From NCBI RefSeq assembly GCF_000374865.1, contig NZ_KB895454.1, positions 1-64,000 of the forward strand: a stretch of 64,000 nucleotides of DNA. The letters are read 5' to 3'. Position numbers and translations under genes: made by a program. Under the pieces are notes generated by a model. That model saw only the letters and a list, made by a program, of their open reading frames with translations. It had not been told where the DNA came from and did not search any database. Shown one piece after another: positions 1 through 64,000 of this stretch. Within the stretch, counting starts at the first letter, position 1. The number at the start of each line of letters is the position of its first letter. This DNA comes from Arthrobacter sp. 135MFCol5.1 (GTDB taxonomy: Bacteria > Actinomycetota > Actinomycetes > Actinomycetales > Micrococcaceae).

Positions 1-269
1 ATCCTGGCGATGTCGTTGGGGTCCTCGCCGATCAGGCCCTCGGCGACCTCTTTGGCGTGGGCGTACTGTGCCGGTCCGCCGGCCCGTTTGGAGTAGCTGA
101 AGCCGATGCCCGAATGCCCGAGTTCGGTGGTGATCTCGGCGAACAGGAAGACCACCTCGGTCATGGGCTTCTGCCGGCCGGTGAAGACTTTGGCGTCGCT
201 GATGGGGACAGTGAGCGGCAGGCGTGCGGTGGACAGCTTGACGTGCCGGATCAGATCGACAGTACTCAT
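1..269 (-). CDS. Galactarate/L-talarate dehydratase-like enolase-superfamily protein (5' part only)
   Basis: Only the first ~89 residues lie in the window; the gene runs off the left edge. The peptide opens MSTVDLIRHVKLSTARLPL and contains PISDAKVFTGRQKPMTE and GIGFSYSKRAGGPAQYAHA. These are typical of the capping-domain N-terminus of mandelate racemase/muconate lactonising enzymes of the L-talarate/galactarate dehydratase group. Family members dehydrate hexarates to keto-deoxy sugar acids in the cytoplasm. The catalytic barrel residues are outside the window, so the exact substrate is open. The ATG at 269 follows an AGGAG-like ribosome site. A tandem operator lies 40-70 bp upstream, so induction by a sugar acid through a GntR-type repressor is likely. 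Confidence 0.8.
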   Translation of the reverse strand, partial: MSTVDLIRHVKLSTARLPLTVPISDAKVFTGRQKPMTEVVFLFAEITTELGHSGIGFSYSKRAGGPAQYAHAKEVAEGLIGEDPNDIAR

Positions 270-307
270 TGATACTCCTGGGAAAGGGGGCAACGTTACC
301 CCGCTCA

Positions 308-340
308 CATATAATACAAGCTGAAAACTTGTATTACAAG
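308..340. promoter_or_regulatory. Tandem GntR-type operator upstream of the dehydratase gene
   Basis: CTTGTATTACAAG at 328-340 is a perfect 6-bp inverted repeat around one central base. A second copy, CATATAATACAAG at 308-320, matches it (as its complement) at 10 of 13 positions. The centres (314 and 334) are exactly 20 bp apart, two helical turns. The two copies also create a perfect outer repeat, TAATACAAG/CTTGTATTA, at 312-336. The form is typical of GntR-family operators. The cognate regulator is not visible here and may lie beyond the left edge. Confidence 0.6.
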
Positions 341-453
341 ATGCGCCGTCACTCCAGTCCCAGGCTCTGACGATCTACTGGGTTCCACTGGGGGACCGGA
401 TCCTCCCAGGCCAGGCACCCTCGACGACACGGTGGCGAGCAGCCGAGGGGCCC

Positions 454-1518
454 CTATTTCCAGTAGGTGGAGATGCAGGCGAGGGGATCGCCCGATTTCG
501 TCTCCGCCGTGCCGTTGTAGCCGGTCAAGAGCGCCGCCTTCCGTTCGTCTGCCGAGCCGTGCGGGGCCGTTCCGCCGGGGAGTGTGTCGCCAATGGACTC
601 CAGGCCGGCAATGGCTTCTTCGTAGTCACCTGGCTCCAGCAGCCCTTCGTAATAGGCGGTGGCCATCCAATTGCCTGCGAAGCAGTCGGCTATGAGTTCA
701 ATGTTTTTTCCTTGCGGTGCGGCCGATATTGGCGATTCCGGATGCAATTTGTTGTAACCCAGCTGGATCGCATTCTGAACGTGGTGGCCGAACTCGTGGG
801 CCACAAGGATGGCGGCAGCAAAGTCACCCTTGGTCTTGCTGTTGCGTTCGAAGACGTCCCCTGTCCACATCTTCTGGAAGGTCGTGACGGGGAGAATAAT
901 TGTCCCGTCATGTTGGCTGTCGCTGTCCTTGGGGCAGTAATAAGAGTTCGGATGATCACTGGTGAGGGGCACGGTGAAGCATTTGCTCGTGGTTGTCGTA
1001 TTTGGCTCGATGAGGATGAAGTATACGGACGGTTGAGGCAGGCCAACTGAAGGGAACCACTTCGCCCATTGGTTTCCTACATCGTCCATAACGAAATTCA
1101 GGTACTGCTCCACGGTGTACGAGTAGTCGCTACCCGGGATGACCTGGCTTTGCGGAGGCGCAGCACCGAGCGGTGCATCACCCAATGGGTCGCTCTCGAT
1201 GCAATGGCCCGGGTTAAGCCTGTCGGTGCTTGAGCAACTGACAGTTACCGTGGCGGTTGGCGGTTGAGCCGTGGGGGTGACGGTTTGCCTTTGCGCTGTA
1301 GGGGTGGCGGCCGGCGTGGGAGTTTCAAATTGCGGTTGGGCCGTGATGGTCGCTGGGATCGTTGCAGAATCCGTTGTGGGAGCGGCAGAGGTTGCTGGGC
1401 CGGCGGGTGGCCCTTGGTTGGCAGGTGTGGCGGGCTGCGAACTGCAGCCGGATATGACCAGGGCAAAAAATGCGGTCATCGAGAGAAACTTTGCGATTTT
1501 GCGGGGGAGCGAATTCAT
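454..1518 (-). CDS. Lipoprotein neutral zinc metallopeptidase (YpfJ-like)
   Basis: A 354-residue predicted lipoprotein. The start at 1518 is chosen because GGAGG lies just upstream and because it places a clean signal peptide with lipobox VISGC (Cys25) at the N-terminus; the frame stays open to 1635 but that extension has no such features. Residues ~30-95 are Pro/Thr-rich linker. The C-terminal half has HEFGHH (241-246) and the downstream ELIADCFAG, the zinc and third-ligand motifs of the putative neutral zinc metallopeptidase family. It probably acts on the outer face of the membrane. Substrate unknown. It is transcribed alone. Confidence 0.85.
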   Translation of the reverse strand: MNSLPRKIAKFLSMTAFFALVISGCSSQPATPANQGPPAGPATSAAPTTDSATIPATITAQPQFETPTPAATPTAQRQTVTPTAQPPTATVTVSCSSTDRLNPGHCIESDPLGDAPLGAAPPQSQVIPGSDYSYTVEQYLNFVMDDVGNQWAKWFPSVGLPQPSVYFILIEPNTTTTSKCFTVPLTSDHPNSYYCPKDSDSQHDGTIILPVTTFQKMWTGDVFERNSKTKGDFAAAILVAHEFGHHVQNAIQLGYNKLHPESPISAAPQGKNIELIADCFAGNWMATAYYEGLLEPGDYEEAIAGLESIGDTLPGGTAPHGSADERKAALLTGYNGTAETKSGDPLACISTYWK

Positions 1519-1978
1519 TGTTGCCTCCTGGCAATTAATGACGAGCTGAATTCGGTGGGGAGCCCCTGCACTCCCTGCAGCGGGTGGGAAAACCTGGATA
1601 TTGGGGCCATGACAGGCCGCGTTTGGGTCCGCCAATTCTAAGGATCATTTAGCGCGTATAGCTATTGTCCTGCCTCCCTAATCTGTTTTGGGGGAGCTAA
1701 CTGGAGATCTCCGTACAATTCCGGGTTTGACACGCGGGCGGAGTCCTGACAGGCGCCGATACCTACAACAGCCCTGTCTCGAAGCATCAGCCCATCGGGA
1801 ATGAACACCGCCTGGCGCTTCTCGGGCACGCCGAAGACGGCCGTCTCTCCAGGGCGCCGTCGGCGGTGGCATCCGAGGGAGGGTTCACCACTTGGCCGGC
1901 GCGGTGGTAACCGTGATGAAATAACGGCATCCGCGCCGGCGTTTCTTCAATGAGTGGGAGTACGGCCAGGAGGCGCCA
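1519..1978. other. Gene-free stretch
   Basis: This 460-base stretch separates the divergent peptidase and FMN reductase genes. I see no reading frame with coding character. A TTGACA hexamer occurs on the + strand at 1727-1732 without a convincing -10 box. The right end carries the AGGAGG ribosome site of the reductase. It presumably holds both promoters. Confidence 0.4.
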
Positions 1979-2563
1979 ATGACCAGGATCCAGGTCATCA
2001 TGGGAACAACCAGGACGGGCCGCTTCAGCGAACGTGTCGCCCCTTGGGTGCAGCAGCGGCTGCGGGAGCACGGGTTGGACGTGGAACTGCTGGATCTCCG
2101 CGACTATCCGCTGCCGTTCTTCGACCAAAAACCGCCGTCCGTCACCGGGCGTGACTACCCAACCGAGGCAATCGCGGCGCTGGGCCGCAAACTTGATGAA
2201 GCGGACGGGTTCGTCATCATGAGTGGTGAATACAACCACGGCTACCCCGCAGTGTTGAAGAACGCCATCGATCACACCTTCATCGAGTGGCAGCGCAAAC
2301 CTGTTGGCTTCGTCGGCTGGGGCGGCGTAGGGGGAGCCCGGGTGATCGAACAACTCCGACTGGTGGCCGTGGAACTTGACATGGCAGCCATCCGCCAGGC
2401 CGTGCACATCCTGCCTGACGTCATACGCCCGGCACTGAAATCCAAAGACCCTGCTGACTTCAGCGTCTTCGAGCCTATCGAGCCCCGGCTCAAAGCTCTC
2501 GCCGAAGGGCTCAAGTGGTGGGCCGAAACCCTCGCCAAAGGCCGCGCCATCGACTACGAATGA
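1979..2563 (+). CDS. NAD(P)H-dependent FMN reductase, flavodoxin-like fold
   Basis: A 194-residue cytoplasmic protein. The N-terminus MTRIQVIMGTTRTGRFSERV gives the phosphate-binding loop of the NADPH-dependent FMN reductase family, and SGEYNHGYPAVLKNAID is the conserved flavin-binding segment near residue 80. Such enzymes reduce FMN, quinones, azo dyes or chromate with NAD(P)H. Length matches the family. The ATG follows AGGAGGCGCCA. It is apparently monocistronic; physiological acceptor unknown. Confidence 0.9.
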   Translation: MTRIQVIMGTTRTGRFSERVAPWVQQRLREHGLDVELLDLRDYPLPFFDQKPPSVTGRDYPTEAIAALGRKLDEADGFVIMSGEYNHGYPAVLKNAIDHTFIEWQRKPVGFVGWGGVGGARVIEQLRLVAVELDMAAIRQAVHILPDVIRPALKSKDPADFSVFEPIEPRLKALAEGLKWWAETLAKGRAIDYE

Positions 2564-2684
2564 CGGGCTTGCCGCACCCGTGACACGGGTCGTCGTCGGT
2601 GACGACGACATGCCTGGGCACCAGAACCGCCGCCTTCGAGACCGCCTGGTTAAAGCGCAAACCCCGCATGTCTACCTACCGGGT

Positions 2685-2885
2685 TTATTTGCCGCGTTCT
2701 GTGAACTCATCATCGAGTTCGTAGTGGCGGAATTCCGTTTCGGGATCCGATTCGCCCGTAGTGACGATTTCATGATCGAGCTGTCGCTGGATCCTGCTGT
2801 CCAGTACCTGAACATCGTTATCGGTCATCACTTCCAGATCCTCCGGGAAGTCGTCGTCCGGGGTGAGGCGCAGCTTGTCCGTCAT
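2685..2885 (-). CDS. Small acidic hypothetical protein
   Basis: A 66-residue strongly acidic peptide starting MTDKLRLTPDDDFPEDLEV, with many Asp/Glu and no membrane segment. I do not recognise a family. The support for coding is the low-bias, soluble composition, an ATG preceded by GAAGGA at slightly long spacing, and the absence of any better frame on either strand. It lies alone between the FMN reductase and VOC genes. Confidence 0.6.
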   Translation of the reverse strand: MTDKLRLTPDDDFPEDLEVMTDNDVQVLDSRIQRQLDHEIVTTGESDPETEFRHYELDDEFTERGK

Positions 2886-3067
2886 CTCTTGGCCATCCTT
2901 CAGGTACTGTCCCGATTAATCGTGTGTGGATCAGTGTACTGGGGCCTGGCCGCAGGGCGCGCGGGTGTCCAGAGCGTCTCGACCCACCGGCCTGCGGTGG
3001 AACTCCCGGACCGACATCCGCGGCGTCGATCTGCTGACGACGAGGCGAGGTCACAGGTGTGCGTGCT

Positions 3068-3469
3068 TCAGGGTGCCGTCTCATAGCCGATGAGCCAGTG
3101 GAGCCCGTGGCGGTCGATGACCTGGCCGTCCGCCGCGCCCCATGGCTTCGGGCCAAGGGGATCGACCACCCTGCCGCCCAAGGCGAGCTTGTCGAACCAC
3201 TGGTGAAGAACGGCAGGTACGGCGGTTCCCAGCAGCGAGAGCATCAGCCCCTCAGATTGGACAGCATTCTCGCCGGTGGCCGCGTCCGCCCCGGCCACGG
3301 CGACCGGGCCTGAGAGGACGCCGTGGGCTATGGCATCCGGTGGTCCGTCATTCCGGCTGAACTCCCGGTACGTGAACAAGGAGAGTTCGCCGCCGAAAAC
3401 GTCCGCGTAGAAACCAAGTGCTTCACGCGCCGTGCCGGGGAACATGACATAGATTTGCGGCGCCGTCAT
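3068..3469 (-). CDS. VOC family protein (PhnB/glyoxalase-like)
   Basis: A 133-residue protein beginning MTAPQIYVMFPGTAREALGF, with FYADVFGGELSLFTY and the C-terminal DRHGLHWLIGYE. This is the layout of the PhnB/3-demethylubiquinone-9 methyltransferase-like branch of the vicinal oxygen chelate superfamily. Function in this branch is generally unknown. A paralogue with the same architecture lies at 61063-61494. The ATG at 3469 is preceded at close range by a TACGCT -10-like hexamer and no ribosome site, suggesting a leaderless transcript. Confidence 0.85.
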   Translation of the reverse strand: MTAPQIYVMFPGTAREALGFYADVFGGELSLFTYREFSRNDGPPDAIAHGVLSGPVAVAGADAATGENAVQSEGLMLSLLGTAVPAVLHQWFDKLALGGRVVDPLGPKPWGAADGQVIDRHGLHWLIGYETAP

Positions 3470-3642
3470 GGCCCACAGCGTACACGGCGTTTCTTGCCCA
3501 GGGGAGCGAGAACACGGTGTCTGGGCGGATGTTGCCGGGGGACCGCGGGTCCGACGAGTGTGGCAGGCACCACGGGCGCCGTTGCGCGCGGCAGCGGTGG
3601 TTCGAAGCTAGCGTGGAATGACCCCCAGCGATCCAGAGGACC

Positions 3643-4365
3643 ATGAAAACCGCCCTTCTGCCTTCCAAAGCCCTAACGGCCGCCGTTGTCTTGCTGCTGG
3701 GTGGGTCATTAGCAGGATGTGACGCCACAGCCCACGCCTTCGACGACGGCCAGCCTGGCCCAGGCATCGCTTCAGGAGCAACTGGGCATGCCGAAGCTTC
3801 CGTTGACGCCGCGAGAGCTCTCGCCCAACTGGAAACCATCCAAGTAAAAGGTCGGGCGCCCAAGACCGGCTATACCCGCGATGAGTTCGGGCCGGCGTGG
3901 GCGGACGTCGACCACAACGGTTGTGATACCCGCAATGACATTCTTGGGCGTGATCTCCTGGACAAGACTTTCAAGCCCGGCACCAATGGCTGTGTCGTTG
4001 CCAGCGGCACCTTGGCCGACAAGTACACCGGCACGAGGATCGGCTTCGTCCGCGGCCAGGACACGAGTTCCAGGGTCCAGATCGACCATATCGTTCCACT
4101 CAGTGATGCATGGCAGAAAGGTGCACAGCAGCTCAGTGAAGAGCGGCGCAAGGAATTCGCCAACGACCCGCTTAACCTCATGGCTGCGGACGGACCGACC
4201 AACGCCGCCAAGGGTGACAGCGACGCGGCAACGTGGCTGCCGCCGAACAAAGCCTTCCGTTGCGACTACGTCGCCCGCCAGACTACCGTCAAGGCCAAGT
4301 ACAGCCTCTGGGTCACTCCGGCCGAGCATGATTCCATCGCCCGCACCCTTAAGGGCTGCAATTAG
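3643..4365 (+). CDS. Secreted HNH endonuclease family lipoprotein (DUF1524)
   Basis: A 240-residue protein with an N-terminal signal sequence ending in a lipobox (SLAGC, near residue 26). The C-terminal half carries VQIDHIVPLSDAW, then NDPLNLMAADGPTNAAKGDSDAATW: the His/Asn-metal motif of DUF1524-type HNH nucleases, a group often seen as exported actinobacterial proteins. Expected role: degradation of extracellular DNA, as a nutrient source or surface defence. The ATG follows GAGGA at short spacing. Monocistronic. Confidence 0.85.
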   Translation: MKTALLPSKALTAAVVLLLGGSLAGCDATAHAFDDGQPGPGIASGATGHAEASVDAARALAQLETIQVKGRAPKTGYTRDEFGPAWADVDHNGCDTRNDILGRDLLDKTFKPGTNGCVVASGTLADKYTGTRIGFVRGQDTSSRVQIDHIVPLSDAWQKGAQQLSEERRKEFANDPLNLMAADGPTNAAKGDSDAATWLPPNKAFRCDYVARQTTVKAKYSLWVTPAEHDSIARTLKGCN

Positions 4366-4438
4366 AGGAGGTGCCTGCGTCGCCCGTCCTCTGATTCCTG
4401 GTTAGAGCCCGCATATGAGCTGCGAACGCCCAATGGAA

Positions 4439-4463
4439 AGTAGTTGCCAATTTGGAAACTACT
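4439..4463. promoter_or_regulatory. Palindromic operator overlapping the promoter of the 4504-5252 pair
   Basis: AGTAGTTGCCAA (4439-4450), one central base, then TTGGAAACTACT (4452-4463): an inverted repeat with 11 of 12 positions paired. A -35-like TTGCCA (4444-4449) and, after 17 bp, TTAGAT (4467-4472) can be drawn through it. A bound repressor would cover the promoter. The HTH protein encoded at 4944-5252 is the obvious candidate, making this an autoregulated operon (inference). Confidence 0.6.
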
Positions 4464-4503
4464 TGTTTAGATGGACAGACATTCAACTGAGCGAGGAGTT
4501 TCC

Positions 4504-4947
4504 GTGACAAACCATCCAACCCCGGAGCAAGCCCGTGAGCAGCTCTCTGCCGTCCAGGCCCGCAGCATCACCTCAGAGCGGGACCGTTCGGTCCACGCCC
4601 TGGCAACGGCTGTGTTCGGTGCTACCACGGCCTTTTACATGGCGAGTCAGAATATCCTCGCCGGCGGCATGGCCCATGCCGTGAAGACCGTTGCCTTCAT
4701 TGCCTTGTGGCTGCTCGTTGCCTGGTGGATCGAACGGGCAGCGAAAACGGTCCCTCGAAGGGCGAGGTTGTGGTCAAGGACAGGCATTGCAGGATCCTTC
4801 GTCCTGTCCTTGATCGCCGTTCTGCCCTGGCTCAACCATGCGTCCCAATCCGCCGACAACACGTGGCCCATGGTCGCTCTGGGCGCCGTCCTCGCCGCCG
4901 CCCCAGCCTTGGCGGCCGCTGCAGCTATCCGTTGGATCTCCAGGTGA
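4504..4947 (+). CDS. Small four-helix membrane protein
   Basis: A 147-residue predicted membrane protein. GTG at 4504 is chosen over ATG 4471 because GAGGAG lies just upstream and because 4471 falls in the putative -10 box. Residues 1-30 are hydrophilic; four hydrophobic segments follow, around TAVFGATTAFYM, VAFIALWLLVAWW, IAGSFVLSLIAVL and MVALGAVLAAAPAL. No family recognised. Its stop overlaps the start of the winged-helix regulator by four bases (GTGA), so the two are co-translated. This pairing is common in actinobacteria, where such membrane proteins are of unknown function. Confidence 0.75.
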   Translation: MTNHPTPEQAREQLSAVQARSITSERDRSVHALATAVFGATTAFYMASQNILAGGMAHAVKTVAFIALWLLVAWWIERAAKTVPRRARLWSRTGIAGSFVLSLIAVLPWLNHASQSADNTWPMVALGAVLAAAPALAAAAAIRWISR

Positions 4948-5252
4948 GCAGTGCCGGCCAGCATGCCCGGCACAGGCTGGATGAGCACATTCACGCACCC
5001 GTCCGGTTCAGTATCGTTGCCGCCTTGGCGCAGGTCGACGAAGCCGAGTTCGCCCACGTCCGCGACACGATCGAGGTGACGGCCCCGGTGCTCTCCAAGC
5101 AGGCTGCCCAACTCGAAGCTGTCGGCTACATCAAAATCCGAAAAGGCTACGTCGGAAAACGCCCGCGGACCTGGCTCTCCCTCACGCCTGCCGGGCGGAC
5201 TGCCTACCAGCACCACCTCGAAGCGCTCCGGTCCATCGCCGCCGGACTGTAG
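4944..5252 (+). CDS. Winged-helix transcriptional regulator (HTH_34 type)
   Basis: A 102-residue protein starting GTG at 4944 inside the stop of the preceding membrane-protein gene. HAPVRFSIVAALAQVDEAEF is the first helix pair, VTAPVLSKQAAQLEAVGYI the recognition helix region, and RKGYVGKRPRTWLSLTPAGR the wing. This is the small stand-alone winged-helix domain of the MarR-like HTH_34 family. It probably represses its own operon through the palindrome at 4439-4463. No ligand-binding domain is present. Confidence 0.85.
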   Translation: MSSAGQHARHRLDEHIHAPVRFSIVAALAQVDEAEFAHVRDTIEVTAPVLSKQAAQLEAVGYIKIRKGYVGKRPRTWLSLTPAGRTAYQHHLEALRSIAAGL

Positions 5253-5420
5253 GGGCCCCTGCCTGGTACGCGACAGTGCGGGACGGTCAAGCAGGCACCG
5301 GAGAATCGAACGCCGAGGCCAACCGGCCGCCGGCCCCCCAAACGAATGAGTGTGTGGAGTGGCCGGCTGCGCGCGTCTGCCACGGAGCTAACCAGCACGG
5401 CGGACGTGGCAGGCCGGGTG

Positions 5421-6806
5421 TCAGCGGGGGTTTTCGATCGAAACAGTCTCCTGGTGTTCAGGAACGCGGACTTTCCAGCCAAGTTGACGCTTGATTCGGA
5501 CACGGAGAGCGTCAGCGGCGTCCGGCTCCCCGTGCGTGATGTAGGTCATGTCTGGTGCCTGCGGGGCTGCCTGCATCCATTGGAGCAATTCATTGGAGTC
5601 CGCGTGCGCGGAGAGGCCTTCCATCTGGATGACTTCTGCTTCGATGTGGACATCCTGCCCGTAGATGCGGAGGTGTTTTCCACCTGCGGCGAGTGCTGCG
5701 CCGCGCGTGCCTCCGGCCTGGTATCCGCTAAGGATGATGGCATTGCGCTTGTCTGGGCCGTAGGCAGCGAGGTGGTGCAGGATCCGGCCGCCCGTGAGCA
5801 TGCCGCTGGCGGAGATGATGATCATGGGTCCGCCGCGGAGGTTGAGCAGTTTCGATTCGTCCGCGCTGCGGATGGGCTTCGCGACCCTGTACATGGCTTC
5901 AAAGTCGTGCTGTGCCAGCCTGTGTTCCTCGCGGTGGCGCTGATACATACCGGAGGCGTCGATCGCCATCGGGCTGTTGAGGTATATGGGGATGGCGGGA
6001 ATCGCATGCCGGGCCAGGAGGCGGGAGAGGTACAGCAGGACGGTCTCGGCCCGGCCGACGGCGAACGCGGCGACCATGATGACTCCATGTCGCTTGGCCA
6101 CGCGGCTGATGATTTCGCCGAGTTCAGCTTCCGGGTTTCCTCCTGGGTGTGTCCGATTGCCGTACGTGGATTCCGTGACAAGGACGTTAGTGGTCCCAAG
6201 GTCTCGAGGCGGGTACATCAGGGGGTCGTTCCTGCGTCCCAGATCGCCGGTGAAATGCACGGTGTGGCCTGCGAGTGCGAGGTGTACCTGTGCTGCCCCA
6301 AGGATATGCCCGGCCGGAAGGAATGTTGCCTCGATGCCCCCTGGCAGCAGGAAAGGGGAGTCGAAGGTCCGGGTTTGAAAACTGTCCAGCGACCGGACGG
6401 CGTCTTCAGCGGTATAGAGGGGCATGGGCGGATGGTGCGTTGACGATTCGGTGCGGTCCGCATACCGGGCCTCCTCCTCCTGGAGATAACCGCTGTCCGG
6501 GAGCAGGAGGGAACACAGTTCCGCGGTACCGGGTGTCGAGTAAACAGGACCGCGAAAACCATCGCGTACCAAGGCGGGGATGTACCCGCTGTGATCCAAA
6601 TGGGCATGGGTGAGGACCACCGCATCGACACTCGCCGGGCTGACCAGCAACGGAGTGCGGTTTCGATCACGGAGGACCTTATAGCCTTGGAAAAGTCCGC
6701 ACTCAACAAGGATCCGGTGATTTTCCGAACGGACCAAGTATCGGGAACCTGTCACCGTGTCCGTAGCGCCCAGGAACTGCAGCGCTGGTGGATGTTGCCC
6801 GCTCAT
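5421..6806 (-). CDS. Beta-CASP metallo-beta-lactamase-fold ribonuclease
   Basis: A 461-residue protein with the metallo-beta-lactamase fold and an RNA-specificity insert. It shows THAHLDHSG (motif 2, zinc ligands, near residue 65), FTGDLG (motif 4), SASGMLTGG in the beta-CASP part, and GLSAHADSNELLQW (motif C) near the C-terminus. It resembles CPSF73-like bacterial proteins rather than RNase J, being shorter. Expected activity: zinc-dependent endo- or exoribonuclease in the cytoplasm. AGGAGC precedes the ATG. Monocistronic. Confidence 0.9.
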   Translation of the reverse strand: MSGQHPPALQFLGATDTVTGSRYLVRSENHRILVECGLFQGYKVLRDRNRTPLLVSPASVDAVVLTHAHLDHSGYIPALVRDGFRGPVYSTPGTAELCSLLLPDSGYLQEEEARYADRTESSTHHPPMPLYTAEDAVRSLDSFQTRTFDSPFLLPGGIEATFLPAGHILGAAQVHLALAGHTVHFTGDLGRRNDPLMYPPRDLGTTNVLVTESTYGNRTHPGGNPEAELGEIISRVAKRHGVIMVAAFAVGRAETVLLYLSRLLARHAIPAIPIYLNSPMAIDASGMYQRHREEHRLAQHDFEAMYRVAKPIRSADESKLLNLRGGPMIIISASGMLTGGRILHHLAAYGPDKRNAIILSGYQAGGTRGAALAAGGKHLRIYGQDVHIEAEVIQMEGLSAHADSNELLQWMQAAPQAPDMTYITHGEPDAADALRVRIKRQLGWKVRVPEHQETVSIENPR

Positions 6807-6983
6807 ACGTGCTCCTGATCCGCCTGGCTGGGTGACTCAACCCTGCGCTCGACTCGTTGGCCGTAAAGGGCCACGCAGGGCCCGCCGTCCTTTCAGTAGA
6901 TACCTGACCTGTGGGCGCCGACAGGGCCTAACGCCCCTGCCTCCGGGGAGGGAATCCTGGGTTCATGCCTGTACTCCGGATCC

Positions 6984-7700
6984 CTATCCCAAAATTGCGT
7001 CCATTTCCCGGCCCGCGATGTCCACGATGCGTTGCATGGCCGCATGTGCCGCCGCGGGTTCGCTGGCGACAACGGCCCGTGCGACTTCGAGGTGCAGGCG
7101 CAGCGGCTCTGGTTCGGGCCGGTCGGGCATCAGCCCGTGGTGGGTCCGGCCGGTCAGGACCTCTCCGATCGCCGATTCCAGGTTGAGCAGCATCTCGTTG
7201 CCGGACGCTTTGAGGATCAACGCGTGGAATTGGATGTCCAGGGGAAGAAAGGCTTCGAGGTCGCCGGCTTCGGCCGTGACTTCAAGTCCTGCCGCGAGTT
7301 CAAGCAGCAGGCGGCCGTCCTCCGCCGCTATCCGCGTGGCAGCGAGTTTTGCGGCCAGCGGTTCGACGGCGGAGCGGAGCTCAGTCAGTGACCGAAGCTG
7401 GGCTGCCCTGCCTGAACCATTCAGCCGCCACCTGACCACGAGCGGATCGAAAACGTTCCATTCGGATTGGGGGCGGATGGATACGCCCACGCTGCGGCGG
7501 GAGGTCACCATTCCCAGCGTTTCCAGGACGCGCAGGCCTTCGCGGAGCACGGATCGCGTGACGTCGTACTGCTGCTCCATGTCTTCGGAGCGGAGCACCA
7601 GTCCGGTGGCCAGCTTGCCGGACGTAATGTCACTCCCGAGCCGCTCGACGATCGCAGAATGCCTGCTGACGTGCCGGGCGGTCCCTGGTTGATCAGTCAT
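6984..7700 (-). CDS. gntR: GntR-family (FCD) transcriptional repressor of the gluconate genes
   Basis: A 238-residue regulator. Start ATG 7700 (MTDQPGTARHVSRH) is preferred to 7763 because a purine-rich AAGGGGG site precedes it and the operator at 7763-7775 would otherwise overlap the coding sequence. Residues ~15-80 form the winged helix (SEDMEQQYDVTRSVLREGL RVLETLGMV in two parts); residues ~90-230 form an all-helical FCD effector domain with the D/H metal-type positions (LDIQFHALIL, HLEVARAV). It is divergent from gntP-gntK and likely represses both directions, released by gluconate or its phosphate. Confidence 0.88.
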   Translation of the reverse strand: MTDQPGTARHVSRHSAIVERLGSDITSGKLATGLVLRSEDMEQQYDVTRSVLREGLRVLETLGMVTSRRSVGVSIRPQSEWNVFDPLVVRWRLNGSGRAAQLRSLTELRSAVEPLAAKLAATRIAAEDGRLLLELAAGLEVTAEAGDLEAFLPLDIQFHALILKASGNEMLLNLESAIGEVLTGRTHHGLMPDRPEPEPLRLHLEVARAVVASEPAAAHAAMQRIVDIAGREMDAILG

Positions 7701-7762
7701 CGCAGCGTCCCCCTTTGGGCCGGAGGCGCACGTCAATTTGCTGGCAGCGCCGCCGGGTTCCA

Positions 7763-7775
7763 TAAATCGTATTTA
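7763..7775. promoter_or_regulatory. Candidate GntR operator in the gntR-gntP divergent region
   Basis: TAAAT-CGT-ATTTA is a perfect 5-bp inverted repeat, an AT-rich island in GC-rich DNA. It lies 62 bp upstream of gntR and about 82 bp upstream of gntP. Position and form fit a site for the divergently encoded FCD regulator; this is inference. Confidence 0.55.
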
Positions 7776-7857
7776 GTGTGTACGGTGATCCACAGCATAT
7801 TTGGCGGTCCGGTCAAAAACAAACAGATCCCGGTTCCGCCCCAACCCAAGGAAACCC

Positions 7858-9264
7858 ATGACACCCCTCCTCCTTCCTGCGGCAGCGCAGCCCTGGAACG
7901 GCCACGACACCCAACTCGTGGTGGTCGCCGCGATCGGCATCGCCCTCATCGTGCTGCTGATCGTCAAATTCAAGCTTCATCCCTTCCTGTCACTGGTGCT
8001 CGGCTCGGCCTTTGTCGGGCTGGCGTCAGGCGTCGGCTTGGACAAGGTCATCAGCAACTTCGAAGACGGCGTGGGCAACACCCTGAAGGAAGTGGGCCTG
8101 CTGATTGCCCTGGGCGCGATGCTGGGCAAACTGCTTGCCGATTCCGGCGGGGCAAACCGCGTGGTGGACACGTTGCTTGGCAAGGTCTCCCCGAAGCTCC
8201 TGCCGTGGGCCATGGCCCTGGTGGCGGTGATCATCGGTCTGCCGATGTTCTTCGAGATCGGCCTGGTGCTCCTGTTGCCGGTCATCGTGCTGGTCGCCCA
8301 GCGGTCCGGCGGAAAGTTGATGCGCGTCGCCATTCCAGCCCTTGCCGGCCTCTCCGTGCTCCACGGACTGGTCCCGCCGCACCCCGGCCCCCTGGTTGCC
8401 ATTTCCAGCCTGAACGCCCCGCTCGGCATCACACTTGCCCTCGGCCTCCTGATCGCCATCCCCACCGTCATTATCTGCGGACCGCTTTTCGCGATCTACG
8501 CCGCCCGCTGGGTCCCCGTCGACGCACCGAAGCTGGCCGGCGGTATCGACACCGAACACACGCAGGCGGACCCGGACGCCAAACGCCAGCCGACCTTCCT
8601 CGTCACCCTGCTGACCATCGTCTTCCCTGTCGTGCTCATGCTCCTCAAGGCCATCGTTGACATCATTTCCCCGGACGCCAAGAACCCCAGCGCGGCACGC
8701 GTGTTCTTCGACTTCATCGGTGAACCGCTCGTCGCCATGACCCTCGCCGTGCTCCTGGCCCTGGTGACCTTCGGCTACGCCGTCGGCTTCTCCGGCAACA
8801 AGATCGGCGGCAAGATCGGTGCCTCCGTGGGACCGATCGCCGCGGTGATCCTCATCGTCGGCGCCGGCGGCGGGTTCAAGCAGACACTGATCGGCGCCGG
8901 CGTCGGAGACGCCGTCGCGAAATGGGCCACCGGCGCGAACATCTCGGTGCTGGTCCTCGGGTTCCTCATCGCCGTGGCCATGCGGCTGGCCACGGGTTCG
9001 GCCACGGTGGCAACCGTCACGGCGGCCGGCATCGTCGCCCCATTGGCCACGTCCCTTTCCCCGGCGCACGCAGGCCTGTTGGCACTCGCGGTGGGTGCAG
9101 GATCGCTGTTCCTCTCCCACGTCAACGACGCCGGATTCTGGCTGGTCAAGGAACTCTTCGGCCTGACCGTGGGCCAGACCTTCAAGACCTGGTCAGTGAT
9201 GGAGACGCTGATCTCGCTCGTCGGCTTCGGCCTGGTGATGCTTCTTTCCGTGGTGATTCCATGA
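7858..9264 (+). CDS. gntP: GntP-family gluconate:H+ symporter
   Basis: A 468-residue integral membrane protein with about 12-14 hydrophobic segments and the GntP-family signatures LVPPHPGPLVAISSL and SATVATVTAAGIVAPL, plus the C-terminal SHVNDAGFWLVKELFGL. ATG 7858 follows AAGGAAACCC; the frame is open further upstream without a better site. The stop overlaps the gluconokinase start (ATGA), so import and phosphorylation are co-translated. Regulation by the divergent GntR protein is likely. Confidence 0.93.
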   Translation: MTPLLLPAAAQPWNGHDTQLVVVAAIGIALIVLLIVKFKLHPFLSLVLGSAFVGLASGVGLDKVISNFEDGVGNTLKEVGLLIALGAMLGKLLADSGGANRVVDTLLGKVSPKLLPWAMALVAVIIGLPMFFEIGLVLLLPVIVLVAQRSGGKLMRVAIPALAGLSVLHGLVPPHPGPLVAISSLNAPLGITLALGLLIAIPTVIICGPLFAIYAARWVPVDAPKLAGGIDTEHTQADPDAKRQPTFLVTLLTIVFPVVLMLLKAIVDIISPDAKNPSAARVFFDFIGEPLVAMTLAVLLALVTFGYAVGFSGNKIGGKIGASVGPIAAVILIVGAGGGFKQTLIGAGVGDAVAKWATGANISVLVLGFLIAVAMRLATGSATVATVTAAGIVAPLATSLSPAHAGLLALAVGAGSLFLSHVNDAGFWLVKELFGLTVGQTFKTWSVMETLISLVGFGLVMLLSVVIP

Positions 9265-9875
9265 CGCAGGATCCAGTGCCCGCACCAGGGCAGGACCAAC
9301 AGCCCGTCCTCGTCATCATGGGTGTCTCAGGTTCCGGCAAGTCCACGGTGGCAGGCATCCTCGCCGGCCAGCTTGGTTGGGACCTTGAGGAGGGCGACGA
9401 TCTCCATTCACCTGAGAACATCGAAAAGATGGCGTCCGGCATCCCGCTGACCGATGACGACCGTTGGCCGTGGCTGGACACGATCGCCTCATGGATCATC
9501 GAACACACCATGGCCGGGATACCAGGCATCATTACCTGCTCAGCGTTGAAGAAGATCTACCGTGACCGCCTCCGTGAGAAGAACGTCGTCTTTGTGCATC
9601 TGTCTGGCTCCAAGGAACAGATCGCACGGCGCCTGACGAGCCGCATGGACCACTACATGCCGGCCACCCTGCTGGATTCACAGATCGCCACCCTGGAACC
9701 TCCGGGACCGGAGGAAAATACCGTCGTCATCGACGTGGGCCGCACTCCCGCAGAGGAAGCAGCCGAAATCGTCCGCCGTTTGGGCCTTTCCCCTGCCGCA
9801 GGCTCCTCGGCCCTCGGCCACCCCAGGCCGGGCACGTCATCCGCCGGCACGTCCGCTGCCGGAAGCGACGGCTAG
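9261..9875 (+). CDS. gntK: Gluconokinase
   Basis: A 204-residue P-loop kinase that phosphorylates gluconate to 6-phosphogluconate for the pentose-phosphate pathway. Walker A is GVSGSGKS (residues 21-28); WDLEEGDDLHSPENIEKM and GIPLTDDDRWPWL are the substrate-binding signatures of GntK/IdnK, and TCSALKKIYRD and LTSRMDHYMPATLLDSQ complete the family pattern. The last ~30 residues are a Gly/Ser/Ala tail outside the conserved fold. It overlaps gntP by four bases and is followed by a strong terminator. Confidence 0.95.
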   Translation: MTQDPVPAPGQDQQPVLVIMGVSGSGKSTVAGILAGQLGWDLEEGDDLHSPENIEKMASGIPLTDDDRWPWLDTIASWIIEHTMAGIPGIITCSALKKIYRDRLREKNVVFVHLSGSKEQIARRLTSRMDHYMPATLLDSQIATLEPPGPEENTVVIDVGRTPAEEAAEIVRRLGLSPAAGSSALGHPRPGTSSAGTSAAGSDG

Positions 9876-9896
9876 GGCCACCTCAGGAGTGGCCAC

Positions 9897-9930
9897 AAAA
9901 TGCAGCGCGCCAATGGCGCGCTGCATTTTT
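9897..9930 (+). terminator. Rho-independent terminator of gntPK
   Basis: Stem TGCAGCGCGCC (9901-9911), loop AAT, stem GGCGCGCTGCA (9915-9925), flanked by AAAA before and TTTTT after. This gives an 11-bp perfect GC-rich stem, extendable by A-T pairs, with a U-tract, 21 bp after the gntK stop. Confidence 0.9.
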
Positions 9931-10052
9931 CTTTGCCCGGAATCGATCCGCCGCATTTCGAGTAGTTTCCTATCGCGTTCTCGGGGTACATCTTCACGCC
10001 GCATCTCGTGACGGTGCACCTGTTGAAGGCCCGGGTGTTTCAGTGCTCCCGG

Positions 10053-10562
10053 TCAGCAGTCGTCGACAATCTTGCCGAGGACACCGCCGATGGCGCCGCC
10101 GACGGCCGCGCCGCCCGGCCCCCCGAAGTATCCTCCGATGATGGCTCCCGCCCCGGCCAGGGTCCCTTGCCAGTTGCCGCCTGATTTCTTGTAGACGACT
10201 GTGGTCTGTCCACCGGAACTGGTTGGCACGTAGGAGCCCATGGCGCCGGATGCATAGGACAGCGCCACGGGGGTGGCGTTGCCGCGGACCAGGAGCTCTT
10301 CGTACGCCTTCTTGACCTCGGTGTGGGCCGCGGCAGCGTCGTGTTTGCCGCCCGTGACGGCGTATCCCAGTTCGCAGATGCGCGTCAGCACGGGCAGCTC
10401 CGATTCGGTGACGAACTGAAGCTCAAGGAGTTTGTTGAGGACGATCTTGTCGGCCCTGAGACGGTCGCCGCCTGCCTCGGCCATGATCCTCTTGACTTCC
10501 CTCCCCGCGGCGCTTTGCATCTCGCTGACGCCGATCCCAAGGAGAGGTTCGAAAGTGGTCAT
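10053..10562 (-). CDS. Hypothetical protein with C-terminal glycine zipper
   Basis: A 169-residue protein; ATG 10562 follows AGAAAGG. Residues 1-100 look helical and soluble (EMQSAAGREVKRIMAEAG, ADKIVLNKLLELQFVTE). Residues ~130-165 are a glycine-rich membrane-like stretch (GAGAIIGGYFGGPGG, then AAVGGAIGGVLGKIVDD) of the glycine-zipper type found in pore-forming or membrane-inserting proteins. No family recognised for the N-terminal part. It appears to be a single-gene unit. Confidence 0.7.
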   Translation of the reverse strand: MTTFEPLLGIGVSEMQSAAGREVKRIMAEAGGDRLRADKIVLNKLLELQFVTESELPVLTRICELGYAVTGGKHDAAAAHTEVKKAYEELLVRGNATPVALSYASGAMGSYVPTSSGGQTTVVYKKSGGNWQGTLAGAGAIIGGYFGGPGGAAVGGAIGGVLGKIVDDC

Positions 10563-10751
10563 TGGAACGCCTTTCTGCTGGATGGTGTGTACGCGGGCAC
10601 CCGCGTTCTCGCAGTTTGCTCCCGCCGCGCGCTCGATGGAAGACCGCACTTAAAGTCCCCGGCGCCGGACCAGGGTGACTTCCCGGCGGGCACCGCGGCC
10701 CCGGGACCGGCCGCCTCAATGGGCCGCCCTGGACTGGCACCGCGGGGAGGT

Positions 10752-11267
10752 TCAGGCTCTGCCCGTCGCCTGGACCTGCCGCAGGATCTCGTCCACCACG
10801 TCATGGAGCGGCGCGGTGGCGTCGATGGCGATGCCGCCAGGCGGGATGTCCTCCCGTGTCCTGTGCAGCTGCTCAATCAGTGCCCGCTCCGCCGGCCGCC
10901 CACCCCATTCCTCATCGGGGCGCCCGTCAAGCCGCCGTTTCAGCGTCTCCAGGTCCACCTCCAAGACGAAGACGCCGTCAAACAGGTGGATGAACTTTCC
11001 GAGGTTTCTTGAACCTCCGCAGAAAAAGGTCACCGCCTCACTCCGGTCCGAGGCGAGGGCTTCCACGTCGCCCACCCGCCAGAGGTGGTGATGATGCGCA
11101 GCGGCGCCGCTGATGCCCGCCTGTGGTTCGCCGGTTTCCGGATCACCCTGGTAGGCCAGCTCCCGGTCGCCATTGATGGCTTGGAAGCCGCGCCGCCGCA
11201 ATTCGTTGCATACGGCGGTCTTTCCGGTCCCTGAACCACCTTCCACCAGGTAATTCCCTCTGCCCAT
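10752..11267 (-). CDS. P-loop ATPase/kinase-like protein
   Basis: A 171-residue protein with Walker A GGSGTGKT at residues 9-16 and a small nucleoside-kinase-like fold (HLFDGVFVLEVDLETLKRRLDGR resembles the lid and adenine-binding region). Start ATG 11267 places the P-loop at the usual distance from the N-terminus; the frame is open to 11336 but that stretch overlaps the divergent transglycosylase region. Substrate unknown; similar short ATPases are usually annotated as AAA_33-type kinases. Confidence 0.75.
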   Translation of the reverse strand: MGRGNYLVEGGSGTGKTAVCNELRRRGFQAINGDRELAYQGDPETGEPQAGISGAAAHHHHLWRVGDVEALASDRSEAVTFFCGGSRNLGKFIHLFDGVFVLEVDLETLKRRLDGRPDEEWGGRPAERALIEQLHRTREDIPPGGIAIDATAPLHDVVDEILRQVQATGRA

Positions 11268-11322
11268 GCCTGATGGTACCCAGCCGTCAACCGGCTGCGG
11301 CCGGAAATGGTTTGATTGGTCA

Positions 11323-12075
11323 GTGCTCCGTTTCAAACGCTACCTGGTTCTCTGCCTCTTCCTGGTGGGCGTTATGACCGCGTTCTCGTTCTGGGCCATC
11401 GGGCAGCGGGGCGCGGACGCACACGGGGCCTTTTCGCCGCCGCCCCGGGCGGCCGTAAAGATGGATGCGTTGTCCGCCGGCATGACGACGGCGGTGAAGG
11501 TGACCAGGGCCCCGGACGGTGGGTGGCTCGCGCAGGCGGCCGCGCAGACCGGGATCCCCGCTACCGTGCTGCGGGTGTATGTTGCCGCAGCTGCTGCTGC
11601 CAACGATTCCAATCCTGGCTGCGGGATCGGCTGGAACACGGTGGCGGCCGTGGGCTTCGTCGAATCGGCGCACGGAACTTACGGCGGCGGGAGCCTGGAC
11701 AAGGACGGTCACGCAACGGGCCCCATTGTGGGCCCAAGCCTCAACGGCGCCGGCTTCGCCGCCATCCCTGACACGGACGGCGGTGCCCTGGATGGTGACG
11801 CCCGCTGGGACCATGCCGTTGGACCGATGCAGTTCATCCCTTCCACCTGGAAGATGGCGGGCCTGGACGGAAACGGCGACGGCCTGGCGGATCCGTTCAA
11901 CCTGGACGACGCCGCCCTCACCGCCGCGACGTACCTGTGCGGCCACGGCCGCGACCTGACCACAGCGCAGGGGTGGACTAATGCCATCTACTCGTACAAC
12001 CAGTCAGATGCCTACGTCCGGCAGGTGCGCGCCCAGGCCACTGCCTATGCCGCGAAGACGGGCACGGCCGAGTAG
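11323..12075 (+). CDS. Lytic murein transglycosylase
   Basis: A ~250-residue exported peptidoglycan lytic enzyme. An N-terminal signal-anchor (RYLVLCLFLVGVMTAFSFWA) is followed by a linker and a soluble-lytic-transglycosylase domain: AAVGFVESAHGTYGG contains the catalytic Glu, and DHAVGPMQFIPSTWK and DPFNLDDAALTAATYLC complete the SLT_2 pattern. GTG 11323 is the best-placed start before the signal; ATG 11266 is possible but abuts the divergent gene. It cleaves the glycan strand of the cell wall to give anhydromuropeptides. Confidence 0.85.
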   Translation: MLRFKRYLVLCLFLVGVMTAFSFWAIGQRGADAHGAFSPPPRAAVKMDALSAGMTTAVKVTRAPDGGWLAQAAAQTGIPATVLRVYVAAAAAANDSNPGCGIGWNTVAAVGFVESAHGTYGGGSLDKDGHATGPIVGPSLNGAGFAAIPDTDGGALDGDARWDHAVGPMQFIPSTWKMAGLDGNGDGLADPFNLDDAALTAATYLCGHGRDLTTAQGWTNAIYSYNQSDAYVRQVRAQATAYAAKTGTAE

Positions 12076-12148
12076 CACACAATTAGGGGCGTGGTTAGAC
12101 ACCTGCCAGGGCAATCCGCCACACCCGCACGGCAGGTAGTCTGGGCGC

Positions 12149-12685
12149 GTGGACTTCTCCTGCGAACTCGCCAACGGCATCGTGCTCCGTCCCGTCCACC
12201 TGTCTGACGCCGCGCCGCTGGCCGCCGCGTTCCAGGCCAACCGCGCTTACCTCGCACCGTGGGAACCGGTCAGGCCCGAGGAGTTCTACACGGTCCAGGG
12301 CCAGCATGACGTCCTCACCCGGCGGCTGAAGGACCTCGACGACGGCACCGCACTCCCGATGGTCCTCGTGGCGGACAAGGCAGTGGTCGGCCTGCTGACC
12401 CTGAGCTCGATCGTCCGCGGCGCCTTCCAAAACGCCCACGTGGGTTACTGGACCGCACAGGACGCCCAAGGGGGAGGGCTCATGACGTCGGCGCTGGCCG
12501 CGGCGATGATCATTGCCAAGGCCCAACTCGGCCTGCACCGCCTCGAGGCGGCCACGCTCCTGCACAACACGGCATCGCAACGGGTGCTGGAGAAGAACGG
12601 CTTCGAGGCGTACGGCACCGCCCGGGCCTACCTGCGGATCGCCGGCCAGTGGCAGGACCACCGCATGTACCAGCGCATCCTTTAA
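12149..12685 (+). CDS. GNAT-family N-acetyltransferase (RimJ/RimL-like)
   Basis: A 178-residue acetyltransferase. LRPVHLSDAAPLAAAFQANR is the typical RimJ-like N-terminus, HVGYWTAQDAQGGGLMTSAL the acetyl-CoA loop and LEAATLLHNTASQRVLEKNG the C-terminal signature. Target (ribosomal protein N-terminus or small molecule) not predictable. The GTG start has no ribosome site, but TAGTCT sits about 7 bp upstream, consistent with a leaderless transcript. Confidence 0.88.
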   Translation: MDFSCELANGIVLRPVHLSDAAPLAAAFQANRAYLAPWEPVRPEEFYTVQGQHDVLTRRLKDLDDGTALPMVLVADKAVVGLLTLSSIVRGAFQNAHVGYWTAQDAQGGGLMTSALAAAMIIAKAQLGLHRLEAATLLHNTASQRVLEKNGFEAYGTARAYLRIAGQWQDHRMYQRIL

Positions 12686-12697
12686 GAGCGCCGGACC

Positions 12698-12714
12698 GCG
12701 GCAGCCGCTGCCGC
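12698..12714. terminator. GC-rich inverted repeat between convergent genes
   Basis: GCGGCAGC (12698-12705), one base, GCTGCCGC (12707-12714), located between the ends of the convergent GNAT and GH35 genes. There is no U-tract, so any terminator role is weakly supported. Confidence 0.3.
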
Positions 12715-12731
12715 TTTGAGACGCGGGGAGC

Positions 12732-14504
12732 CTACTTTTCGTCCAGCCCAAGGTCCGGGCCGGACACGAACTGCGCTGCGCGGGTGGCGCTGCCTTGCAG
12801 TTCGAGAATGGCGAGTTCGTTGCTGCCGGCCCGGATCAGGGGCCCTGGCACGTAGAGAGTGCGCTGCGGCCCGCGGCTCCAGTAACGGCCCAGGTTGAAG
12901 CCGTTGATGAAGGCGTTGCCCTTGGTCCATCCGTCCAGCCGCAAATACCGGTCGCCGGGAGCGTCGGCCGTGAAGGTGGCGAAGGAGACGGAAGGTCCGG
13001 CCACGCCGCCGGAGCCGTGCGGCGCACCGCCCCCGGAACCGGGCAGCGGCACTGCAGCGGCCCGGAAAGCCGCAAGGGACGAAAGGTCCACACGCCGGAT
13101 GGTCCAGTCCGCAAGCTCAACGCCATTCAGCCGCGCCGGCCCGATCAGGCCCTTGGCTTCGCCGATCCGTGGCCCGTAGTTGACCCGGCCCTGGTCTCCG
13201 ACCAGGATCTGCAGTTTCCCACCTGACGGCAGGACGATGGTGCGCTCGCCGAGTTCGCGGGCCAGGACACCCGCCGGGATGCCGTCCAGGAAGAACTGGG
13301 CGCGGTCTCGCACGTCGCTGAAGGTGAGGACTCCGGCGTCGGGCATGTGCCGTTCGTAGAGGACGAACCCCCGGTACTGGCCGGTGGCCTCGCCCGGTGG
13401 CACGGGGCCGGGGACCGCTGCGGCGGGCAGGGCGCCGGCAACGTCCAGCAGCGCGGCGCTCAACCCCACAACCACCGCCGCCTCGGCAGCGGCCGGGCGC
13501 CGCGAAGGGACCTCCGGAGGAACGGGGAAATGTTTGGCTATGACCTCGCGGAACGCAAAGTACTTGTCGGTGGGGTATCCGTCCTCGGACAGCGGGGCGT
13601 CATAGTCGTAGGAGGTGATGGTGGGTTCGTAGATGCCTTTGTCGTTCGCGCCGTTGGTGAATCCGAAGTTCGTGCCGCCGTGGAACATGTAGATATTCAC
13701 CGACGCCCCGGCGGACAGCAAGGTGTCCAGCTCGGCGGCGGACGCGGCGGCGTCCGTGGTGTGGTGGTGCGTTCCCCAGGTGTCGAACCAGCCGTTCCAG
13801 AACTCTGCACACATGAGCGGGCCGTCCGCCTGCCGTTCCCGCAGGAACGCAAGCCGCTCGGCGGCGCGGGAACCAAAAGTGCCGGTCTTGTGCAGCCCTG
13901 GCAGTGAGCCGTCCTCGATCATGGTCCCGAACGGCTGGTCGCAGGTAAACAGGGGAACGTCCACGCCTGCCCGCCTTGCGACCTCCACCAGGTGTTGCAG
14001 GTACGGCTTGTCCGAGCCGTAGGCGCCATACTCGTTCTCGATCTGGAACAGGATGACCGGCCCGCCGCGGGTGGCCTGCCGCTCCACCACGATGGGCAGC
14101 AGGTTATCCATGAAACCATCCACCGCCGCCAGGTAACGGGGTTCGCTGCTGCGGATACCGATGGAGGGATCGGTGAAGAGCCACGCCGGCAGTCCGCCGT
14201 TGTCCCATTCCGCGCAGACATACGGCCCCGGCCGCACGATGGCCCGCATTCCTTCCGCGTCTACCAGGTCCAGGAACCGGGCAAGGTCCAGGCCGCCGCC
14301 GGTCCGGAACACTCCGGGAGTGGGGGAGTGCTCGTTCCACGGCACGTACGTTTCGATGGTGTTCAGGCCCATCAGCCGCGCCTTGCGGATCCGGTCTGCC
14401 CAAAGGTCCGGGTGGACGCGGAAGTAGTGGATGCCGCCGGAGAGGATGCGGAACGGCTCCCCGTCCAGCAGGAAGTCGCGTCTGCCGATGGCAAAGGTGT
14501 GCAC
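12732..14504 (-). CDS. Glycoside hydrolase family 35 beta-galactosidase
   Basis: A 590-residue retaining beta-galactosidase. GTG 14504 (VHTFAIGRRDFLLDGEPF) is chosen because conserved GH35 sequence starts there and AGGA lies upstream just past the DUF624 stop. RPGPYVCAEWDNGGLPAWL, GGPVILFQIENEYG (acid/base Glu158) and CAEFWNGWFDTWG (nucleophile Glu234) are all intact. The C-terminal ~250 residues are beta-rich accessory domains ending in a galactose-binding-type fold (GWTKGNAFINGFNLGRYW). No signal peptide, so it acts on imported oligosaccharides. Last gene of the leftward ABC operon. Confidence 0.95.
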   Translation of the reverse strand: MHTFAIGRRDFLLDGEPFRILSGGIHYFRVHPDLWADRIRKARLMGLNTIETYVPWNEHSPTPGVFRTGGGLDLARFLDLVDAEGMRAIVRPGPYVCAEWDNGGLPAWLFTDPSIGIRSSEPRYLAAVDGFMDNLLPIVVERQATRGGPVILFQIENEYGAYGSDKPYLQHLVEVARRAGVDVPLFTCDQPFGTMIEDGSLPGLHKTGTFGSRAAERLAFLRERQADGPLMCAEFWNGWFDTWGTHHHTTDAAASAAELDTLLSAGASVNIYMFHGGTNFGFTNGANDKGIYEPTITSYDYDAPLSEDGYPTDKYFAFREVIAKHFPVPPEVPSRRPAAAEAAVVVGLSAALLDVAGALPAAAVPGPVPPGEATGQYRGFVLYERHMPDAGVLTFSDVRDRAQFFLDGIPAGVLARELGERTIVLPSGGKLQILVGDQGRVNYGPRIGEAKGLIGPARLNGVELADWTIRRVDLSSLAAFRAAAVPLPGSGGGAPHGSGGVAGPSVSFATFTADAPGDRYLRLDGWTKGNAFINGFNLGRYWSRGPQRTLYVPGPLIRAGSNELAILELQGSATRAAQFVSGPDLGLDEK

Positions 14505-14514
14505 GGAGGGAATC

Positions 14515-15249
14515 CTAGGAAGTACGCAGGACGGAAGAGTAGGCATAGGCGGCGTTGCTCCAAGCCACAAACAGCAGCGGTGCCGGTGCCAGGGCCACGC
14601 CCAGGACCGGTTGCAGCACGGCCGCGGAGGCAATGATCCCCAGCAGCACCAGCATGGCCAGGCTCAGGTACCAGCGCTGGACGGACAGGTAGAGGGACGC
14701 CTTGAGCAGGCTTATCAGCCCCTTGCCGGGAAGGAGTACGACGCCGGCAATCGCCATCACGGCCACGCTCACGGTCATCGCGGCGGCCACCACGATCACG
14801 GGCACCAGGAGTGCGGCGGCCGGCATGGACTGCACGATCGCCAGGTCCACGCCAAGGAAGAGCAGTACCGCCACGGCCGCGGCTCCGAGCAGGGCCGCCC
14901 GACGGAAACCGCGCCGGTAGCCCCGCAGGAAGGAGGCCACCGGCTTGGCCGCGGCGCCGTCGTCGTGCAATGCCTGGAAGGAGGCGAAGAGTCCGGCGAG
15001 CGACGGCGGAACGGTGACGCACAGCGCCAGGAAGAAAGGCCATGCCGCGGCCGGATCCGCCACCAGGGCAAGGCACAGCACCAGCGGGGCGTTGGCGAGC
15101 GCCACGAGCACATTACCGGCCAGGAAGGTGTAGATGAAGCCGAAGATGCTGCCGAACGCGTCGAACCCGGGGCCGGGGATGCGCCCGGCCAGGCCGCGCC
15201 GCGGGGGCCCACCCGGCCGGGACGTGTGGTCCTGCGCCACGGAGGTCAT
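14515..15249 (-). CDS. DUF624 membrane protein (YesL-like)
   Basis: A 244-residue membrane protein of the YesL/DUF624 family, with hydrophobic segments starting at IFGFIYTFLAGNVLVALA and including AFFLALCVTV-like, LLGAAAVAVLLFLGVDL and VIVVAAAMTVSVAVMAIAG regions. These proteins recur inside oligosaccharide ABC operons; their role is not established. The ATG overlaps the stop of the upstream permease (ATGA) and the gene ends 10 bp before the GH35 start, so it is fully embedded in the operon. Confidence 0.85.
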   Translation of the reverse strand: MTSVAQDHTSRPGGPPRRGLAGRIPGPGFDAFGSIFGFIYTFLAGNVLVALANAPLVLCLALVADPAAAWPFFLALCVTVPPSLAGLFASFQALHDDGAAAKPVASFLRGYRRGFRRAALLGAAAVAVLLFLGVDLAIVQSMPAAALLVPVIVVAAAMTVSVAVMAIAGVVLLPGKGLISLLKASLYLSVQRWYLSLAMLVLLGIIASAAVLQPVLGVALAPAPLLFVAWSNAAYAYSSVLRTS

Positions 15250-16181
15250 CCCTTCATCCCGCTCGTGGCGATGCCCTGGATGAAGTACCGCTGCCCGATG
15301 AGGAAGATGGCCAGGATGGGGATCACCGAGATGACGGACCCGGTCATGATCATGGCGTACTCGGCGTCGAACTGGCCCACGAAGGAACGCAGCCCCAGCT
15401 GAACGGTCCAGAGCCGGTTGGAGGTGAGGTAGATGAACGGGCCCATGTAGTCGTTCCACGTGTTCACGAACGTCAGCAGTGCCAGGCTGGCCAGCGCCGG
15501 CTTGGACAGCGGCAGGATCACCCGGGCCCAGATCCCGTATTCGCTCAAGCCATCTATCCGGGCGGCTTCGCACAGTTCATCAGGGATGGTCATGTAGTAC
15601 TGCCGCATCAGGAAAACACCGAATGCGCCGAACGCCTGGAGCAGGATCAGGGCGTTGAAGCTGTTGGTCAGGCCCAGGTTCTGCATCATGATGTACTGCG
15701 GCACCATGTAGGCCTGCCAGGGCACGGCGATGGTGCCGATGTAGCAGAGGAACAGGACGTCCCGGCCCGGGAAACGGACCTTGGAGAAGCCGTAAGCTGC
15801 CAGCGATCCGGTGAGCACCTGCAGGCAGGTGATGATCACGGCCAGGTACAGCGAGTTCTGCAGGTACCCCATCATGGGGATCCGGGTCCAGATGTCCGTG
15901 TAGTTGCTCCACACGAACTCGCTGGGAATCCACTGGATGGGCACCGTGAGGACCTGGTTGTTTTCCTTCAGCGAGGAGGAGACCATCCAGATGAACGGCA
16001 CCATGAGCGCCACCACCAGCACGGCCAGCACGGCGTAGATGACAAGGTCTGTGGTGCGTTTTTTCTGCTCCCGCGGTGAACGGCGGCGTTCGGTGCGGCG
16101 GTCCTCTTCGGCGGTGTTCGGGGGAAGCCCGATTCCCAGGAGCCGGGACTCGGCCTTGAGGTCTTCGGCCATGTTGGTCAT
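15246..16181 (-). CDS. Carbohydrate ABC transporter permease (MalG-like)
   Basis: A 311-residue inner-membrane permease with six predicted helices. The coupling EAA motif is LCEAARIDGLSEYGIWARVILPLSKPAL, split by the consensus Gly. The N-terminal ~45 residues are cytoplasmic and hydrophilic. Its start touches the stop of the partner permease gene (TGATG). It forms the heterodimeric channel with the 16181-17119 product; no ATPase gene is present, so a shared MsiK-like ATPase encoded elsewhere probably energises the system, as is usual in actinobacterial CUT1 transporters. Confidence 0.93.
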   Translation of the reverse strand: MTNMAEDLKAESRLLGIGLPPNTAEEDRRTERRRSPREQKKRTTDLVIYAVLAVLVVALMVPFIWMVSSSLKENNQVLTVPIQWIPSEFVWSNYTDIWTRIPMMGYLQNSLYLAVIITCLQVLTGSLAAYGFSKVRFPGRDVLFLCYIGTIAVPWQAYMVPQYIMMQNLGLTNSFNALILLQAFGAFGVFLMRQYYMTIPDELCEAARIDGLSEYGIWARVILPLSKPALASLALLTFVNTWNDYMGPFIYLTSNRLWTVQLGLRSFVGQFDAEYAMIMTGSVISVIPILAIFLIGQRYFIQGIATSGMKG

Positions 16182-17119
16182 CAGCGTTCCCTCCGCTGTT
16201 GGATCTTGAACTGCAGGACGGTGACCGTCAGCACGATCAGGAACAGCACGAGCGAGATCGCGGACGAGTAGCCGAACTTCCCCTCGCCGATGCCCTCCTG
16301 GTAGATGAGCTGGGACAGGACCGTGGTGGAGCGGCCGGGACCGCCGTTGGTCATCACCACGATGAGGTCGAAGACCTTGAAACTGGAAACCGTCAGCATG
16401 ACCACCACGAAGAACGTGGTGGGCCGCAGGGACGGAATGGTGACGTTCCAGAACCGCTGCCAGGCGCTGGCGCCGTCAACCTCCGCTGCCTCGTAAAGTT
16501 CCGAGGGGATGGCCTGCAGGCCCGCCAGGTACAGCACCATGTAATAGCCCATGTCCCGCCAGACGCTGGTGATGATGACGGCGGGAAGTGCCCAGTCCGA
16601 GCTGGAGGTCCAGCCCGGCGCGTTGGCGATGCCGATCGCGTGCAGGAACTGGTTGATGGGTCCGTTGTCCGGGCTGAAGAGCATGTTCCAGACGACGGCG
16701 ACGGCCACCAGGGAGGTGATGTACGGGAAGAAGATGGCCACCCGGAAGAAGCCGATGCCTTTGAGCTTGCGGTTCAGCAGCATGGCCAGCAGCAGGGCCA
16801 GGGCCATGGTCAGCGGCACGTGCCCGATCGCGTAGACCACGGTGTTCCGCAGGGCCACCCAGAAGGAGTCGCTGGCCAGCATCCGCTGGAAGTTCGCCAG
16901 TCCCACCCACTTGGGGGCACTGAAGGAGGTCCATTCCATAAAGGAAAGGGCGAATGCGGCCAGCACCGGGATGAGCGTGAAGGCCAGGAATCCCAGGAAG
17001 TTCGGCAGGATGAACGTCCAGCCGATCAGGGTGTTGCGCCGCGCCTGTTTCCGGTTGCCCCGGCCGGGAGCCGGGGCTGCAGCGGGCGCGGCGGCCGGGG
17101 TGATGGTTTTGGTTGTCAT
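16181..17119 (-). CDS. Carbohydrate ABC transporter permease (MalF/UgpA-like)
   Basis: A 312-residue permease with an Ala/Pro-rich cytoplasmic N-terminus, then six helices. The EAA loop is ELYEAAEVDGASAWQRFWNVTIPSLRPT, the standard site of contact with the ATPase. It follows the binding-protein gene by 9 bp and overlaps the next permease by one base. Together these form a CUT1 oligosaccharide importer whose substrate must be judged from the neighbouring hydrolases. Confidence 0.93.
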   Translation of the reverse strand: MTTKTITPAAAPAAAPAPGRGNRKQARRNTLIGWTFILPNFLGFLAFTLIPVLAAFALSFMEWTSFSAPKWVGLANFQRMLASDSFWVALRNTVVYAIGHVPLTMALALLLAMLLNRKLKGIGFFRVAIFFPYITSLVAVAVVWNMLFSPDNGPINQFLHAIGIANAPGWTSSSDWALPAVIITSVWRDMGYYMVLYLAGLQAIPSELYEAAEVDGASAWQRFWNVTIPSLRPTTFFVVVMLTVSSFKVFDLIVVMTNGGPGRSTTVLSQLIYQEGIGEGKFGYSSAISLVLFLIVLTVTVLQFKIQQRRER

Positions 17120-17128
17120 GGCTGCCTG

Positions 17129-18409
17129 TTACTGGCCCAGGACTTCGCTCTTGACACGCTTGCCCATCTCGGCTATTCCGTCGGCAACCGACTTCTCACC
17201 GACCATGATGAGGTCGTGCTCCTGGTTCAGGATCTTGTCCGTGGCCGCGGACTTGTCGCTGACCGGCATCTCCAGGGCGGTGCTGTCCGGCGCGAATGCC
17301 TTCTTGGACAGGGTATCGGTGGGCATGCCGTCGAGCTTGAAGTAGGCGTCCGTCACGGCGTCGTCCTGGAGGGCCGGGACCACGCCCACCTTGGAGATGG
17401 CCTTGGCTCCTTCTTCGCCGGCGGCCCACTCGATGAACTTCCTGGCCTCGTCGGAGTGGGTGGCGTTCTTGTTCACGGCGAAGGCGGTGGGGGAGCCGAA
17501 GGTGGTGGTTTTGCCGTTCGAGTCCTTCTGCGGCATGGGTGCAAGGCCCCAGTTGACGTTGGCCTTGCCGTCCTTCTTGGCCTGCAGCAGGCCGGCGATG
17601 TACCAGGTGCCCATGGGCATCATGGCGGCCTGGCCGCTTTCGAACATGGTCCTGTAACTGGTCTTCTGGCTCTTGGCCGTTGCGTAGTCCAGGGAGGCGC
17701 CGCTCTTCTGCAGGTCAAGGGCCATGGTGTATTGGTCCTTGAAGTAGCTGTAGTCGCCGCTGTTCTGGTCCTTGCCGTTCTGGGCCGCGGAGATGGCTTC
17801 CACCACCGAGCGCCAGATGTGCTGGTAGGTACCGTAGACCTTCTTGCCGTCGGGGGCGGTGCCGCTGAGTTTCTTGGCGATCTCGGCGTACTTGTCCCAG
17901 GTCAGGTCCTTGGGGTCGTCGATGCCGGCCGCCTTGAAGAGGTCCTTGTTGTAGTAGAGCAGCCAGAAGTCCTGGCGGTACGGGGCTGCGTAGTACTTGC
18001 CGTTGATGTTGAATGCGTCAAGGGTTGCCAGCTTGTCCTTGCCCACGGCGTCCACCACGTTGTTGATTTCCTGGAGCTGGCCGTTGTTCGCGTAGCGGGC
18101 ATAGTCGATGACGTTCTTCATGGTCAGGACGTCGGTGGTGTCGCCGCCGGCCAGCATGGTGGTGACTTTCTGCGGGTAGTCGTCGGCCAGGATGTCAACG
18201 GGTTCGATGTGGACGTTGGGGTGGCTGGCTTCGTAGCCGTCGAAGAGGGCCTTGAATTCCGGTGTCCCTGCGTAGTTCCACACGGATACCGTCAACGTGG
18301 TCTTTCCGTCCTGGGCCTGCGGTGCCGTGCCTGCGGCCCCGGCGCATCCGGACAGGCCGAGCCCTGCGGTGACGGCCAGCGCCATGGCGGTGAAAGTCCT
18401 GCGCTTCAT
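17129..18409 (-). CDS. Extracellular sugar-binding lipoprotein of the ABC importer
   Basis: A 426-residue lipoprotein, signal peptide ending in LGLSGC (lipobox Cys near residue 22). The mature part begins with TLTVSVWNYAGTPEFKAL and has the two-lobe layout of CUT1 solute-binding proteins (PYRQDFWLLYYNKDLFKAAGI, FGSPTAFAVNKNATHSDEARKF). AAGGAGA precedes the ATG. It captures the oligosaccharide at the cell surface for the two permeases downstream. Normally the most highly expressed gene of such operons. Confidence 0.93.
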   Translation of the reverse strand: MKRRTFTAMALAVTAGLGLSGCAGAAGTAPQAQDGKTTLTVSVWNYAGTPEFKALFDGYEASHPNVHIEPVDILADDYPQKVTTMLAGGDTTDVLTMKNVIDYARYANNGQLQEINNVVDAVGKDKLATLDAFNINGKYYAAPYRQDFWLLYYNKDLFKAAGIDDPKDLTWDKYAEIAKKLSGTAPDGKKVYGTYQHIWRSVVEAISAAQNGKDQNSGDYSYFKDQYTMALDLQKSGASLDYATAKSQKTSYRTMFESGQAAMMPMGTWYIAGLLQAKKDGKANVNWGLAPMPQKDSNGKTTTFGSPTAFAVNKNATHSDEARKFIEWAAGEEGAKAISKVGVVPALQDDAVTDAYFKLDGMPTDTLSKKAFAPDSTALEMPVSDKSAATDKILNQEHDLIMVGEKSVADGIAEMGKRVKSEVLGQ

Positions 18410-18460
18410 TGCGTTCTCCTTTGAGGTTTTGGTTGTGTGCCGTGTGCGGCGTGAGGTAGT

Positions 18461-19474
18461 TCAGGCGCTGAGGGAGAGGTCTGCTGAGACCACTTGCGCC
18501 GCGAGTTGCTGCCCGGTCAGGTAGCGTTCAAGGTCGTTCAGTGCTGCATCGGACATCCGCCGGGTTTCCGTTCCCAGGGAGCCTGCGATGTGCGGAGTGA
18601 TCTCCACGTTGGGAAGGTCGTAGAGAATCGAGTCCGCCGGGAGCGGCTCGGGTTCGGTGACATCCAACAAGGCCTGGATCCGGCCCGTGGCGCACTCGGC
18701 TTCGAGGGCCTTGGTGTCCACCAGTGAACCCCGCGCGGTGTTGATCAGTGTTGCGTGGTCCTTCATGGCCTGCAGCTCGGCGGACCCGATCATGTGCCGG
18801 GTCTCCGGGAGGGCCGGGGCGTGGACCGTGACGATGTCCGAGGACTCCAGCAGCTCCTGCAGGGACACCAGTTTCCCGCCGGCGGCCGCCACCGCCGCGG
18901 AGTCCGCATGGGGGTCGCTGACCAGGCAGGTCACGTCCTGCAGCTGCTGGACCAGCCGGACCACCCGGCGGCCGATGCGGGAGAACCCGATCACGCCGAT
19001 CACCCGGCCGATGTTGCCCAACTCCCCGCGTGACGTGGCATAGCCCCAGTCCTCGCGGTGGATGCGTGCGTCGTTCGCGAGCACGTGGGCCTTCTTGCCG
19101 GCCAGCACGATCGAAGCGAAAGTGAACTCGGCTACCGGGATGGCGTTTGCGTCGGCGCCGTTCGTCACCACGATGCCGCGTTTCCACAGCTCCGGAGTGA
19201 CGAAGCTGCGAACTGTACCGGCACAATGGAACACCGCACGCAGGTTGGGCATCCGTGCCAGGGCAGGCGCGTCGAGGCGGGGCACCCCCCAGCTGGTCAG
19301 CAGGATTTCGACGTCGGCCAGGTGGCCGGTGATCGCCGGGTTGTCCAGGGAATCGGTCCACGGCGCTTCGCCCAGGTCCACCAGGCCCGCCAGCCGGTCG
19401 AGCCGCAGGGAATCGAACTGGTCGGCAAATGTTCCCTGGTTCATGACCAGCAGGGCCTTGGGTTTACGCGACAT
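18461..19474 (-). CDS. D-isomer-specific 2-hydroxyacid dehydrogenase
   Basis: A 337-residue NAD(P)-dependent enzyme, first gene of the leftward operon. The nucleotide-binding loop is GVIGFSRIGRRVVRLV; the catalytic triad is visible as Arg in NTARGSLVD, Glu in LLDVTEPEPLP and His in ITPHIAGSLG. Family reactions interconvert 2-keto and D-2-hydroxy acids, including glyoxylate/hydroxypyruvate. Within a glycan operon it could reduce a uronate-derived keto acid (inference). AAGGAGG precedes the ATG. Confidence 0.9.
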   Translation of the reverse strand: MSRKPKALLVMNQGTFADQFDSLRLDRLAGLVDLGEAPWTDSLDNPAITGHLADVEILLTSWGVPRLDAPALARMPNLRAVFHCAGTVRSFVTPELWKRGIVVTNGADANAIPVAEFTFASIVLAGKKAHVLANDARIHREDWGYATSRGELGNIGRVIGVIGFSRIGRRVVRLVQQLQDVTCLVSDPHADSAAVAAAGGKLVSLQELLESSDIVTVHAPALPETRHMIGSAELQAMKDHATLINTARGSLVDTKALEAECATGRIQALLDVTEPEPLPADSILYDLPNVEITPHIAGSLGTETRRMSDAALNDLERYLTGQQLAAQVVSADLSLSA

Positions 19475-19517
19475 TCGGGCCTCCTTTCTTCATTGGTTGG
19501 AGAGCGGATCGGGCCGC

Positions 19518-19575
19518 TGTTCATGTCTTGCATCACATCTAACAATCAGTACATACTCATGAACAAGACAGAACA
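19518..19575. promoter_or_regulatory. Inverted copies of a TGTTC/GAACA element in the divergent control region
   Basis: TGTTCATGTCTTG (19518-19530) and CAAGACAGAACA (19564-19575) are near-identical inverted copies, differing by one inserted base, flanking 33 bp between the divergent glycan operons. A further GAACAA lies at 19614-19619. They may be regulator half-sites; no protein can be assigned. Confidence 0.4.
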
Positions 19576-19582
19576 ACCAAGA

Positions 19583-19614
19583 TGATCTAGATCACCCTTA
19601 AACGATCATGATCG
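19583..19614. promoter_or_regulatory. Two perfect 12-bp palindromes 20 bp apart (operator pair)
   Basis: TGATCTAGATCA (19583-19594) and CGATCATGATCG (19603-19614) are each perfectly self-complementary and their centres are exactly 20 bp apart, on one face of the helix. They sit between the divergent 2-hydroxyacid dehydrogenase and heparinase-like genes. The second covers ATG 19608, which argues for translation from ATG 19635. The DeoR/LacI hybrid regulator encoded at 21641 is the natural candidate to bind here (inference). Confidence 0.55.
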
Positions 19615-19634
19615 AACAACAGAATCGATTTTTG

Positions 19635-21644
19635 ATGCCTGTTACGTTAATTCCCGGCGCGGCAACGCCGCCCGGCACCCCCCTTGCATCGGCGTGGGGG
19701 ACGCACGCCCGGCCGGATGAGCTGCTGCGCGCCCTCGAGGGCGCGGAGGCCCGTATCACCGTCCGCCCGTCGGGCGATCGAGCCTGGCGCGCTGTGTCCG
19801 GAACCAGCCTGGCGGCGCTGCAGCATCAGGCGGTCCTGGAACACGGAACCCCTTGGCCGCAGCCGCTGGTCTCCCACTACGCGCGCTACTTCCGTGACGG
19901 CAACCGCACCGCCTACGAGGATCTGGTGGCTGCCAGGCAGCAGAGACTCACCCGAGCCGTGGTGATGGCCCTGACCGCTGCCGACGGTGATGAAGCTGAC
20001 GGGTGGCTTGACGATGTTGTGGACGGCGCCTACCTCCTCTGCGAGCAAAGCTCCTGGTCCTGGGCGGCACACGACGACGTTTTCCGCTGCTCCGGGGACG
20101 TGGTTCCGGACCGGGGGCGGCCGTTCCTCGACCTGGGCGCCGGCGAGGTGGCCGCCCAGCTGGCCTGGCTTGACCACGTCCTCGGTGCCCGCTTGGACAG
20201 CCGGGCGCCCGGCCTGCGGAAGCGCCTGCGCGAGGAAGTCCACCAACGCGTGATCCAGCCCTTCCTGGAACGGCTCGACTGGCACTGGCTGGGCCTGGAC
20301 GGTGACGTCCACAACTGGAATCCGTGGATCCATTCGAACCTCATCGTCGCGGCGCTGTTCCTGGTGGACGATTCCCGCCTGCAGGCCCGGGTCCTGGCCC
20401 GCTGCATCGAGGGGATGGACCGTTTCCTGGCCGCCATTCCGGCGGACGGCGCCATCGACGAAGGTTTTGCCTATTGGTGGAATGGGGCGGGCCGCGCCTT
20501 GGAGGGCCTGGCGCTGCTGGAGGAGGCCACCGCGGGCGTCCTCGGTGCCGGCTTGCCGGTGATCCGGGAGCTCGTTGCCTTCCCGCACCGGATGCACATC
20601 GGCGGCCCCTGGTTCCTGAATGTGGCGGACGGGCCCGCACGCGCCGCCACGGCCCTTCCGTGGGACATGCTCCACCGCTGGGCAGTGCGCCTGGGGGACG
20701 ATGACGCGGCACGGCACGCGGCCTCGATGCTCGCCGGGGCGCCGGATGCGGCCGCCGGGTTGGGCCGCGTCCTGCATTCGCTGTTCCGGAGTGCGTCGGC
20801 GCCCGGGCGTACCCAAGGCGTCAATGGCGCCTTCCCGCTGGTGGCGTTCACCTACCTGCCGTCGGTCCAGATCATGGTTGCCCGGGAAACGGCAGGTTCC
20901 ACCCGCGGCCTCCTCCTCGCCGCCAAGGGCGGCCACAACGGCGAGCACCACAACCACCGCGACGTCGGATCCGTGGTGGTTGCCGTGGACGGCACCCCCG
21001 TGCTGGTGGACGCCGGCCAGCCCACGTACACCGCAAAGACGTTTGGTCCGGACCGCTACGATATCCGCGCCATGCAAAGCAGCTGGCACAACGTCCCTGC
21101 CCCGTTCGGCATGGAGCAGGGAACAGGCAGCGGGTTCGCCGCCGAAGTCCTCGGGTTGCCCACGGCGGAGCAGCCACGACTCCGACTCGCCCTGGGGGCA
21201 GCCTACGGGCTGCAGCCGCACCAGTGGATCCGCACGTCCACCCTGGACCGGGCCACAGGCCGGGTCACTATTGCCGACCACTGGGACCTCCGGGCCGGCC
21301 CGCACAGTGGAGGCCCGCACGCTCCAGCACCGGACGGAGCGGCGTCCGACGTCGACATCACGTTCCTGGCCTCCGGCACCGTCCGCGTCGGTCCGGCGGG
21401 CAGCGCGGAAGTCCACCCGGCCGGTATTCCCGGCACGGACTGCGGAGGCGCCGCGGCAACCGGGCGGGGAGCCGCCTTGCGCTGGGAGCGTGGATCCGCC
21501 GTCGTCCTCGTGGATGAATGGCACCTGCAAGACCCGCTGCTGTCCGCCGTCTGGGGACCGAAACTCACCCGCCTGCGTTTCCGCGCGCCAACCCCGTCCG
21601 GCGCCCCAGGCGCATTCACCCTCACTGTGGAGGCAACACCATGA
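19635..21644 (+). CDS. Heparinase II/III-family protein (polysaccharide lyase-like)
   Basis: A ~669-residue protein. The N-terminal two thirds are alpha-helical (toroid-like, e.g. DWHWLGLDGDVHNWNPWIHS with the conserved Asn/Trp region); the C-terminal third is the heparinase II/III-like beta-domain with GGHNGEHHNHRDVGSVVVAV, whose His/Asn cluster is the family core. Such enzymes eliminate uronate-containing glycans. No signal peptide, so it probably works on imported oligosaccharides. ATG 19608 is an alternative start, but it lies inside the palindrome at 19603-19614. Its stop overlaps the regulator gene. Confidence 0.82.
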   Translation: MPVTLIPGAATPPGTPLASAWGTHARPDELLRALEGAEARITVRPSGDRAWRAVSGTSLAALQHQAVLEHGTPWPQPLVSHYARYFRDGNRTAYEDLVAARQQRLTRAVVMALTAADGDEADGWLDDVVDGAYLLCEQSSWSWAAHDDVFRCSGDVVPDRGRPFLDLGAGEVAAQLAWLDHVLGARLDSRAPGLRKRLREEVHQRVIQPFLERLDWHWLGLDGDVHNWNPWIHSNLIVAALFLVDDSRLQARVLARCIEGMDRFLAAIPADGAIDEGFAYWWNGAGRALEGLALLEEATAGVLGAGLPVIRELVAFPHRMHIGGPWFLNVADGPARAATALPWDMLHRWAVRLGDDDAARHAASMLAGAPDAAAGLGRVLHSLFRSASAPGRTQGVNGAFPLVAFTYLPSVQIMVARETAGSTRGLLLAAKGGHNGEHHNHRDVGSVVVAVDGTPVLVDAGQPTYTAKTFGPDRYDIRAMQSSWHNVPAPFGMEQGTGSGFAAEVLGLPTAEQPRLRLALGAAYGLQPHQWIRTSTLDRATGRVTIADHWDLRAGPHSGGPHAPAPDGAASDVDITFLASGTVRVGPAGSAEVHPAGIPGTDCGGAAATGRGAALRWERGSAVVLVDEWHLQDPLLSAVWGPKLTRLRFRAPTPSGAPGAFTLTVEATP

Positions 21645-22786
21645 GTCATGATCCATCCGCCGGCGCGGAAGGGAAATCGTTGTTTTCCCTGCAGCGCCGG
21701 GAACGGCTCATGGAGGAGCTGCGCGCCCATGGCGCCATCACCGTCAGGGACATTGCGGCGCGGTTCGGGGTCAGTGAGCTGACCATCCGCCGCGACGTGA
21801 ACACCCTGGCGGATGAAGGGCTGGTGTCCCGGGTCCACGGCGGCGCCACGCTGCCCAGCCCCCTGGACCGCACCGCGGCGGTCCGACCGGCCAACCACAG
21901 CTACTCGATCGGCATGGTGGTCCCGTCGCTGGACTACTACTGGCCGCAGGTGATCAGCGGGGCGCGTGCCGAAGCGGAAGTCCAGAACCTCCGGATCCTG
22001 GTCCGCGGCTCCGCCTACGACGCCGCAGACAACCGGCGGCAGGTCCAGGCCCTCCTGGATACCCAAAACATCGACGGACTGATCGTGGCACCGGACATGG
22101 GCGGGGAGCACGGGCAGGAGCTGCTGCGGTGGCTTAACGCGCTGCCCATCCCGGTGGTGCTGGCCGAACGCCGCTCGCCGCCCGAGGTTCCGGCGCACCG
22201 GCTCGAGTGGGTGGCCACGGACCATGCCTTTGGCGCCGGCATGGCCGTACGGCACCTGTGGCAGGAAGGGCACCGGCGGATCGGCTGCCTGACGGACTCC
22301 TCCAGCCCCACCAGCCCGCACGTCGTCCGGGGTTGGCAGCAGGCCCTCACCGCGCTCAAGATTCCAGTCCAGGGAGCCGTCCTCGAAGACTCCGTGAAAC
22401 AGGTCAACGGTGACCGGGCACAGCACTTCGACCAGGTGCTGGCACTCTGCTCCGCAACCGGTACCACCGCCATCTTGGTGCATTCGGACACCCAGGCGGT
22501 CGCATTCGTCCAGCACTGCGTGGACCGTGGACTTGCCGTGCCGGGGGACATCGCTGTGGTGGGATATGACGACGAGGTGGCCTACCTCGGCGAACCCGCC
22601 ATTTCAGCCGTCCGCCCGCCCAAGCAGTACGTGGGCAAGGTGGCGGTCCAGCTCGTGGCCGCCCGGCTCGCCGAGGGCCGGATGCGGCCTGTGCACCGGG
22701 TGGAACTGAATCCCGACCTGATCCTGCGTGATTCATCGGTGGGGGCGCCGCGCGCTGCCGCGGGTGCGCTGCTGGACTCGCCGTAA
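21641..22786 (+). CDS. Hybrid regulator: DeoR-type HTH with LacI-type sugar-binding domain
   Basis: A 381-residue regulator. Residues ~17-70 (RRERLMEELRAHGAITVRDI, FGVSELTIRRDVNTLADEGL, then VSRVHGGAT) are a classic DeoR/GlpR winged helix. Instead of the usual DeoR sugar-phosphate isomerase-like domain, residues ~88-365 form a periplasmic-binding-protein-like sensor as in LacI/GalR (SIGMVVPSLDYYWPQVISGA, DGLIVAPDMG, GHRRIGCLTD, DIAVVGYDDEVAY, VELNPDLILRDSS). The start overlaps the heparinase-like gene (ATGA). It likely senses a free sugar or oligosaccharide and controls the divergent operons. Confidence 0.9.
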   Translation: MSHDPSAGAEGKSLFSLQRRERLMEELRAHGAITVRDIAARFGVSELTIRRDVNTLADEGLVSRVHGGATLPSPLDRTAAVRPANHSYSIGMVVPSLDYYWPQVISGARAEAEVQNLRILVRGSAYDAADNRRQVQALLDTQNIDGLIVAPDMGGEHGQELLRWLNALPIPVVLAERRSPPEVPAHRLEWVATDHAFGAGMAVRHLWQEGHRRIGCLTDSSSPTSPHVVRGWQQALTALKIPVQGAVLEDSVKQVNGDRAQHFDQVLALCSATGTTAILVHSDTQAVAFVQHCVDRGLAVPGDIAVVGYDDEVAYLGEPAISAVRPPKQYVGKVAVQLVAARLAEGRMRPVHRVELNPDLILRDSSVGAPRAAAGALLDSP

Positions 22787-22851
22787 TCACGATGCCGCTC
22801 CGCGGGCCGCCCACTGCCCGGCCCGCGGGCAACACACACCCCTAGGAATCC

Positions 22852-24765
22852 ATGCCTGTCCCTGCACGTCCCCTCGCCCTTGTCCTTCCCCCGCTGGACC
22901 GGGACTTGTCGCCCTACACCGGCCTCACCCGTGAGCACTGGTGCGCCTACGCGGACCACCTGCTGCGCTCGGCGCACAGATTCGCCACCGACGACCACGC
23001 CAACCTGTTCCTGCCGGGCGCCACCAGCGCCTACGGTCGCCGAAGCGACTCGCTCGAAGCCTTCGCCCGCACATTCCTGCTCGCCTCCTTCCGGATCGCC
23101 GGAGACCCGGAGGGCACCCGCTGGCTCGCGGACTGGTACGCGAAAGGGCTCGACGCCGGCACCGACCCCGCCAACCCCGACCGCTGGCCCACGCCGGGCG
23201 AACTGGACCAGGCCAAGGTGGAAGCCGCATCGCTGGCCGTTGGACTGGCCCTGACCCGCGACGTCCTCTGGGACACGTTGCCCCGCCGGGTGCAGGAACA
23301 ACTGATCGCCTGGTTAGAGACGGTGATTGGTGAAACCTACCCACCAATCAACTGGGTGTGGTTCCAGATCGTGGTGGAGATCTTCCTCGCCGGCGTTGGC
23401 GGCAGGTCTTCGGATGCCGATATCGACGCCGGCCTGGCCGTCCATGACTCCCTCCACCGCGGCCACGGCTGGTTCGCCGACGGGCCGGAGCGCGCGTACG
23501 ACCACTACGTGGGCTGGGCCTTCCAGGTGTATCCGCAGTTGCTGCAGCTCATGGCGCCCGGGGATCCCCGGGTGCAGGCGCGGGCGGCGCTGGACGGCGG
23601 CCGGCTGGCGGACTTCCTCGACGACGCCATCCACCTGGTGGGGGCGGACGGCGCGCCCCTGGTCCAGGGCCGCAGCCTGATCTACCGCTTTGCGGCGGCA
23701 GCCCCGTTCTGGAGCGGCCAGCTGCTGGGCCATACCCGGTTGAGCCCCGGTGTTTCGCGGCGGGCAGCGTCCGGTGTCCTGGCCTATTTCATGGGCCGTG
23801 GGGCGACGAACGACGACGGCCTGCTCACCATTGGGTTCCACGGCGAGTTCCCGGGCATGAAGCAGTCCTACTCCGGCGCAGGTTCGCCCTACTGGGCGGC
23901 CAAGGGGATGCTGGGCCTGGCCCTTCCGGCGGACCATCCGGCGTGGACCGCCGTCGAGGAGCCGTTGCCGGTGGAGACCGCAGACACCCGGCTGTTCATC
24001 CCGGCCCCGGGCTGGCAGGTGGATGGCACGGCAGCGGACGGCGTGGTCCGGGTCCGTAACCATGGAACCGACCACGCCAACCCCGGAACCCGGGTGGCTG
24101 ATTCACCGCTGTACGCACGCCTGGGTTACTCCACGGCCACCTTCCCGGACCTGGCGTCCGAGTCCCTGGACAACGCGGTGGTGTTCGCCGATGCCGGCGG
24201 GCGGCTGACGCACCGCACCGGGTTTGATTTCCTGGGCCAATTCGGCGCCGGCGGGGTGCAGGTGGGCGCCTCCCGTGCGGCCACGCACTGGATCGCGATC
24301 GATCCCGACGGCGGTCCGGACCACGGCAGCGGAGCTGCCGGGATTGCCACGCCCGGTCCGGAAGTGACGGTTGTTTCGGTGACGCGCGGCGCCGTCGAGC
24401 TTCGCCTGGTGCGTGTGCGCGGGGCGTCCGGGGCGGCCGCGCGGCTGCGGATCGGCGGGTGGCCGGTCCCCGCCGGGTCCACGCTCAGTAGTATGGTCCG
24501 TCCCGTGGGCTGGGGGCAGGACCTTGACGACGCCGGCACGTGGCAGTCGGAGGCGCCGCACCCGGTGGGGGAGCAGGTGGCCATTCCGTGGGCCGGCACC
24601 GCCGGTCCGGCGGCTGACGGAGATTACGCGGCCGTCGTCGGACTCGGCGGGAACGGACTCACCACCGAACTGGACGCCGCCGGCTTCCGCGGGGACGGCC
24701 TGTTCGTGTTTGCCGACGGCACTGCCGTGGACCCCGCCGCCGTGTGGGCTCAGCTCCGGCCGTAG
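22852..24765 (+). CDS. DUF2264 protein (putative glycoside hydrolase)
   Basis: A 637-residue protein with DUF2264 features: LSPYTGLTREHWCAYADHLL at the N-terminus, YPPINWVWFQIVVEIFLAG, DGPERAYDHYVGWAFQVYP and GRSLIYRFAAAAPFWSGQ. The fold is expected to be an (alpha/alpha)6 barrel followed by a beta-sandwich. From memory, members of this family have been linked to CAZy GH154 beta-glucuronidases; that should be checked. No signal peptide. It closes the rightward operon, 65 bp after the regulator, beside a lyase-like and a beta-galactosidase gene. Confidence 0.82.
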   Translation: MPVPARPLALVLPPLDRDLSPYTGLTREHWCAYADHLLRSAHRFATDDHANLFLPGATSAYGRRSDSLEAFARTFLLASFRIAGDPEGTRWLADWYAKGLDAGTDPANPDRWPTPGELDQAKVEAASLAVGLALTRDVLWDTLPRRVQEQLIAWLETVIGETYPPINWVWFQIVVEIFLAGVGGRSSDADIDAGLAVHDSLHRGHGWFADGPERAYDHYVGWAFQVYPQLLQLMAPGDPRVQARAALDGGRLADFLDDAIHLVGADGAPLVQGRSLIYRFAAAAPFWSGQLLGHTRLSPGVSRRAASGVLAYFMGRGATNDDGLLTIGFHGEFPGMKQSYSGAGSPYWAAKGMLGLALPADHPAWTAVEEPLPVETADTRLFIPAPGWQVDGTAADGVVRVRNHGTDHANPGTRVADSPLYARLGYSTATFPDLASESLDNAVVFADAGGRLTHRTGFDFLGQFGAGGVQVGASRAATHWIAIDPDGGPDHGSGAAGIATPGPEVTVVSVTRGAVELRLVRVRGASGAAARLRIGGWPVPAGSTLSSMVRPVGWGQDLDDAGTWQSEAPHPVGEQVAIPWAGTAGPAADGDYAAVVGLGGNGLTTELDAAGFRGDGLFVFADGTAVDPAAVWAQLRP

Positions 24766-24797
24766 GTCCGGCACCTTCCGCACGGGCCCACTGCACC

Positions 24798-26264
24798 TCA
24801 GGACGTTGCGGCGCCCTCGGCCGGATGTGCCGCGGGCGGCGCAGCGGCCTCGTGCGGCGCCGCTTCCGATGGCGCCGTGGCCCCTGCCGCGGCGGGCTTG
24901 ATGTTCTGGTTCACATGGAAGAAGTTGTCGGGGTCGTACTTGGCCTTCAGGTGGGCAAGCCGCGCATAGTTCGATCCGAGGGTGTCCTCGATCCGGGACT
25001 GGTCGTCGGCGTCCTGGAAGTTAAGGTAGCCGCCGGGCTCGGAGAACTCGTGCAGCGCGGACCAATATTCCCGGACCCAGGCAATGTTTCGCTCGTTTTC
25101 CGCCGGGTCGGGCCACTGCGCCGCGATGACCGGCGCAAAGTCAACGTCGCGGTACGCGAACGCGGTGGCCTCGGGCGCCACCCTCTGGACCGCCCCGTCG
25201 ATCGGATAGAAGTGGTTGGCCGAGTGGACGCTGGGAATACCCGGTGCGTACTCGACGGCGGTCCGCAACGCCTCGTCGCTGAGGGTGCGGAGGAAATCAG
25301 CCTTCCAGTAACCCTGCAGTCCCGGAACGCCGCTGAGTCCGTCGAACATGACGTTCAGCGCCGGGTACGGCATGGGTGCGAAAAAGCTGCCCAGCACCGT
25401 CCCCGCGTCAAGCATCTTCTGCCAGTGTGCCGGTCCCGCGTCAAGATCGCCCGTCCACATGCCGGCAATCACGGCCACCGGCTTCCCGTGCCATTCTTCG
25501 GGAAGGAACGGGACTGGCGGTCCCTGGTGGAATCCAAGGAAGGCCCCCATCTCGTCGGGCTCGGCGGCGATCCACTCCCGGTAGGCAGCGCCCACCGCGG
25601 CACCGGCCGATGCATCGAAGAACATGATCCCCACATGCACCATGTCCACCGGGTGCAGCCGGAATTCCATCGACGTCACCACGCCGAAGTTGCCGCTTCC
25701 GCCCCGCAGCGCCCAAAAAAGGTCCACGTTTTCCGCTTCGCTGGCCGTGACGAAGGTCCCGTCGGCAAGGACCACGTCCGCTGAAGCAAGGTTGTCGCAG
25801 CTCAGCCCATACTTCCGCGATAGGTAGCCGATGCCCCCGCCGAGCGTGAGGCCGGCGACCCCGGTTGAACCGATAATCCCGCCGGTACTGGCCAGCCCGA
25901 ACGCATGCGCAGCGTGGTTGTAGTCCGCCCACGTGGCGCCGGGCTCCACCCGGGCCAGCCGTGCCGCGGGGTCTACGCGGACGCCGCGGCGGGCCGAGAA
26001 ATCAAGGACCAGGCCGCCGTCGACCGTCCCAAATCCCGGGGCACTGTGTCCGCCGCCACGCACGGCGACCTCGATCCCGAGGCCCCTGGCGAACCGGACG
26101 GCCGCCAGGACGTCCGCCACCTGCGAGACCCGCAGGACTGCTGCCGGACGGCGGCTGATCATGCCGTTGTAGACAAGGCGCGCGGCCTCATACTCGGCGT
26201 CGTCCTCTTCGATGACCTGCCCGCGGACCTGTTCGCGGAGCACGTTGAAACGTTCGCTACCCAT
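24798..26264 (-). CDS. FAD-linked oxidase, berberine-bridge-enzyme type
   Basis: A 488-residue flavoprotein. ATG 26264 has GGAG at good spacing. Near residue 70, VAVRGGGHSAPGFG carries the His that attaches FAD covalently; GVAGLTLGGGIGYLSRKYG is the PCMH-domain flavin loop. The position where bicovalent members have Cys is Ser here, so single attachment is expected. A C-terminal BBE motif (KAKYDPDNFFHVNQNIKP) precedes a ~30-residue Ala/Pro tail. These enzymes oxidise sugars, alcohols or secondary metabolites with O2. Substrate unknown. Confidence 0.9.
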   Translation of the reverse strand: MGSERFNVLREQVRGQVIEEDDAEYEAARLVYNGMISRRPAAVLRVSQVADVLAAVRFARGLGIEVAVRGGGHSAPGFGTVDGGLVLDFSARRGVRVDPAARLARVEPGATWADYNHAAHAFGLASTGGIIGSTGVAGLTLGGGIGYLSRKYGLSCDNLASADVVLADGTFVTASEAENVDLFWALRGGSGNFGVVTSMEFRLHPVDMVHVGIMFFDASAGAAVGAAYREWIAAEPDEMGAFLGFHQGPPVPFLPEEWHGKPVAVIAGMWTGDLDAGPAHWQKMLDAGTVLGSFFAPMPYPALNVMFDGLSGVPGLQGYWKADFLRTLSDEALRTAVEYAPGIPSVHSANHFYPIDGAVQRVAPEATAFAYRDVDFAPVIAAQWPDPAENERNIAWVREYWSALHEFSEPGGYLNFQDADDQSRIEDTLGSNYARLAHLKAKYDPDNFFHVNQNIKPAAAGATAPSEAAPHEAAAPPAAHPAEGAATS

Positions 26265-26404
26265 CACAACTCCAGATATTTGTGTCGAAGACCAGGGGCA
26301 GCCGGCTCCATACAGGGCCCAGCGGGGGCCAGCATGATGATTCTTTCGGTATACGCCTGGCCTCTGGCGGGGTCAAGGGAGCGCCGGTGCCATCGGCCCG
26401 GTCC

Positions 26405-26439
26405 GGGCAGGACAGGGGCCGTTGGACCCTGTCCTGCCC
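26405..26439. repeat. Perfect 13-bp inverted repeat upstream of the SDR gene
   Basis: GGGCAGGACAGGG (26405-26417), a 9-base loop, CCCTGTCCTGCCC (26427-26439). It lies between divergent genes, 62 bp before the SDR start, where a terminator is not expected, and has no U-tract. It may be an operator or a leader hairpin. Confidence 0.5.
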
Positions 26440-26500
26440 GCCAACACCCCCTCTACCGTGAAACCGAACACGTCACCGCAGCAACGCTTAAGGGGATCGA

Positions 26501-27280
26501 ATGACCCGGATATCAGTCGTCACCGGCGCCGCCTCCGGCATTGGCAAAGCAACCAAAGAGCTGCTGGAGCAGCGGGGCGGCCGCGTCATTGGCGTGGACA
26601 TCCACGGCACTGACGTGACCGCCGACCTTTCAACCCCCGCAGGGCGGACAGCCCTGGTGCAGGGAGTCCGGGACCTGGCGGGGCAGGTGGACGCCGTGTA
26701 CGCGGTGGCCGGCCTGGCCACCCCCACGCCGGCTACCGTGGCGGTGAATTTCTTCGGCACCGTCGCCACCCTTGATGGCCTGCGCCCGCTCCTGGCCGGA
26801 TCCCCTTCCCCGCGGGCCGTGCTGGTCTCCTCGATGGCCGCCCTGATGCCCAGCGACCCCGACCTCGTTTCCCTGCTCACGGCAGGGGACGAAGCGGCGT
26901 CGCTTGCCCGCGCCGAGGTCCTGGCCCGGGAACCGGAAACCACAGGGGGACTCATCTACGCCTCCACCAAGCTGGCGCTCTCACGCTGGGTCCGGCGGCA
27001 GGCAGCCACCCCGGAATGGGCCGGCGCAGGCATCCCGCTCAACGCCGTCGCCCCCGGCATCATTGCCACCCCCATGACGGCGGGCCTGATTGACACAGCC
27101 GAAGGCCGGGAAGCCCTGCTTGCGATGGTCCCGATGCCGTTGAACGGCATCGCCGAACCGATCGCCGTGGCCCGCCTGCTGGCCTGGCTCGGCGGCGAGG
27201 AAAATACCCACCTGTGCGGCCAGGTGGTTTACATCGACGGCGGCAGCGACGCCGTCCTGCGCGGCGACTCCGTCTGGTAA
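26501..27280 (+). CDS. Short-chain dehydrogenase/reductase
   Basis: A 259-residue SDR. The cofactor motif is TGAASGIG (residues 8-15), the acidic Asp in VIGVDIHGTD suggests NAD(H), and the catalytic Tyr-Lys is in IYASTKLALSRW with SSMAAL upstream. VYIDGGSDAVLRGDSVW closes the protein. The arrangement with a long insert before the YxxxK resembles 3-alpha-hydroxysteroid dehydrogenase/carbonyl reductase-like SDRs. Start ATG follows AAGGGGATCGA. Substrate not predictable. Confidence 0.9.
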   Translation: MTRISVVTGAASGIGKATKELLEQRGGRVIGVDIHGTDVTADLSTPAGRTALVQGVRDLAGQVDAVYAVAGLATPTPATVAVNFFGTVATLDGLRPLLAGSPSPRAVLVSSMAALMPSDPDLVSLLTAGDEAASLARAEVLAREPETTGGLIYASTKLALSRWVRRQAATPEWAGAGIPLNAVAPGIIATPMTAGLIDTAEGREALLAMVPMPLNGIAEPIAVARLLAWLGGEENTHLCGQVVYIDGGSDAVLRGDSVW

Positions 27281-27393
27281 CCCCGCAGCCACCCGGGCTG
27301 CACGGCCTCCCGGCCTGATCCACGGCGTCGGCGCGGGACAGGCGCCCCGCCCCGGCCGTGGGGCTATGGTGGTGCCTATGCGAAGGTGCGCCG

Positions 27394-28287
27394 ATGGCTG
27401 ATGGACTGACGACGGGCGCCTTGGAGTGCCTCTACACGGGAACCGTCTGGGCAGAAGGGCCCCTGTGGGTACCCTCGACGCAGACCGTGCGCTGGAGCGA
27501 CATCCCCAACAACCGCATCCTGGAATTCGACCCCGCCACCGGTGCCGTCCGCGACTACGCGCAGAACGTCGAATTCACCAATGGGCGCACGCTCGACCAC
27601 GACGGCAGCGTGGTGCAGTGCAGCCACGGCCGACGCCGGGTGGAACGGGACAGGAACGGCACCGTGACCGGCCTGGTTGATTCCTTCCGGGGCCACAGGC
27701 TGAACTCGCCCAACGACGTGGTCATTGCCGGCGACGCGTCCATCTGGTTCACCGACCCGCCCTACGGCATCCTTCCCGGCACCACGGAAGGGCACGAGGG
27801 CGAGCAGGAATACGGAGGCTGCTACGTGTTCCGTCTCGATCCGGCGTCCGGAAACCTTGACGCCGTGATCACCGACCTCGTGCACCCCAACGGGCTGGCG
27901 TTCTCCCCGGACGAGACTGTCCTGTACGTGGCGGACACCGCCGGGCCCAGCCACGGGGTGCCGCTGAGGATCGTGGCCTACGACGTTCGCGATGCCGCCT
28001 GCGGGCCCGGCCGCGTCGTGGTGGAACTCCCCGACGGGCGGGCAGCCGACGGCCTCCGGGTCGATGTCGAGGGCAGGATCTGGACCTCCGCAGGCCCCGC
28101 CGTCAGGATCTACTCACCATCTTTCGAGCTGCTGGCTTCCATCGACGTCCCGGAGACGGTTTCCAACCTCTGCTTCGGCGGCCCGGACGGCCGGGACCTC
28201 TATCTCACCGCGACCACCAGCCTGTACCGGATCCGCACCAGAACCCGCGATGCGGCCGGCCGGAACATTCCATCAACCCACCCCTGA
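27394..28287 (+). CDS. SMP-30/gluconolactonase-family lactonase
   Basis: A 297-residue six-bladed propeller. WAEGPLWVPSTQTVRWSDIP carries the N-terminal metal-binding Glu, HRLNSPNDVVIAGDASIWFTDPPYG the Asn/Asp metal site, and LVHPNGLAFSPDETVLYVAD the third blade motif. Family members hydrolyse sugar lactones with Ca2+ or Zn2+. ATG 27394 has GAAGG upstream. The aldo/keto reductase gene begins 14 bp after its stop; together they could oxidise an aldose and open the lactone. Confidence 0.9.
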   Translation: MADGLTTGALECLYTGTVWAEGPLWVPSTQTVRWSDIPNNRILEFDPATGAVRDYAQNVEFTNGRTLDHDGSVVQCSHGRRRVERDRNGTVTGLVDSFRGHRLNSPNDVVIAGDASIWFTDPPYGILPGTTEGHEGEQEYGGCYVFRLDPASGNLDAVITDLVHPNGLAFSPDETVLYVADTAGPSHGVPLRIVAYDVRDAACGPGRVVVELPDGRAADGLRVDVEGRIWTSAGPAVRIYSPSFELLASIDVPETVSNLCFGGPDGRDLYLTATTSLYRIRTRTRDAAGRNIPSTHP

Positions 28288-28301
28288 ACGTGAGGACATC
28301 C

Positions 28302-29333
28302 ATGCAGTACAGAACCCTGGGCCACAGCGGCACTGTCGTGACCAACTACGCGCTCGGAACCATGACGTTCGGCGCGGAAGCCACTGAGGAAGATTCGCAC
28401 GCCATCCTGGACAGCTACTTCGCCGCGGGCGGAAACTTCATCGACACCGCCGACGTCTACAGTTCGGGCACGTCGGAGGAGACCATTGGCCGCTGGCTGG
28501 CCCAGCGTCCCGCGCTCCGGGAAACAGCGGTCATCGCAACCAAGGGACGCTTCCCCATGGGAACGGCACCGAACGACGTCGGAACCTCGCGGCGGCGCCT
28601 GACGCGCGCCCTGGACGATTCCCTCCGCAGGCTGGGCGTGGACCAGATCGACCTCTACCAGCTGCACGCGTGGGACCCCATCACGCCGCTGGAAGAGACC
28701 CTCCGCTTCCTCGACGACGCCGTGAGCCGGGGCAAGATCGCCTACTACGGTTTCTCCAACTTCCTCGGCTGGCAGCTGACCAAGGCCGTCCACACGGCGC
28801 GCAACCAGGGCTGGAGCGCGCCCGTGAGCCTGCAGCCGCAGTACAGCCTGCTGGTCCGGGACATCGAATTCGAGATTGTCCCCGCGGCCCTCGACGCAGG
28901 GATTGGCCTGCTGCCGTGGTCCCCGTTGGGCGGCGGCTGGTTGTCCGGCAAGTACAAGCGGGACCAGCGTCCGGCCGGCGCAACCCGCCTCGGTGAAAAC
29001 CCCGAACGCGGCATGGAGGCGTGGAAGGCACGCAATGACAACCCCCGGACCTGGGCGGTCATTGACGCCGTCGAAAACATCGCCGCCGGCCACGGGGTAA
29101 GCCCCGCCCAGGTGGCCCTGGCCTGGCTCGCGGACCGGCCGGCCGTGACCTCGGTGATCCTGGGAGCCCGCACCACCGAACAGCTGGCCGACAACATGGC
29201 TGCTGCCGACCTGCGGCTCAGCAGTGAAGAAGTCGGCAGGCTGACCGAGGCCAGCCTGCCGCAGACGGGGGTCTACCCGTATGGGCCGATGGCGCAGGAG
29301 CAGCGCAGCCGCAAAATGGAGGGCGGCCGCTAG
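28302..29333 (+). CDS. Aldo/keto reductase (Kv-beta-like)
   Basis: A 343-residue NADPH-dependent oxidoreductase. ATG 28302 is selected because GAGGA is well placed; GTG 28290 is possible. FIDTADVYSSGTSEETIGRW holds the catalytic Asp and Tyr, ATKGRFPMG the Lys, and DLYQLHAWDP the His. WSPLGGGWLSGKYKR and ILGARTTEQLADN fit the NADP-binding C-terminus of the AKR Kv-beta/YajO-type group. Co-transcribed with the SMP-30 lactonase upstream. Confidence 0.92.
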   Translation: MQYRTLGHSGTVVTNYALGTMTFGAEATEEDSHAILDSYFAAGGNFIDTADVYSSGTSEETIGRWLAQRPALRETAVIATKGRFPMGTAPNDVGTSRRRLTRALDDSLRRLGVDQIDLYQLHAWDPITPLEETLRFLDDAVSRGKIAYYGFSNFLGWQLTKAVHTARNQGWSAPVSLQPQYSLLVRDIEFEIVPAALDAGIGLLPWSPLGGGWLSGKYKRDQRPAGATRLGENPERGMEAWKARNDNPRTWAVIDAVENIAAGHGVSPAQVALAWLADRPAVTSVILGARTTEQLADNMAAADLRLSSEEVGRLTEASLPQTGVYPYGPMAQEQRSRKMEGGR

Positions 29334-29356
29334 GAACGGCGGCGGTGCGTGGGCCT

Positions 29357-29599
29357 TTACGCCGGGTGCTTCAGCACATCGGGCAGTTGGTCCACGTACA
29401 CCGTCTGCGGCGGGTCGTAGTAGATCACCAGCACTTCCTCGCCCACCGCGAAGCCGCTTATTTTGTCATACGGGTAGGCGTGGAACGCCATGATGCCGCC
29501 CAGGTACGGCAGCATGACCTCCCCGATGGTGCCCGGCCCGATGCGGCCGGTCACCCGCCCAATCTTTCCCGTCAGGCTCCGGTCCACCTCTTTGTGCAT
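29357..29599 (-). CDS. NfeD-like small protein, flotillin partner
   Basis: An 80-residue protein with a beta-rich sequence (GKIGRVTGRIGPGTIGEVML, FAVGEEVLVIYYDPPQTVYV) like the OB-fold C-terminal domain of NfeD/YuaF proteins, but without membrane helices. It starts 9 bp after the flotillin stop and is clearly in the same transcript. NfeD-flotillin operons are known from many bacteria, where the NfeD protein modulates the membrane microdomain scaffold. Family assignment is by pattern only. Confidence 0.7.
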   Translation of the reverse strand: MHKEVDRSLTGKIGRVTGRIGPGTIGEVMLPYLGGIMAFHAYPYDKISGFAVGEEVLVIYYDPPQTVYVDQLPDVLKHPA

Positions 29600-29608
29600 C
29601 GGCGGTCC

Positions 29609-31042
29609 CTACGCGCCCGGAGCCTTGGGCGCACGCTTATCCTCGCCGCCCTTGCGGAGCGCTGACGAGAGGGCCGGCAGATAGTCACCCACCTGGGCCA
29701 GGATCCCGCCCAGCATCTTGTTGACCCCCTCGCCGCCGTTCAGGACCGTCATCTGCCCCACGTGGGAGAAGGGCTCGGCCGCTGCGGCGATGATCGCGGG
29801 CATGTTTTCGGCGAGCTGCTGCGAAATCACGGCGTCTTGGTTGGTTCCCAAAGCCTCGGCCCGGGCCTTGATGCCGTCCGCCTCTGCCAGGGCCTTGGCC
29901 TTGATTGCCGAGGCTGCCGCGTCGCCCTTGGCCTTGGTGGCTGCGGCCTCGGCCTCACCGGTGACCTTCGTGGCGCCGGCGGCAGCAGCTGCGGCGTTGG
30001 CGTTGGCCTGCGCCTGCAGTTCCGTTCGGCGGGCATTGGCCGTGGCCTCAAGCTCGGTGCGCCGGGCCAGGGCCTCTGCGGCGGAGATGTCGGCGGCCTT
30101 TTGGCCCTCCGCGTCGGTGCGCTTGGCGTACGCTTTCGCATCGGCAGGCTTCCGGATGGTGGTCTGCAGCTTCTGCTCTTCCCGGTCCGCCTCCAGCTTG
30201 GCAACTTCGGTCTCCTGAACCACCACCTGTTGCCGGGCCGTGGCCTCCGCCAGCGGGCCGGCCTGCGCAGCGTTGGCTTTGGCGCGTTCGGCGTTCGCCT
30301 GGGCCACTGACTGCCTGATCGCCGAGACGCTCTGCGCGTCGGCAATCAGCGCGGCAGCCTCCGCCTCCTTTTCGGCCGCCTCGCGGTTGCGGGTGGCCTC
30401 GGCAATGCGGGCCTCCATCTTCACCTGCGCGATGTGCGGCTTGGCGATGTTCTGGATGTACCCGGTGGGGTCCTGCAGGTCCTTGATCTGCAGCGAATCC
30501 ACCACGAGGCCCAGCTTCTCCATTTCCACGCCGCTGGCGCTGCGGACCTGCGAACCCAGCTTGTCGCGCTCGCGGATGATTTCCTCCATGGTCATGCTGC
30601 CAATAATGGACCGCAGGTGCCCTTCAAAAACGTTATAGACCTGGCTTTCCATTTTTGGTTGCTGGCCCAGGAAACGTCGGGCCGCATTGGCAATAAAAGG
30701 CGGGGCATCGCCGATTTTGTAAATGACAACCCCTTCCACGATCACTTGGATGCCTTGGGAAGTAACGCAGGACACTTTGAGCTCAGTCTCATTCAGCGTG
30801 AGCGAGAGGGTCCGCACCGTCTGGAGTCCGGGCAGCACCAGGGCGCCCTTGCCGGTGACGATCTTGAAGTCCATTCCGGCCCGGGTTTCGAGGGTTCCGC
30901 GGGTCAGCCCGGAAATGATCAGGGCTTCGTTGGGTTCGGCCACCTTCCACATCAGTTTTGTTGCCGTCCAAATGAATCCGATGGCGACGAGCACCGCCAG
31001 AATGGTGGCAATAAGCGGGAAGAATGCGGTGAAATCCGGCAT
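29609..31042 (-). CDS. Flotillin-like SPFH-domain membrane scaffold protein
   Basis: A 477-residue protein. ATG 31042 (MPDFTAFFPLIATI) follows AAAGGA; the frame is open further but the membrane segment at residues 5-28 is the natural N-terminus. An SPFH/Band 7 domain spans ~30-200 (VAEPNEALIISGLTRG, MTMEEIIRERDKLGSQVRSA, LGLVVDSLQIKDL), then a long Ala/Glu/Lys coiled coil (~215-400) and a short C-terminal helix. Flotillins organise membrane microdomains. A small NfeD-like gene follows. Confidence 0.92.
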   Translation of the reverse strand: MPDFTAFFPLIATILAVLVAIGFIWTATKLMWKVAEPNEALIISGLTRGTLETRAGMDFKIVTGKGALVLPGLQTVRTLSLTLNETELKVSCVTSQGIQVIVEGVVIYKIGDAPPFIANAARRFLGQQPKMESQVYNVFEGHLRSIIGSMTMEEIIRERDKLGSQVRSASGVEMEKLGLVVDSLQIKDLQDPTGYIQNIAKPHIAQVKMEARIAEATRNREAAEKEAEAAALIADAQSVSAIRQSVAQANAERAKANAAQAGPLAEATARQQVVVQETEVAKLEADREEQKLQTTIRKPADAKAYAKRTDAEGQKAADISAAEALARRTELEATANARRTELQAQANANAAAAAAGATKVTGEAEAAATKAKGDAAASAIKAKALAEADGIKARAEALGTNQDAVISQQLAENMPAIIAAAAEPFSHVGQMTVLNGGEGVNKMLGGILAQVGDYLPALSSALRKGGEDKRAPKAPGA

Positions 31043-31279
31043 GACCAGGTCCTTTCGATGCCGCGGAACAGGCATCACGGTAAAGCCCCAATAAATGCAG
31101 CCGTCGGGAATTCCGCCGTAGAAATAAACCTCGCCGTCGGCGCGCCCGGCCAGCTGTTGTAGACAGTCTGGTTGGGCCCCGCCCAAGAGTCCAGAGCTGG
31201 GCTGATATTTGCCTGCGGCAACAGAAAACGGGGCGGCCTGCGGGGGAGTCGGCGGCTGTCCAGTCTTGGCCGGCGAGCC

Positions 31280-32563
31280 TCACCGTCCGGCGGCGGCAGT
31301 GAAGGAGTCCACGACCGGCCACAGTACCTCGGGGTGCCGGATATCGCTGTGGGCGCCGGCGAAGGGGTTCTGGTCCTGGGATATCACCGCATTGGCGTCA
31401 AGGCAGTAGAACCCGCCCGCGCTGAATCCGTAGGACTCACCCGGCCGGCGCATGGGGACCGTCGTTGCGCCGGCCTGCTGGTAGCCGTCATGGCCCATCC
31501 CCTCCCAGCGGTACATGAAGTCGTGTACGTCCTCGTTGTCCTGGCGCTGGAGGAAGCTTGCCGTCGGATACCAGGTCCCCACCGCGCGGTCGGCTTTGCT
31601 GAAGGAGGCGATGAACGGCCCGTCCACCCGGCCGGCACAGGATGCCAGGAGGCCCGACCGTGCGGGATCGGTGGGGAGCGGGGACGCAAAACTGAAGTGT
31701 GAGAAGGCTCCTTGGATGAGGTAGAGCAGCTTGACGGGGCTGGCAGGGCCGGCAGCGGAGGCCGGCAGCCCGGCGAGCGCGTTGGCCACCAGCCGGGCCC
31801 CGAAGCTGTGCCCCATCAGGTAGATGCGCGGTTGGCCGCCGGGTCCTGCGAGGGAACCGAGGTACGGGCCCAGTCCCTTGCTGCCGATGACGCCGGCACG
31901 GTTCTTCATTTCGTAGTAACTGAACGCGCGCAGCACCTCACGCGCGCCTTTCCACAGCATGCCGAAGGGGTTCCCGATGTCCTGCGCACTCGACTGCGAC
32001 GGGGCGGCGAGCGCGGCGGCGTGGGTCAGGAGGGGCGCTGTGGTGGCTGCCAACGCTGCCTGCAGGTTCGAGTCCTCGGATTCCGGCGGCGGCACGGGGG
32101 AGCTGACCAGCCGGAGCGCAAGGTGGTGGAAGCGTTCGAGTTCCTGCGGATCTTCCGGTTGCCGGTCCAGCAGGTCTCCGATCGCGCCGAGGTCCTGCTC
32201 GTTCCGGGGGAACGCCGGAGCCAGGTGCGCCGCCAGTGCCGCCCCCGTGGACGGGGCCGCCGGCGCGGCGGTTGCCTGGTCCTCGGGAAAGAGCAGGGAC
32301 GGCCAGATGATTCCGACGGCGGCGCAGCCTTCCGCCTGTTGTCCCAGCTGGCCGGACAGATTGCCGAACATCCACTGGTAGAGGCTGCGCGCGGACTGGA
32401 CATCGCTGTTCCAGCCGTGGGAGAAGACGAAAAGGTCACGGATGCCGCCGTCCGCAACGGCGGCGGCCAGGGAAGCACCGTCTGCCGGGTTTCCAGGGTC
32501 TGGGCTGCCATCGGCGGCGAAGGCCAGCTCGTAGTAGTCGAGGTCACCGATGCGACCGGTCAT
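31280..32563 (-). CDS. Intracellular alpha/beta hydrolase
   Basis: A 427-residue protein without signal peptide or membrane segment. DLFVFSHGWNSDVQSAR gives the strand-and-oxyanion region and YLMGHSFGARLVANAL the nucleophile elbow (Ser253). A ~100-residue Ala/Pro/Glu-rich insert separates them. It resembles serine esterase/lipase-like hydrolases (DUF900-like) but I cannot name a substrate. It begins 23 bp after the subtilase stop on the same strand, so the two are probably one operon. Confidence 0.78.
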   Translation of the reverse strand: MTGRIGDLDYYELAFAADGSPDPGNPADGASLAAAVADGGIRDLFVFSHGWNSDVQSARSLYQWMFGNLSGQLGQQAEGCAAVGIIWPSLLFPEDQATAAPAAPSTGAALAAHLAPAFPRNEQDLGAIGDLLDRQPEDPQELERFHHLALRLVSSPVPPPESEDSNLQAALAATTAPLLTHAAALAAPSQSSAQDIGNPFGMLWKGAREVLRAFSYYEMKNRAGVIGSKGLGPYLGSLAGPGGQPRIYLMGHSFGARLVANALAGLPASAAGPASPVKLLYLIQGAFSHFSFASPLPTDPARSGLLASCAGRVDGPFIASFSKADRAVGTWYPTASFLQRQDNEDVHDFMYRWEGMGHDGYQQAGATTVPMRRPGESYGFSAGGFYCLDANAVISQDQNPFAGAHSDIRHPEVLWPVVDSFTAAAGR

Positions 32564-32586
32564 GGCTGCTCCTGGCTGGTGGGTGG

Positions 32587-34119
32587 TTAGATCGAGTTCA
32601 GGACCCGCATCAGGTCCACCAGGCCGCTGCCTTGGAAGAACGGGTGCCGGCCCAGAGAGCTTGCATTTTGCATGAACAGGTCTTTGACCACCTCAGGCTT
32701 GCCGATGAATTCCGGCCGTGCCGAGAGGAACGCGGCGATGGCTCCTGAAACGTGCGGGGCAGCCATCGAGGTTCCGCTGTCCTCGACGTAGCAGGGCATG
32801 GGAGCGGTCGCGTCCTTGAAGCCCGGGACCTGGCTGCGGGTCTTTCCGGCTGCTGCTGACGTGATGCGCTCGCCGGGGGCTACAAGATCCGGCTTCAGGC
32901 GCCCGTCAAGGGTGGGCCCCTTGGAGGAGGTATAGGACACCCCGAAGACGTGCGGCTGGTCCCGGTGCGTTGAGCCGACCGTGATGGCCTTGGCTGCGTT
33001 TCCCGGGTCGGTGATGGTGGAGAGCCGGCCGTAGAAGTCGCCGTTATCGTCCCGGGCGTCGCCACCGTTGCCTGCGCTGACCACCACCACGACGCCGGAG
33101 CCCACCAGCAGGTCGATCTCCCGGCACAGGGGGCTTTGGCCGGCTGCGAAGTCACCGGGGTACCAATCGCAGCCGAGCGAGAGGTTGACGCCGTGGATCA
33201 CCATGTTGCGGCCGTAGGAGTTGACCGCCCTGACGTAGTTCAGTGCGGCGATCACGGCGCTGGACAGCGTGTGCTCCTGGTTGTTGAGGACCTTCAGGCT
33301 CACCAGCAGGGCCTCGGAAGCCAGGCCGGCCAGAGACCGGCCGGGGTCCAGTTCCCGCGGTGTCCATTCAGGCAGCCCGTCCGGGGTGGAGCGGCTCATC
33401 ATGATGACTGCCGCCGGGGGAGCGGAGCCGGCGATGATCCCTGCCACGTGTGTCCCGTGTCCGACGTCGTCCACCAGGGCAGGTGCCGGGTCCTGCGGGA
33501 CCAGGTCCTTGGCTGAGCGGACGGCTCCTGCGTCCTGGGGAGCCGAGCCGTCGGCATCCGGGCCGGAGACCAGAGCCGTGAAGTCGCGGTGGAGATCCGC
33601 CACCCGCGGGTCATGCAGGTTGTCAGCTTTTCCCGCGTGGACAGGAAGGAAATGCGGGTGCGTGCCGTCGATGCCCGAGTCGATGACGGCCCATACACAT
33701 CCGCGGCCCGAGGCCCCGAATGTGCGCAGGGCGGCATCGGCCTGCACGGTGGCGGCCGACCTGTCGATGTGCGGACGCACAATGTAGTCGGGCCACACAC
33801 GGTAGATGGTGCGCTCCGCAACCCCGTGTGCCGCATCTGCGGCCAGGAGGTCGGTCAGCTCGTCGGGCCGGAGCCGGCACTGGAGGTACAGGGTTGAGAC
33901 CTGCAGCGGCGGGGCAGGCGGATCCGCAACCGATGAAAAGGTGTCGTTGAAGAGCGTGGCGAACCGGGCCCCCGCGGATGTGGCCAGCGTCCCGTGCCCC
34001 ACCTGCAGTTCCACCAGGACGGCCTGCCGCTGGTTGCCGTCGGTGTGGACCAGAAGGTCGTGTCCGCGCTGCTCTGAATTGTTGCGGGGCCTCAGCAGTG
34101 AGCTCACCAAACGCGTCAT
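32587..34119 (-). CDS. S8 (subtilisin-like) serine peptidase without signal peptide
   Basis: A 510-residue subtilase. ATG 34119 has GGAG at good spacing. The triad is intact: Asp147 in WAVIDSGIDGTHPHF, His221 in DVGHGTHVAGIIAG and Ser451 in DSGTSMAAPHVSG, with oxyanion Asn351 in SAGNGGD. Residues 1-135 do not look like a secretion signal or standard inhibitor propeptide, so the enzyme appears cytoplasmic or activated by an unknown N-terminal domain. It is followed at once by an alpha/beta hydrolase gene. Confidence 0.9.
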   Translation of the reverse strand: MTRLVSSLLRPRNNSEQRGHDLLVHTDGNQRQAVLVELQVGHGTLATSAGARFATLFNDTFSSVADPPAPPLQVSTLYLQCRLRPDELTDLLAADAAHGVAERTIYRVWPDYIVRPHIDRSAATVQADAALRTFGASGRGCVWAVIDSGIDGTHPHFLPVHAGKADNLHDPRVADLHRDFTALVSGPDADGSAPQDAGAVRSAKDLVPQDPAPALVDDVGHGTHVAGIIAGSAPPAAVIMMSRSTPDGLPEWTPRELDPGRSLAGLASEALLVSLKVLNNQEHTLSSAVIAALNYVRAVNSYGRNMVIHGVNLSLGCDWYPGDFAAGQSPLCREIDLLVGSGVVVVVSAGNGGDARDDNGDFYGRLSTITDPGNAAKAITVGSTHRDQPHVFGVSYTSSKGPTLDGRLKPDLVAPGERITSAAAGKTRSQVPGFKDATAPMPCYVEDSGTSMAAPHVSGAIAAFLSARPEFIGKPEVVKDLFMQNASSLGRHPFFQGSGLVDLMRVLNSI

Positions 34120-34209
34120 GCCATTCTCCGGTCTCACTGAAGTGCTGCCACCAATTATGGGCAGCGGCCCCGGCATGTCAATACGGCGCGGGCCGCCCTA
34201 CCATGAGGT

Positions 34210-35382
34210 GTGGGCTCGAAAAACCGCATCGTGAGGCGGGCGGCGCTCGCGGTGGCACTCTCCGTCTCCGGCTGCACCTACACGGACGACCCCCTTCCGC
34301 CCGGTACCTTTCCCCCTGCCTTGGAGCCTATGGTGCAGCAGATCCAGCTGTTCCTGAACCAGGGCGCCGTCTCGGCCGTTGTCCAGGTCCGGTGGCCGGG
34401 CGGCGAATGGTCACAGGCCTTTGGCGTGCGCGACCTCGACTCCCTGGACCCGGCGCAGCCCACGGACAGGGTGGAGATAGCAGGCGTCACCCAAGCGATG
34501 ACCGCCGTCGCGGTGCTTCGGCTCGTCGATGACCATCTCATCGGCCTTGATGACCCTGTTATCGACGCCGTCCCTGAACTCGCGGGCCTGCTGCGGCCGC
34601 CCGGACCGCTCACTGTGCGCCAGTTGCTGAGTCACACTTCCGGGATGCCGGACGCCGCCACGGCACTGCCCCATGACGTGGACTTCCGCCCGGCACTGTC
34701 GCAGGCCCTGGACCTCGAGCAGCAGGTGCAGGCCGCCGGGACGCTGCCTTGGCGGGCCTCCGACGTCGGACTGTTCACATACTCCACCACCGACTACGTG
34801 GTCCTGGGCCTCGTGGTGGAAGCCTTGCGCCATAAGCCATTCGCGCAGGTCATGCTGGAACAGGTGTTCTCCCCGTTGGGGCTGAAGGACAGCACCCTGG
34901 ACCGGCCGGACGCGCGGGCACCAAACATCCTCCATGGCTACGTCACCCTTCACGGCGAGCGTATCGACACCACCGACGACGCGTCCGTCGCCGGCTCCCC
35001 GGCATCCGGTGTGGTGTCAACGGTGGCGGACCTGAACCGTTTTATGGCCGCACTCCTCCAAGGCCGGGCCGTTTCCCCGTCCTCGCTGCGGGAGATGAAG
35101 ACCAGCCCCGGCTTTGGCCGCTTCGGGCTGGGATTGTGGCGCTTCGCGGATCAGTGTTCACCGGCCATGCGGCAGGAAGGCAAGGGCTCGTTCCGGGACT
35201 TCCAGACCGTTGCCGTCAGCAGCGACGACGGGCGCTACCAAGCCGCAATGACGGTCACGGCGCCGCCCATGCCCGGCGAGGTTGAAGACCCCGCCAGCAC
35301 CGGCCGCCGGGACCTCCTCAACGGCCAGATCGAGTCCACCCTCAACGAGGCGCTGGACAGGCTCTGCCAGCCTGCCCGCTGA
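34210..35382 (+). CDS. Class C beta-lactamase-fold lipoprotein lacking catalytic residues
   Basis: A 390-residue lipoprotein (lipobox SVSGC, Cys22) with the serine beta-lactamase/D-Ala-D-Ala carboxypeptidase fold: LDDPVIDAVPELAGLL, TVRQLLSHTSGMPD and LFTYSTTDYVVLGLVVEAL all align with family motifs. At the active-site helix the usual Ser-x-x-Lys is replaced: the segment reads VEIAGVTQAMTAV, giving Gly92 and Gln95, and the Tyr-x-Asn motif reads Tyr-Ser-Thr (191-193). The protein is therefore probably non-catalytic, perhaps a binding or regulatory protein at the cell surface. The GTG start looks leaderless. Confidence 0.85.
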   Translation: MGSKNRIVRRAALAVALSVSGCTYTDDPLPPGTFPPALEPMVQQIQLFLNQGAVSAVVQVRWPGGEWSQAFGVRDLDSLDPAQPTDRVEIAGVTQAMTAVAVLRLVDDHLIGLDDPVIDAVPELAGLLRPPGPLTVRQLLSHTSGMPDAATALPHDVDFRPALSQALDLEQQVQAAGTLPWRASDVGLFTYSTTDYVVLGLVVEALRHKPFAQVMLEQVFSPLGLKDSTLDRPDARAPNILHGYVTLHGERIDTTDDASVAGSPASGVVSTVADLNRFMAALLQGRAVSPSSLREMKTSPGFGRFGLGLWRFADQCSPAMRQEGKGSFRDFQTVAVSSDDGRYQAAMTVTAPPMPGEVEDPASTGRRDLLNGQIESTLNEALDRLCQPAR

Positions 35383-35536
35383 GCACAAACGCGCCGGTCA
35401 GCCGCGCCTAAGGCCGCACCCGGGGCCTGTCCGGATGGTCCCCGCGGATCTACACTGAAGCATCCCGCGACACGTTGCGGCCGGGGAAAGCTGGCGTGGG
35501 AACAGAGGATCAACTACATCGCTGGAAGGGCGGACC

Positions 35537-36361
35537 ATGGGCAACGCGTCGCAGGGAGCTAACCGGGCAGTTTCGGAAGCGGCATCGGCCAGCCGCAGCC
35601 CGGCGTTACGCATTCTGGCCCGTGCCGGCTTCGTGTTCATCGGCCTGGTCCACGTGTTGATCGGCGTGATCGCCCTGCAGCTGGACCGGGGCCAGGGCGG
35701 GGAAGCGGACCAGTCAGGGGCGATCGGATCCCTTGCCTCAAAACCCGGCGGCGGAATCCTCCTGTGGGTAGGGGCGGTTGCCTGCGCGGCCCTCGCTCTG
35801 TGGATGGTCGGCGAAGCCGTGTTTGGTGCGCGTTCCGAAAGTGATTCGAAGAAGAAGCTGAAAGAGGCAGGATCCGCTGCGGGAAAGGCCGTGGTGTTCG
35901 GTTTCCTGGCCTTCACGTTCGCCGTGTTCGCGACGGGCGGTTCCAAGAGTTCCAGCCAGTCGGCCAGTGACTTCACGGCCAAGCTCATGGCTGCGCCCGC
36001 TGGAGTGGTGCTGCTGGTCGTTGTCGGCTTGGCGATCGTTGCCGCCGGCGTTTACTACGCGTACCGGGGCTTCACCCGAAAGTTCATGGAAGACCTGCAG
36101 GATCCCGGAAACGCCCGCACCGCTGTCGAGTGGCTCGGCACCGTGGGCTACATCGCCAAAGGAGTGGTCCTCGCCGTCGTTGGTGTCCTGATTATCGTGG
36201 CGGCTGCGACCGCCGATCCGTCCAAGTCTTCGGGACTGGATGGCGGCCTGAAGGCACTGGGTTCACAGCCCTACGGCGTGTTCCTGCTCGCGGCCATCGC
36301 CGCCGGCCTCATCTGCTACGGCGTGTACTCCATGGCGCGGGCCCGGTACGGCAAGTTCTAG
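35537..36361 (+). CDS. DUF1206 membrane protein
   Basis: A 274-residue membrane protein with three DUF1206 repeats of two helices each: LRILARAGFVFIGLVHVLIG, then VVLLVVVGLAIVAAGVYYAY-like segments, and TVGYIAKGVVLAVVGVLI, each with the Ala/Gly-Arg-x-Gly-(F/Y) pattern. Function unknown; the family is common in actinobacteria. ATG follows AAGGGCGGACC. Monocistronic and convergent with the TetR gene, only about 12 bp apart. Confidence 0.88.
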   Translation: MGNASQGANRAVSEAASASRSPALRILARAGFVFIGLVHVLIGVIALQLDRGQGGEADQSGAIGSLASKPGGGILLWVGAVACAALALWMVGEAVFGARSESDSKKKLKEAGSAAGKAVVFGFLAFTFAVFATGGSKSSSQSASDFTAKLMAAPAGVVLLVVVGLAIVAAGVYYAYRGFTRKFMEDLQDPGNARTAVEWLGTVGYIAKGVVLAVVGVLIIVAAATADPSKSSGLDGGLKALGSQPYGVFLLAAIAAGLICYGVYSMARARYGKF

Positions 36362-36373
36362 GGAGCGGTCTTG

Positions 36374-36991
36374 TCAGCCGATGGGCCACCAGTCCGGAAG
36401 CAGTTGCCACAGGTCCGCCAGGAATTCCTCCGCCGGCCGGGGCTGATCCTCCAGGAGGCGTGACTCCAGTGCCCCCACCACGCCGTAGGCAATGAACCGC
36501 GCCACCATGGGCGGCGGGACGTCGCGGCCACCCGGTGCCGGAACGGCGATGGCCCGGCGTTCGATCAGCAGGCGGACCGAACCCTCGAAATGGGCGCCGA
36601 GCATGCCGTGCAACCCCGCAGTTCCCGGCTCGGCGGCCAGGCCGTGGCGGTAGATCCGGCGGTGGGCATCCACGTGGCGGACCACCCCGGCGGTTACGGC
36701 TGCGACGGCGTGGCCAATGTCGCCGCCGGACACGGAGAGGTGCTCGTCCCGCAGGGCATCCAGTTCGGCGGAGAGGACCTGCCGCAGCAAGGCGGCGGGG
36801 GATGCCGCGTGCTGGTAGAACGTCGACCTGTTGACCCCCGCGGCAGCGGCGACCTGCGCGGCCCCCAGTGTCCCGGCGTCGTGGACCGCTGCCAGTGCCA
36901 GGATGGCGGCGGCGAGCCTGGCATAACTCCTGGCCGCGCGGGGATCGCGGGCAGCCGGTACCTCCGTGCCCTGATCCGGTCCTTTTGTCAT
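36374..36991 (-). CDS. TetR-family transcriptional regulator
   Basis: A 205-residue regulator. ATG 36991 places the N-terminal HTH at residues ~22-65 (ARLAAAILALAAVHDAGTLG, AAAAGVNRSTFYQHAASPAA), the usual TetR layout; the open frame upstream crosses the operator and is not coding. The C-terminal ligand domain is alpha-helical and variable. It is divergent from the zinc alcohol dehydrogenase and presumably binds the perfect palindrome at 37061-37086 in between. Confidence 0.88.
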   Translation of the reverse strand: MTKGPDQGTEVPAARDPRAARSYARLAAAILALAAVHDAGTLGAAQVAAAAGVNRSTFYQHAASPAALLRQVLSAELDALRDEHLSVSGGDIGHAVAAVTAGVVRHVDAHRRIYRHGLAAEPGTAGLHGMLGAHFEGSVRLLIERRAIAVPAPGGRDVPPPMVARFIAYGVVGALESRLLEDQPRPAEEFLADLWQLLPDWWPIG

Positions 36992-37060
36992 GCCGGTCAC
37001 ACTCCCTGGTGATCTTGGCCGCCGGCGGTGGATATACCGCCCCCGCGGGCGTAGCGTTCT

Positions 37061-37086
37061 AACTATCCAACATTTGTTGGATAGTT
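37061..37086. promoter_or_regulatory. Perfect 26-bp palindromic operator of the TetR regulator
   Basis: AACTATCCAACA (37061-37072), centre TT, TGTTGGATAGTT (37075-37086): every position of both 12-bp arms pairs. It lies 70 bp upstream of the TetR start and about 218 bp before the alcohol dehydrogenase. Size and symmetry are those of a TetR-family operator. Confidence 0.8.
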
Positions 37087-37116
37087 CGATCGGGCCACTG
37101 TACCTTCGGCTCACGG

Positions 37117-37259
37117 TTGAAAGCAAGCCCCACCATTCCCATGTCTCGGCTGGGCCGCCCTGAGGATGTGGCGGCGGCATCCTGCCCGCCGCCAGCGACG
37201 ACGCCGCGTTCATGACCGGGTCCGAACTCGTGCTCGACGGCGGCTACACCGCCCGCTGA
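37117..37259 (+). pseudogene. Frameshifted C-terminal remnant of an SDR dehydrogenase
   Basis: Frame 37117-37179 reads LKASPTIPMSRLGRPEDVAA, then a shift of one base at about 37178-37180 leads into ILPAASDDAAFMTGSELVLD (frame from 37179) and GGYTAR-stop at 37257-37259. Together this is the standard C-terminus of FabG-like short-chain dehydrogenases. The N-terminal 200 residues, including Rossmann motif and YxxxK, are missing. It is a decayed gene left between the TetR operator and the alcohol dehydrogenase, which suggests the regulator once controlled an SDR too. Confidence 0.8.
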
Positions 37260-37303
37260 AGCAGAAACCCACAACAATGCAACAGAAAGAAGAGGGCAGC
37301 AGC

Positions 37304-38350
37304 ATGCGCGCCATAGTGTTCAACGAATGGAAGCAGTTTCCCGAGCTTCAGGAAGTGGCCCGGCCCGTTCCCGGGCCCGGCGAAGTCCTGCTCAAGGTGG
37401 CCGGCGCGGGTGCCTGCCACTCGGATGTGAGCATCTTCGAGGATTTCACGGCTGAGGTGCCCGGAAACATGTCAAAAGGTTTCATCCTGGGCCACGAGAA
37501 CTCCGGGTGGGTTGAAGAGCTCGGCCCCGGCGTCGACGGCATCAACGTCGGCGACGCCTACCTGGTGTACGGGCCCATCGGCTGCGGGCACTGCAAGGCA
37601 TGCTCCCGCGGCCAGGACACCTACTGCGAGAATGCGGCGACCAACCCCTACCTGGGTATCGGACTTGGACGGGACGGCGGCATGGCCGAATACGTCACCG
37701 TCCCGGTGCGCAACCTCATTCCGCTCGGTGCGGCGGATCCGATTGCCGCGGCACCGCTGGCCGACGCCGCCCTGACGCCCTACCACGCCATCAAGACTGC
37801 CCTTCCGCACCTGAACGGCGGAGGCCGCTTCGCGCTGGTGGTGGGACTCGGCGGGCTGGGACAGATCGCAGTCCAGATCCTCACGGCACTCACGGGCGCC
37901 ACCATCATTGCCACCGACATGAAGCCGGAGGCCATGGCCAAGGCTGAAGCGGCAGGGGCCGTCACCGTGCCCGGCGGTCCGGACCAGGTGGCCAAAATCC
38001 GTGAGCTTACCGGCGGCCGGGGCGTGGACGCGGCCTTCGACTTCGTGGGCGTCACCCCCACCATCGCCACCGCCACCGGGTCCATGGCCCAGGGCGGACG
38101 GCTGACCGTGGTGGGCATCGCCGGCGGAGTCCACGAATGGACGTTCTTCAACACGCCCTACGAATCCACCATCACCAACACGTACTGGGGCACCATCGAG
38201 GAGCTCCACGAGGTGGTGGACATGTACCGGGCGGGCCAGATCGTACCGGAGATCGAGACCTTCTCCCTTGACGACAGCCTGGACGCCTACCGCCGGCTGG
38301 CGGAGGGGAAGCTGAGCGCCCGGGCGGTGGTTGTCCCGCACCAGGGCTGA
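37304..38350 (+). CDS. Zinc-dependent alcohol dehydrogenase (MDR family)
   Basis: A 348-residue NAD(P)-dependent dehydrogenase. Catalytic zinc ligands are Cys38 (GACHSDVS) and His64-Glu65 (GHENSGWV); structural zinc Cys are 94, 97, 100 and 108 (GCGHCKACSRGQDTYC). The cofactor loop is VVGLGGLGQIAVQIL and DMKPEAM supplies the acidic residue typical of NAD use. ATG 37304 follows AGAAGAGG. Probably controlled by the divergent TetR protein; substrate (alcohol, polyol or aldehyde) not determinable from sequence. Confidence 0.92.
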   Translation: MRAIVFNEWKQFPELQEVARPVPGPGEVLLKVAGAGACHSDVSIFEDFTAEVPGNMSKGFILGHENSGWVEELGPGVDGINVGDAYLVYGPIGCGHCKACSRGQDTYCENAATNPYLGIGLGRDGGMAEYVTVPVRNLIPLGAADPIAAAPLADAALTPYHAIKTALPHLNGGGRFALVVGLGGLGQIAVQILTALTGATIIATDMKPEAMAKAEAAGAVTVPGGPDQVAKIRELTGGRGVDAAFDFVGVTPTIATATGSMAQGGRLTVVGIAGGVHEWTFFNTPYESTITNTYWGTIEELHEVVDMYRAGQIVPEIETFSLDDSLDAYRRLAEGKLSARAVVVPHQG

Positions 38351-38383
38351 CCACCCGGGGCCGGTCCCGGGCGGCCACTCCAG

Positions 38384-38415
38384 GCCTGCCGGACGGGTCC
38401 GGCCGCCCGGCAGGC
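38384..38415. terminator. Hairpin after the alcohol dehydrogenase gene
   Basis: GCCTGCCGG (38384-38392) and CCGGCAGGC (38407-38415) pair perfectly across a 14-base loop, 34 bp after the stop. No U-tract follows, so it may be a weak or factor-assisted terminator. Confidence 0.4.
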
Positions 38416-38588
38416 AACCGATGCAGAAGGTGTGAATTGGCCGTGGAGTTGCTGTGCGATCTGTCGCATTGGCCCCGCCGGCACTACAGTATCCTCACTG
38501 AATGCCTACGATGGGACACGGACAAACGACAATAACGTGGCGGCCGGCGACTTAGCCGCCGCCGGATTCCAGGCAGGAGGCGGCACCC

Positions 38589-39320
38589 ATGCAACACACC
38601 GTGCCGCTGCGCGGGCACCCCGCCAGGCTCGTTGCTGCCGGCACGTTCGGCGTCCTGCTGGCCGTTACGTCAGGCAGCGCGGCGCAAACCCAGCCGCCGG
38701 CCACGGGGGAGGCCCCGGTCCGGGTGGTAGTGGTGGGGGACTCGCTCAGCACCGGCCACGGCACCTCGCCGCAGGAAGCCTGGCCGGCCCTGATGCGCAA
38801 CGACCCCGTAGGCGCCGGCCTGGAAGTGGTCAACGCAGCAGAAGACGGCAGTGGATACGTCAGCCCCGGCGATTTTGACGGAACGTTTGGCACCCAGGTT
38901 GAGGAGCTCGTCAACGCCAAAACGGGGATTGTGGTGTTCTTCGGCTCGGAAAACGACCTCGGCTACGCGTCCGATGAAATTGGCGACGCCGCGCTGGCGG
39001 CGATGGACCGGGCCGAGACGCTCGCCCCGGAAGCGAAAATCATTGTGGTGGGACCGCCGTCGTACTCCCCGGACCCGGACCCCGGGCTCCTGGAGATCAG
39101 CAGCCAGCTCAAGGCCGCCACGGCCCGGGCCGGAGGCGAATTCGTGGACCCCATCGCCGAGGGCTGGATCAGCGGCGACTTCGATGACTTGATCGGCCCC
39201 GACGGCGACCACCCCACCGTGGCCGGACAGCACTACCTCCTGGAACACATCGGCGCCTACCTTGAGCAGGCGGCGCCGGCTGCCGCGGCGGCCGTGCAAG
39301 GACGCCCCGAACTCCAGTGA
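38589..39320 (+). CDS. Secreted SGNH/GDSL hydrolase
   Basis: A 243-residue exported esterase-type protein. A signal sequence of about 32 residues ends near SGSAAQT. VVVGDSLSTGHG holds the block I Ser, FFGSENDLGY the block III Asn, and GDHPTVAGQHYL the block V Asp-x-x-His (here DHPT). Block II Gly is in EDGSGYVSPG. Family members deacylate polysaccharides or lipids outside the cell. AGGAGG precedes the ATG. Monocistronic. Confidence 0.88.
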   Translation: MQHTVPLRGHPARLVAAGTFGVLLAVTSGSAAQTQPPATGEAPVRVVVVGDSLSTGHGTSPQEAWPALMRNDPVGAGLEVVNAAEDGSGYVSPGDFDGTFGTQVEELVNAKTGIVVFFGSENDLGYASDEIGDAALAAMDRAETLAPEAKIIVVGPPSYSPDPDPGLLEISSQLKAATARAGGEFVDPIAEGWISGDFDDLIGPDGDHPTVAGQHYLLEHIGAYLEQAAPAAAAAVQGRPELQ

Positions 39321-39410
39321 TACGCCGGCTCCTGCCGGCGGCCGGCATGTCGGTCCAGGAATCTGGAGGAATCTATCGATTACCTTCAGGGCGGGGATTA
39401 CGGTAGAGGA

Positions 39411-40799
39411 GTGACTGACCGCCCCGAAATCTACACCGTTGGTGAACTCCGAGCAGCGGGCCATGTCCTCAAGGACCTGAGGCACGAAATCCGCGACAAT
39501 CTCCTCGCCGCCCTGGCAGCAGGTCGTGACCCGTGGCCTGGCCTCTATGGGTTCAGCCGGACCGTCCTGCCCCAGCTTGAGCGAGCCCTGATCGCCGGCC
39601 ATGACCTCGTGCTGCTGGGAGAACGCGGACAGGGCAAAACCCGCCTGCTCCGCACCTTGGCCGGGTTGCTGGACGAATGGTCTCCGGTGATTGAGGACTC
39701 GGAACTGAACGAACACCCCTATCAGCCGATCACCGAACAGTCCCTGGCCCGCGTCCGGGCCGAGGGGGACCGGTTGAGGATCGGCTGGCGGCACCGTTCC
39801 GAACGGTACGTCGAGAAGCTCGCAACGCCGGACACGTCCGTGGCGGACCTCGTCGGCGACGTCGACCCCATGCGCGTGGCCGAGGGCCGAAGGCTCGGGG
39901 ATCCGGAGACCATCCACTACGGGCTTATTCCGCGCTCCAACCGCGGCATCATCGCCATCAACGAGCTCCCGGACCTGGCCGAACGCATCCAGGTGTCCAT
40001 GCTGAACGTGATGGAGGAACGTGACATCCAGATCCGCGGATACGTACTGCGGCTACCCCTCGACGTGCTTGTTGTGGCCTCCGCCAACCCGGAGGACTAC
40101 ACCAACCGCGGCCGGATCATCACCCCGCTGAAGGACCGCTTCGGTGCCGAGATCAGGACCCACTACCCGATCGAACTCGGGGACGAGGTCTCCGTCATCC
40201 GGCAGGAGGGCCGGCTGGTGGCTGACGTCCCGCCCTTCATCCTGGAGATCCTTGCCCGCTACACCCGGGCGCTGCGCGAGTCCCCGGCCATCAACCAGAC
40301 CTCCGGAGTTTCGGCCAGGTTCGCGATCGCCGGTGCCGAAACCGTGGCCGCGGCGGCGCTCCGCCGGGCCCGGCTCCGCGGGGAGGACCACGCCGTGGCC
40401 CGGATCATCGACCTCGAACCTGCCGTGGAAGTCCTGACCGGCAAGATCGAGTTCGAATCGGGTGAGGAAGGCCGCGAACAAGGCATCCTCGACCACCTCC
40501 TCCGCACCGCCACCGCAGAGGCCGTCAGGGCCCACTTCCAAGGCCTCGATATGGGACCGCTCGTATCGGCCTTGGACGGCCACCGAACCGTCACCACCGG
40601 GGAGCAAGTCACGGCACAGGAGTTCCTCGCTAACCTCCCGTCCCTCAACGGCTCCGGCCTCTACGACGAAATCGGTCGCCGCCTGGGTGCGACGAACGAC
40701 GGACAGCGGGCTGCCGCCGTCGAACTGGCCTTGGAAGGGCTCTACCTGGGCCGGCGGATCTCCAAGGAGTCCGACGACGAGGAAACCACCTACGGCTAG
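39411..40799 (+). CDS. MoxR/ChlI-type AAA+ ATPase
   Basis: A 462-residue AAA+ protein similar to magnesium-chelatase subunit I. Walker A is LGERGQGKTRLL, Walker B lies in NRGIIAINELPDLAER, and VVASANPEDYTNRGRIITPLKDRF carries sensor 1 and the arginine-finger region. The C-terminal ~200 residues are helical (lid and extension). It pairs with the VWA protein encoded 14 bp downstream, the standard MoxR-VWA chaperone-like arrangement for metal insertion or complex remodelling. The GTG start may be leaderless. Client protein unknown. Confidence 0.9.
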   Translation: MTDRPEIYTVGELRAAGHVLKDLRHEIRDNLLAALAAGRDPWPGLYGFSRTVLPQLERALIAGHDLVLLGERGQGKTRLLRTLAGLLDEWSPVIEDSELNEHPYQPITEQSLARVRAEGDRLRIGWRHRSERYVEKLATPDTSVADLVGDVDPMRVAEGRRLGDPETIHYGLIPRSNRGIIAINELPDLAERIQVSMLNVMEERDIQIRGYVLRLPLDVLVVASANPEDYTNRGRIITPLKDRFGAEIRTHYPIELGDEVSVIRQEGRLVADVPPFILEILARYTRALRESPAINQTSGVSARFAIAGAETVAAAALRRARLRGEDHAVARIIDLEPAVEVLTGKIEFESGEEGREQGILDHLLRTATAEAVRAHFQGLDMGPLVSALDGHRTVTTGEQVTAQEFLANLPSLNGSGLYDEIGRRLGATNDGQRAAAVELALEGLYLGRRISKESDDEETTYG

Positions 40800-40813
40800 G
40801 CGCAGGAGGCAGC

Positions 40814-42814
40814 ATGGCCATCCACAAAAGGTCCGCCAGGTACGGCCGGTACACCGGCGGCCCGGACCCCCTGGCTCCGCCGGTGGACCTGGCGGAAGTG
40901 CTCGACGCCGTCGCCGACGACGTGATGGCAGGCTATTCGCCGCGGCATGCCCTGCAGGAGTTCCTGCGGCGCGGTGGACGGAACCGCGAAGGCCTGGACG
41001 ACCTTGCCCGCCGCGTGCAGGAGCGGCGGCGGGACCTGCTCAGCAGGCACCGGCTGGACGGCACCCTGGAGGAAGTTAAAAGGCTGCTGGATACCGCCGT
41101 GCTGGAGGAACGCAAGCAGTTGGCCCGGGACGCCATGATGGACAACACCGAACGCGACTTCCGCGAGATGCAGCTCGAGAACCTGCCGGCCTCCACCGCC
41201 GCAGCAGTCAACGAGCTCGCCTCCTACGACTGGCAGTCCGGAACCGCCAAGGAAGCGTACGACCGGATCAAGGACCTGCTGGGCCGGGAGGTCCTGGAAC
41301 AGCGGTTTGCCGGAATGAAACAGGCGCTGGAGAGCGCCACCGATGAGGACCGCGAGGCCGTCAATGCCATGCTCCGGGACCTCAACGGGCTGCTGGCGAA
41401 GCACCGCCGCGGCGAAGACACCGAGGCCGATTTCCAGGAGTTCATGGCCAAGCACGGCCAGTTCTTCCCGGAAGACCCGCAATCAGTGGAAGAGCTCGTG
41501 GATGCCCTGGCGCAACGTGCCGCCGCCGCCCAGCGGCTCCTGCAGTCCATGTCCGCCGAACAGCGCGCGGAATTGATGCAGTTGTCCGCCCAGGCATTCG
41601 GCTCGCCGGAACTGATGGCCCAGCTCAGCGAGCTCGACGCCTCCTTGCAGGCACTGCGCCCAGGGGAGGACTGGAGCGGCTTGGAACGGTTCGAGGGGCA
41701 GGAAGGACTCGGCCTGGGCGACGGAACCGGCGTCCTGCAGGACATCGCGGAACTTGATGAGCTCTCCGAACAGCTGTCCCAGTCCTACAACGGATCCCGG
41801 CTCGATGACCTTGACCTTGACGCGCTGGCCCGTCAACTTGGTGAGGGTGCGGCCGTCAGCGCCCGCACTCTTGCCGAAATCGAGCGGGCCATGCAGGAGG
41901 GCGGCTACCTGCGCCGCGGCGCCGACGGCGACCTCCGGCTCTCGCCGCAGGCCATGCGCCGGCTCGGCAAGTCGCTGCTGCGCGACACCGCCAAACAGCT
42001 GTCCGGGCGGCAGGGAAACAGGGATACCCGGACGGCAGGGGCGGCCGGTGAACAGTCCGGCTCCAGCCGCCAGTGGGAGTTCGGCGACGCCGAGCCGTGG
42101 GACGTGACGCGCACCTTGACCAACGCCATCCGCCGCACCATGGCCGACGGCGGCGATCCGGCGCGCGGACTGCGCCTCGCCGTTGGGGACATCGAGGTAA
42201 CCGAAACCGAGGCCCGGACCCAGGCCGCCGTCGCGTTGCTGGTGGACGTCTCCTTTTCCATGGCCGCGGAGGGGCGGTGGGTCCCGATGAAGCGCACGGC
42301 GCTGGCCCTGCACCACTTGGTGTCCACCCGGTTCCGCGGTGACCGGCTGCAGCTGGTGACCTTCGGCCGTTACGCCCAGTCCATGGACATCGCGGAACTG
42401 ACGGCCCTGCCGGCCCTGCGGGAACAGGGCACCAACCTCCACCACGGGCTGCTGCTGGCCGGCCGCTTCTTCCGCCGGCACCCCTCCATGCAGCCGGTGC
42501 TCCTGGTGGTGACGGACGGGGAACCGACCGCCCACCTGCTGCCGGACGGAGACTCCTGGTTCAACTGGCCGCCGGACGCGGAAACCATCCGGGCCACCGT
42601 TGCCGAGCTGGACCGGTTGGGAAGGGCGGGGACGCAGACCACGTTTTTCCGGCTTGGGAACGATCCCGGGCTGGAGCGCTTCATCCAGCGCCTGGCACGC
42701 CGGGTGGACGGCCGCGTGGTGGCCCCTGACGTCGGCGACCTGGGCGCAGCCGTGGTGGGGGAATACCTCCGGGCGCACGTCCGCAGCGCCTACGCCGACG
42801 GCGACTGGTTCTGA
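40814..42814 (+). CDS. VWA-domain partner of the MoxR/ChlI-type ATPase
   Basis: A 666-residue soluble protein. Residues 1-460 are a long helical region rich in Glu, Ala, Arg and Leu. The von Willebrand A domain follows (~470-660): ALLVDVSFSMAAEGRWVPMK has the MIDAS Asp-x-Ser-x-Ser, GTNLHHGLLLAG the Thr and VLLVVTDGEPTAHL the second Asp. The AGGAGG site and the 14-bp gap to the ATPase gene show co-expression. Expected role: substrate adaptor that senses Mg2+ and links the ATPase to a client. Confidence 0.9.
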   Translation: MAIHKRSARYGRYTGGPDPLAPPVDLAEVLDAVADDVMAGYSPRHALQEFLRRGGRNREGLDDLARRVQERRRDLLSRHRLDGTLEEVKRLLDTAVLEERKQLARDAMMDNTERDFREMQLENLPASTAAAVNELASYDWQSGTAKEAYDRIKDLLGREVLEQRFAGMKQALESATDEDREAVNAMLRDLNGLLAKHRRGEDTEADFQEFMAKHGQFFPEDPQSVEELVDALAQRAAAAQRLLQSMSAEQRAELMQLSAQAFGSPELMAQLSELDASLQALRPGEDWSGLERFEGQEGLGLGDGTGVLQDIAELDELSEQLSQSYNGSRLDDLDLDALARQLGEGAAVSARTLAEIERAMQEGGYLRRGADGDLRLSPQAMRRLGKSLLRDTAKQLSGRQGNRDTRTAGAAGEQSGSSRQWEFGDAEPWDVTRTLTNAIRRTMADGGDPARGLRLAVGDIEVTETEARTQAAVALLVDVSFSMAAEGRWVPMKRTALALHHLVSTRFRGDRLQLVTFGRYAQSMDIAELTALPALREQGTNLHHGLLLAGRFFRRHPSMQPVLLVVTDGEPTAHLLPDGDSWFNWPPDAETIRATVAELDRLGRAGTQTTFFRLGNDPGLERFIQRLARRVDGRVVAPDVGDLGAAVVGEYLRAHVRSAYADGDWF

Positions 42815-42847
42815 CCGGGCCGGGCGCTCCGCAGCGTCCCGGCCCGG
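42815..42847. terminator. Strong hairpin between the VWA and formate dehydrogenase genes
   Basis: CCGGGCCGGG (42815-42824) pairs with CCCGGCCCGG (42838-42847), and CGCT/AGCG extends the stem inside with a one-base bulge. It begins right after the VWA stop, between convergent genes, so it could act on both. No U-tract. Confidence 0.55.
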
Positions 42848-42874
42848 GCTGCGGCTTCCGTTCAGGCGGCCGGC

Positions 42875-43819
42875 TCAGGCTGCCGCGTCGATGCCGGCGG
42901 CTTCCCTCCTGACGGCTTCGGCAGCGTTGAGGCGCTCCCGCTGGGGGACCACCACATACTTGGGGTCGCGCGTCGACGCTTTTCCGGCCTCGAAGACACC
43001 GAACCGCAGCAGGGCCGACCCCGCAGCCACGGCGAGGCCACCCACGACGCTGACGGTGCGCGACCGGTGACCGCCGAGGGCCAGCCCCACGGCGCCGCCG
43101 ATGCTGAAGGCCTTGGACAGGCGCATCAACGTACCGCCCCGGCCCTCCCGCAGTGTCTCCGTGCTCAGGTGGCCGCTGCGTTCCATCCGCAGGCTCGCCA
43201 CCGTTTCCAGCAGCGCACCCGCCACTGCCATGCGCCGCGCAGGACCGGCCTCCGGGACGGGCGCCAGGGCGGCTGCGATGCCGCCGCCGGCAGCGGCGGC
43301 CGAACCGGCAAACACGAACGGCAGGATTTCGTGGGCGTCATGCCAGGTGGGAACCGCGGTGTCGGCCAGCAGCACCGCCGTGTACGTGGCCACCGCGGAA
43401 CCGCTGACAGCTGCGCCGAGGCCGCAGGCCCGCCCGGCCGCCGGGAACAGTCCCGTGATGTTGGCGGCCGCACTCGCGCCGGCGAGCGGGCCGTACACGG
43501 AAAGGATCCACGAACCCATGCTCATGGGCGAGGTGGGTTTGGCCACCCGCAGCATGTTGAGGAACCGTTCCGGCCGGCCCAGGTCATGCACCAGCGCCGC
43601 TGCGGACACCGAGATCGCGGTCAGCGCCGTGAGCTTGGCCCGGCGTTCCAGTGCGGGCCGCCCCGTGTACTGCGCGCCGGCCGCCAGCATGGAGGAGGCC
43701 GCAGCCACGCCGCCGGCAAAAATGTACCCCGCGATGTCCGCCGCCTCCCAGGTGGGTTCCTTGAGAATGGGCCGGCCATAGTATGAGGTGAATTCCTCAC
43801 GCTCCCGGCGGCGGCTCAC
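42875..43819 (-). CDS. NrfD/PsrC-type membrane subunit of formate dehydrogenase
   Basis: A 314-residue membrane protein with about eight helices. GTG 43819 overlaps the stop of the Fe-S subunit gene (GTGA). WEAADIAGYIFAGGVAAASS, LVHDLGRPERFLNMLRVAKP, SPMSMGSWILSVYGPLAG and AVPTWHDAHEILPFVFAG are the NrfD signatures for quinone binding. It anchors the complex and passes electrons from formate to the quinone pool. Third gene of the operon. Confidence 0.9.
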   Translation of the reverse strand: MSRRREREEFTSYYGRPILKEPTWEAADIAGYIFAGGVAAASSMLAAGAQYTGRPALERRAKLTALTAISVSAAALVHDLGRPERFLNMLRVAKPTSPMSMGSWILSVYGPLAGASAAANITGLFPAAGRACGLGAAVSGSAVATYTAVLLADTAVPTWHDAHEILPFVFAGSAAAAGGGIAAALAPVPEAGPARRMAVAGALLETVASLRMERSGHLSTETLREGRGGTLMRLSKAFSIGGAVGLALGGHRSRTVSVVGGLAVAAGSALLRFGVFEAGKASTRDPKYVVVPQRERLNAAEAVRREAAGIDAAA

Positions 43820-44643
43820 TTCCTGGCTCCCCAGAAGACGACGGCGGCCCCCGCCAGGAGCCCGGCAGCAGCACCCGCGGCCCGCCGCCACATGGCAGGC
43901 AGGTCCCTGGTGGTCACTACCGGGTCCGGCGGCAGCCCGTAGGTTTCGGGTTCATCCAGCAGCAGGAAGAAGGCCCCGTCACCGCCCACCCCGCCGTCGG
44001 GATCCCTGCCGTAGAGCCTGGCCTCATCCACACCCCGCTCGTGGAGCTCCGCGACCCGGGCGTCGGCCCGTTCCCGGAGCTCATCAAGCTCACCGTACTG
44101 GATGGACTGGGTGGGGCATGCCTTGGCGCAGGCCGGCTCTTCGCCGACACCCAGGCGGTCGTAGCACATGGTGCACTTGAAGGCGCGGCCGTCGTCGGGC
44201 CGCTGGTCGATCACGCCGTACGGACACGCCGAAACGCAGTACCCGCAGCCATTGCAAATGTCCTGCTGGACCACCACCGTGCCATGCTCGGTACGGAACA
44301 ACGCCCCGGTGGGGCACACATCCAGGCAGGCGGCGTTGGTGCAATGCTTGCAGACATCCGAGGACATCAGCCACTTGATGCCCTCGGTTCCGCCAGCCGC
44401 CGGAGCCGGAACCTTCTTCTCGATGAAGGCCACGTGCCGCCAGGTGTCCGCGCTGAGCCGGGAAGTGTTGTCAAAGGACTCACCGGTGAGTTGTAACGGC
44501 CTCTCCGCCGGCAGCGAGTTCCACTCCTTACAGGCCACCTCACAGGCCTTGCAGCCGATACAGAGGCTGGTGTCCGTGAAGAAGCCCTTGCGTGCTTCAC
44601 CGGGTGCTCCGATGGCGGGCATTCCCAACTGGGTGACGCTCAT
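43816..44643 (-). CDS. Formate dehydrogenase iron-sulfur subunit (four 4Fe-4S clusters)
   Basis: A 275-residue electron-transfer protein. The first cluster motif is LCIGCKACEVACKEW (Cys 28, 31, 34, 38); CKHCTNAACLDVCPTGAL, CNGCGYCVSACPYGV and CTMCYDRLGVGEEPACAKACP supply the others, 16 Cys in the FdhB/FdnH pattern. The C-terminal ~22 residues form a hydrophobic segment that could anchor it to the membrane. No Tat signal. Both ends overlap the neighbouring subunit genes. Confidence 0.93.
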   Translation of the reverse strand: MSVTQLGMPAIGAPGEARKGFFTDTSLCIGCKACEVACKEWNSLPAERPLQLTGESFDNTSRLSADTWRHVAFIEKKVPAPAAGGTEGIKWLMSSDVCKHCTNAACLDVCPTGALFRTEHGTVVVQQDICNGCGYCVSACPYGVIDQRPDDGRAFKCTMCYDRLGVGEEPACAKACPTQSIQYGELDELRERADARVAELHERGVDEARLYGRDPDGGVGGDGAFFLLLDEPETYGLPPDPVVTTRDLPAMWRRAAGAAAGLLAGAAVVFWGARK

Positions 44644-47600
44644 GCCTTGATTCCTTCCTGGCCGGTGTGCTCATCGATGCCTGCCCGCTGACGGTATTCC
44701 GCCACCAGGGATGGCAAGGCCGGCCCTTGCGGCCTCCGCCCGGGACGGATGTCCACTGTCAATGCCTTGACCTCCTGGATGTGGACGTTCGGGTCCATGG
44801 CGATGGAGGAGAGCTCGTTCATCGCATCGCCGCGGCTGAGCCCGTTGGGGCCCCAGTGGTAGGGCATCCCGATCTGGTGCACGGTGCGGCCCTGCACGGT
44901 GAGCGGTTTCATCCGGCCGGTCACCAGGACCCTGGCCTCGATGGCTCCGCGGGCCGAGACCAGGGTGGCCCAGCCGTTGTTGGTGAGTCCCCGCTCGGCC
45001 GCCAGTTCCGGTGACACTTCGCAGAACGACTCCGGCTGCAGCTCGGCAAGGTAGGGCAGCCAACGGGTCATGGCCCCCGCGGTGAAGTGTTCCGTGAGCC
45101 GGTAGGTGGTCAGCACGAACGGGTAAACCTCCGCCCCCGGTTCCCGGCCACTGGGTTGGTACCGGTTGCCGTCATGTTTGAGGAGCTTCCGGACCGGGTT
45201 CCGGTTCTGCCCGTAGAGTGCATTGTCGAAGGGGGATTCCTGCGGCTCATAGTGTGTGGGGAGCGGCCCGTCGGTCAGGCCGGCGGGAGTGAAGAGCCAG
45301 CCTTTTCCGTCGGACTGCATGATGAACGGGTCGATGCCGGAGAGGGCGTCGGTGCCCGTGGCGTCCTCGGCGGGACGGTAGGACGGTGGTTTGGCGGGCT
45401 CGCAGTCGGGGACGTCGTCGCCGGTCCATGTCCCGGCGTCCGCGTCCCACCAGATGAGCTTTTTCCGCTCGCTCCACGGCCGTCCCTCCGGATCGGCGGA
45501 GGCCCGGTTGTACAGTTCCCTCCGGTTGGCCGGCCATGCCCAGCCCCACTCGCGGCTGGAAATATCCTGCTCGGTGTGGGGTTTCCGCCGGGCCGCCTGG
45601 TTGACGCCGTCGGCGCGGCAGCCGCAGTAGATCCAGCAGCCGCATGAGGTGGAGCCGTCGTCCTTGAGCTGGGTGTAGGCGGAGAGCGGGTTGCCGTCGG
45701 GGCCGCGGCCGTTGATCTCGGCGAAAACGGCGTCTGCGTCCGGTTCATCCTGGGTGCCGATGGTGGGGTAGTCCCACGTCAGGTCCAGGATGGGACGGTC
45801 GACGTCGTCGCGCGAGTCCGCGAGCAGCTTCCGGATGCGGTTGCCAAGGTGCCAGATGAACCAGAGGTCGCTGCGGCGCTCGGCGCCAGGCTCCACGGCC
45901 TGCTCGCGCCACTGGACAAGGCGGTTGGTGTTGGTGAAGCTGCCGGCCTTTTCCGTGTGGGCTGCGGCCGGAAAGAAGAAGACTTCCGTGCCGATGTCCT
46001 CCGTGCGCATCTGGCCGGTGGCGATTTCCGGGCCGTCCTTCCACCAGGTGGCGCTTTCGATCAGGGAGAAATCGCGGACCACGAGCCAGTCGAGGTTGGC
46101 CATCCCGGCACGTTGCAGGTGGGTGTTGGCGGATCCGACGGCGGGGTTCTCGCCCATGAGGAAGTAGCCCTTGCAGATTCCTTCCAGCTGCGCCATGACG
46201 GTGTCATAGGTGCTGTGGCTGCCGGTGATCCGGGGAAGGTAGTCGAAGCAGTAGTCGTTGCTTGCCGTGGCGGCGTCCCCCCACCAGGCCTTGAGCAGGC
46301 TCACGGTGTAGGCGGACATGTTGGCCCAGAAGCCCTGCTTGGCGGAGTCCGCCCCGACGTAGCCGGCCAAGTCCAGGTGCTGCTTGGCGTGCGGCATGGG
46401 CAGGTAGCCGGGCAGCAGGTCGAAGAGGGTGGGGATGTCGCTGGAGCCCTGGATGCTGGCATGTCCGCGGAGGGCCATTATCCCGCCACCGGGCCGGCCG
46501 ATGTTGCCCAGCAGGAGCTGCAAAACCGATGCGGCCCGGATGTACTGCGTCCCTGTGGTGTGCTGCGTCCAGCCCACGGCGTAGGCGAAGGCCGTGGTCC
46601 GGTCCCGGCCCGAGTTGCTGGTGAGCGCTTCGGCCACCTCCTCAAACAAGGCCTGCGGTACCCCGCACACCTCTTCCACCATCTCCGGGGTGTACCGCGA
46701 GTAGTGCCGGCGCAGGACCTGGAACACGCAGCGCGGATCCTGCAAGGTCTCGTCGCGGTGCCACTTCCCGGCCACGCCGGGCCCGCCGGAACCATGGGAC
46801 TGGGCGTGCGAGGATTCACCCAGCCTGCTGCCTTCCTGCTCGTCCGCGTCCCGTTCACCGGAGGACGCAGCCGCGAAGCCTCCCTCGTACTGCCAGCTTT
46901 CGGTTTCATAGGAGGAATCGTCCCGGTTGAATCCGGAGAAGAGGCCGTCGAGGTCTTCGGTATCGCGAAAATCCTTGCCGAGGATGGTAGCGGCGTTGGT
47001 GTAGTTGACGACGTAGTCGTGGAAGTACGCATCGTGGCCAATGACCCAGTTGACCAGGCCGCCCAGGAAGGCGATGTCCGTCCCGGCGCGGATTGGAACA
47101 AACGTATCGGCCATGGCGCTGGTGCGGGAGAACCGGGGATCCACGTGGATGATTTTTGCCCCGCGTTCCTTCGCTTCCAGGACCCATTGGAATCCGACGG
47201 GGTGTGCTTCGGCGAAGTTTGATCCCTGGATCAGGATGCAGTCGGCGCGTTGGAGGTCCTGGAGATAGGTGGTGGAGCCGCCCCGGCCGAAGCTCGTGCC
47301 AAGGCCGGCCACCGTGGAGCTGTGGCAGACCCGCGCCTGGTTCTCCACCTGGACGATCCCCAGGGAGGTGAACAGCTTCTTGATCAGGTAGTTTTCTTCG
47401 TTGTCCAGGGTGGCGCCGCCCAAGCTGGCGATTCCCATGCTGCGGCGGGTGCGGAGGCCCCCGGATTCCCATTCCCAGGTCTTCCGGCGGGTGTCCACCA
47501 CGCGTTGGGCCACCATGTCCATGGCTGTTTCAAGGTCGAGCCGCTCCCAGTCAGTACCGTGGGGCCGGCGGTAGAGAACGTACTTTTCGCGGGAGTCACC

Positions 47601-47882
47601 GGTGGTCAGCTGCAGCGAGGCCGAGCCTTTGGGGCACAACCGTCCCCGGCTGATCGGGGAGTCCGGGTCGCCCTCGATCTGGATGACCGTCCCGTCTTTG
47701 ACGTAGACCCGTTGGGCGCATCCCACAGCGCAGTAGGGGCACACCGAAGGGACCACGTGGTCTGCGGTGGCGGTCCGGGGCGTGAGGTTTTCGGTGGCGG
47801 GTGACTTCACGGCATGATGCCTGCCCGTGGGATCGTTCTCGAGCAGTTGGCGCAGCACTGGCCATTGCAGCGGATTCACCAT
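44640..47882 (-). CDS. Formate dehydrogenase catalytic subunit (molybdopterin, Cys-type)
   Basis: A 1080-residue Mo/W-bis-MGD enzyme that oxidises formate to CO2. A 4Fe-4S cluster is bound by Cys48, 51, 55 and 83 (VCPYCAVGCAQRV, RGRLCPKG). The active-site segment NQARVCHSSTVAGLGTSFGR has Cys186 where many homologues have selenocysteine. Residues ~375-425 are a hydrophilic Ser/Glu/Gly-rich insert. No twin-arginine signal precedes the cluster, so the enzyme appears cytoplasmic-facing. ATG 47882 follows AAAGGGG. First gene of a three-gene operon. Confidence 0.93.
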   Translation of the reverse strand: MVNPLQWPVLRQLLENDPTGRHHAVKSPATENLTPRTATADHVVPSVCPYCAVGCAQRVYVKDGTVIQIEGDPDSPISRGRLCPKGSASLQLTTGDSREKYVLYRRPHGTDWERLDLETAMDMVAQRVVDTRRKTWEWESGGLRTRRSMGIASLGGATLDNEENYLIKKLFTSLGIVQVENQARVCHSSTVAGLGTSFGRGGSTTYLQDLQRADCILIQGSNFAEAHPVGFQWVLEAKERGAKIIHVDPRFSRTSAMADTFVPIRAGTDIAFLGGLVNWVIGHDAYFHDYVVNYTNAATILGKDFRDTEDLDGLFSGFNRDDSSYETESWQYEGGFAAASSGERDADEQEGSRLGESSHAQSHGSGGPGVAGKWHRDETLQDPRCVFQVLRRHYSRYTPEMVEEVCGVPQALFEEVAEALTSNSGRDRTTAFAYAVGWTQHTTGTQYIRAASVLQLLLGNIGRPGGGIMALRGHASIQGSSDIPTLFDLLPGYLPMPHAKQHLDLAGYVGADSAKQGFWANMSAYTVSLLKAWWGDAATASNDYCFDYLPRITGSHSTYDTVMAQLEGICKGYFLMGENPAVGSANTHLQRAGMANLDWLVVRDFSLIESATWWKDGPEIATGQMRTEDIGTEVFFFPAAAHTEKAGSFTNTNRLVQWREQAVEPGAERRSDLWFIWHLGNRIRKLLADSRDDVDRPILDLTWDYPTIGTQDEPDADAVFAEINGRGPDGNPLSAYTQLKDDGSTSCGCWIYCGCRADGVNQAARRKPHTEQDISSREWGWAWPANRRELYNRASADPEGRPWSERKKLIWWDADAGTWTGDDVPDCEPAKPPSYRPAEDATGTDALSGIDPFIMQSDGKGWLFTPAGLTDGPLPTHYEPQESPFDNALYGQNRNPVRKLLKHDGNRYQPSGREPGAEVYPFVLTTYRLTEHFTAGAMTRWLPYLAELQPESFCEVSPELAAERGLTNNGWATLVSARGAIEARVLVTGRMKPLTVQGRTVHQIGMPYHWGPNGLSRGDAMNELSSIAMDPNVHIQEVKALTVDIRPGRRPQGPALPSLVAEYRQRAGIDEHTGQEGIKA

Positions 47883-47927
47883 GGGGCACCCCTTTGGTCG
47901 TCGAATCGACATGCCTGTGGCACGGGT

Positions 47928-47968
47928 CACATGCATGTGGGGAAAATGCTAACAGGGGCTTAGCATTT
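47928..47968. promoter_or_regulatory. Candidate operators upstream of the formate dehydrogenase operon
   Basis: AAATGCTAA (47944-47952), 7 bases, TTAGCATTT (47960-47968) is a perfect inverted repeat 62 bp upstream of the catalytic-subunit start. Immediately beside it CACATGCATGTG (47928-47939) is a perfect 12-bp palindrome. Both stand out in GC-rich DNA. The binding protein is unknown. Confidence 0.5.
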
Positions 47969-48127
47969 CTGCACCGGCTTGTGGAAGCGGACTCAACCGG
48001 TGGGTGGTGACCACATGTCCGAGGACTGCCCTCCGAAAAGTTGCGACATCGGATTGCCGCGGGTGCCCGGACATTGCGCCCGCGAATGAGTGTAGGCACG
48101 CACCATCGTCGGTGCGATACTGCGTTC

Positions 48128-48361
48128 ATGAAGATATCCGCCTGGTGGCCGCTGGTAGGCGACGAAACACGCACGTGGCTCATTGAGCACAACGGCGAGC
48201 CCTTGCCGGCCCTTGTCATCACGGACATCATGGCCGTCACCGGCGGCTCGACCGATCCTGAATGGTGGGCTGGAGAATCAGCTGACGGTCCCCAACTTAC
48301 TGATGGGGCCGTGGATTGGATCGAAGCTGTCGCCAACGGCGAAGAGCCCACGACAGGCTGA
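48128..48361 (+). CDS. Small hypothetical protein, probably leaderless
   Basis: A 77-residue acidic soluble protein (MKISAWWPLVGDETRTWLIE, DPEWWAGESADGP). No family recognised beyond a likeness to short uncharacterised actinobacterial proteins. The ATG has no ribosome site, but GATACT lies about 9 bp upstream, the spacing expected of a -10 box for a leaderless transcript starting at the ATG. Confidence 0.65.
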   Translation: MKISAWWPLVGDETRTWLIEHNGEPLPALVITDIMAVTGGSTDPEWWAGESADGPQLTDGAVDWIEAVANGEEPTTG

Positions 48362-48440
48362 ATCCAGAGTTGGGCAGCCGCCGCGCGGTGAAGGCGTTGG
48401 CGGTGCTGTTGTCCCCGGAAGTTCCAGGGGTGAGTTCAGG

Positions 48441-49370
48441 TCACGGCTCCATCATGATGTCTCCAGGGAAGGGCTGGGGCTGAAAAGGTGCGGCGGTGTC
48501 GGCTCCTGGCCGCGCAGGCCAGTGGCGCCGGAACCACCGCACCGCCGATCCGAGTGCCTCGTCCAGTGGCGGTGCGTCGGGGTGCCACGACTTCTCCCAC
48601 TCCAGGCAGACGGGACCGGCGTAGCCGGCGTCCCGGAGCAGCCCGGCAAAGGCATCGACCGGGAGGGTGCCTGTGCCGACAAAGGCCGGGGTCCGGCTGG
48701 CGGGCAACCGGGCGTCCTTGACCTGGACGCTGCCCGCTCCGCCGGTGAGCCAGGGCTGCAGGGCCCGCCACGTTTCGCCGAGGGTCTCGCCCACCCGCCA
48801 CGGATGCATGAGGTCCCAGACGGCGCCTGCGGGCCCATCCACCATGTCCAGGATGGCGGCGATGTCGCTGCCGCGGGGGTGTGAATCGTGCGTTTCAAGC
48901 GCCGGGTACGTTCCCAGATCCCGGGCCAAGCGTGCGACGGCTGTGAGCCGTCCGGCTGCCAGGGCGTTGGCTTCCTGACTGGCTTGGATGGTTTCGGGAA
49001 CCCTGTCGTATCCGCAGGGGTGGACGGGGGCTCCCGGGAATACCCTGACGGCCGGCGCGCCGAGATCATGGGCCAGGATCAGCGCCGCTTCGAGCGCCCC
49101 CACCACCAGTTCATCGGCAACCGGTTCCGCGACCCTGATGTAGCTGGCCACCCCGGTGACGGCCAGGCCTGAATCTTCGATCCGGGACCGGAGTTCGGAG
49201 CGTTCGCGCCGGGTCATGGCCGGGGCGGCGATCTGGCCGGGGCCAAGCCGCAGCTCCACTCCCCGTGCACCGTGCGCCACCAACCAGGACAGGACCGTGT
49301 CCAGGCTTTCGCCAGGCGCCCCCAGTGTTGACACCGTCAGTGTTGGTTCGAGCTCCGCTCGGTGGTGCAT
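48441..49370 (-). CDS. Sugar phosphate isomerase/epimerase-like TIM-barrel protein
   Basis: A 309-residue protein of the xylose-isomerase-like TIM-barrel superfamily. Metal/substrate positions are visible: HGARGVELRL near the N-terminus, PALETHDSHPRGSDIAAIL (Glu and His), GAVWDLMHPWRVGE (Asp, His), VQVKDARLPAS, and PVCLEWEKSWHPDAP (final Glu). These enzymes isomerise or epimerise keto-sugars, inosoles or hydroxypyruvate. It lies 129 bp downstream of the BNR-4 protein gene on the same strand and may process its product. Confidence 0.85.
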   Translation of the reverse strand: MHHRAELEPTLTVSTLGAPGESLDTVLSWLVAHGARGVELRLGPGQIAAPAMTRRERSELRSRIEDSGLAVTGVASYIRVAEPVADELVVGALEAALILAHDLGAPAVRVFPGAPVHPCGYDRVPETIQASQEANALAAGRLTAVARLARDLGTYPALETHDSHPRGSDIAAILDMVDGPAGAVWDLMHPWRVGETLGETWRALQPWLTGGAGSVQVKDARLPASRTPAFVGTGTLPVDAFAGLLRDAGYAGPVCLEWEKSWHPDAPPLDEALGSAVRWFRRHWPARPGADTAAPFQPQPFPGDIMMEP

Positions 49371-49499
49371 TCGTCGTCCTGGCCGTTCGCAGTCGGTAAT
49401 AACGTTTCAACACTGGCGCACGGGGTGCGGCGGGGTCAACGGCCGGCGCCGGTTCGATCACACTCGGTCACCGGGCCCGGGTGGTCGGGGCGCCCGGCA

Positions 49500-50792
49500 T
49501 CAATGCAGGACCACCACGTCTGTCGCATAGTCCTGGGACGAGGTCATGCTGCCGCGGAACCAGCAGACAGCGTGGGTGGAGGGATCCCCGGGCGGCACCA
49601 TGGGCCGGAGATTATCCACTGCGGAGCCTTCTGTGACCGCTTCCCAGCCAAAGGTGGCACCGCCGTCCCGCGTCCTGCCCCGGTAGATCTCGTAGTGGCC
49701 GGTGGCCTGCCTGGTCCGCGGGTCGATGGGAGTGGAGATGTACACCTGGTTGAGGTCATGCGGGTCCACCGCGCCCAGGCCCGTATAGTCCTGCTCGTGC
49801 GGCAGCAGGGCCGGTCCGGCGGCCGCCAGCGGGTGCAGGTTCCACTGCCTCCCGTCGAACCGGGCGTACAGCAGCCGGTGATCATCGACGTCGAGCGGCT
49901 GCTCCCGCTGCAGCGGGCCGTTGACGTCGTTGGCGCGGCAGCTGACGATGGCGGCCAGGTCCTGCCCCTGGCGGCGCAGGTCCACGGTCCAGCCGTGGGT
50001 AAGGATGTCGCCGTCAATGTCCGTTCCCGCCGCGAACACTGTGGTCAGTGCAGCCTGGTTGATCCCCGGCGAGCCGATCAGCGGCTTGCTGACCACCTGG
50101 CCCCGGGCGTCGTGCAGGGCGTCGTCGCGGATGTAGCCGTGGTAGATGCTGTTGTTGAAGTCCCGCGGGTGGTGGTCGGTGGTGATGAGGTCAATGCGGT
50201 CCGTCCCGTTTCCGCAGTATCGGGTGTAGCCGTTGACGTAGCCGATCTTGGGGCGGGTGAAGAGTTTTCCGCCGAATCGCCATGTGGTGCCGTCATCTCC
50301 TGACACCAGAAGGCTGGGGTCGTCGTTGATGGCACGGACAAAGTTGTACACCCGGGACTCGGCAGCGAGCCGGTGCAGGTTCGAGTAGGTCGCGCCGCGG
50401 CCGCCGGCCAGCTCCGTCCAGTCGAAGTGTTCCTCCGGGCCCCATTCGGAGGCGTCATGTGGCCGGGTGGAGATCCGCCAGCGGGAGTAGTTGTCCGTTT
50501 TGTGTTTGGCATACATCGCCAGGTAGCGGCCATCGGGCCTGATCAGGAGCGCCGGGGCGTTGTGGTCGTCCGGCTCCAGCCTTGTGTGGACAACGTGGAC
50601 CTGGCTGTCACCGGTAGCAAGGTCAAGTACGGCAACCTCGATGTTTCCGCCCCGCCTGTCGCCCCCGGCGCCCCCGGGGGCTGCCACGGAGCCCACCAGC
50701 AGCGTGTTGTTGGCCGGGTCCACCAGGGCGCGCTCGTCCTGGAACCAGCACCATGCGCCGTTGTCATTGATGGTGGTCTGCATGCCGGGCAT
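49500..50792 (-). CDS. BNR-4 repeat beta-propeller protein
   Basis: A 430-residue predicted seven-bladed propeller of the BNR_4 family. ATG 50792 follows AGGATTCCG; the longer open frame is upstream noise. NDNGAWCWFQDERALVDP is the characteristic N-terminal motif, followed by HNAPALLIRPDGRYLAMYA, TYSNLHRLAAESRVYNF, WRFGGKLFTRPKIGYVNGYT and HHPRDFNNSIYHGYI. Related propellers include polysaccharide lyases acting on rhamnose-uronate linkages; activity here is not proven. No signal peptide. Followed by a TIM-barrel isomerase gene. Confidence 0.82.
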   Translation of the reverse strand: MPGMQTTINDNGAWCWFQDERALVDPANNTLLVGSVAAPGGAGGDRRGGNIEVAVLDLATGDSQVHVVHTRLEPDDHNAPALLIRPDGRYLAMYAKHKTDNYSRWRISTRPHDASEWGPEEHFDWTELAGGRGATYSNLHRLAAESRVYNFVRAINDDPSLLVSGDDGTTWRFGGKLFTRPKIGYVNGYTRYCGNGTDRIDLITTDHHPRDFNNSIYHGYIRDDALHDARGQVVSKPLIGSPGINQAALTTVFAAGTDIDGDILTHGWTVDLRRQGQDLAAIVSCRANDVNGPLQREQPLDVDDHRLLYARFDGRQWNLHPLAAAGPALLPHEQDYTGLGAVDPHDLNQVYISTPIDPRTRQATGHYEIYRGRTRDGGATFGWEAVTEGSAVDNLRPMVPPGDPSTHAVCWFRGSMTSSQDYATDVVVLH

Positions 50793-51057
50793 CGGAATCC
50801 TGCTCTCGTTGTGGGGTGGGTTCCACCCGTGGGTGCGCCGCCTGGCGTCGGCCACGGAGCCGTCATGGGCTGTGTGGTTGGACCATATGGAAGTATCGGC
50901 GCGCCCGGATGCGGTGGTCAAGGGTGTGGCCAAAACCGGTCGGATTCGAACGTTCAGGCAGCCCCGACTTATCCGGACACAATGCTTGAAGCTTGAACTA
51001 ATGCGGGATACCCTTACTTTAATCTTCAACCATTTATGATGATCGCCGAGGCCCGCA

Positions 51058-52914
51058 ATGACAGCAATTGCCCATTCCGCACCGCATTCGTCCGCCCTGC
51101 CCGCGGCCACCGTCCGCAGCCAGGTCAGCGTCCCGCTCCGGTTCGTCGACGGCTACGCCACCACCGCCGTCGTCATGACGTTCCATGGCTTGGTGGACGG
51201 CCGCGAACACCTGCTGCTGGCCCTGGGTAACTGGGAGCAGGCCCTCCTCGGCGGCGCAACGGCGCCCCTGGTCCGGCTGCACAGCGAATGCATGACAGGG
51301 GACGTCTTTGGCAGCGAGCGCTGCGACTGCGGACCGCAGCTCCGGGAAGCCGTGGAACGCATTGCTGCCGCCGGAGGCTTCCTGCTCTACCTCCGCCAGG
51401 AAGGCCGCGGCATTGGCCTTTACCCCAAACTCGACGCGTACGCCCTGCAGGACCAGGGCCTTGACACCTATGACGCCAACCTTGCCCTCGGCCATAGCGA
51501 GGATGAACGCGACTATACGGCGGCAGCCCAGATGCTCCATGCCCTGGGCGCCACGTCGGTGAGGCTGTTGAGCAACAATCCCGACAAAGCTTCGCAGCTG
51601 GCCGCACTCGGCATCGCCACCGCCGAAAAGATCCCCACCGGTGTCCACCTCTCCGAGGCCAACTCCCGCTACCTCGCCGCCAAGCGGGACCGGACCGGAC
51701 ATACGCTGGAGCTCGGCCAGGCCGCCGTCGTCCGCGCCGCCCCGGAAGGCTCGGGCCGCGCCCCCGGTCACGCGGACATGCTGGGCCGCGTGGAAGCCCT
51801 GATCCCCGCCCTGCGCGCCAGGGCGGAGGAGGCCGAGCAGCTGCGCCGGCTCCCGGAGGGGACGATGCGGGACCTGGGGGCCGCCGGCATCTTCCGTCTC
51901 CTGGCGCCCGCGGGTGTCGGCGGGTATGGCCTGGGCGCACAGACGTACGGGGAAGCCATCAGGGGCCTCGCACGGGGTTGCGCCTCCACGGCCTGGACCG
52001 CCGGGCACCTGGCGGAGCACGCCTGGATGCTGGCACGCTGGCCCCGGAAGGTGCAGGACGACGTTTTTTCCGGCGGCGTGATGCCGCTCGCCGCCGCAAC
52101 CAGTGCCCCGGTTGGTTCGGCGCGGAAGGTGCCGGGCGGATATGCGGTTTCGGGCCACTGGAGCTTCGCCTCGGGCATCATGCACTCGCAATGGGCCCTG
52201 TTGGCGGTGCAGCACGACGGCATCCGGTTGCAGGCGCTGGTTCCGCTCACCGACCTGGAACTGGTGGACGCGTGGCATACGGACGGGCTCAGGGGAACCG
52301 GCAGCAACGACCTCCGCGCGGACTCGCTCTTCGTTCCGGCGGACCGGGTCATGGACTGGGCCGTGCTCAGCGGCCCCGACAATCCCGGCGCAGAGCTCCA
52401 CTCCGAACCACTGATCTCTGCGCCGATGTCCACCTTGCTCAACCTGGTGGCCCCGGCGGCGGCACTTGGCTCCGCAGAGTATGCCCTGGAGCTGTTCCGG
52501 GACCAGCTGCTGCGCCGGAACGAAAAGAACGGCACCATCACCCGGCAGGCAGACTATGTCCCGGCGCAAACCCGCTACGCCAAGGCGTCCGGGCTGGTGG
52601 CCACCGCCCAACTGCACTGGCAGGCGGCACTGTCCCTGCTGCCGGGGGACGGGCCGGCGGCCAGTGGGCCTGCCGCGCGGGAGCGGGCCTCGTTCCGGCT
52701 GTCGCTGGCCCTAAGCGCGGAAGCCGCCCAGAAGGCGGTCCGGCTAGCCGTCGCCGGATCGGGCGCCAGTGCCCACCGCCTGTCCCATCCGCTGCAGCGG
52801 ATCCAGCGCGACGTCGGCGTGCTCCTGAGCCACCCCACCCTGGGCCTCGACCCCATCCTGGAGCAGGCGGGCCGCGGCCTGCTGGGCATGGAATTCACCA
52901 TGCCGTCCTTCTAG
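51058..52914 (+). CDS. Fusion of GTP cyclohydrolase II and flavin-dependent monooxygenase/acyl-CoA dehydrogenase-fold domain
   Basis: A 618-residue fusion. Residues ~20-220 are a complete GTP cyclohydrolase II (RibA): zinc Cys78, 89 and 91 in HSECMTGDVFGSERCDCG, then LRQEGRGIGLYPKLDAYALQ, the catalytic DERDY (149-153) and LLSNNPDKA. Residues ~240-618 form an acyl-CoA-dehydrogenase-like domain of the two-component monooxygenase type (group D): LAPAGVGGYGLGAQTYGEAI, VSGHWSFASGIMHSQWALL and GLRGTGSNDLRADSLFVPAD. RibA would normally feed riboflavin synthesis; the second half would use reduced flavin and O2. A flavin reductase lies downstream at 54124. No stop or shift separates the parts. Confidence 0.92.
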   Translation: MTAIAHSAPHSSALPAATVRSQVSVPLRFVDGYATTAVVMTFHGLVDGREHLLLALGNWEQALLGGATAPLVRLHSECMTGDVFGSERCDCGPQLREAVERIAAAGGFLLYLRQEGRGIGLYPKLDAYALQDQGLDTYDANLALGHSEDERDYTAAAQMLHALGATSVRLLSNNPDKASQLAALGIATAEKIPTGVHLSEANSRYLAAKRDRTGHTLELGQAAVVRAAPEGSGRAPGHADMLGRVEALIPALRARAEEAEQLRRLPEGTMRDLGAAGIFRLLAPAGVGGYGLGAQTYGEAIRGLARGCASTAWTAGHLAEHAWMLARWPRKVQDDVFSGGVMPLAAATSAPVGSARKVPGGYAVSGHWSFASGIMHSQWALLAVQHDGIRLQALVPLTDLELVDAWHTDGLRGTGSNDLRADSLFVPADRVMDWAVLSGPDNPGAELHSEPLISAPMSTLLNLVAPAAALGSAEYALELFRDQLLRRNEKNGTITRQADYVPAQTRYAKASGLVATAQLHWQAALSLLPGDGPAASGPAARERASFRLSLALSAEAAQKAVRLAVAGSGASAHRLSHPLQRIQRDVGVLLSHPTLGLDPILEQAGRGLLGMEFTMPSF

Positions 52915-52974
52915 GCAGCGCGGCGTCGGTTGCCCGGTGCAGCCGCAGGCGGGAAATCCGTGTCAGGATCAGGT

Positions 52975-53913
52975 ATGCCCCAGCGCCTGATGCTGCTTGA
53001 CACTGCTTCCCTGTACTTTCGTGCCTTCTACGGCCTTCCGGACAGCATCCGGCGGCCGGACGGTACGCCGGTAAACGCTGTCCGCGGCCTGCTGGACATG
53101 ATCGCGCGGCTCACCACCGACTACCAAGCCACCCATCTGGTGGCGTGCTGGGACAACGACTGGCGGCCCCAGTGGCGGGTTAGCCTGATCCCCACGTACA
53201 AGGCACACCGGGTGGCGAAGGCGGTACCGGGCGGGACCGACATCGAGGTGGTCCCCGAGGGCCTTGAGGCCCAATTGCCCATGATCCGCCGGACCCTTGA
53301 GCTCGCCGGCATTGCCATCGTGGGGGCCGCAGACCATGAGGCCGACGACGTCGTGGGCACCTATGCCAGCCACGCCGCCTTCCCGGTGGACGTAGTCACA
53401 GGAGATCGGGACTTGTTCCAGGTTTGCGACGACGAACGCGGCGTCCGGGTGATCTACACCGCGCGCGGCATGAAGAACCTCGAGGTGGTCACGGAGGAAA
53501 CCGTGGTGGCCAAATACAAGGTCCTGCCGCAGCAGTATGCCGATTACGCCACCCTGCGCGGGGACGCCTCAGACGGACTGCCGGGCGTTGCCGGGATCGG
53601 TGAGAAGACGGCGTCGTCACTGCTCCTGAAGTACGGCACCCTGGAACGATTGCTGGCAGCAGCCGATGAGCCCGGCGGCGGGGTATCCGGCCCGGTCCGG
53701 GCCAGGCTGGACGCCGCCGCCGAATACCTGGAAGCCGCCCCCGCCGTCGTGCGCCTGGTCCGCAACCTGGAGCTGCCCACCCTGGACGAGGCGGGGGCCC
53801 GGCTCCGGCCCGTGACCGGCAGTCGGCGCGCCGGGCTTGAGCAGGCGGCCGGGGACTGGAACCTCGGAGGCTCGGTCCGCCGGCTGCTCGCCGCACTGGA
53901 CCAGCAAGCCTGA
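52975..53913 (+). CDS. 5'-3' exonuclease (FEN/PolI-type)
   Basis: A 312-residue stand-alone nuclease homologous to the N-terminal domain of DNA polymerase I. MLLDTASLYFRAFYGLP, VACWDNDWRPQWRVSLIPTY, ADHEADDVVGTYA and VVTGDRDLFQVCDD carry the acidic metal ligands; GDASDGLPGVAGIGEKTASS is the helix-hairpin-helix. It removes RNA primers or flaps. ATG 52975 is preceded by AGGATCAGGT; it starts 60 bp after the fusion gene on the same strand. Confidence 0.92.
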   Translation: MPQRLMLLDTASLYFRAFYGLPDSIRRPDGTPVNAVRGLLDMIARLTTDYQATHLVACWDNDWRPQWRVSLIPTYKAHRVAKAVPGGTDIEVVPEGLEAQLPMIRRTLELAGIAIVGAADHEADDVVGTYASHAAFPVDVVTGDRDLFQVCDDERGVRVIYTARGMKNLEVVTEETVVAKYKVLPQQYADYATLRGDASDGLPGVAGIGEKTASSLLLKYGTLERLLAAADEPGGGVSGPVRARLDAAAEYLEAAPAVVRLVRNLELPTLDEAGARLRPVTGSRRAGLEQAAGDWNLGGSVRRLLAALDQQA

Positions 53914-54123
53914 CGGACGACGCCGGTGCTGCCAGCCGGGTCCGGGATGACTGTTTATTGCGTAAAACCGGGACATGCTGGACGTCCCGGAGCCAGGTTT
54001 GGATGACGCCGGGTGTACGGCCGTGACGTTTCGTTGCGGCGGGCGTCGGCTCATTTCAGGCGGTTTGAACGTGCAATCCGCTGATGGTTTGGTGAGGTAA
54101 CGATCCAAACGAGAGGCCACATT

Positions 54124-54639
54124 ATGACCGCCACATCAGATCTCGCTCCACGCCGGCTTCGGGATATCTTTGGAACTTTTGCCAGCGGATTGACGGTAAT
54201 CACAAGCTCCACGCCACAAGGGCCGGCAGGCTTTACGTGCCAGTCGTTCGCGTCCCTGTCCCTGGACCCGGCGCTCGTCACGTTCAGCCCGGCGCGTACG
54301 TCCACCACCTGGCCTGTGCTCCGCAGTGCGGGCACCTTCGCCATCAACATCCTCCCGGCTGAACACCAGCACCTCGCAGGTCAGTTCGCCCGCTCCGGGG
54401 CGGACAAGTTCGCCGGAGTCAGCCACACGTCGTCGCCCTTGGGCAATCCCGTCCTGGATGACGCCCTGGCTTGGCTCGACTGCGAACTGCACGCGGAATA
54501 CGACGGCGGTGACCACACCATCGTGGTGGCCGCGGTACGGCACCTGGATGCCCGGGTGGACGCTGAGCCGCTGTTGTTTTTCAAGGGACGCTATGCAGGG
54601 ATCTCGCCGGTCGAACGCCTGCTCGAAGCTGCAGGCTGA
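54124..54639 (+). CDS. Flavin reductase family protein (FMN-binding split barrel)
   Basis: A 171-residue protein of the HpaC/ActVB-type reductase family. DIFGTFASGLTVITSSTPQG, GFTCQSFASLSLDPALVTF, STTWPVLRSAGTFAINIL and the C-terminal LLFFKGRYAGISPVER are the flavin-binding signatures. It transfers hydride from NAD(P)H to FMN or FAD and releases reduced flavin for a monooxygenase. The nearest candidate partner is the RibA-monooxygenase fusion 1.2 kb upstream on the same strand. GAGAGG precedes the ATG. Confidence 0.92.
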   Translation: MTATSDLAPRRLRDIFGTFASGLTVITSSTPQGPAGFTCQSFASLSLDPALVTFSPARTSTTWPVLRSAGTFAINILPAEHQHLAGQFARSGADKFAGVSHTSSPLGNPVLDDALAWLDCELHAEYDGGDHTIVVAAVRHLDARVDAEPLLFFKGRYAGISPVERLLEAAG

Positions 54640-54710
54640 CCGGGGCCGGTTTGTCGGCCGGCCCACCGTCCCGGCGTCAACCCCCGGCTCTTGAATCAGC
54701 CCCGCCAAGT

Positions 54711-54746
54711 AGTAAGCTTGCTGAGCAATACCAGTAAGCGTGCTGA
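54711..54746. repeat. Direct repeat upstream of a small membrane-protein gene
   Basis: AGTAAGCTTGCTGA (54711-54724) and AGTAAGCGTGCTGA (54733-54746) match at 13 of 14 positions, start to start 22 bp apart, 24 bp before the ATG at 54770. Each unit is itself roughly palindromic around AGCTT or AGCGT. They could be tandem regulator sites. Confidence 0.5.
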
Positions 54747-54769
54747 CTAAATGGGATGGAGCAGGAGCC

Positions 54770-55072
54770 ATGGGCGTTATCTCAGGAACGGCCCTGTCAG
54801 TGATGTTGACCGCCGGCGGCGTGGCGATGGCAGCCGAAGGGGGCCCGGGAGCCGGGCAACATTACGTTGCCGGACACGTGCTCCTCGGGATGGGGATCGG
54901 CTTGTTCCTCACCACCTGGATCCGCACCGCGGTCCGCCACTTCCTGGCGCGGTCGACTTTCGGCTCGCGGAGGACGCCGGCAGCCCAGGAGCACGCGGAC
55001 CCCGCCACCGTTACCGCCCTGCCCCAGCGCGCACCCTCCGTCGTCCCGCTCCGTGGCCGGCATGCGGCCTGA
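54770..55072 (+). CDS. Small membrane protein
   Basis: A 100-residue protein; ATG 54770 follows GGAGCAGGAGCC. Two hydrophobic segments (MGVISGTALSVMLTAGGVAM and HVLLGMGIGLFLTTWI) flank a short Gly-rich loop, and the C-terminal ~50 residues are hydrophilic. No family recognised. The next gene overlaps its 3' end, so the two are probably one unit, behind the direct repeat at 54711-54746. Confidence 0.65.
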   Translation: MGVISGTALSVMLTAGGVAMAAEGGPGAGQHYVAGHVLLGMGIGLFLTTWIRTAVRHFLARSTFGSRRTPAAQEHADPATVTALPQRAPSVVPLRGRHAA

Positions 55073-55652
55073 AGCCGGACGCGACACGGACAATGACCGC
55101 GTGACAGAGCCCGGCAGCCGGCGGCGCCGCGGAACGCGTGCCCTGATCCTCGTGTGCGTTGCCGTCGCGGCCATACTGGTTGCCGGCGCTGCGGGCATCG
55201 GTCCCGGGCGCACCGACCAGGGCGTGCTGCGGGGCTTCCAGGTCCGGGTGCTGGGCATCAGCCAGGCGGCGGCCGAAAACAGGATGGACGGCGCTTTGTC
55301 AGCCCTTGAGGCACTGGAGAAAGACCTCGGCGAGGCGGCGGCGGACGGGCGGCTTTCACCCGAGCGGTACAACGGCATCCACAGCGCACTGGCCTCCGTC
55401 CGGGCCGACATCGCAGCAAAGGTCGCGGCAGTTGCGCCCCCCGAGGCACCACAGGCTGCTCCGGCCGGCGGCGAGCTGTCCGCAGCACCGGGTGAGGCTG
55501 GAAGCGTTCCGGCCGAACCGGCCGAACCGGCCGAACCGGCCGTGGCGGCCGTGGCGCCTGAACCGGCGCCCGCCGCCGATCCGCCGGGCGCGGGGCGTTC
55601 GAATGCGGCGAAGGAAGCCAAGGGCAAGGCCAAAGGCCAAGGCAAGCCCTGA
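55062..55652 (+). CDS. Hypothetical single-pass protein with Pro/Ala/Glu repeats
   Basis: A 196-residue protein (GTG 55101 is an alternative start). A basic N-terminus and one membrane segment (ALILVCVAVAAILVAGAAGI) come first, then a helical domain (NRMDGALSALEALEKDLGEA, ERYNGIHSALASVRADIAAK), then an Ala/Pro/Glu-rich tail encoded partly by 9-bp tandem repeats, ending KAKGQGKP. The layout suggests an anchored extracytoplasmic protein. No family recognised; it overlaps the preceding small membrane-protein gene. Confidence 0.65.
   Translation: MRPEAGRDTDNDRVTEPGSRRRRGTRALILVCVAVAAILVAGAAGIGPGRTDQGVLRGFQVRVLGISQAAAENRMDGALSALEALEKDLGEAAADGRLSPERYNGIHSALASVRADIAAKVAAVAPPEAPQAAPAGGELSAAPGEAGSVPAEPAEPAEPAVAAVAPEPAPAADPPGAGRSNAAKEAKGKAKGQGKP
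55509..55544 (+). repeat. Tandem 9-bp repeat inside a coding region
   Basis: CCGGCCGAA occurs three times in tandem (55509-55535) with a degenerate fourth copy (55536-55544), encoding Pro-Ala-Glu units of the tail of the 55062-55652 protein. Copy number may vary between strains. Confidence 0.8.
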
Positions 55653-55695
55653 CCGGGCGCCAAAGAACTCGTCCCGGTCAGGGGAGAATAGATGG

Positions 55696-58299
55696 ATGAT
55701 TCCTGCTGCAGGCCAAGCCGACGACGGCTTTGACCTCCGTGCCATTGGCGCCGGCCTTGCCTTCGCAGCCTCCGTTCCCCGGCTGCGGCAGGCACTGGAA
55801 ACCGGCCCCGGGGCCGCCGCCGTGGTGCAGGCCCCGCCGGGAACCGGAAAGACCACCCTCGTCCCGCCCCTGCTGGCCAACCTTGTGGGCACCTCGGGCC
55901 GCGTCGTCGTCACCCAGCCGCGGCGCGTCGCAGCCCGCGCAGCAGCCCGGCGGCTCTCGGAACTTGTTGGCAGCCCGGCTGCCGGGCGGGTGGGCTACAC
56001 GGTCCGCGGCGAACGCCGGGCAGGCCCGGACACCCGGATTGAGTTCGTCACCCCCGGCATCCTCCTGCGCCGGCTCCTGGCGGACCCGGGCCTGGACGGG
56101 ACGTCCGCCGTCGTCCTGGACGAGGTGCACGAACGCGGCCTCGAAACCGACCTCCTGGTCGGGATGCTCGCCGAGGTCCGCGAGCTGCGCGGTGACCTTG
56201 CCGTCGTCGCCATGTCAGCGACCCTCGACGCACCCAGGTTTGCTGCGCTGCTGGGCACATCCGGCCGCCCGGTCCCCGTGGTGGACTGCCCGGCGGTGCA
56301 TTACCCGCTCGAGGTGCAGTGGCTCCCGGCACAAAGCCCGCGCCTTGACGCCGGGGGAGTGACGCGCGCTTTCCTTGACGAAGTGGCCGCCACGGCTGCG
56401 GAGGCCCACGCTGCGGCAGACAGCTCCGTGGACGCCCTGGTCTTCGTTCCGGGAGCCCGGGAGGTCTCGCACGTGGCCGCGGCCCTGCGCGGCAGGCTGG
56501 GCAGCAGCGTGGATGTCCTGGAACTGCACGGCCGGATTGGTGCGGCCGAACAGGACAGGGCCGTGTCCGGCCGGCACCCCGGGGACGGCCCACGGATCGT
56601 CGTCTCCACGGACCTTGCCGAGTCGTCCCTGACCGTGCCCGGCGTGCGGTTGGTCATCGATTCCGGCCTGGCCCGGGAGCCCAGGCGCGATGCGGGCCGC
56701 GGAATGAGCGGGCTTGTCACCGTTTCCTGTTCCCGGGCATCCGCTGAGCAACGCGCAGGACGCGCGGCCCGGCAAGGCCCGGGCACCGTGGTCCGCTGTT
56801 ACAGCCAGCAGGCCTACGGTGCCGCGCCGGCGCACGTCACGCCGGAGATCAACGTGGCGGACCTGACCAGCGCGGCGTTGACCCTGGCCTGCTGGGGCTC
56901 GCCCGGCGGGAAGGGCTTGCCCCTGCCGGACGCGCCGCCCCGCCAGGCCATGGCTGACGCCGTCGAGGTCCTGCGGGAGCTCGGCGCCGTAACCGACGAC
57001 GGCCACGTGACGGCCGAAGGCCGGCTGCTCGCGGCCGTACCCGCCGACCCCCGGCTCGCCCGGGCGTTGCTTGAAGGTGCCGCATCCGCCGGGACCCGGC
57101 TGGCCGCTGAGGTGGTGGCTGCGCTCTCCGGGGACCACCGCACGCCCGGGGCGGACCTGCCCCGGCTCCTGGCCCAGCTGCGGGCAGATCCCGGGCCTGC
57201 CGGCCGGCGTTGGGCCGAGGAAGCCAAACGCCTGGCGTCCCTGGCCCGCCGGCAGCCGGACCGCCATGCCCCGGTTCCCGCGGCGTTGCCCCCTGGCCGG
57301 GGCGAAGCTGTGGGCGCCGTCGTCGCCCTCGCCTATCCCGACCGCGTGGCACGCCGCGTCCCCGGCAGCGAGGGGTCGGGGCAGTACTTGTTCACGTCGG
57401 GCACCCGGGCGGGCCTCCCCGGCGGCAGTACCCTCTCAGGCCACGAATGGCTGGCCGTGGCCGACGTTTCGCGGGCCGGTGGCCGGGACGCGGCCGGAAC
57501 CGGTGCCGTGATCCGCGCCGCGGCACCCTTGTCCGCCACCATGGCCGAAACTGCGGCCGCGCACCTGCTGGCTGAAACCGTGGACACGCGCTTCAGCGGA
57601 GGGCGGCTGACGGCCCGCAGGACCAAGCGGCTGGGGGCGGTCGTACTTGCCTCGACACCGGTGCGTCCCACGGCCGCCCAAGGCAGGGCCGCGGTGGCAG
57701 CCGCTTTCCAGGCGGGCGGGCTGGCAGCCCTTTCCTGGCCGACGGCGGCGGCCTCCTTCCGGAGCCGGCTCGCTTTCCTGCACCGCCAGGCAGGGGAGCC
57801 GTGGCCCGATGTCTCGGATACGGCCCTGCTGGCCCGGCTGGAAGAGTGGCTGGGAACCGGGTTGGAAGCCCTCGCCGCGGGGGCGCCGCTGGATTCCCTC
57901 GACCTGGCCGGGGCGCTGCGCGGGCTGCTCCCGTGGCCCGAGGCCGCCAGGCTCGACGAGCTCGCTCCGGAATGGCTTGAAGTGCCCAGCGGTTCGCGGG
58001 TCCGGATCGAGTACCCGGAGCCTGGCGACGACGGCGCGGCGCCCGTGGTGGCGGTGAAACTCCAGGAATGCTTCGGGCTGGCTGAATCACCCCGGCTTGC
58101 CGGCGGACGGGTTCCGGTGCTCTTCCACCTGCTGTCCCCGGCACGCCGCCCCCTGGCCGTCACGGACGACCTGACCTCTTTCTGGTCCGGCCCATATGCC
58201 CAGGTGCGTACCGAAATGCGCGGCCGCTACCCCAAGCACCCCTGGCCGGAGGATCCGTGGTCAGCCCCGGCGAGCGCACGCGCCAAGCCACGCACATAG
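55696..58299 (+). CDS. hrpB: ATP-dependent helicase HrpB
   Basis: An 867-residue DEAH-type superfamily 2 helicase. ATG 55696 follows GGGGAG. Motif I is QAPPGTGKTTLVPP (residues ~45-58), motif Ia TQPRRVAARAAA, motif II LDEVHERGLETD, motif III MSATLD, and motif VI EQRAGRAARQGPG. A helicase-associated domain and the C-terminal HrpB domain (EWLEVPSGSRVRIEYPEPGD, VAVKLQECFGLAESPRL, GPYAQVRTEMRGRYPKHPWPE) are complete. Length is normal for the family. RNA substrate unknown. Confidence 0.95.
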   Translation: MIPAAGQADDGFDLRAIGAGLAFAASVPRLRQALETGPGAAAVVQAPPGTGKTTLVPPLLANLVGTSGRVVVTQPRRVAARAAARRLSELVGSPAAGRVGYTVRGERRAGPDTRIEFVTPGILLRRLLADPGLDGTSAVVLDEVHERGLETDLLVGMLAEVRELRGDLAVVAMSATLDAPRFAALLGTSGRPVPVVDCPAVHYPLEVQWLPAQSPRLDAGGVTRAFLDEVAATAAEAHAAADSSVDALVFVPGAREVSHVAAALRGRLGSSVDVLELHGRIGAAEQDRAVSGRHPGDGPRIVVSTDLAESSLTVPGVRLVIDSGLAREPRRDAGRGMSGLVTVSCSRASAEQRAGRAARQGPGTVVRCYSQQAYGAAPAHVTPEINVADLTSAALTLACWGSPGGKGLPLPDAPPRQAMADAVEVLRELGAVTDDGHVTAEGRLLAAVPADPRLARALLEGAASAGTRLAAEVVAALSGDHRTPGADLPRLLAQLRADPGPAGRRWAEEAKRLASLARRQPDRHAPVPAALPPGRGEAVGAVVALAYPDRVARRVPGSEGSGQYLFTSGTRAGLPGGSTLSGHEWLAVADVSRAGGRDAAGTGAVIRAAAPLSATMAETAAAHLLAETVDTRFSGGRLTARRTKRLGAVVLASTPVRPTAAQGRAAVAAAFQAGGLAALSWPTAAASFRSRLAFLHRQAGEPWPDVSDTALLARLEEWLGTGLEALAAGAPLDSLDLAGALRGLLPWPEAARLDELAPEWLEVPSGSRVRIEYPEPGDDGAAPVVAVKLQECFGLAESPRLAGGRVPVLFHLLSPARRPLAVTDDLTSFWSGPYAQVRTEMRGRYPKHPWPEDPWSAPASARAKPRT

Positions 58300-58315
58300 G
58301 GCCGTTAGGGGGCGG

Positions 58316-58339
58316 CGGGCAGCACCCGCGGCCTGCCCG
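58316..58339. terminator. Hairpin between convergent hrpB and hydrolase genes
   Basis: CGGGCAG (58316-58322), a 10-base loop, CTGCCCG (58333-58339), 17 bp after the hrpB stop. GC-rich and without a U-tract. Confidence 0.4.
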
Positions 58340-58376
58340 TGAGGTATCAGATGAACGGGCGACGCTGCCAGGCGCC

Positions 58377-59054
58377 CTAAGCGTGCGCGGCGATGAACCG
58401 GGCCACTGGAAGCGCCAGCGACGCACCCACCTCGTCGGTGGGGCGCTTGTTTCCCGCCACGGCAAAGGAGTGGTCACCGCCCTCCACCCACTCCAGGACC
58501 GCATTGGAGCCGATCCGGGCCACGACGTCCGTCAAAATGTGGGGGGTGGCAAACGTGTCGCGCGTTCCCTGCAGGAACAGCATCGGCACCGTGATCCCGT
58601 ACAGGTGCCCGTCCCGGAGTTTCTCCGGTTTGCCGGGGGCATGCAGCGGGTAGCCCAGGTACACCAGGCCCTGGGCGGCCATGCCGTCGGCAACGGCCAT
58701 GGATGCCATCCTGCCGCCGAATGACTTGCCCGCCGCCCAGACGGGGCCGCTGTCGCCGTTGGCCTTCGCCTGGGCGCGGGCTGTGTCCATAGCGGCCCGC
58801 CAGGCGGCGATGGCAGCCGGAGGGCGGTCGGGGAACTTCCGCCCTGCCTCCCGGTACGGAAAATTGAAGCGCAGGGTGGCCAGGCCCAGGCCGTTAAGGG
58901 CGTCCGTGAATCCGCGCAGGAACGGGTGGTCCATCCCGGCTCCTGCGCCGTGCGCCACCACCACTGTTGCGGTGGGTTGGTGCGGGCGCGCGTAGATGGC
59001 CGAAAACGTGGCGTCACCTGCAGCGATGACGAGCTGATGGTCGGGGTGGGGCAT
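58377..59054 (-). CDS. Tex30/KANL3-like alpha/beta hydrolase
   Basis: A 225-residue hydrolase. TVVVAHGAGAGMDHPFLRGF is the oxyanion segment, ATLRFNFPYREAGRKFPDRP the family signature, WAAGKSFGGRMASM the nucleophile elbow, and LFLQGTRDTFATP and EWVEGGDHSFAVAG provide the acid and His. This is the Tex30/KANL3 group, whose substrates are unknown; dienelactone-hydrolase-like activity is possible. Cytoplasmic. Divergent from the LigD polymerase gene. Confidence 0.88.
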   Translation of the reverse strand: MPHPDHQLVIAAGDATFSAIYARPHQPTATVVVAHGAGAGMDHPFLRGFTDALNGLGLATLRFNFPYREAGRKFPDRPPAAIAAWRAAMDTARAQAKANGDSGPVWAAGKSFGGRMASMAVADGMAAQGLVYLGYPLHAPGKPEKLRDGHLYGITVPMLFLQGTRDTFATPHILTDVVARIGSNAVLEWVEGGDHSFAVAGNKRPTDEVGASLALPVARFIAAHA

Positions 59055-59122
59055 GGATCCATCATGCCCGAGGGCGGCCGCATATGCCGGTGTCTGCCGG
59101 CGGCCGGGTGTACGTTGTCCCC

Positions 59123-60160
59123 ATGGCGAGCGAACAGACCACCATCACCGTCCAAGGTCCCAACGGCGAGCGCGAAATGCGCATCTCCAGCCCCAGCCGC
59201 GTCCTCTGGCCGGACTTGGGCCTGACCAAGTTGGACCTCGCCAGGTATATCTGCGACGTGGGGGAGGCCTTCATTGCCGCCAACGGGGACCGGCCCGTGT
59301 CCCTCCAGCGGTACTCGGACAACATCGAAGGCGAGATGTTCTTCTCAAAGAACCCGCCAAAGGGCACGCCGGACTTCGTCAGGTCCGTCAAGGTGGTGTA
59401 CCCCAGCGCCAGGTCCCATCCCCAACTGGTCCTTGACGAACCGGCAGCTGCCGTCTGGGCCGTCCAGATGAACACCGTGGTCTTCCACCCCTGGCCGTCC
59501 CGGGCGGAAAACACCGACAATCCGGACCAACTCCGCATCGACCTCGACCCGCAGCCCGGGACAGATTTCGGCGACGCCGTCCCCGCTGCCCTGGTGCTCA
59601 AGGACGTCCTTGCGGAGGCAGGGCTCACCGGCTTCGTCAAGACCTCCGGAAACCGCGGCCTGCACGTCTACGCTCCCATCGAGCCAAACCGCGAGTTCCT
59701 TGATGTCCGGCACGCCGTCATCGCCGCCGCCCGGGAGGTGGAGCGCCGGATCCCGGACAAGGTGACCACGGCCTGGTGGAAGGAAGAACGCGGCCGCCGG
59801 GTGTTCCTCGACTACAACCAGGCCAACCGGGACCGTACCATCGCCGGCGCCTACAGCCCGCGGGCCCTCCCGCACGCCCCCGTGTCCTGCCCCCTCACCT
59901 GGGCGGAACTGGAAAAAGCGGATCCAAAGAACTTCACCATCCTGACGGTGCCGGAACGCTTGAAGACGGTGGGAGATCCCTGGGCTGACTTCAGCGCCAA
60001 GCCCGGCACCATCGACACGCTCCTGGAATGGTGGGACCGGGACTGCAAGGACGGACTCGGGGAGATGCCCTTCCCGCCGGACTACCCCAAGATGCCGGGC
60101 GAACCGCCCAGGGTGCAGCCCAGCCGGGCAAGAAAGCCGGCCGACGCCAACAACGACTGA
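59123..60160 (+). CDS. ligD: Stand-alone LigD polymerase domain (NHEJ primase-polymerase)
   Basis: A 345-residue archaeo-eukaryotic-primase-type polymerase. LQRYSDNIEGEMFFSKNPPK, VWAVQMNTVVFHPWPSR, the catalytic RIDLDPQPG (Asp140 and Asp142), VKTSGNRGLHVYAPIEPN and GRRVFLDYNQANRDRTIAGA are all intact. It fills gaps with ribo- or deoxynucleotides during non-homologous end joining. Ligase and nuclease domains are absent, as in other actinobacteria with split LigD. ATG 59123 is preceded by TACGTT at 11 bp and no ribosome site, so it looks leaderless. Confidence 0.93.
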   Translation: MASEQTTITVQGPNGEREMRISSPSRVLWPDLGLTKLDLARYICDVGEAFIAANGDRPVSLQRYSDNIEGEMFFSKNPPKGTPDFVRSVKVVYPSARSHPQLVLDEPAAAVWAVQMNTVVFHPWPSRAENTDNPDQLRIDLDPQPGTDFGDAVPAALVLKDVLAEAGLTGFVKTSGNRGLHVYAPIEPNREFLDVRHAVIAAAREVERRIPDKVTTAWWKEERGRRVFLDYNQANRDRTIAGAYSPRALPHAPVSCPLTWAELEKADPKNFTILTVPERLKTVGDPWADFSAKPGTIDTLLEWWDRDCKDGLGEMPFPPDYPKMPGEPPRVQPSRARKPADANND

Positions 60161-60185
60161 CCCGGGCCCGACACGACGGGCACGT

Positions 60186-60245
60186 TGGCCCTGTGGCGGC
60201 GCCGTCGTCGTCGGACAGTACGACGGCGGCGCCGCCACAGGGCCA
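60186..60245. terminator. Very long hairpin between convergent genes
   Basis: Two 25-bp arms (60186-60210 and 60221-60245) pair with a single mismatch around a 10-base loop; the arms begin TGGCCCTGTGGCGGCGCC and end with the complement. It lies between the convergent LigD-polymerase and YciO genes, so a bidirectional terminator is likely. It lacks a U-tract, and its length is unusual. Confidence 0.7.
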
Positions 60246-60267
60246 CGCCACCGCAGGTGCGGCGAGG

Positions 60268-60888
60268 CTATTCGAAGCGGGACGGGTCGCCCATGCCGCG
60301 CCGGACCACCTCGGCCACCCCGCTGGAGAAGTCGACCACAGTGGTGGGCTCGGCGCCGCAGTCTCCGGCGTCGATCACCGCATCCACCTGGTGGTCCAGC
60401 CGCTCCTTGATTTCCCAGCCGACGGTCAGCGGTTCGTCCTCATCCGGCAGCAGGAGCGTGCTCGAGAGCAGGGGCTCACCAAGTTCGGCGAGCAATGCCT
60501 GAACCACCCGGTTGTCCGGAATGCGCACCCCCACCGTTTTCTTCTTCGGGTGGAGCAGCCGCTTCGGAACCTCCTTGGTGGCAGGAAGGATGAACGTGTA
60601 GCTGCCCGGAGTGACGGCCTTGATGCTGCGGAAGACATCGTTCCCAATGTTCACGAACTGGCCCAGCTGGGCGAAATCCCGGCACACGAGGGTGAAATGG
60701 TGCTTGTCATCCAGGTGGCGGATGCTTCGGATCCGGTCCAAGGCATCCTTGTTGCCCATCTGGGCTCCCAAGGCATAGCAGGAGTCCGTGGGGTAGGCGA
60801 TCAGTCCGCCGTCGCGAATCATTTTGACTGCCTGCGCAATGGCGCGCGGCTGGGGGTCGTGCGGATGAACATCAAAGAATCTGGCCAT
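60268..60888 (-). CDS. YciO/Sua5-family threonylcarbamoyl-AMP synthase-like protein
   Basis: A 206-residue protein. IAYPTDSCYALGAQMGNKDA, KHHFTLVCRDFAQLGQFVNI, GSYTFILPATKEVPKRLLH, TVGVRIPDNRVVQALLAELG and EPLLSSTLLLPDEDEPL are the YrdC-fold motifs that bind ATP, threonine and bicarbonate. The KKKTVGVRIPDN pattern and the absence of the C-terminal Sua5 domain place it in the YciO branch, whose role in tRNA t6A synthesis is less certain. ATG 60888 is chosen over GTG 60891. Confidence 0.9.
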   Translation of the reverse strand: MARFFDVHPHDPQPRAIAQAVKMIRDGGLIAYPTDSCYALGAQMGNKDALDRIRSIRHLDDKHHFTLVCRDFAQLGQFVNIGNDVFRSIKAVTPGSYTFILPATKEVPKRLLHPKKKTVGVRIPDNRVVQALLAELGEPLLSSTLLLPDEDEPLTVGWEIKERLDHQVDAVIDAGDCGAEPTTVVDFSSGVAEVVRRGMGDPSRFE

Positions 60889-61062
60889 CACCCGAGCCTA
60901 CGTTCCCTGGGCCGCACCGCACCATCACCCGGGGCACGTTGAGGCTGCCCTTTCGATCGCTCAAACACGGGATGAACAGGGGAGGCATCCCCTACCGGGC
61001 CGGCGCCGGATCGGGCAGGATGGTTTCTGCACCCGTTCCGGCCATGTTAAGGAGACCCCGCT

Positions 61063-61494
61063 ATGCCCACCATCCTCAACCCCTACCTGAGCTTCCGGGA
61101 CAACGCCCGGGAGGCAATGAACTTCTACCAGTCTGTCTTTGGCGGCGAACTGACACTGAGCACGTTCGCCGACTTCCAGGCCAGCGACGATCCTGCCGAA
61201 GCCGAGAAGATCATGCACGGCATGCTCACCACCACCCAAGGCCTGGTGCTCATGGGTGCCGACACCCCGAACAGTATGGAATACCACCCGGGTTCATCGA
61301 TCTCGGTGTCCCTGAGCGGGGACGACGAAGGGGAGCTCCGGGGCTACTTCGAGAAGCTCAGCGGTGAGGGCGGTGCGGTCACGGTCCCCATGGAAAAAGC
61401 GCCGTGGGGCGACGTTTTCGGCATGTGCGTGGACCGTTTCGGAGTGTCCTGGCTGGTCAACGTCAACGGCGCGCAAGCCACGCAGGCTCCCTGA
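61063..61494 (+). CDS. VOC family protein (PhnB/glyoxalase-like)
   Basis: A 143-residue protein: ILNPYLSFRDNAREAMNFYQ, SVFGGELTLSTF, GSSISVSLSGDDEGEL and DRFGVSWLVNVN. It is the second copy in the window of the PhnB-like VOC fold (compare 3068-3469). AAGGAG precedes the ATG. Monocistronic. Substrate unknown. Confidence 0.9.
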   Translation: MPTILNPYLSFRDNAREAMNFYQSVFGGELTLSTFADFQASDDPAEAEKIMHGMLTTTQGLVLMGADTPNSMEYHPGSSISVSLSGDDEGELRGYFEKLSGEGGAVTVPMEKAPWGDVFGMCVDRFGVSWLVNVNGAQATQAP

Positions 61495-61615
61495 CCGCAA
61501 CCTGCCCGGGCCTACGTGGCGGGGACGGCCGGCCACTGCAGTTCCTGCCGCGACCCGGACGAATCCACCCTGCCCACTCCTTGAGGCGGGCCCGCCGTGC
61601 TGCGAGGATGGAGGG

Positions 61616-62302
61616 GTGAGTCCCCTCATGGAATTTCTTTCCGACAAATGGTGGCTGGTTTTCCCGCTGATGGCTTTCGCCGGCCGCTGGGCCGGCGGCT
61701 GGCGGCGTGCCGCCGAACGGCGCCACCGGCGCCGGGTTGAACTGTACAACCTGAAGAACCAGGCACGTGAAGTCGAGAGCGCCTCCCTGGCAGAGGTGCA
61801 GGCGCTGATGGATGCCCATGACACCACCAACAAACGGTGGCTCGAGTACGAACTCGATGTCGGCAAGCTCATCGACTTTCCGCTGATGACCGACGTCCGT
61901 GAGCCGCTCACGGTCGCCTTCCTGCGAGCCAAACGGGAAGCAGACGGCAAGCGGCCGGCATCTGCCGCGGACCTGACTTCCGTGACTGGACTTGAGTCGT
62001 ACCGGCAGGCAGTCAACAACTTTGCGGTGGCGCTCGACGTCGCGGAACGAGAAGCAAAGCGGATCAGGGACAGCAGGTTCAGCGGTCCCGAGCGCGAACG
62101 GCTTGCCACGGCACGGAAACTTCTGATGATCGCGGAAAACCAGGCCGCCACGCCCGCTGAACGCCAGGCCGCTTACAAACGGGCCCGCCGCGAACTGGAC
62201 GGCCTGATTGTCCTGCCCGATGTAACCGTCGCCGCGATCGAAGAGAAGATCGCGCCGGAACTGGATGCGCCGCCCCGTTCCGCGCAGTTCCACCAGGGCT
62301 GA
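61616..62302 (+). CDS. Hypothetical membrane-anchored coiled-coil protein
   Basis: A 228-residue protein with one N-terminal membrane segment (WWLVFPLMAFAGRWAGGW) followed by a basic stretch and a long helical, probably coiled-coil region (LKNQAREVESASLAEVQALM, ALDVAEREAKRIRDSRF, LATARKLLMIAENQAATPAE). GTG 61616 or ATG 61628 could be the start; a small hairpin, GAGGGG/CCCCTC (61611-61627), covers both. No family recognised. Cytoplasmic orientation is likely from the basic residues after the helix. Confidence 0.72.
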   Translation: MSPLMEFLSDKWWLVFPLMAFAGRWAGGWRRAAERRHRRRVELYNLKNQAREVESASLAEVQALMDAHDTTNKRWLEYELDVGKLIDFPLMTDVREPLTVAFLRAKREADGKRPASAADLTSVTGLESYRQAVNNFAVALDVAEREAKRIRDSRFSGPERERLATARKLLMIAENQAATPAERQAAYKRARRELDGLIVLPDVTVAAIEEKIAPELDAPPRSAQFHQG

Positions 62303-62558
62303 AGCCGCGCGACAGGAGACAGCCCCGGTCCCCGCCGCGATGGCGTGGAAACGAGGCGGACCAACGCCGGCGGACACCCGTTGGCGGCGCCCGCCACTGT
62401 TTTGTCCTCATGCCGGGGACGCGTACGATCGATAAGGTTTCCCGCCGGTCCCGGCCCCCACCGCAAGTCATTCCACGCAAACAGCTGGTGAACTATGCTG
62501 TGCAAGGCAGCCTGGTAGGAGAAACTGCTGAACGTCGACTCTGCAGATTGGGCAACAG

Positions 62559-63824
62559 GTGGATATCACCTTCATGGTGGCGCTGGTCATCGCACTGGCA
62601 CTATTTTTCGACTTCACGAACGGGTTCCACGACACCGCGAACGCCATGGCCACACCCATCGCAACGGGCGCCATCAAGCCGCGGACAGCGGTGGCCCTGG
62701 CGGCCGTCCTGAACCTTGTGGGCGCTTTCCTGTCCACCGAAGTGGCCAAGACGGTGTCGGGTGGAATCATCCGCGAAGGATCCGGTGGCGTGCAGATTAC
62801 CCCGGAGATTATCTTCGCCGGCCTGATGGGGGCCGTCCTGTGGAACATGGTCACCTGGCTCAAGGGGCTGCCATCCAGCTCATCGCACGCACTCTTCGGC
62901 GGCCTGATTGGTGCCGCCGTTGTCGGTGCAGGGTTCAGTTCCGTCAACTTCGAGAGCCTGCTCCAGAAGGTCATCCTTCCCGCTGTCTTCGCCCCGGTTA
63001 TCGCCGGGCTCGCGGCCTACGTCTGCACCCGGCTTGCTTATGCGCTCACCGCCCGCCACGATCCCGAGACCGGCAGCAAGCTCACCCAGAAGCGCGGCGG
63101 TTTCCGCACCGGCCAGATTTTCACCTCCAGCCTGGTAGCCCTCGCCCACGGCACCAATGATGCCCAGAAAACCATGGGCATCATCACCCTGGTGTTGATC
63201 GCCGCGGGCAGCCAGGCTCCCGGTTCGGGCCCGCAACTCTGGGTGATCACAGCTTGCGCCCTGGCCATTGCGATCGGTACCTACGCCGGCGGCTGGCGCA
63301 TTATCCGCACCATGGGCTCCGGCCTGACGGAGGTCAAGCCCGCGCAGGGCTTCGCGGCCGAGACCAGCACCGCCTCCGCGATCCTCGCCTCCTCCCATCT
63401 TGGCTTCGCCCTCTCCACCACCCAGGTGGCGTCCGGCTCGGTCATCGGCTCCGGAATGGGACGCCGCGGTACCACCGTCCGCTGGAACATGGTGGGCAAG
63501 ATCGCACTCGGCTGGCTCTTCACCTTGCCGGCAGCGGGAATTGTCGGTGCCCTGACTGCCCTGCTGGTCAAGACCGGCGCGGTGGGCGTGCTGATTGCTG
63601 CCGTGGCCGGCAGCGGCGCGGTGCTGTTCATGTTCTTCTACTCGCGCAAGTCTTCCGTGGGCCACCAAAATGCGGTCGAGGTCGAGGAGGCCGGCCAGGC
63701 GGTCCGCTTCGCCAAGAAAAAGGCCATGGCCCGCGCCCGGGCCAAAGCGAAGGAACAGGCCAAGGAACAGGCCAAGGCTGACAATGGCGCTGCCGCCAAC
63801 ACCCCGAAGGAGAATCAGCGATGA
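62559..63824 (+). CDS. pit: PiT-family inorganic phosphate transporter
   Basis: A 421-residue membrane protein. FFDFTNGFHDTANAMATPIA at the N-terminus and SLVALAHGTNDAQKTMGII in the second half are the two PiT signature motifs, and TWLKGLPSSSSHALFGGL is the internal conserved loop. About ten helices flank a central cytoplasmic loop; the C-terminal ~45 residues are a charged Lys/Ala/Glu tail. It imports phosphate-metal complexes with H+. A single PHO-box-like GGTGAAC occurs at 62487-62493, too little to claim PhoP control. Its stop overlaps the next gene. Confidence 0.93.
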   Translation: MDITFMVALVIALALFFDFTNGFHDTANAMATPIATGAIKPRTAVALAAVLNLVGAFLSTEVAKTVSGGIIREGSGGVQITPEIIFAGLMGAVLWNMVTWLKGLPSSSSHALFGGLIGAAVVGAGFSSVNFESLLQKVILPAVFAPVIAGLAAYVCTRLAYALTARHDPETGSKLTQKRGGFRTGQIFTSSLVALAHGTNDAQKTMGIITLVLIAAGSQAPGSGPQLWVITACALAIAIGTYAGGWRIIRTMGSGLTEVKPAQGFAAETSTASAILASSHLGFALSTTQVASGSVIGSGMGRRGTTVRWNMVGKIALGWLFTLPAAGIVGALTALLVKTGAVGVLIAAVAGSGAVLFMFFYSRKSSVGHQNAVEVEEAGQAVRFAKKKAMARARAKAKEQAKEQAKADNGAAANTPKENQR

Positions 63825-64000
63825 AGTGGTTGGAACTCCTGACCGTCGCGGGCACCACGCTCATTTCCGCCGCACTGGTGGTTACGCTCTACTCGCTCGG
63901 CGTCAGGTTTACGGCAATCGCCGCCGACGCCCAGCAACCCTCCCCGGGGATCAAGCGCTCGGTGGCCTACCTGTGCTTCTCCCTGTGTGGCGTGGCCGTG
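63821..64000 (+). CDS. Membrane protein co-expressed with the phosphate transporter (5' part)
   Basis: The first 60 residues of a protein running off the right edge, starting ATG 63821 within the pit stop (ATGA), with AAGGAG upstream. MKWLELLTVAGTTLISAALV and SVAYLCFSLCGVAV are hydrophobic helices separated by a short polar loop. Small membrane proteins in this position are common behind actinobacterial pit genes; function unknown. Confidence 0.8.
   Translation, partial: MKWLELLTVAGTTLISAALVVTLYSLGVRFTAIAADAQQPSPGIKRSVAYLCFSLCGVAV

Follow-up and report, generated by a model that had tools for sequence, protein, structure and literature searches.

GTP cyclohydrolase II (RibA; PF00925, E. coli structure 2bz0) has a zinc-binding cysteine triad, the motif RQEGRGIG, a catalytic arginine and a tyrosine, all of which recur in the protein described here. 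However, in contrast to 2bz0 and the rib-operon type, the RibA of this protein belongs to the actinobacterial RibA2 clade and is joined to an oxygenase, and its gene is preceded by paired MarR-type operators instead of the FMN riboswitch of rib-operon ribA. RibA is likewise a fused domain in RibBA (e.g. 4i14), but here it is N-terminal and its partner is an oxygenase rather than DHBP synthase. The oxygenase half has its fold, a flavin-site serine and a histidine in common with HsaA, C2-HpaH and XiaF (2rfq, 2jbr, 5lvu), at ~25-30% identity. It differs from these enzymes in a conserved motif of its own, GHLxEHxWMLARWP, and in the attached RibA domain, and from HsaA and HpaH in scoring under both equivalog cut-offs and in having a serine at the C2-HpaH Arg263 position. 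Extra RibA copies in actinobacteria presumably include the Streptomyces GTP cyclohydrolase II paralogues such as SCO6655, some of which we take to be clustered with PTPS-like genes.

As to regulation, the regulons of the MarR-type regulators MhqR, YodB and QsrR comprise ring-cleavage dioxygenases and nitro- or quinone reductases under a promoter palindrome, and that of QsrR includes an FMN-linked monooxygenase (PMC6798810). The regulon of the fusion resembles these Bacillus and Staphylococcus regulons in its palindromic promoter operators and in its ring-cleavage dioxygenase and reductase genes, but has paired operators 32-36 bp apart, actinobacterial MarR proteins and a riboflavin-pathway enzyme. 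The likeness to the MhqR regulon would be one of gene content and operator shape, as the MhqR operator, TATCTCGAA-TCGAAATA (PMC6798810), differs in sequence from that of the fusion.

For the 64 kb window, by which we mean the whole stretch of DNA analysed, the initial annotation had proposed one uninterrupted 618-codon frame joining RibA to a group D monooxygenase/acyl-CoA dehydrogenase-fold domain. This was borne out by the reading of the open frame, the profile matches and the orthologues:

51058..52914, + strand: RibA-monooxygenase fusion gene, 618 aa, a single open frame with 57 in-frame orthologues in the genus
51721..51792, + strand: inter-domain linker, residues 222-245, poorly conserved, with residues 220-233 predicted to be disordered

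The frame starts with ATG, has no internal stop and is intact across residues 220-240, where a stop would have divided the two domains. It is not limited to one assembly either: the same domain order occurs in frame in 57 of 206 species genomes filed at NCBI under Arthrobacter or Pseudarthrobacter, roughly one in four of the species sampled from the Arthrobacter group. The AlphaFold2 model, whose mean pLDDT of 74 is modest, the alignment being shallow, has two separate folds connected by the disordered linker. Ka/Ks is ~0.11-0.16 for the RibA half, the better conserved of the two, and ~0.15-0.22 for the oxygenase half; purifying selection acts on both. The fusion is real, and its origin as a frameshift or assembly artefact is ruled out by the 57 in-frame orthologues and the Ka/Ks values. 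A literature search whose reach mostly excluded subscription papers gave no earlier description of a RibA-oxygenase fusion, in agreement with the initial annotation, which knew of none, nor of RibA in connection with MarR or quinone stress.

The features of the N-terminal half are as follows:

51058..51720, + strand: GTP cyclohydrolase II (RibA2-type) domain, residues 1-221 (PF00925/NF001591; aligned to E. coli 2bz0 and RibBA 4i14)
51289..51291, + strand: Cys78, zinc ligand, invariant in 30 sequences and aligned with 2bz0
51322-51324, + strand: Cys89, zinc ligand, invariant across 30 relatives
51328-51330, + strand: Cys91, zinc ligand, invariant across 30 relatives
51388..51390, + strand: Tyr111, equivalent of the GTP cyclohydrolase II tyrosine (E. 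coli Tyr105), in the motif LLYxRQEGR
51508..51510, + strand: Arg151 of D-E-R-D-Y, the catalytic arginine, invariant

Residues 22-219 match GTP cyclohydrolase II (PF00925, 181.3 bits, cut-off 23.3); this half scores 251.8 bits against NF001591, over the cut-off of 148, and 188 against the equivalog domain TIGR00505, under the cut-off of 205.85. Cys78, Cys89, Cys91, Tyr111 and Arg151 are all invariant among the 30 relatives compared, so the earlier description of RibA as catalytically complete stands, and judging from these residues the half would act as a GTP cyclohydrolase II. It falls in the RibA2 family, well apart from the canonical rib-operon RibA. The LLYxRQEGR motif with its tyrosine is present in all the extracted fused or RibA2 copies. 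The FAPy-forming paralogue of GTP cyclohydrolase II, we assume, lacks a tyrosine at the Tyr105-equivalent position, the Streptomyces enzyme presumably having a methionine where the fusion keeps it; a FAPy-type RibA was ruled out, as all copies retain the tyrosine. No DHBP synthase domain was found in a Pfam scan of the fusion.

The C-terminal half contains:

51793..52911, + strand: group D two-component flavin monooxygenase domain, residues 246-618 (HsaA 2rfq, E=3e-47; C2-HpaH 2jbr; XiaF 5lvu; Foldseek)
52831..52833, + strand: His592, aligned with HsaA His368 / C2-HpaH His396, at least 90% conserved

Residues ~243-612 match Acyl-CoA_dh_2/_N. The half scores 208 bits against the HsaA equivalog (cut-off 450) and 161 bits against p-hydroxyphenylacetate hydroxylase C2, HpaH (cut-off 650); its nearest solved relatives are HsaA, C2-HpaH, XiaF, 2or0 and Rv3094c, and the Foldseek matches of the model were 5lvu, 2rfq, 7f72 and 3afe, with XiaF and HsaA first. 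The serine of WSFASG aligns with the flavin-side serine of group D monooxygenases. A histidine with a catalytic role is a familiar feature of group D homologues, and for the type represented by HsaA His368 and C2-HpaH His396 this role is described in PMC5481743. Fold and residues together indicate that the C-terminal domain is an HsaA/HpaH/XiaF-type group D monooxygenase. 4-Hydroxyphenylacetate is unlikely as its substrate because the position of C2-HpaH Arg263 holds a serine. The suggestion that the oxygenase might be of the riboflavin-lyase kind had to be abandoned: that enzyme (RcaE type) is, as we understand it, luciferase-like, while the oxygenase belongs to the acyl-CoA-dehydrogenase-fold family and no luciferase-like domain was matched by Pfam in the fusion.

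Most of the functional evidence for the fusion comes from an operator pair and its regulon, which were absent from the initial annotation. When upstream regions were compared, two palindromes of the form TTACTTGAA-NN-TTCAAGTAA were seen to flank or overlap the -35/-10 pair of the fusion:

50982..51001, strand not assigned: operator A, ATGCTTGAAGCTTGAACTAA, overlapping the -35 and the best PWM match in 64 kb (29.5 bits)
50986-50991, + strand: -35 TTGAAG, read from upstream sequences
51009..51014, + strand: proposed -10 TACCCT, 17 bp after the -35, as judged from upstream sequences
51014..51033, strand not assigned: operator B, TTACTTTAATCTTCAACCAT, at and after the end of the -10 and the second-best match in 64 kb (28.6 bits)

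The third-best site in the window reaches 3.9 bits, so that operators A and B are its only strong matches. The pair is conserved at 62 of 72 loci, 32-33 bp apart. In 1.35 Mb of flanking DNA there were 168 operator sites against one in the reversed control, nearly all of them before RibA-monooxygenase, LigB or MarR genes; as the matrix was built from fusion promoters and is bound to match them, independent evidence comes from the LigB, MarR and genome-wide sites. The paired palindromes have the appearance of repressor-type operators, to which a MarR protein may bind.

Whole-genome scans gave two to seven operator sites in ten fusion-bearing genomes, against zero to one in the control, and one to four in eight fusion-negative genomes, against zero to three. 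Since these are few sites over the control, single sites with three mismatches are not to be trusted. One site nevertheless recurs: each of the 18 genus genomes scanned has TTACTTGAAGCTTCAATTTA or, in a single case, a variant differing by one base, whether or not the fusion is present. In both genomes that were read, the site stands before a gene for a two-domain VOC ring-cleavage-type dioxygenase, and to judge from its identity it would do so in the other 16; this dioxygenase is probably a core member of the regulon. At G000:C1:17945-17964 (L227 5946-5965), TTACTTGAAGCTTCAATTTA lies just upstream of the VOC dioxygenase gene, which is divergent from a ThiC-like gene. Sites also stand before DoxX in four of the 18 genomes scanned, and others before LigB, an NmrA-type reductase, a luciferase-like monooxygenase, and an isochorismatase with a hydrolase weakly like MhqD. 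At seven loci a LigB/4,5-DOPA-dioxygenase-like gene with its own operator copy closely follows the oxygenase; in one of them, L188, RibA is absent and the operator and LigB are still present.

Within the 64 kb window, the fusion has no MarR gene next to it. The candidate repressor by homology is the genus-wide MarR paralogue, which in this genome lies at C24:28988 with only a weak operator site of its own; in a fusion-negative genome, the core MarR gene has a paired site before it. The MarR proteins, adjacent and core alike, match MprA/HpaR weakly and do not match the MhqR models. The lack of an adjoining MarR gene in the window and the weak site at C24:28988 speak against a firm choice of cognate repressor.

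The same kind of operator, in many cases as paired sites, precedes stand-alone RibA2 genes in Nocardioides, Geodermatophilus, Actinoplanes and other Micrococcaceae, and is absent before the PTPS-cluster RibA2 genes and canonical ribA. Among 70 stand-alone loci from other actinobacteria, picked by similarity to the query and thus not random, the neighbours included MarR genes at 25, RibD-type deaminases at 10 (one of which passes the RibD equivalog cut-off), LigB-type dioxygenases at 7 and nitroreductases at 3, genes of which the outer flanks were almost devoid. Many of the stand-alone loci have no adjoining flavoenzyme. Another 21 stand-alone RibA2 genes have a RibD_C-type reductase nearby, and most of them are clustered with a PTPS-like gene. 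An Actinoplanes/Micromonospora subclade (four loci and their relatives) sits in such a conserved cluster, without the operator, together with the PTPS-like gene, a methyltransferase, the RibD_C reductase and a membrane protein; this type of cluster may represent a separate GTP-derived pathway.

The canonical riboflavin genes of this genome form a complete ribD-E-B-A-H operon (genes assigned by eye) preceded by an FMN riboswitch, the one such element that a search of the genome gave. None was found in the window, which rules out an FMN riboswitch before the fusion. A third ribA of canonical type, at G000:C8:80679-81167 (L138 4608-5303), has no FMN riboswitch and adjoins what by eye are acyl-CoA-dehydrogenase-like, MaoC-like and old-yellow-enzyme-like genes. 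A possible source of reduced flavin lies 1.2 kb downstream of the fusion:

54124..54639, + strand: HsaB/RutF-like flavin reductase (PF01613; NF045630, 184 bits, cut-off 230)

Among the genus loci, a flavin reductase lies close to the oxygenase gene in more than one gene order, with several arrangements seen, and orthologues of this one occur in 46 of 74 oxygenase-bearing and 37 of 132 other genomes, as raw counts that ignore kinship. An obligate partnership is ruled out by its absence from the remaining 28 oxygenase-bearing genomes; in this strain it is a candidate supplier of reduced flavin. Directly downstream of the fusion, 52930-53913 encodes a stand-alone 5'-3' exonuclease of the DNA polymerase I N-terminal type, which adjoins the fusion only in part of the genus and was set aside as local context, and 59084-60160 resembles by eye a stand-alone LigD-type polymerase/primase domain protein.

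The oxygenase was found in 74 of the 206 genus genomes, and evenly drawn samples of the order (396 genomes) and the class (395 genomes) gave no copy outside the genus. All but two of the 57 in-frame joins span the whole oxygenase, L199 and L201 covering only its first part. At nine of the 74 loci RibA and the oxygenase lie side by side as separate genes, RibA ending in a stop codon and the oxygenase starting from its own ATG after it; at one of these, L200, the oxygenase frame is also disrupted farther along. Six loci carry a frameshift, a truncation or an interrupting N run; the decayed or interrupted ones amount to seven with L162, which is joined in frame with a poorly matching RibA half. 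A RibA gene, domain or remnant stands directly before 73 of the 74 oxygenase genes, unfused ones included, L188 being the sole locus without it. In a rooted oxygenase tree, made by a quick method with a distant outgroup, the split lineage is nested within the fusions; therefore the two-gene state is taken as fission, and the fusion, on these sequences, is ancestral. Adjacency is retained after fission. This lineage (L038-L040, L135, L171, L175, L176, L179, L182, L200) has, in one orientation, an MFS transporter, a creatinase/M24-like hydrolase, an IclR regulator, RibA, the oxygenase and a HAD phosphatase, and it keeps the paired operators before RibA despite the adjoining IclR gene. A stand-alone RibA2 that groups with it lies at 7956-8672 of L104, on pCZY (NZ_CP068014), a Paenarthrobacter nicotine-environment plasmid; that record has no oxygenase match.

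With a little more confidence than doubt, we propose that the fusion belongs to a MarR-controlled response to aromatics or quinones, in which RibA raises the flavin supply for the fused oxygenase outside riboswitch control. A MarR-type repressor would leave the paired operators, presumably on meeting an aromatic or quinone inducer, and the fusion would be switched on. Its oxygenase domain would take free reduced flavin from a separate reductase, in this strain probably the HsaB-like protein, and hydroxylate a phenol- or quinone-like aromatic, while its N-terminal domain, as an extra riboswitch-independent GTP cyclohydrolase II, would open the riboflavin pathway, so that flavin synthesis would rise together with the enzyme that consumes it. 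Indeed, RibA over-expression raises the output of a flavin-dependent hydroxylase in engineered cells (PMC10958861). The regulon would include ring-opening dioxygenases (VOC/CatE-like and LigB/DODA-like) and DoxX, and would work like the quinone-detoxification regulons of Firmicutes; it is because its content matches those of MhqR, YodB and QsrR that the fusion is read in this way.

It had been suggested that RibA might provide a local supply of flavin. Supply to a flavin-consuming oxygenase is what fits best, given that the GTP cyclohydrolase II residues are kept, that canonical ribA and its FMN riboswitch are separate, that RibA precedes nearly every oxygenase and that stand-alone relatives lie beside RibD-type deaminases. 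The word local, in the sense of channelling, does not hold: several enzymatic steps lie between the RibA product and FMN, so that no channelling from one active site to the other is expected, and natural fission has occurred. Co-expression is favored instead because the two genes, where unfused, remain neighbours behind the same operators, and fusion would guarantee that both halves are expressed equally. However, flavin supply accounts for no more than part of the regulon, as LigB and VOC dioxygenases use no flavin; nor does it require a fusion, and so it does not account for the joining.

The main rival reading, though a rather unlikely one, is that RibA provides the substrate and not the cofactor, its GTP-derived 2,5-diamino-pyrimidine being oxidised by the fused oxygenase (elsewhere by LigB) to a new metabolite, with RibD-like reductase/deaminase and HAD phosphatase genes as pathway steps. 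The oxygenase is indeed almost never without RibA2, more than 10 loci have a RibD_C-type reductase close to the fusion, in seven genomes the split pair is followed by a HAD phosphatase (Cof type, weakly matching YcsE), and one RibA2 subclade is clustered with a PTPS-like gene and RibD_C. However, RibA2 genes that share the operator and have a MarR gene commonly occur without the oxygenase. The operator is missing at the PTPS-cluster genes, and it links the oxygenase with ring-opening dioxygenases and DoxX. Moreover, the characterised relatives of the oxygenase act on phenols or indoles. That a whole new GTP-to-oxidised-pyrimidine pathway exists, in which the oxygenase or LigB would convert the diaminopyrimidine in place into a redox-active or quinone-scavenging metabolite under MarR control, seems to us distinctly improbable.

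The gene order of the split lineage, MFS-M24-IclR-RibA-MO-HAD, could instead point to a catabolic module, in which the oxygenase would serve growth on one aromatic, accompanied by the transporter, the hydrolase and the IclR regulator, with RibA as a co-induced helper and the likeness to quinone regulons superficial. Adjoining regulators do vary by lineage (MarR, GntR, IclR), and several homologues of the oxygenase are catabolic enzymes. We consider this doubtful, as the split lineage retains the operator pair though IclR adjoins and no complete ring-degradation pathway is conserved at the fusion loci. The RibA half might even be a degenerate or regulatory appendage, sensing flavin or GTP without cyclohydrolase flux; in Arabidopsis, bifunctional activity is reported to have been lost from two of the three RIBA isoforms (PMC3509567). 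Here, the catalytic residues are all invariant and conservation is higher in the RibA half than in the oxygenase half, which makes such a role very improbable.

A flavin-supplying response to aromatics, if confirmed, would explain the extra ribA copies in some actinobacteria and would provide a predicted aromatic/quinone regulon with an exact operator. Its regulatory logic is testable: a shared operator would couple the synthesis of the cofactor to a detoxification that consumes it, beyond the control of the FMN riboswitch. It would also offer a natural design for flavin-hungry biocatalysts, whose output is known to be limited by flavin supply. A domain architecture for which we found no description is kept in many species, and our data suggest that the soil bacteria with the fusion make extra flavin on meeting toxic aromatics.
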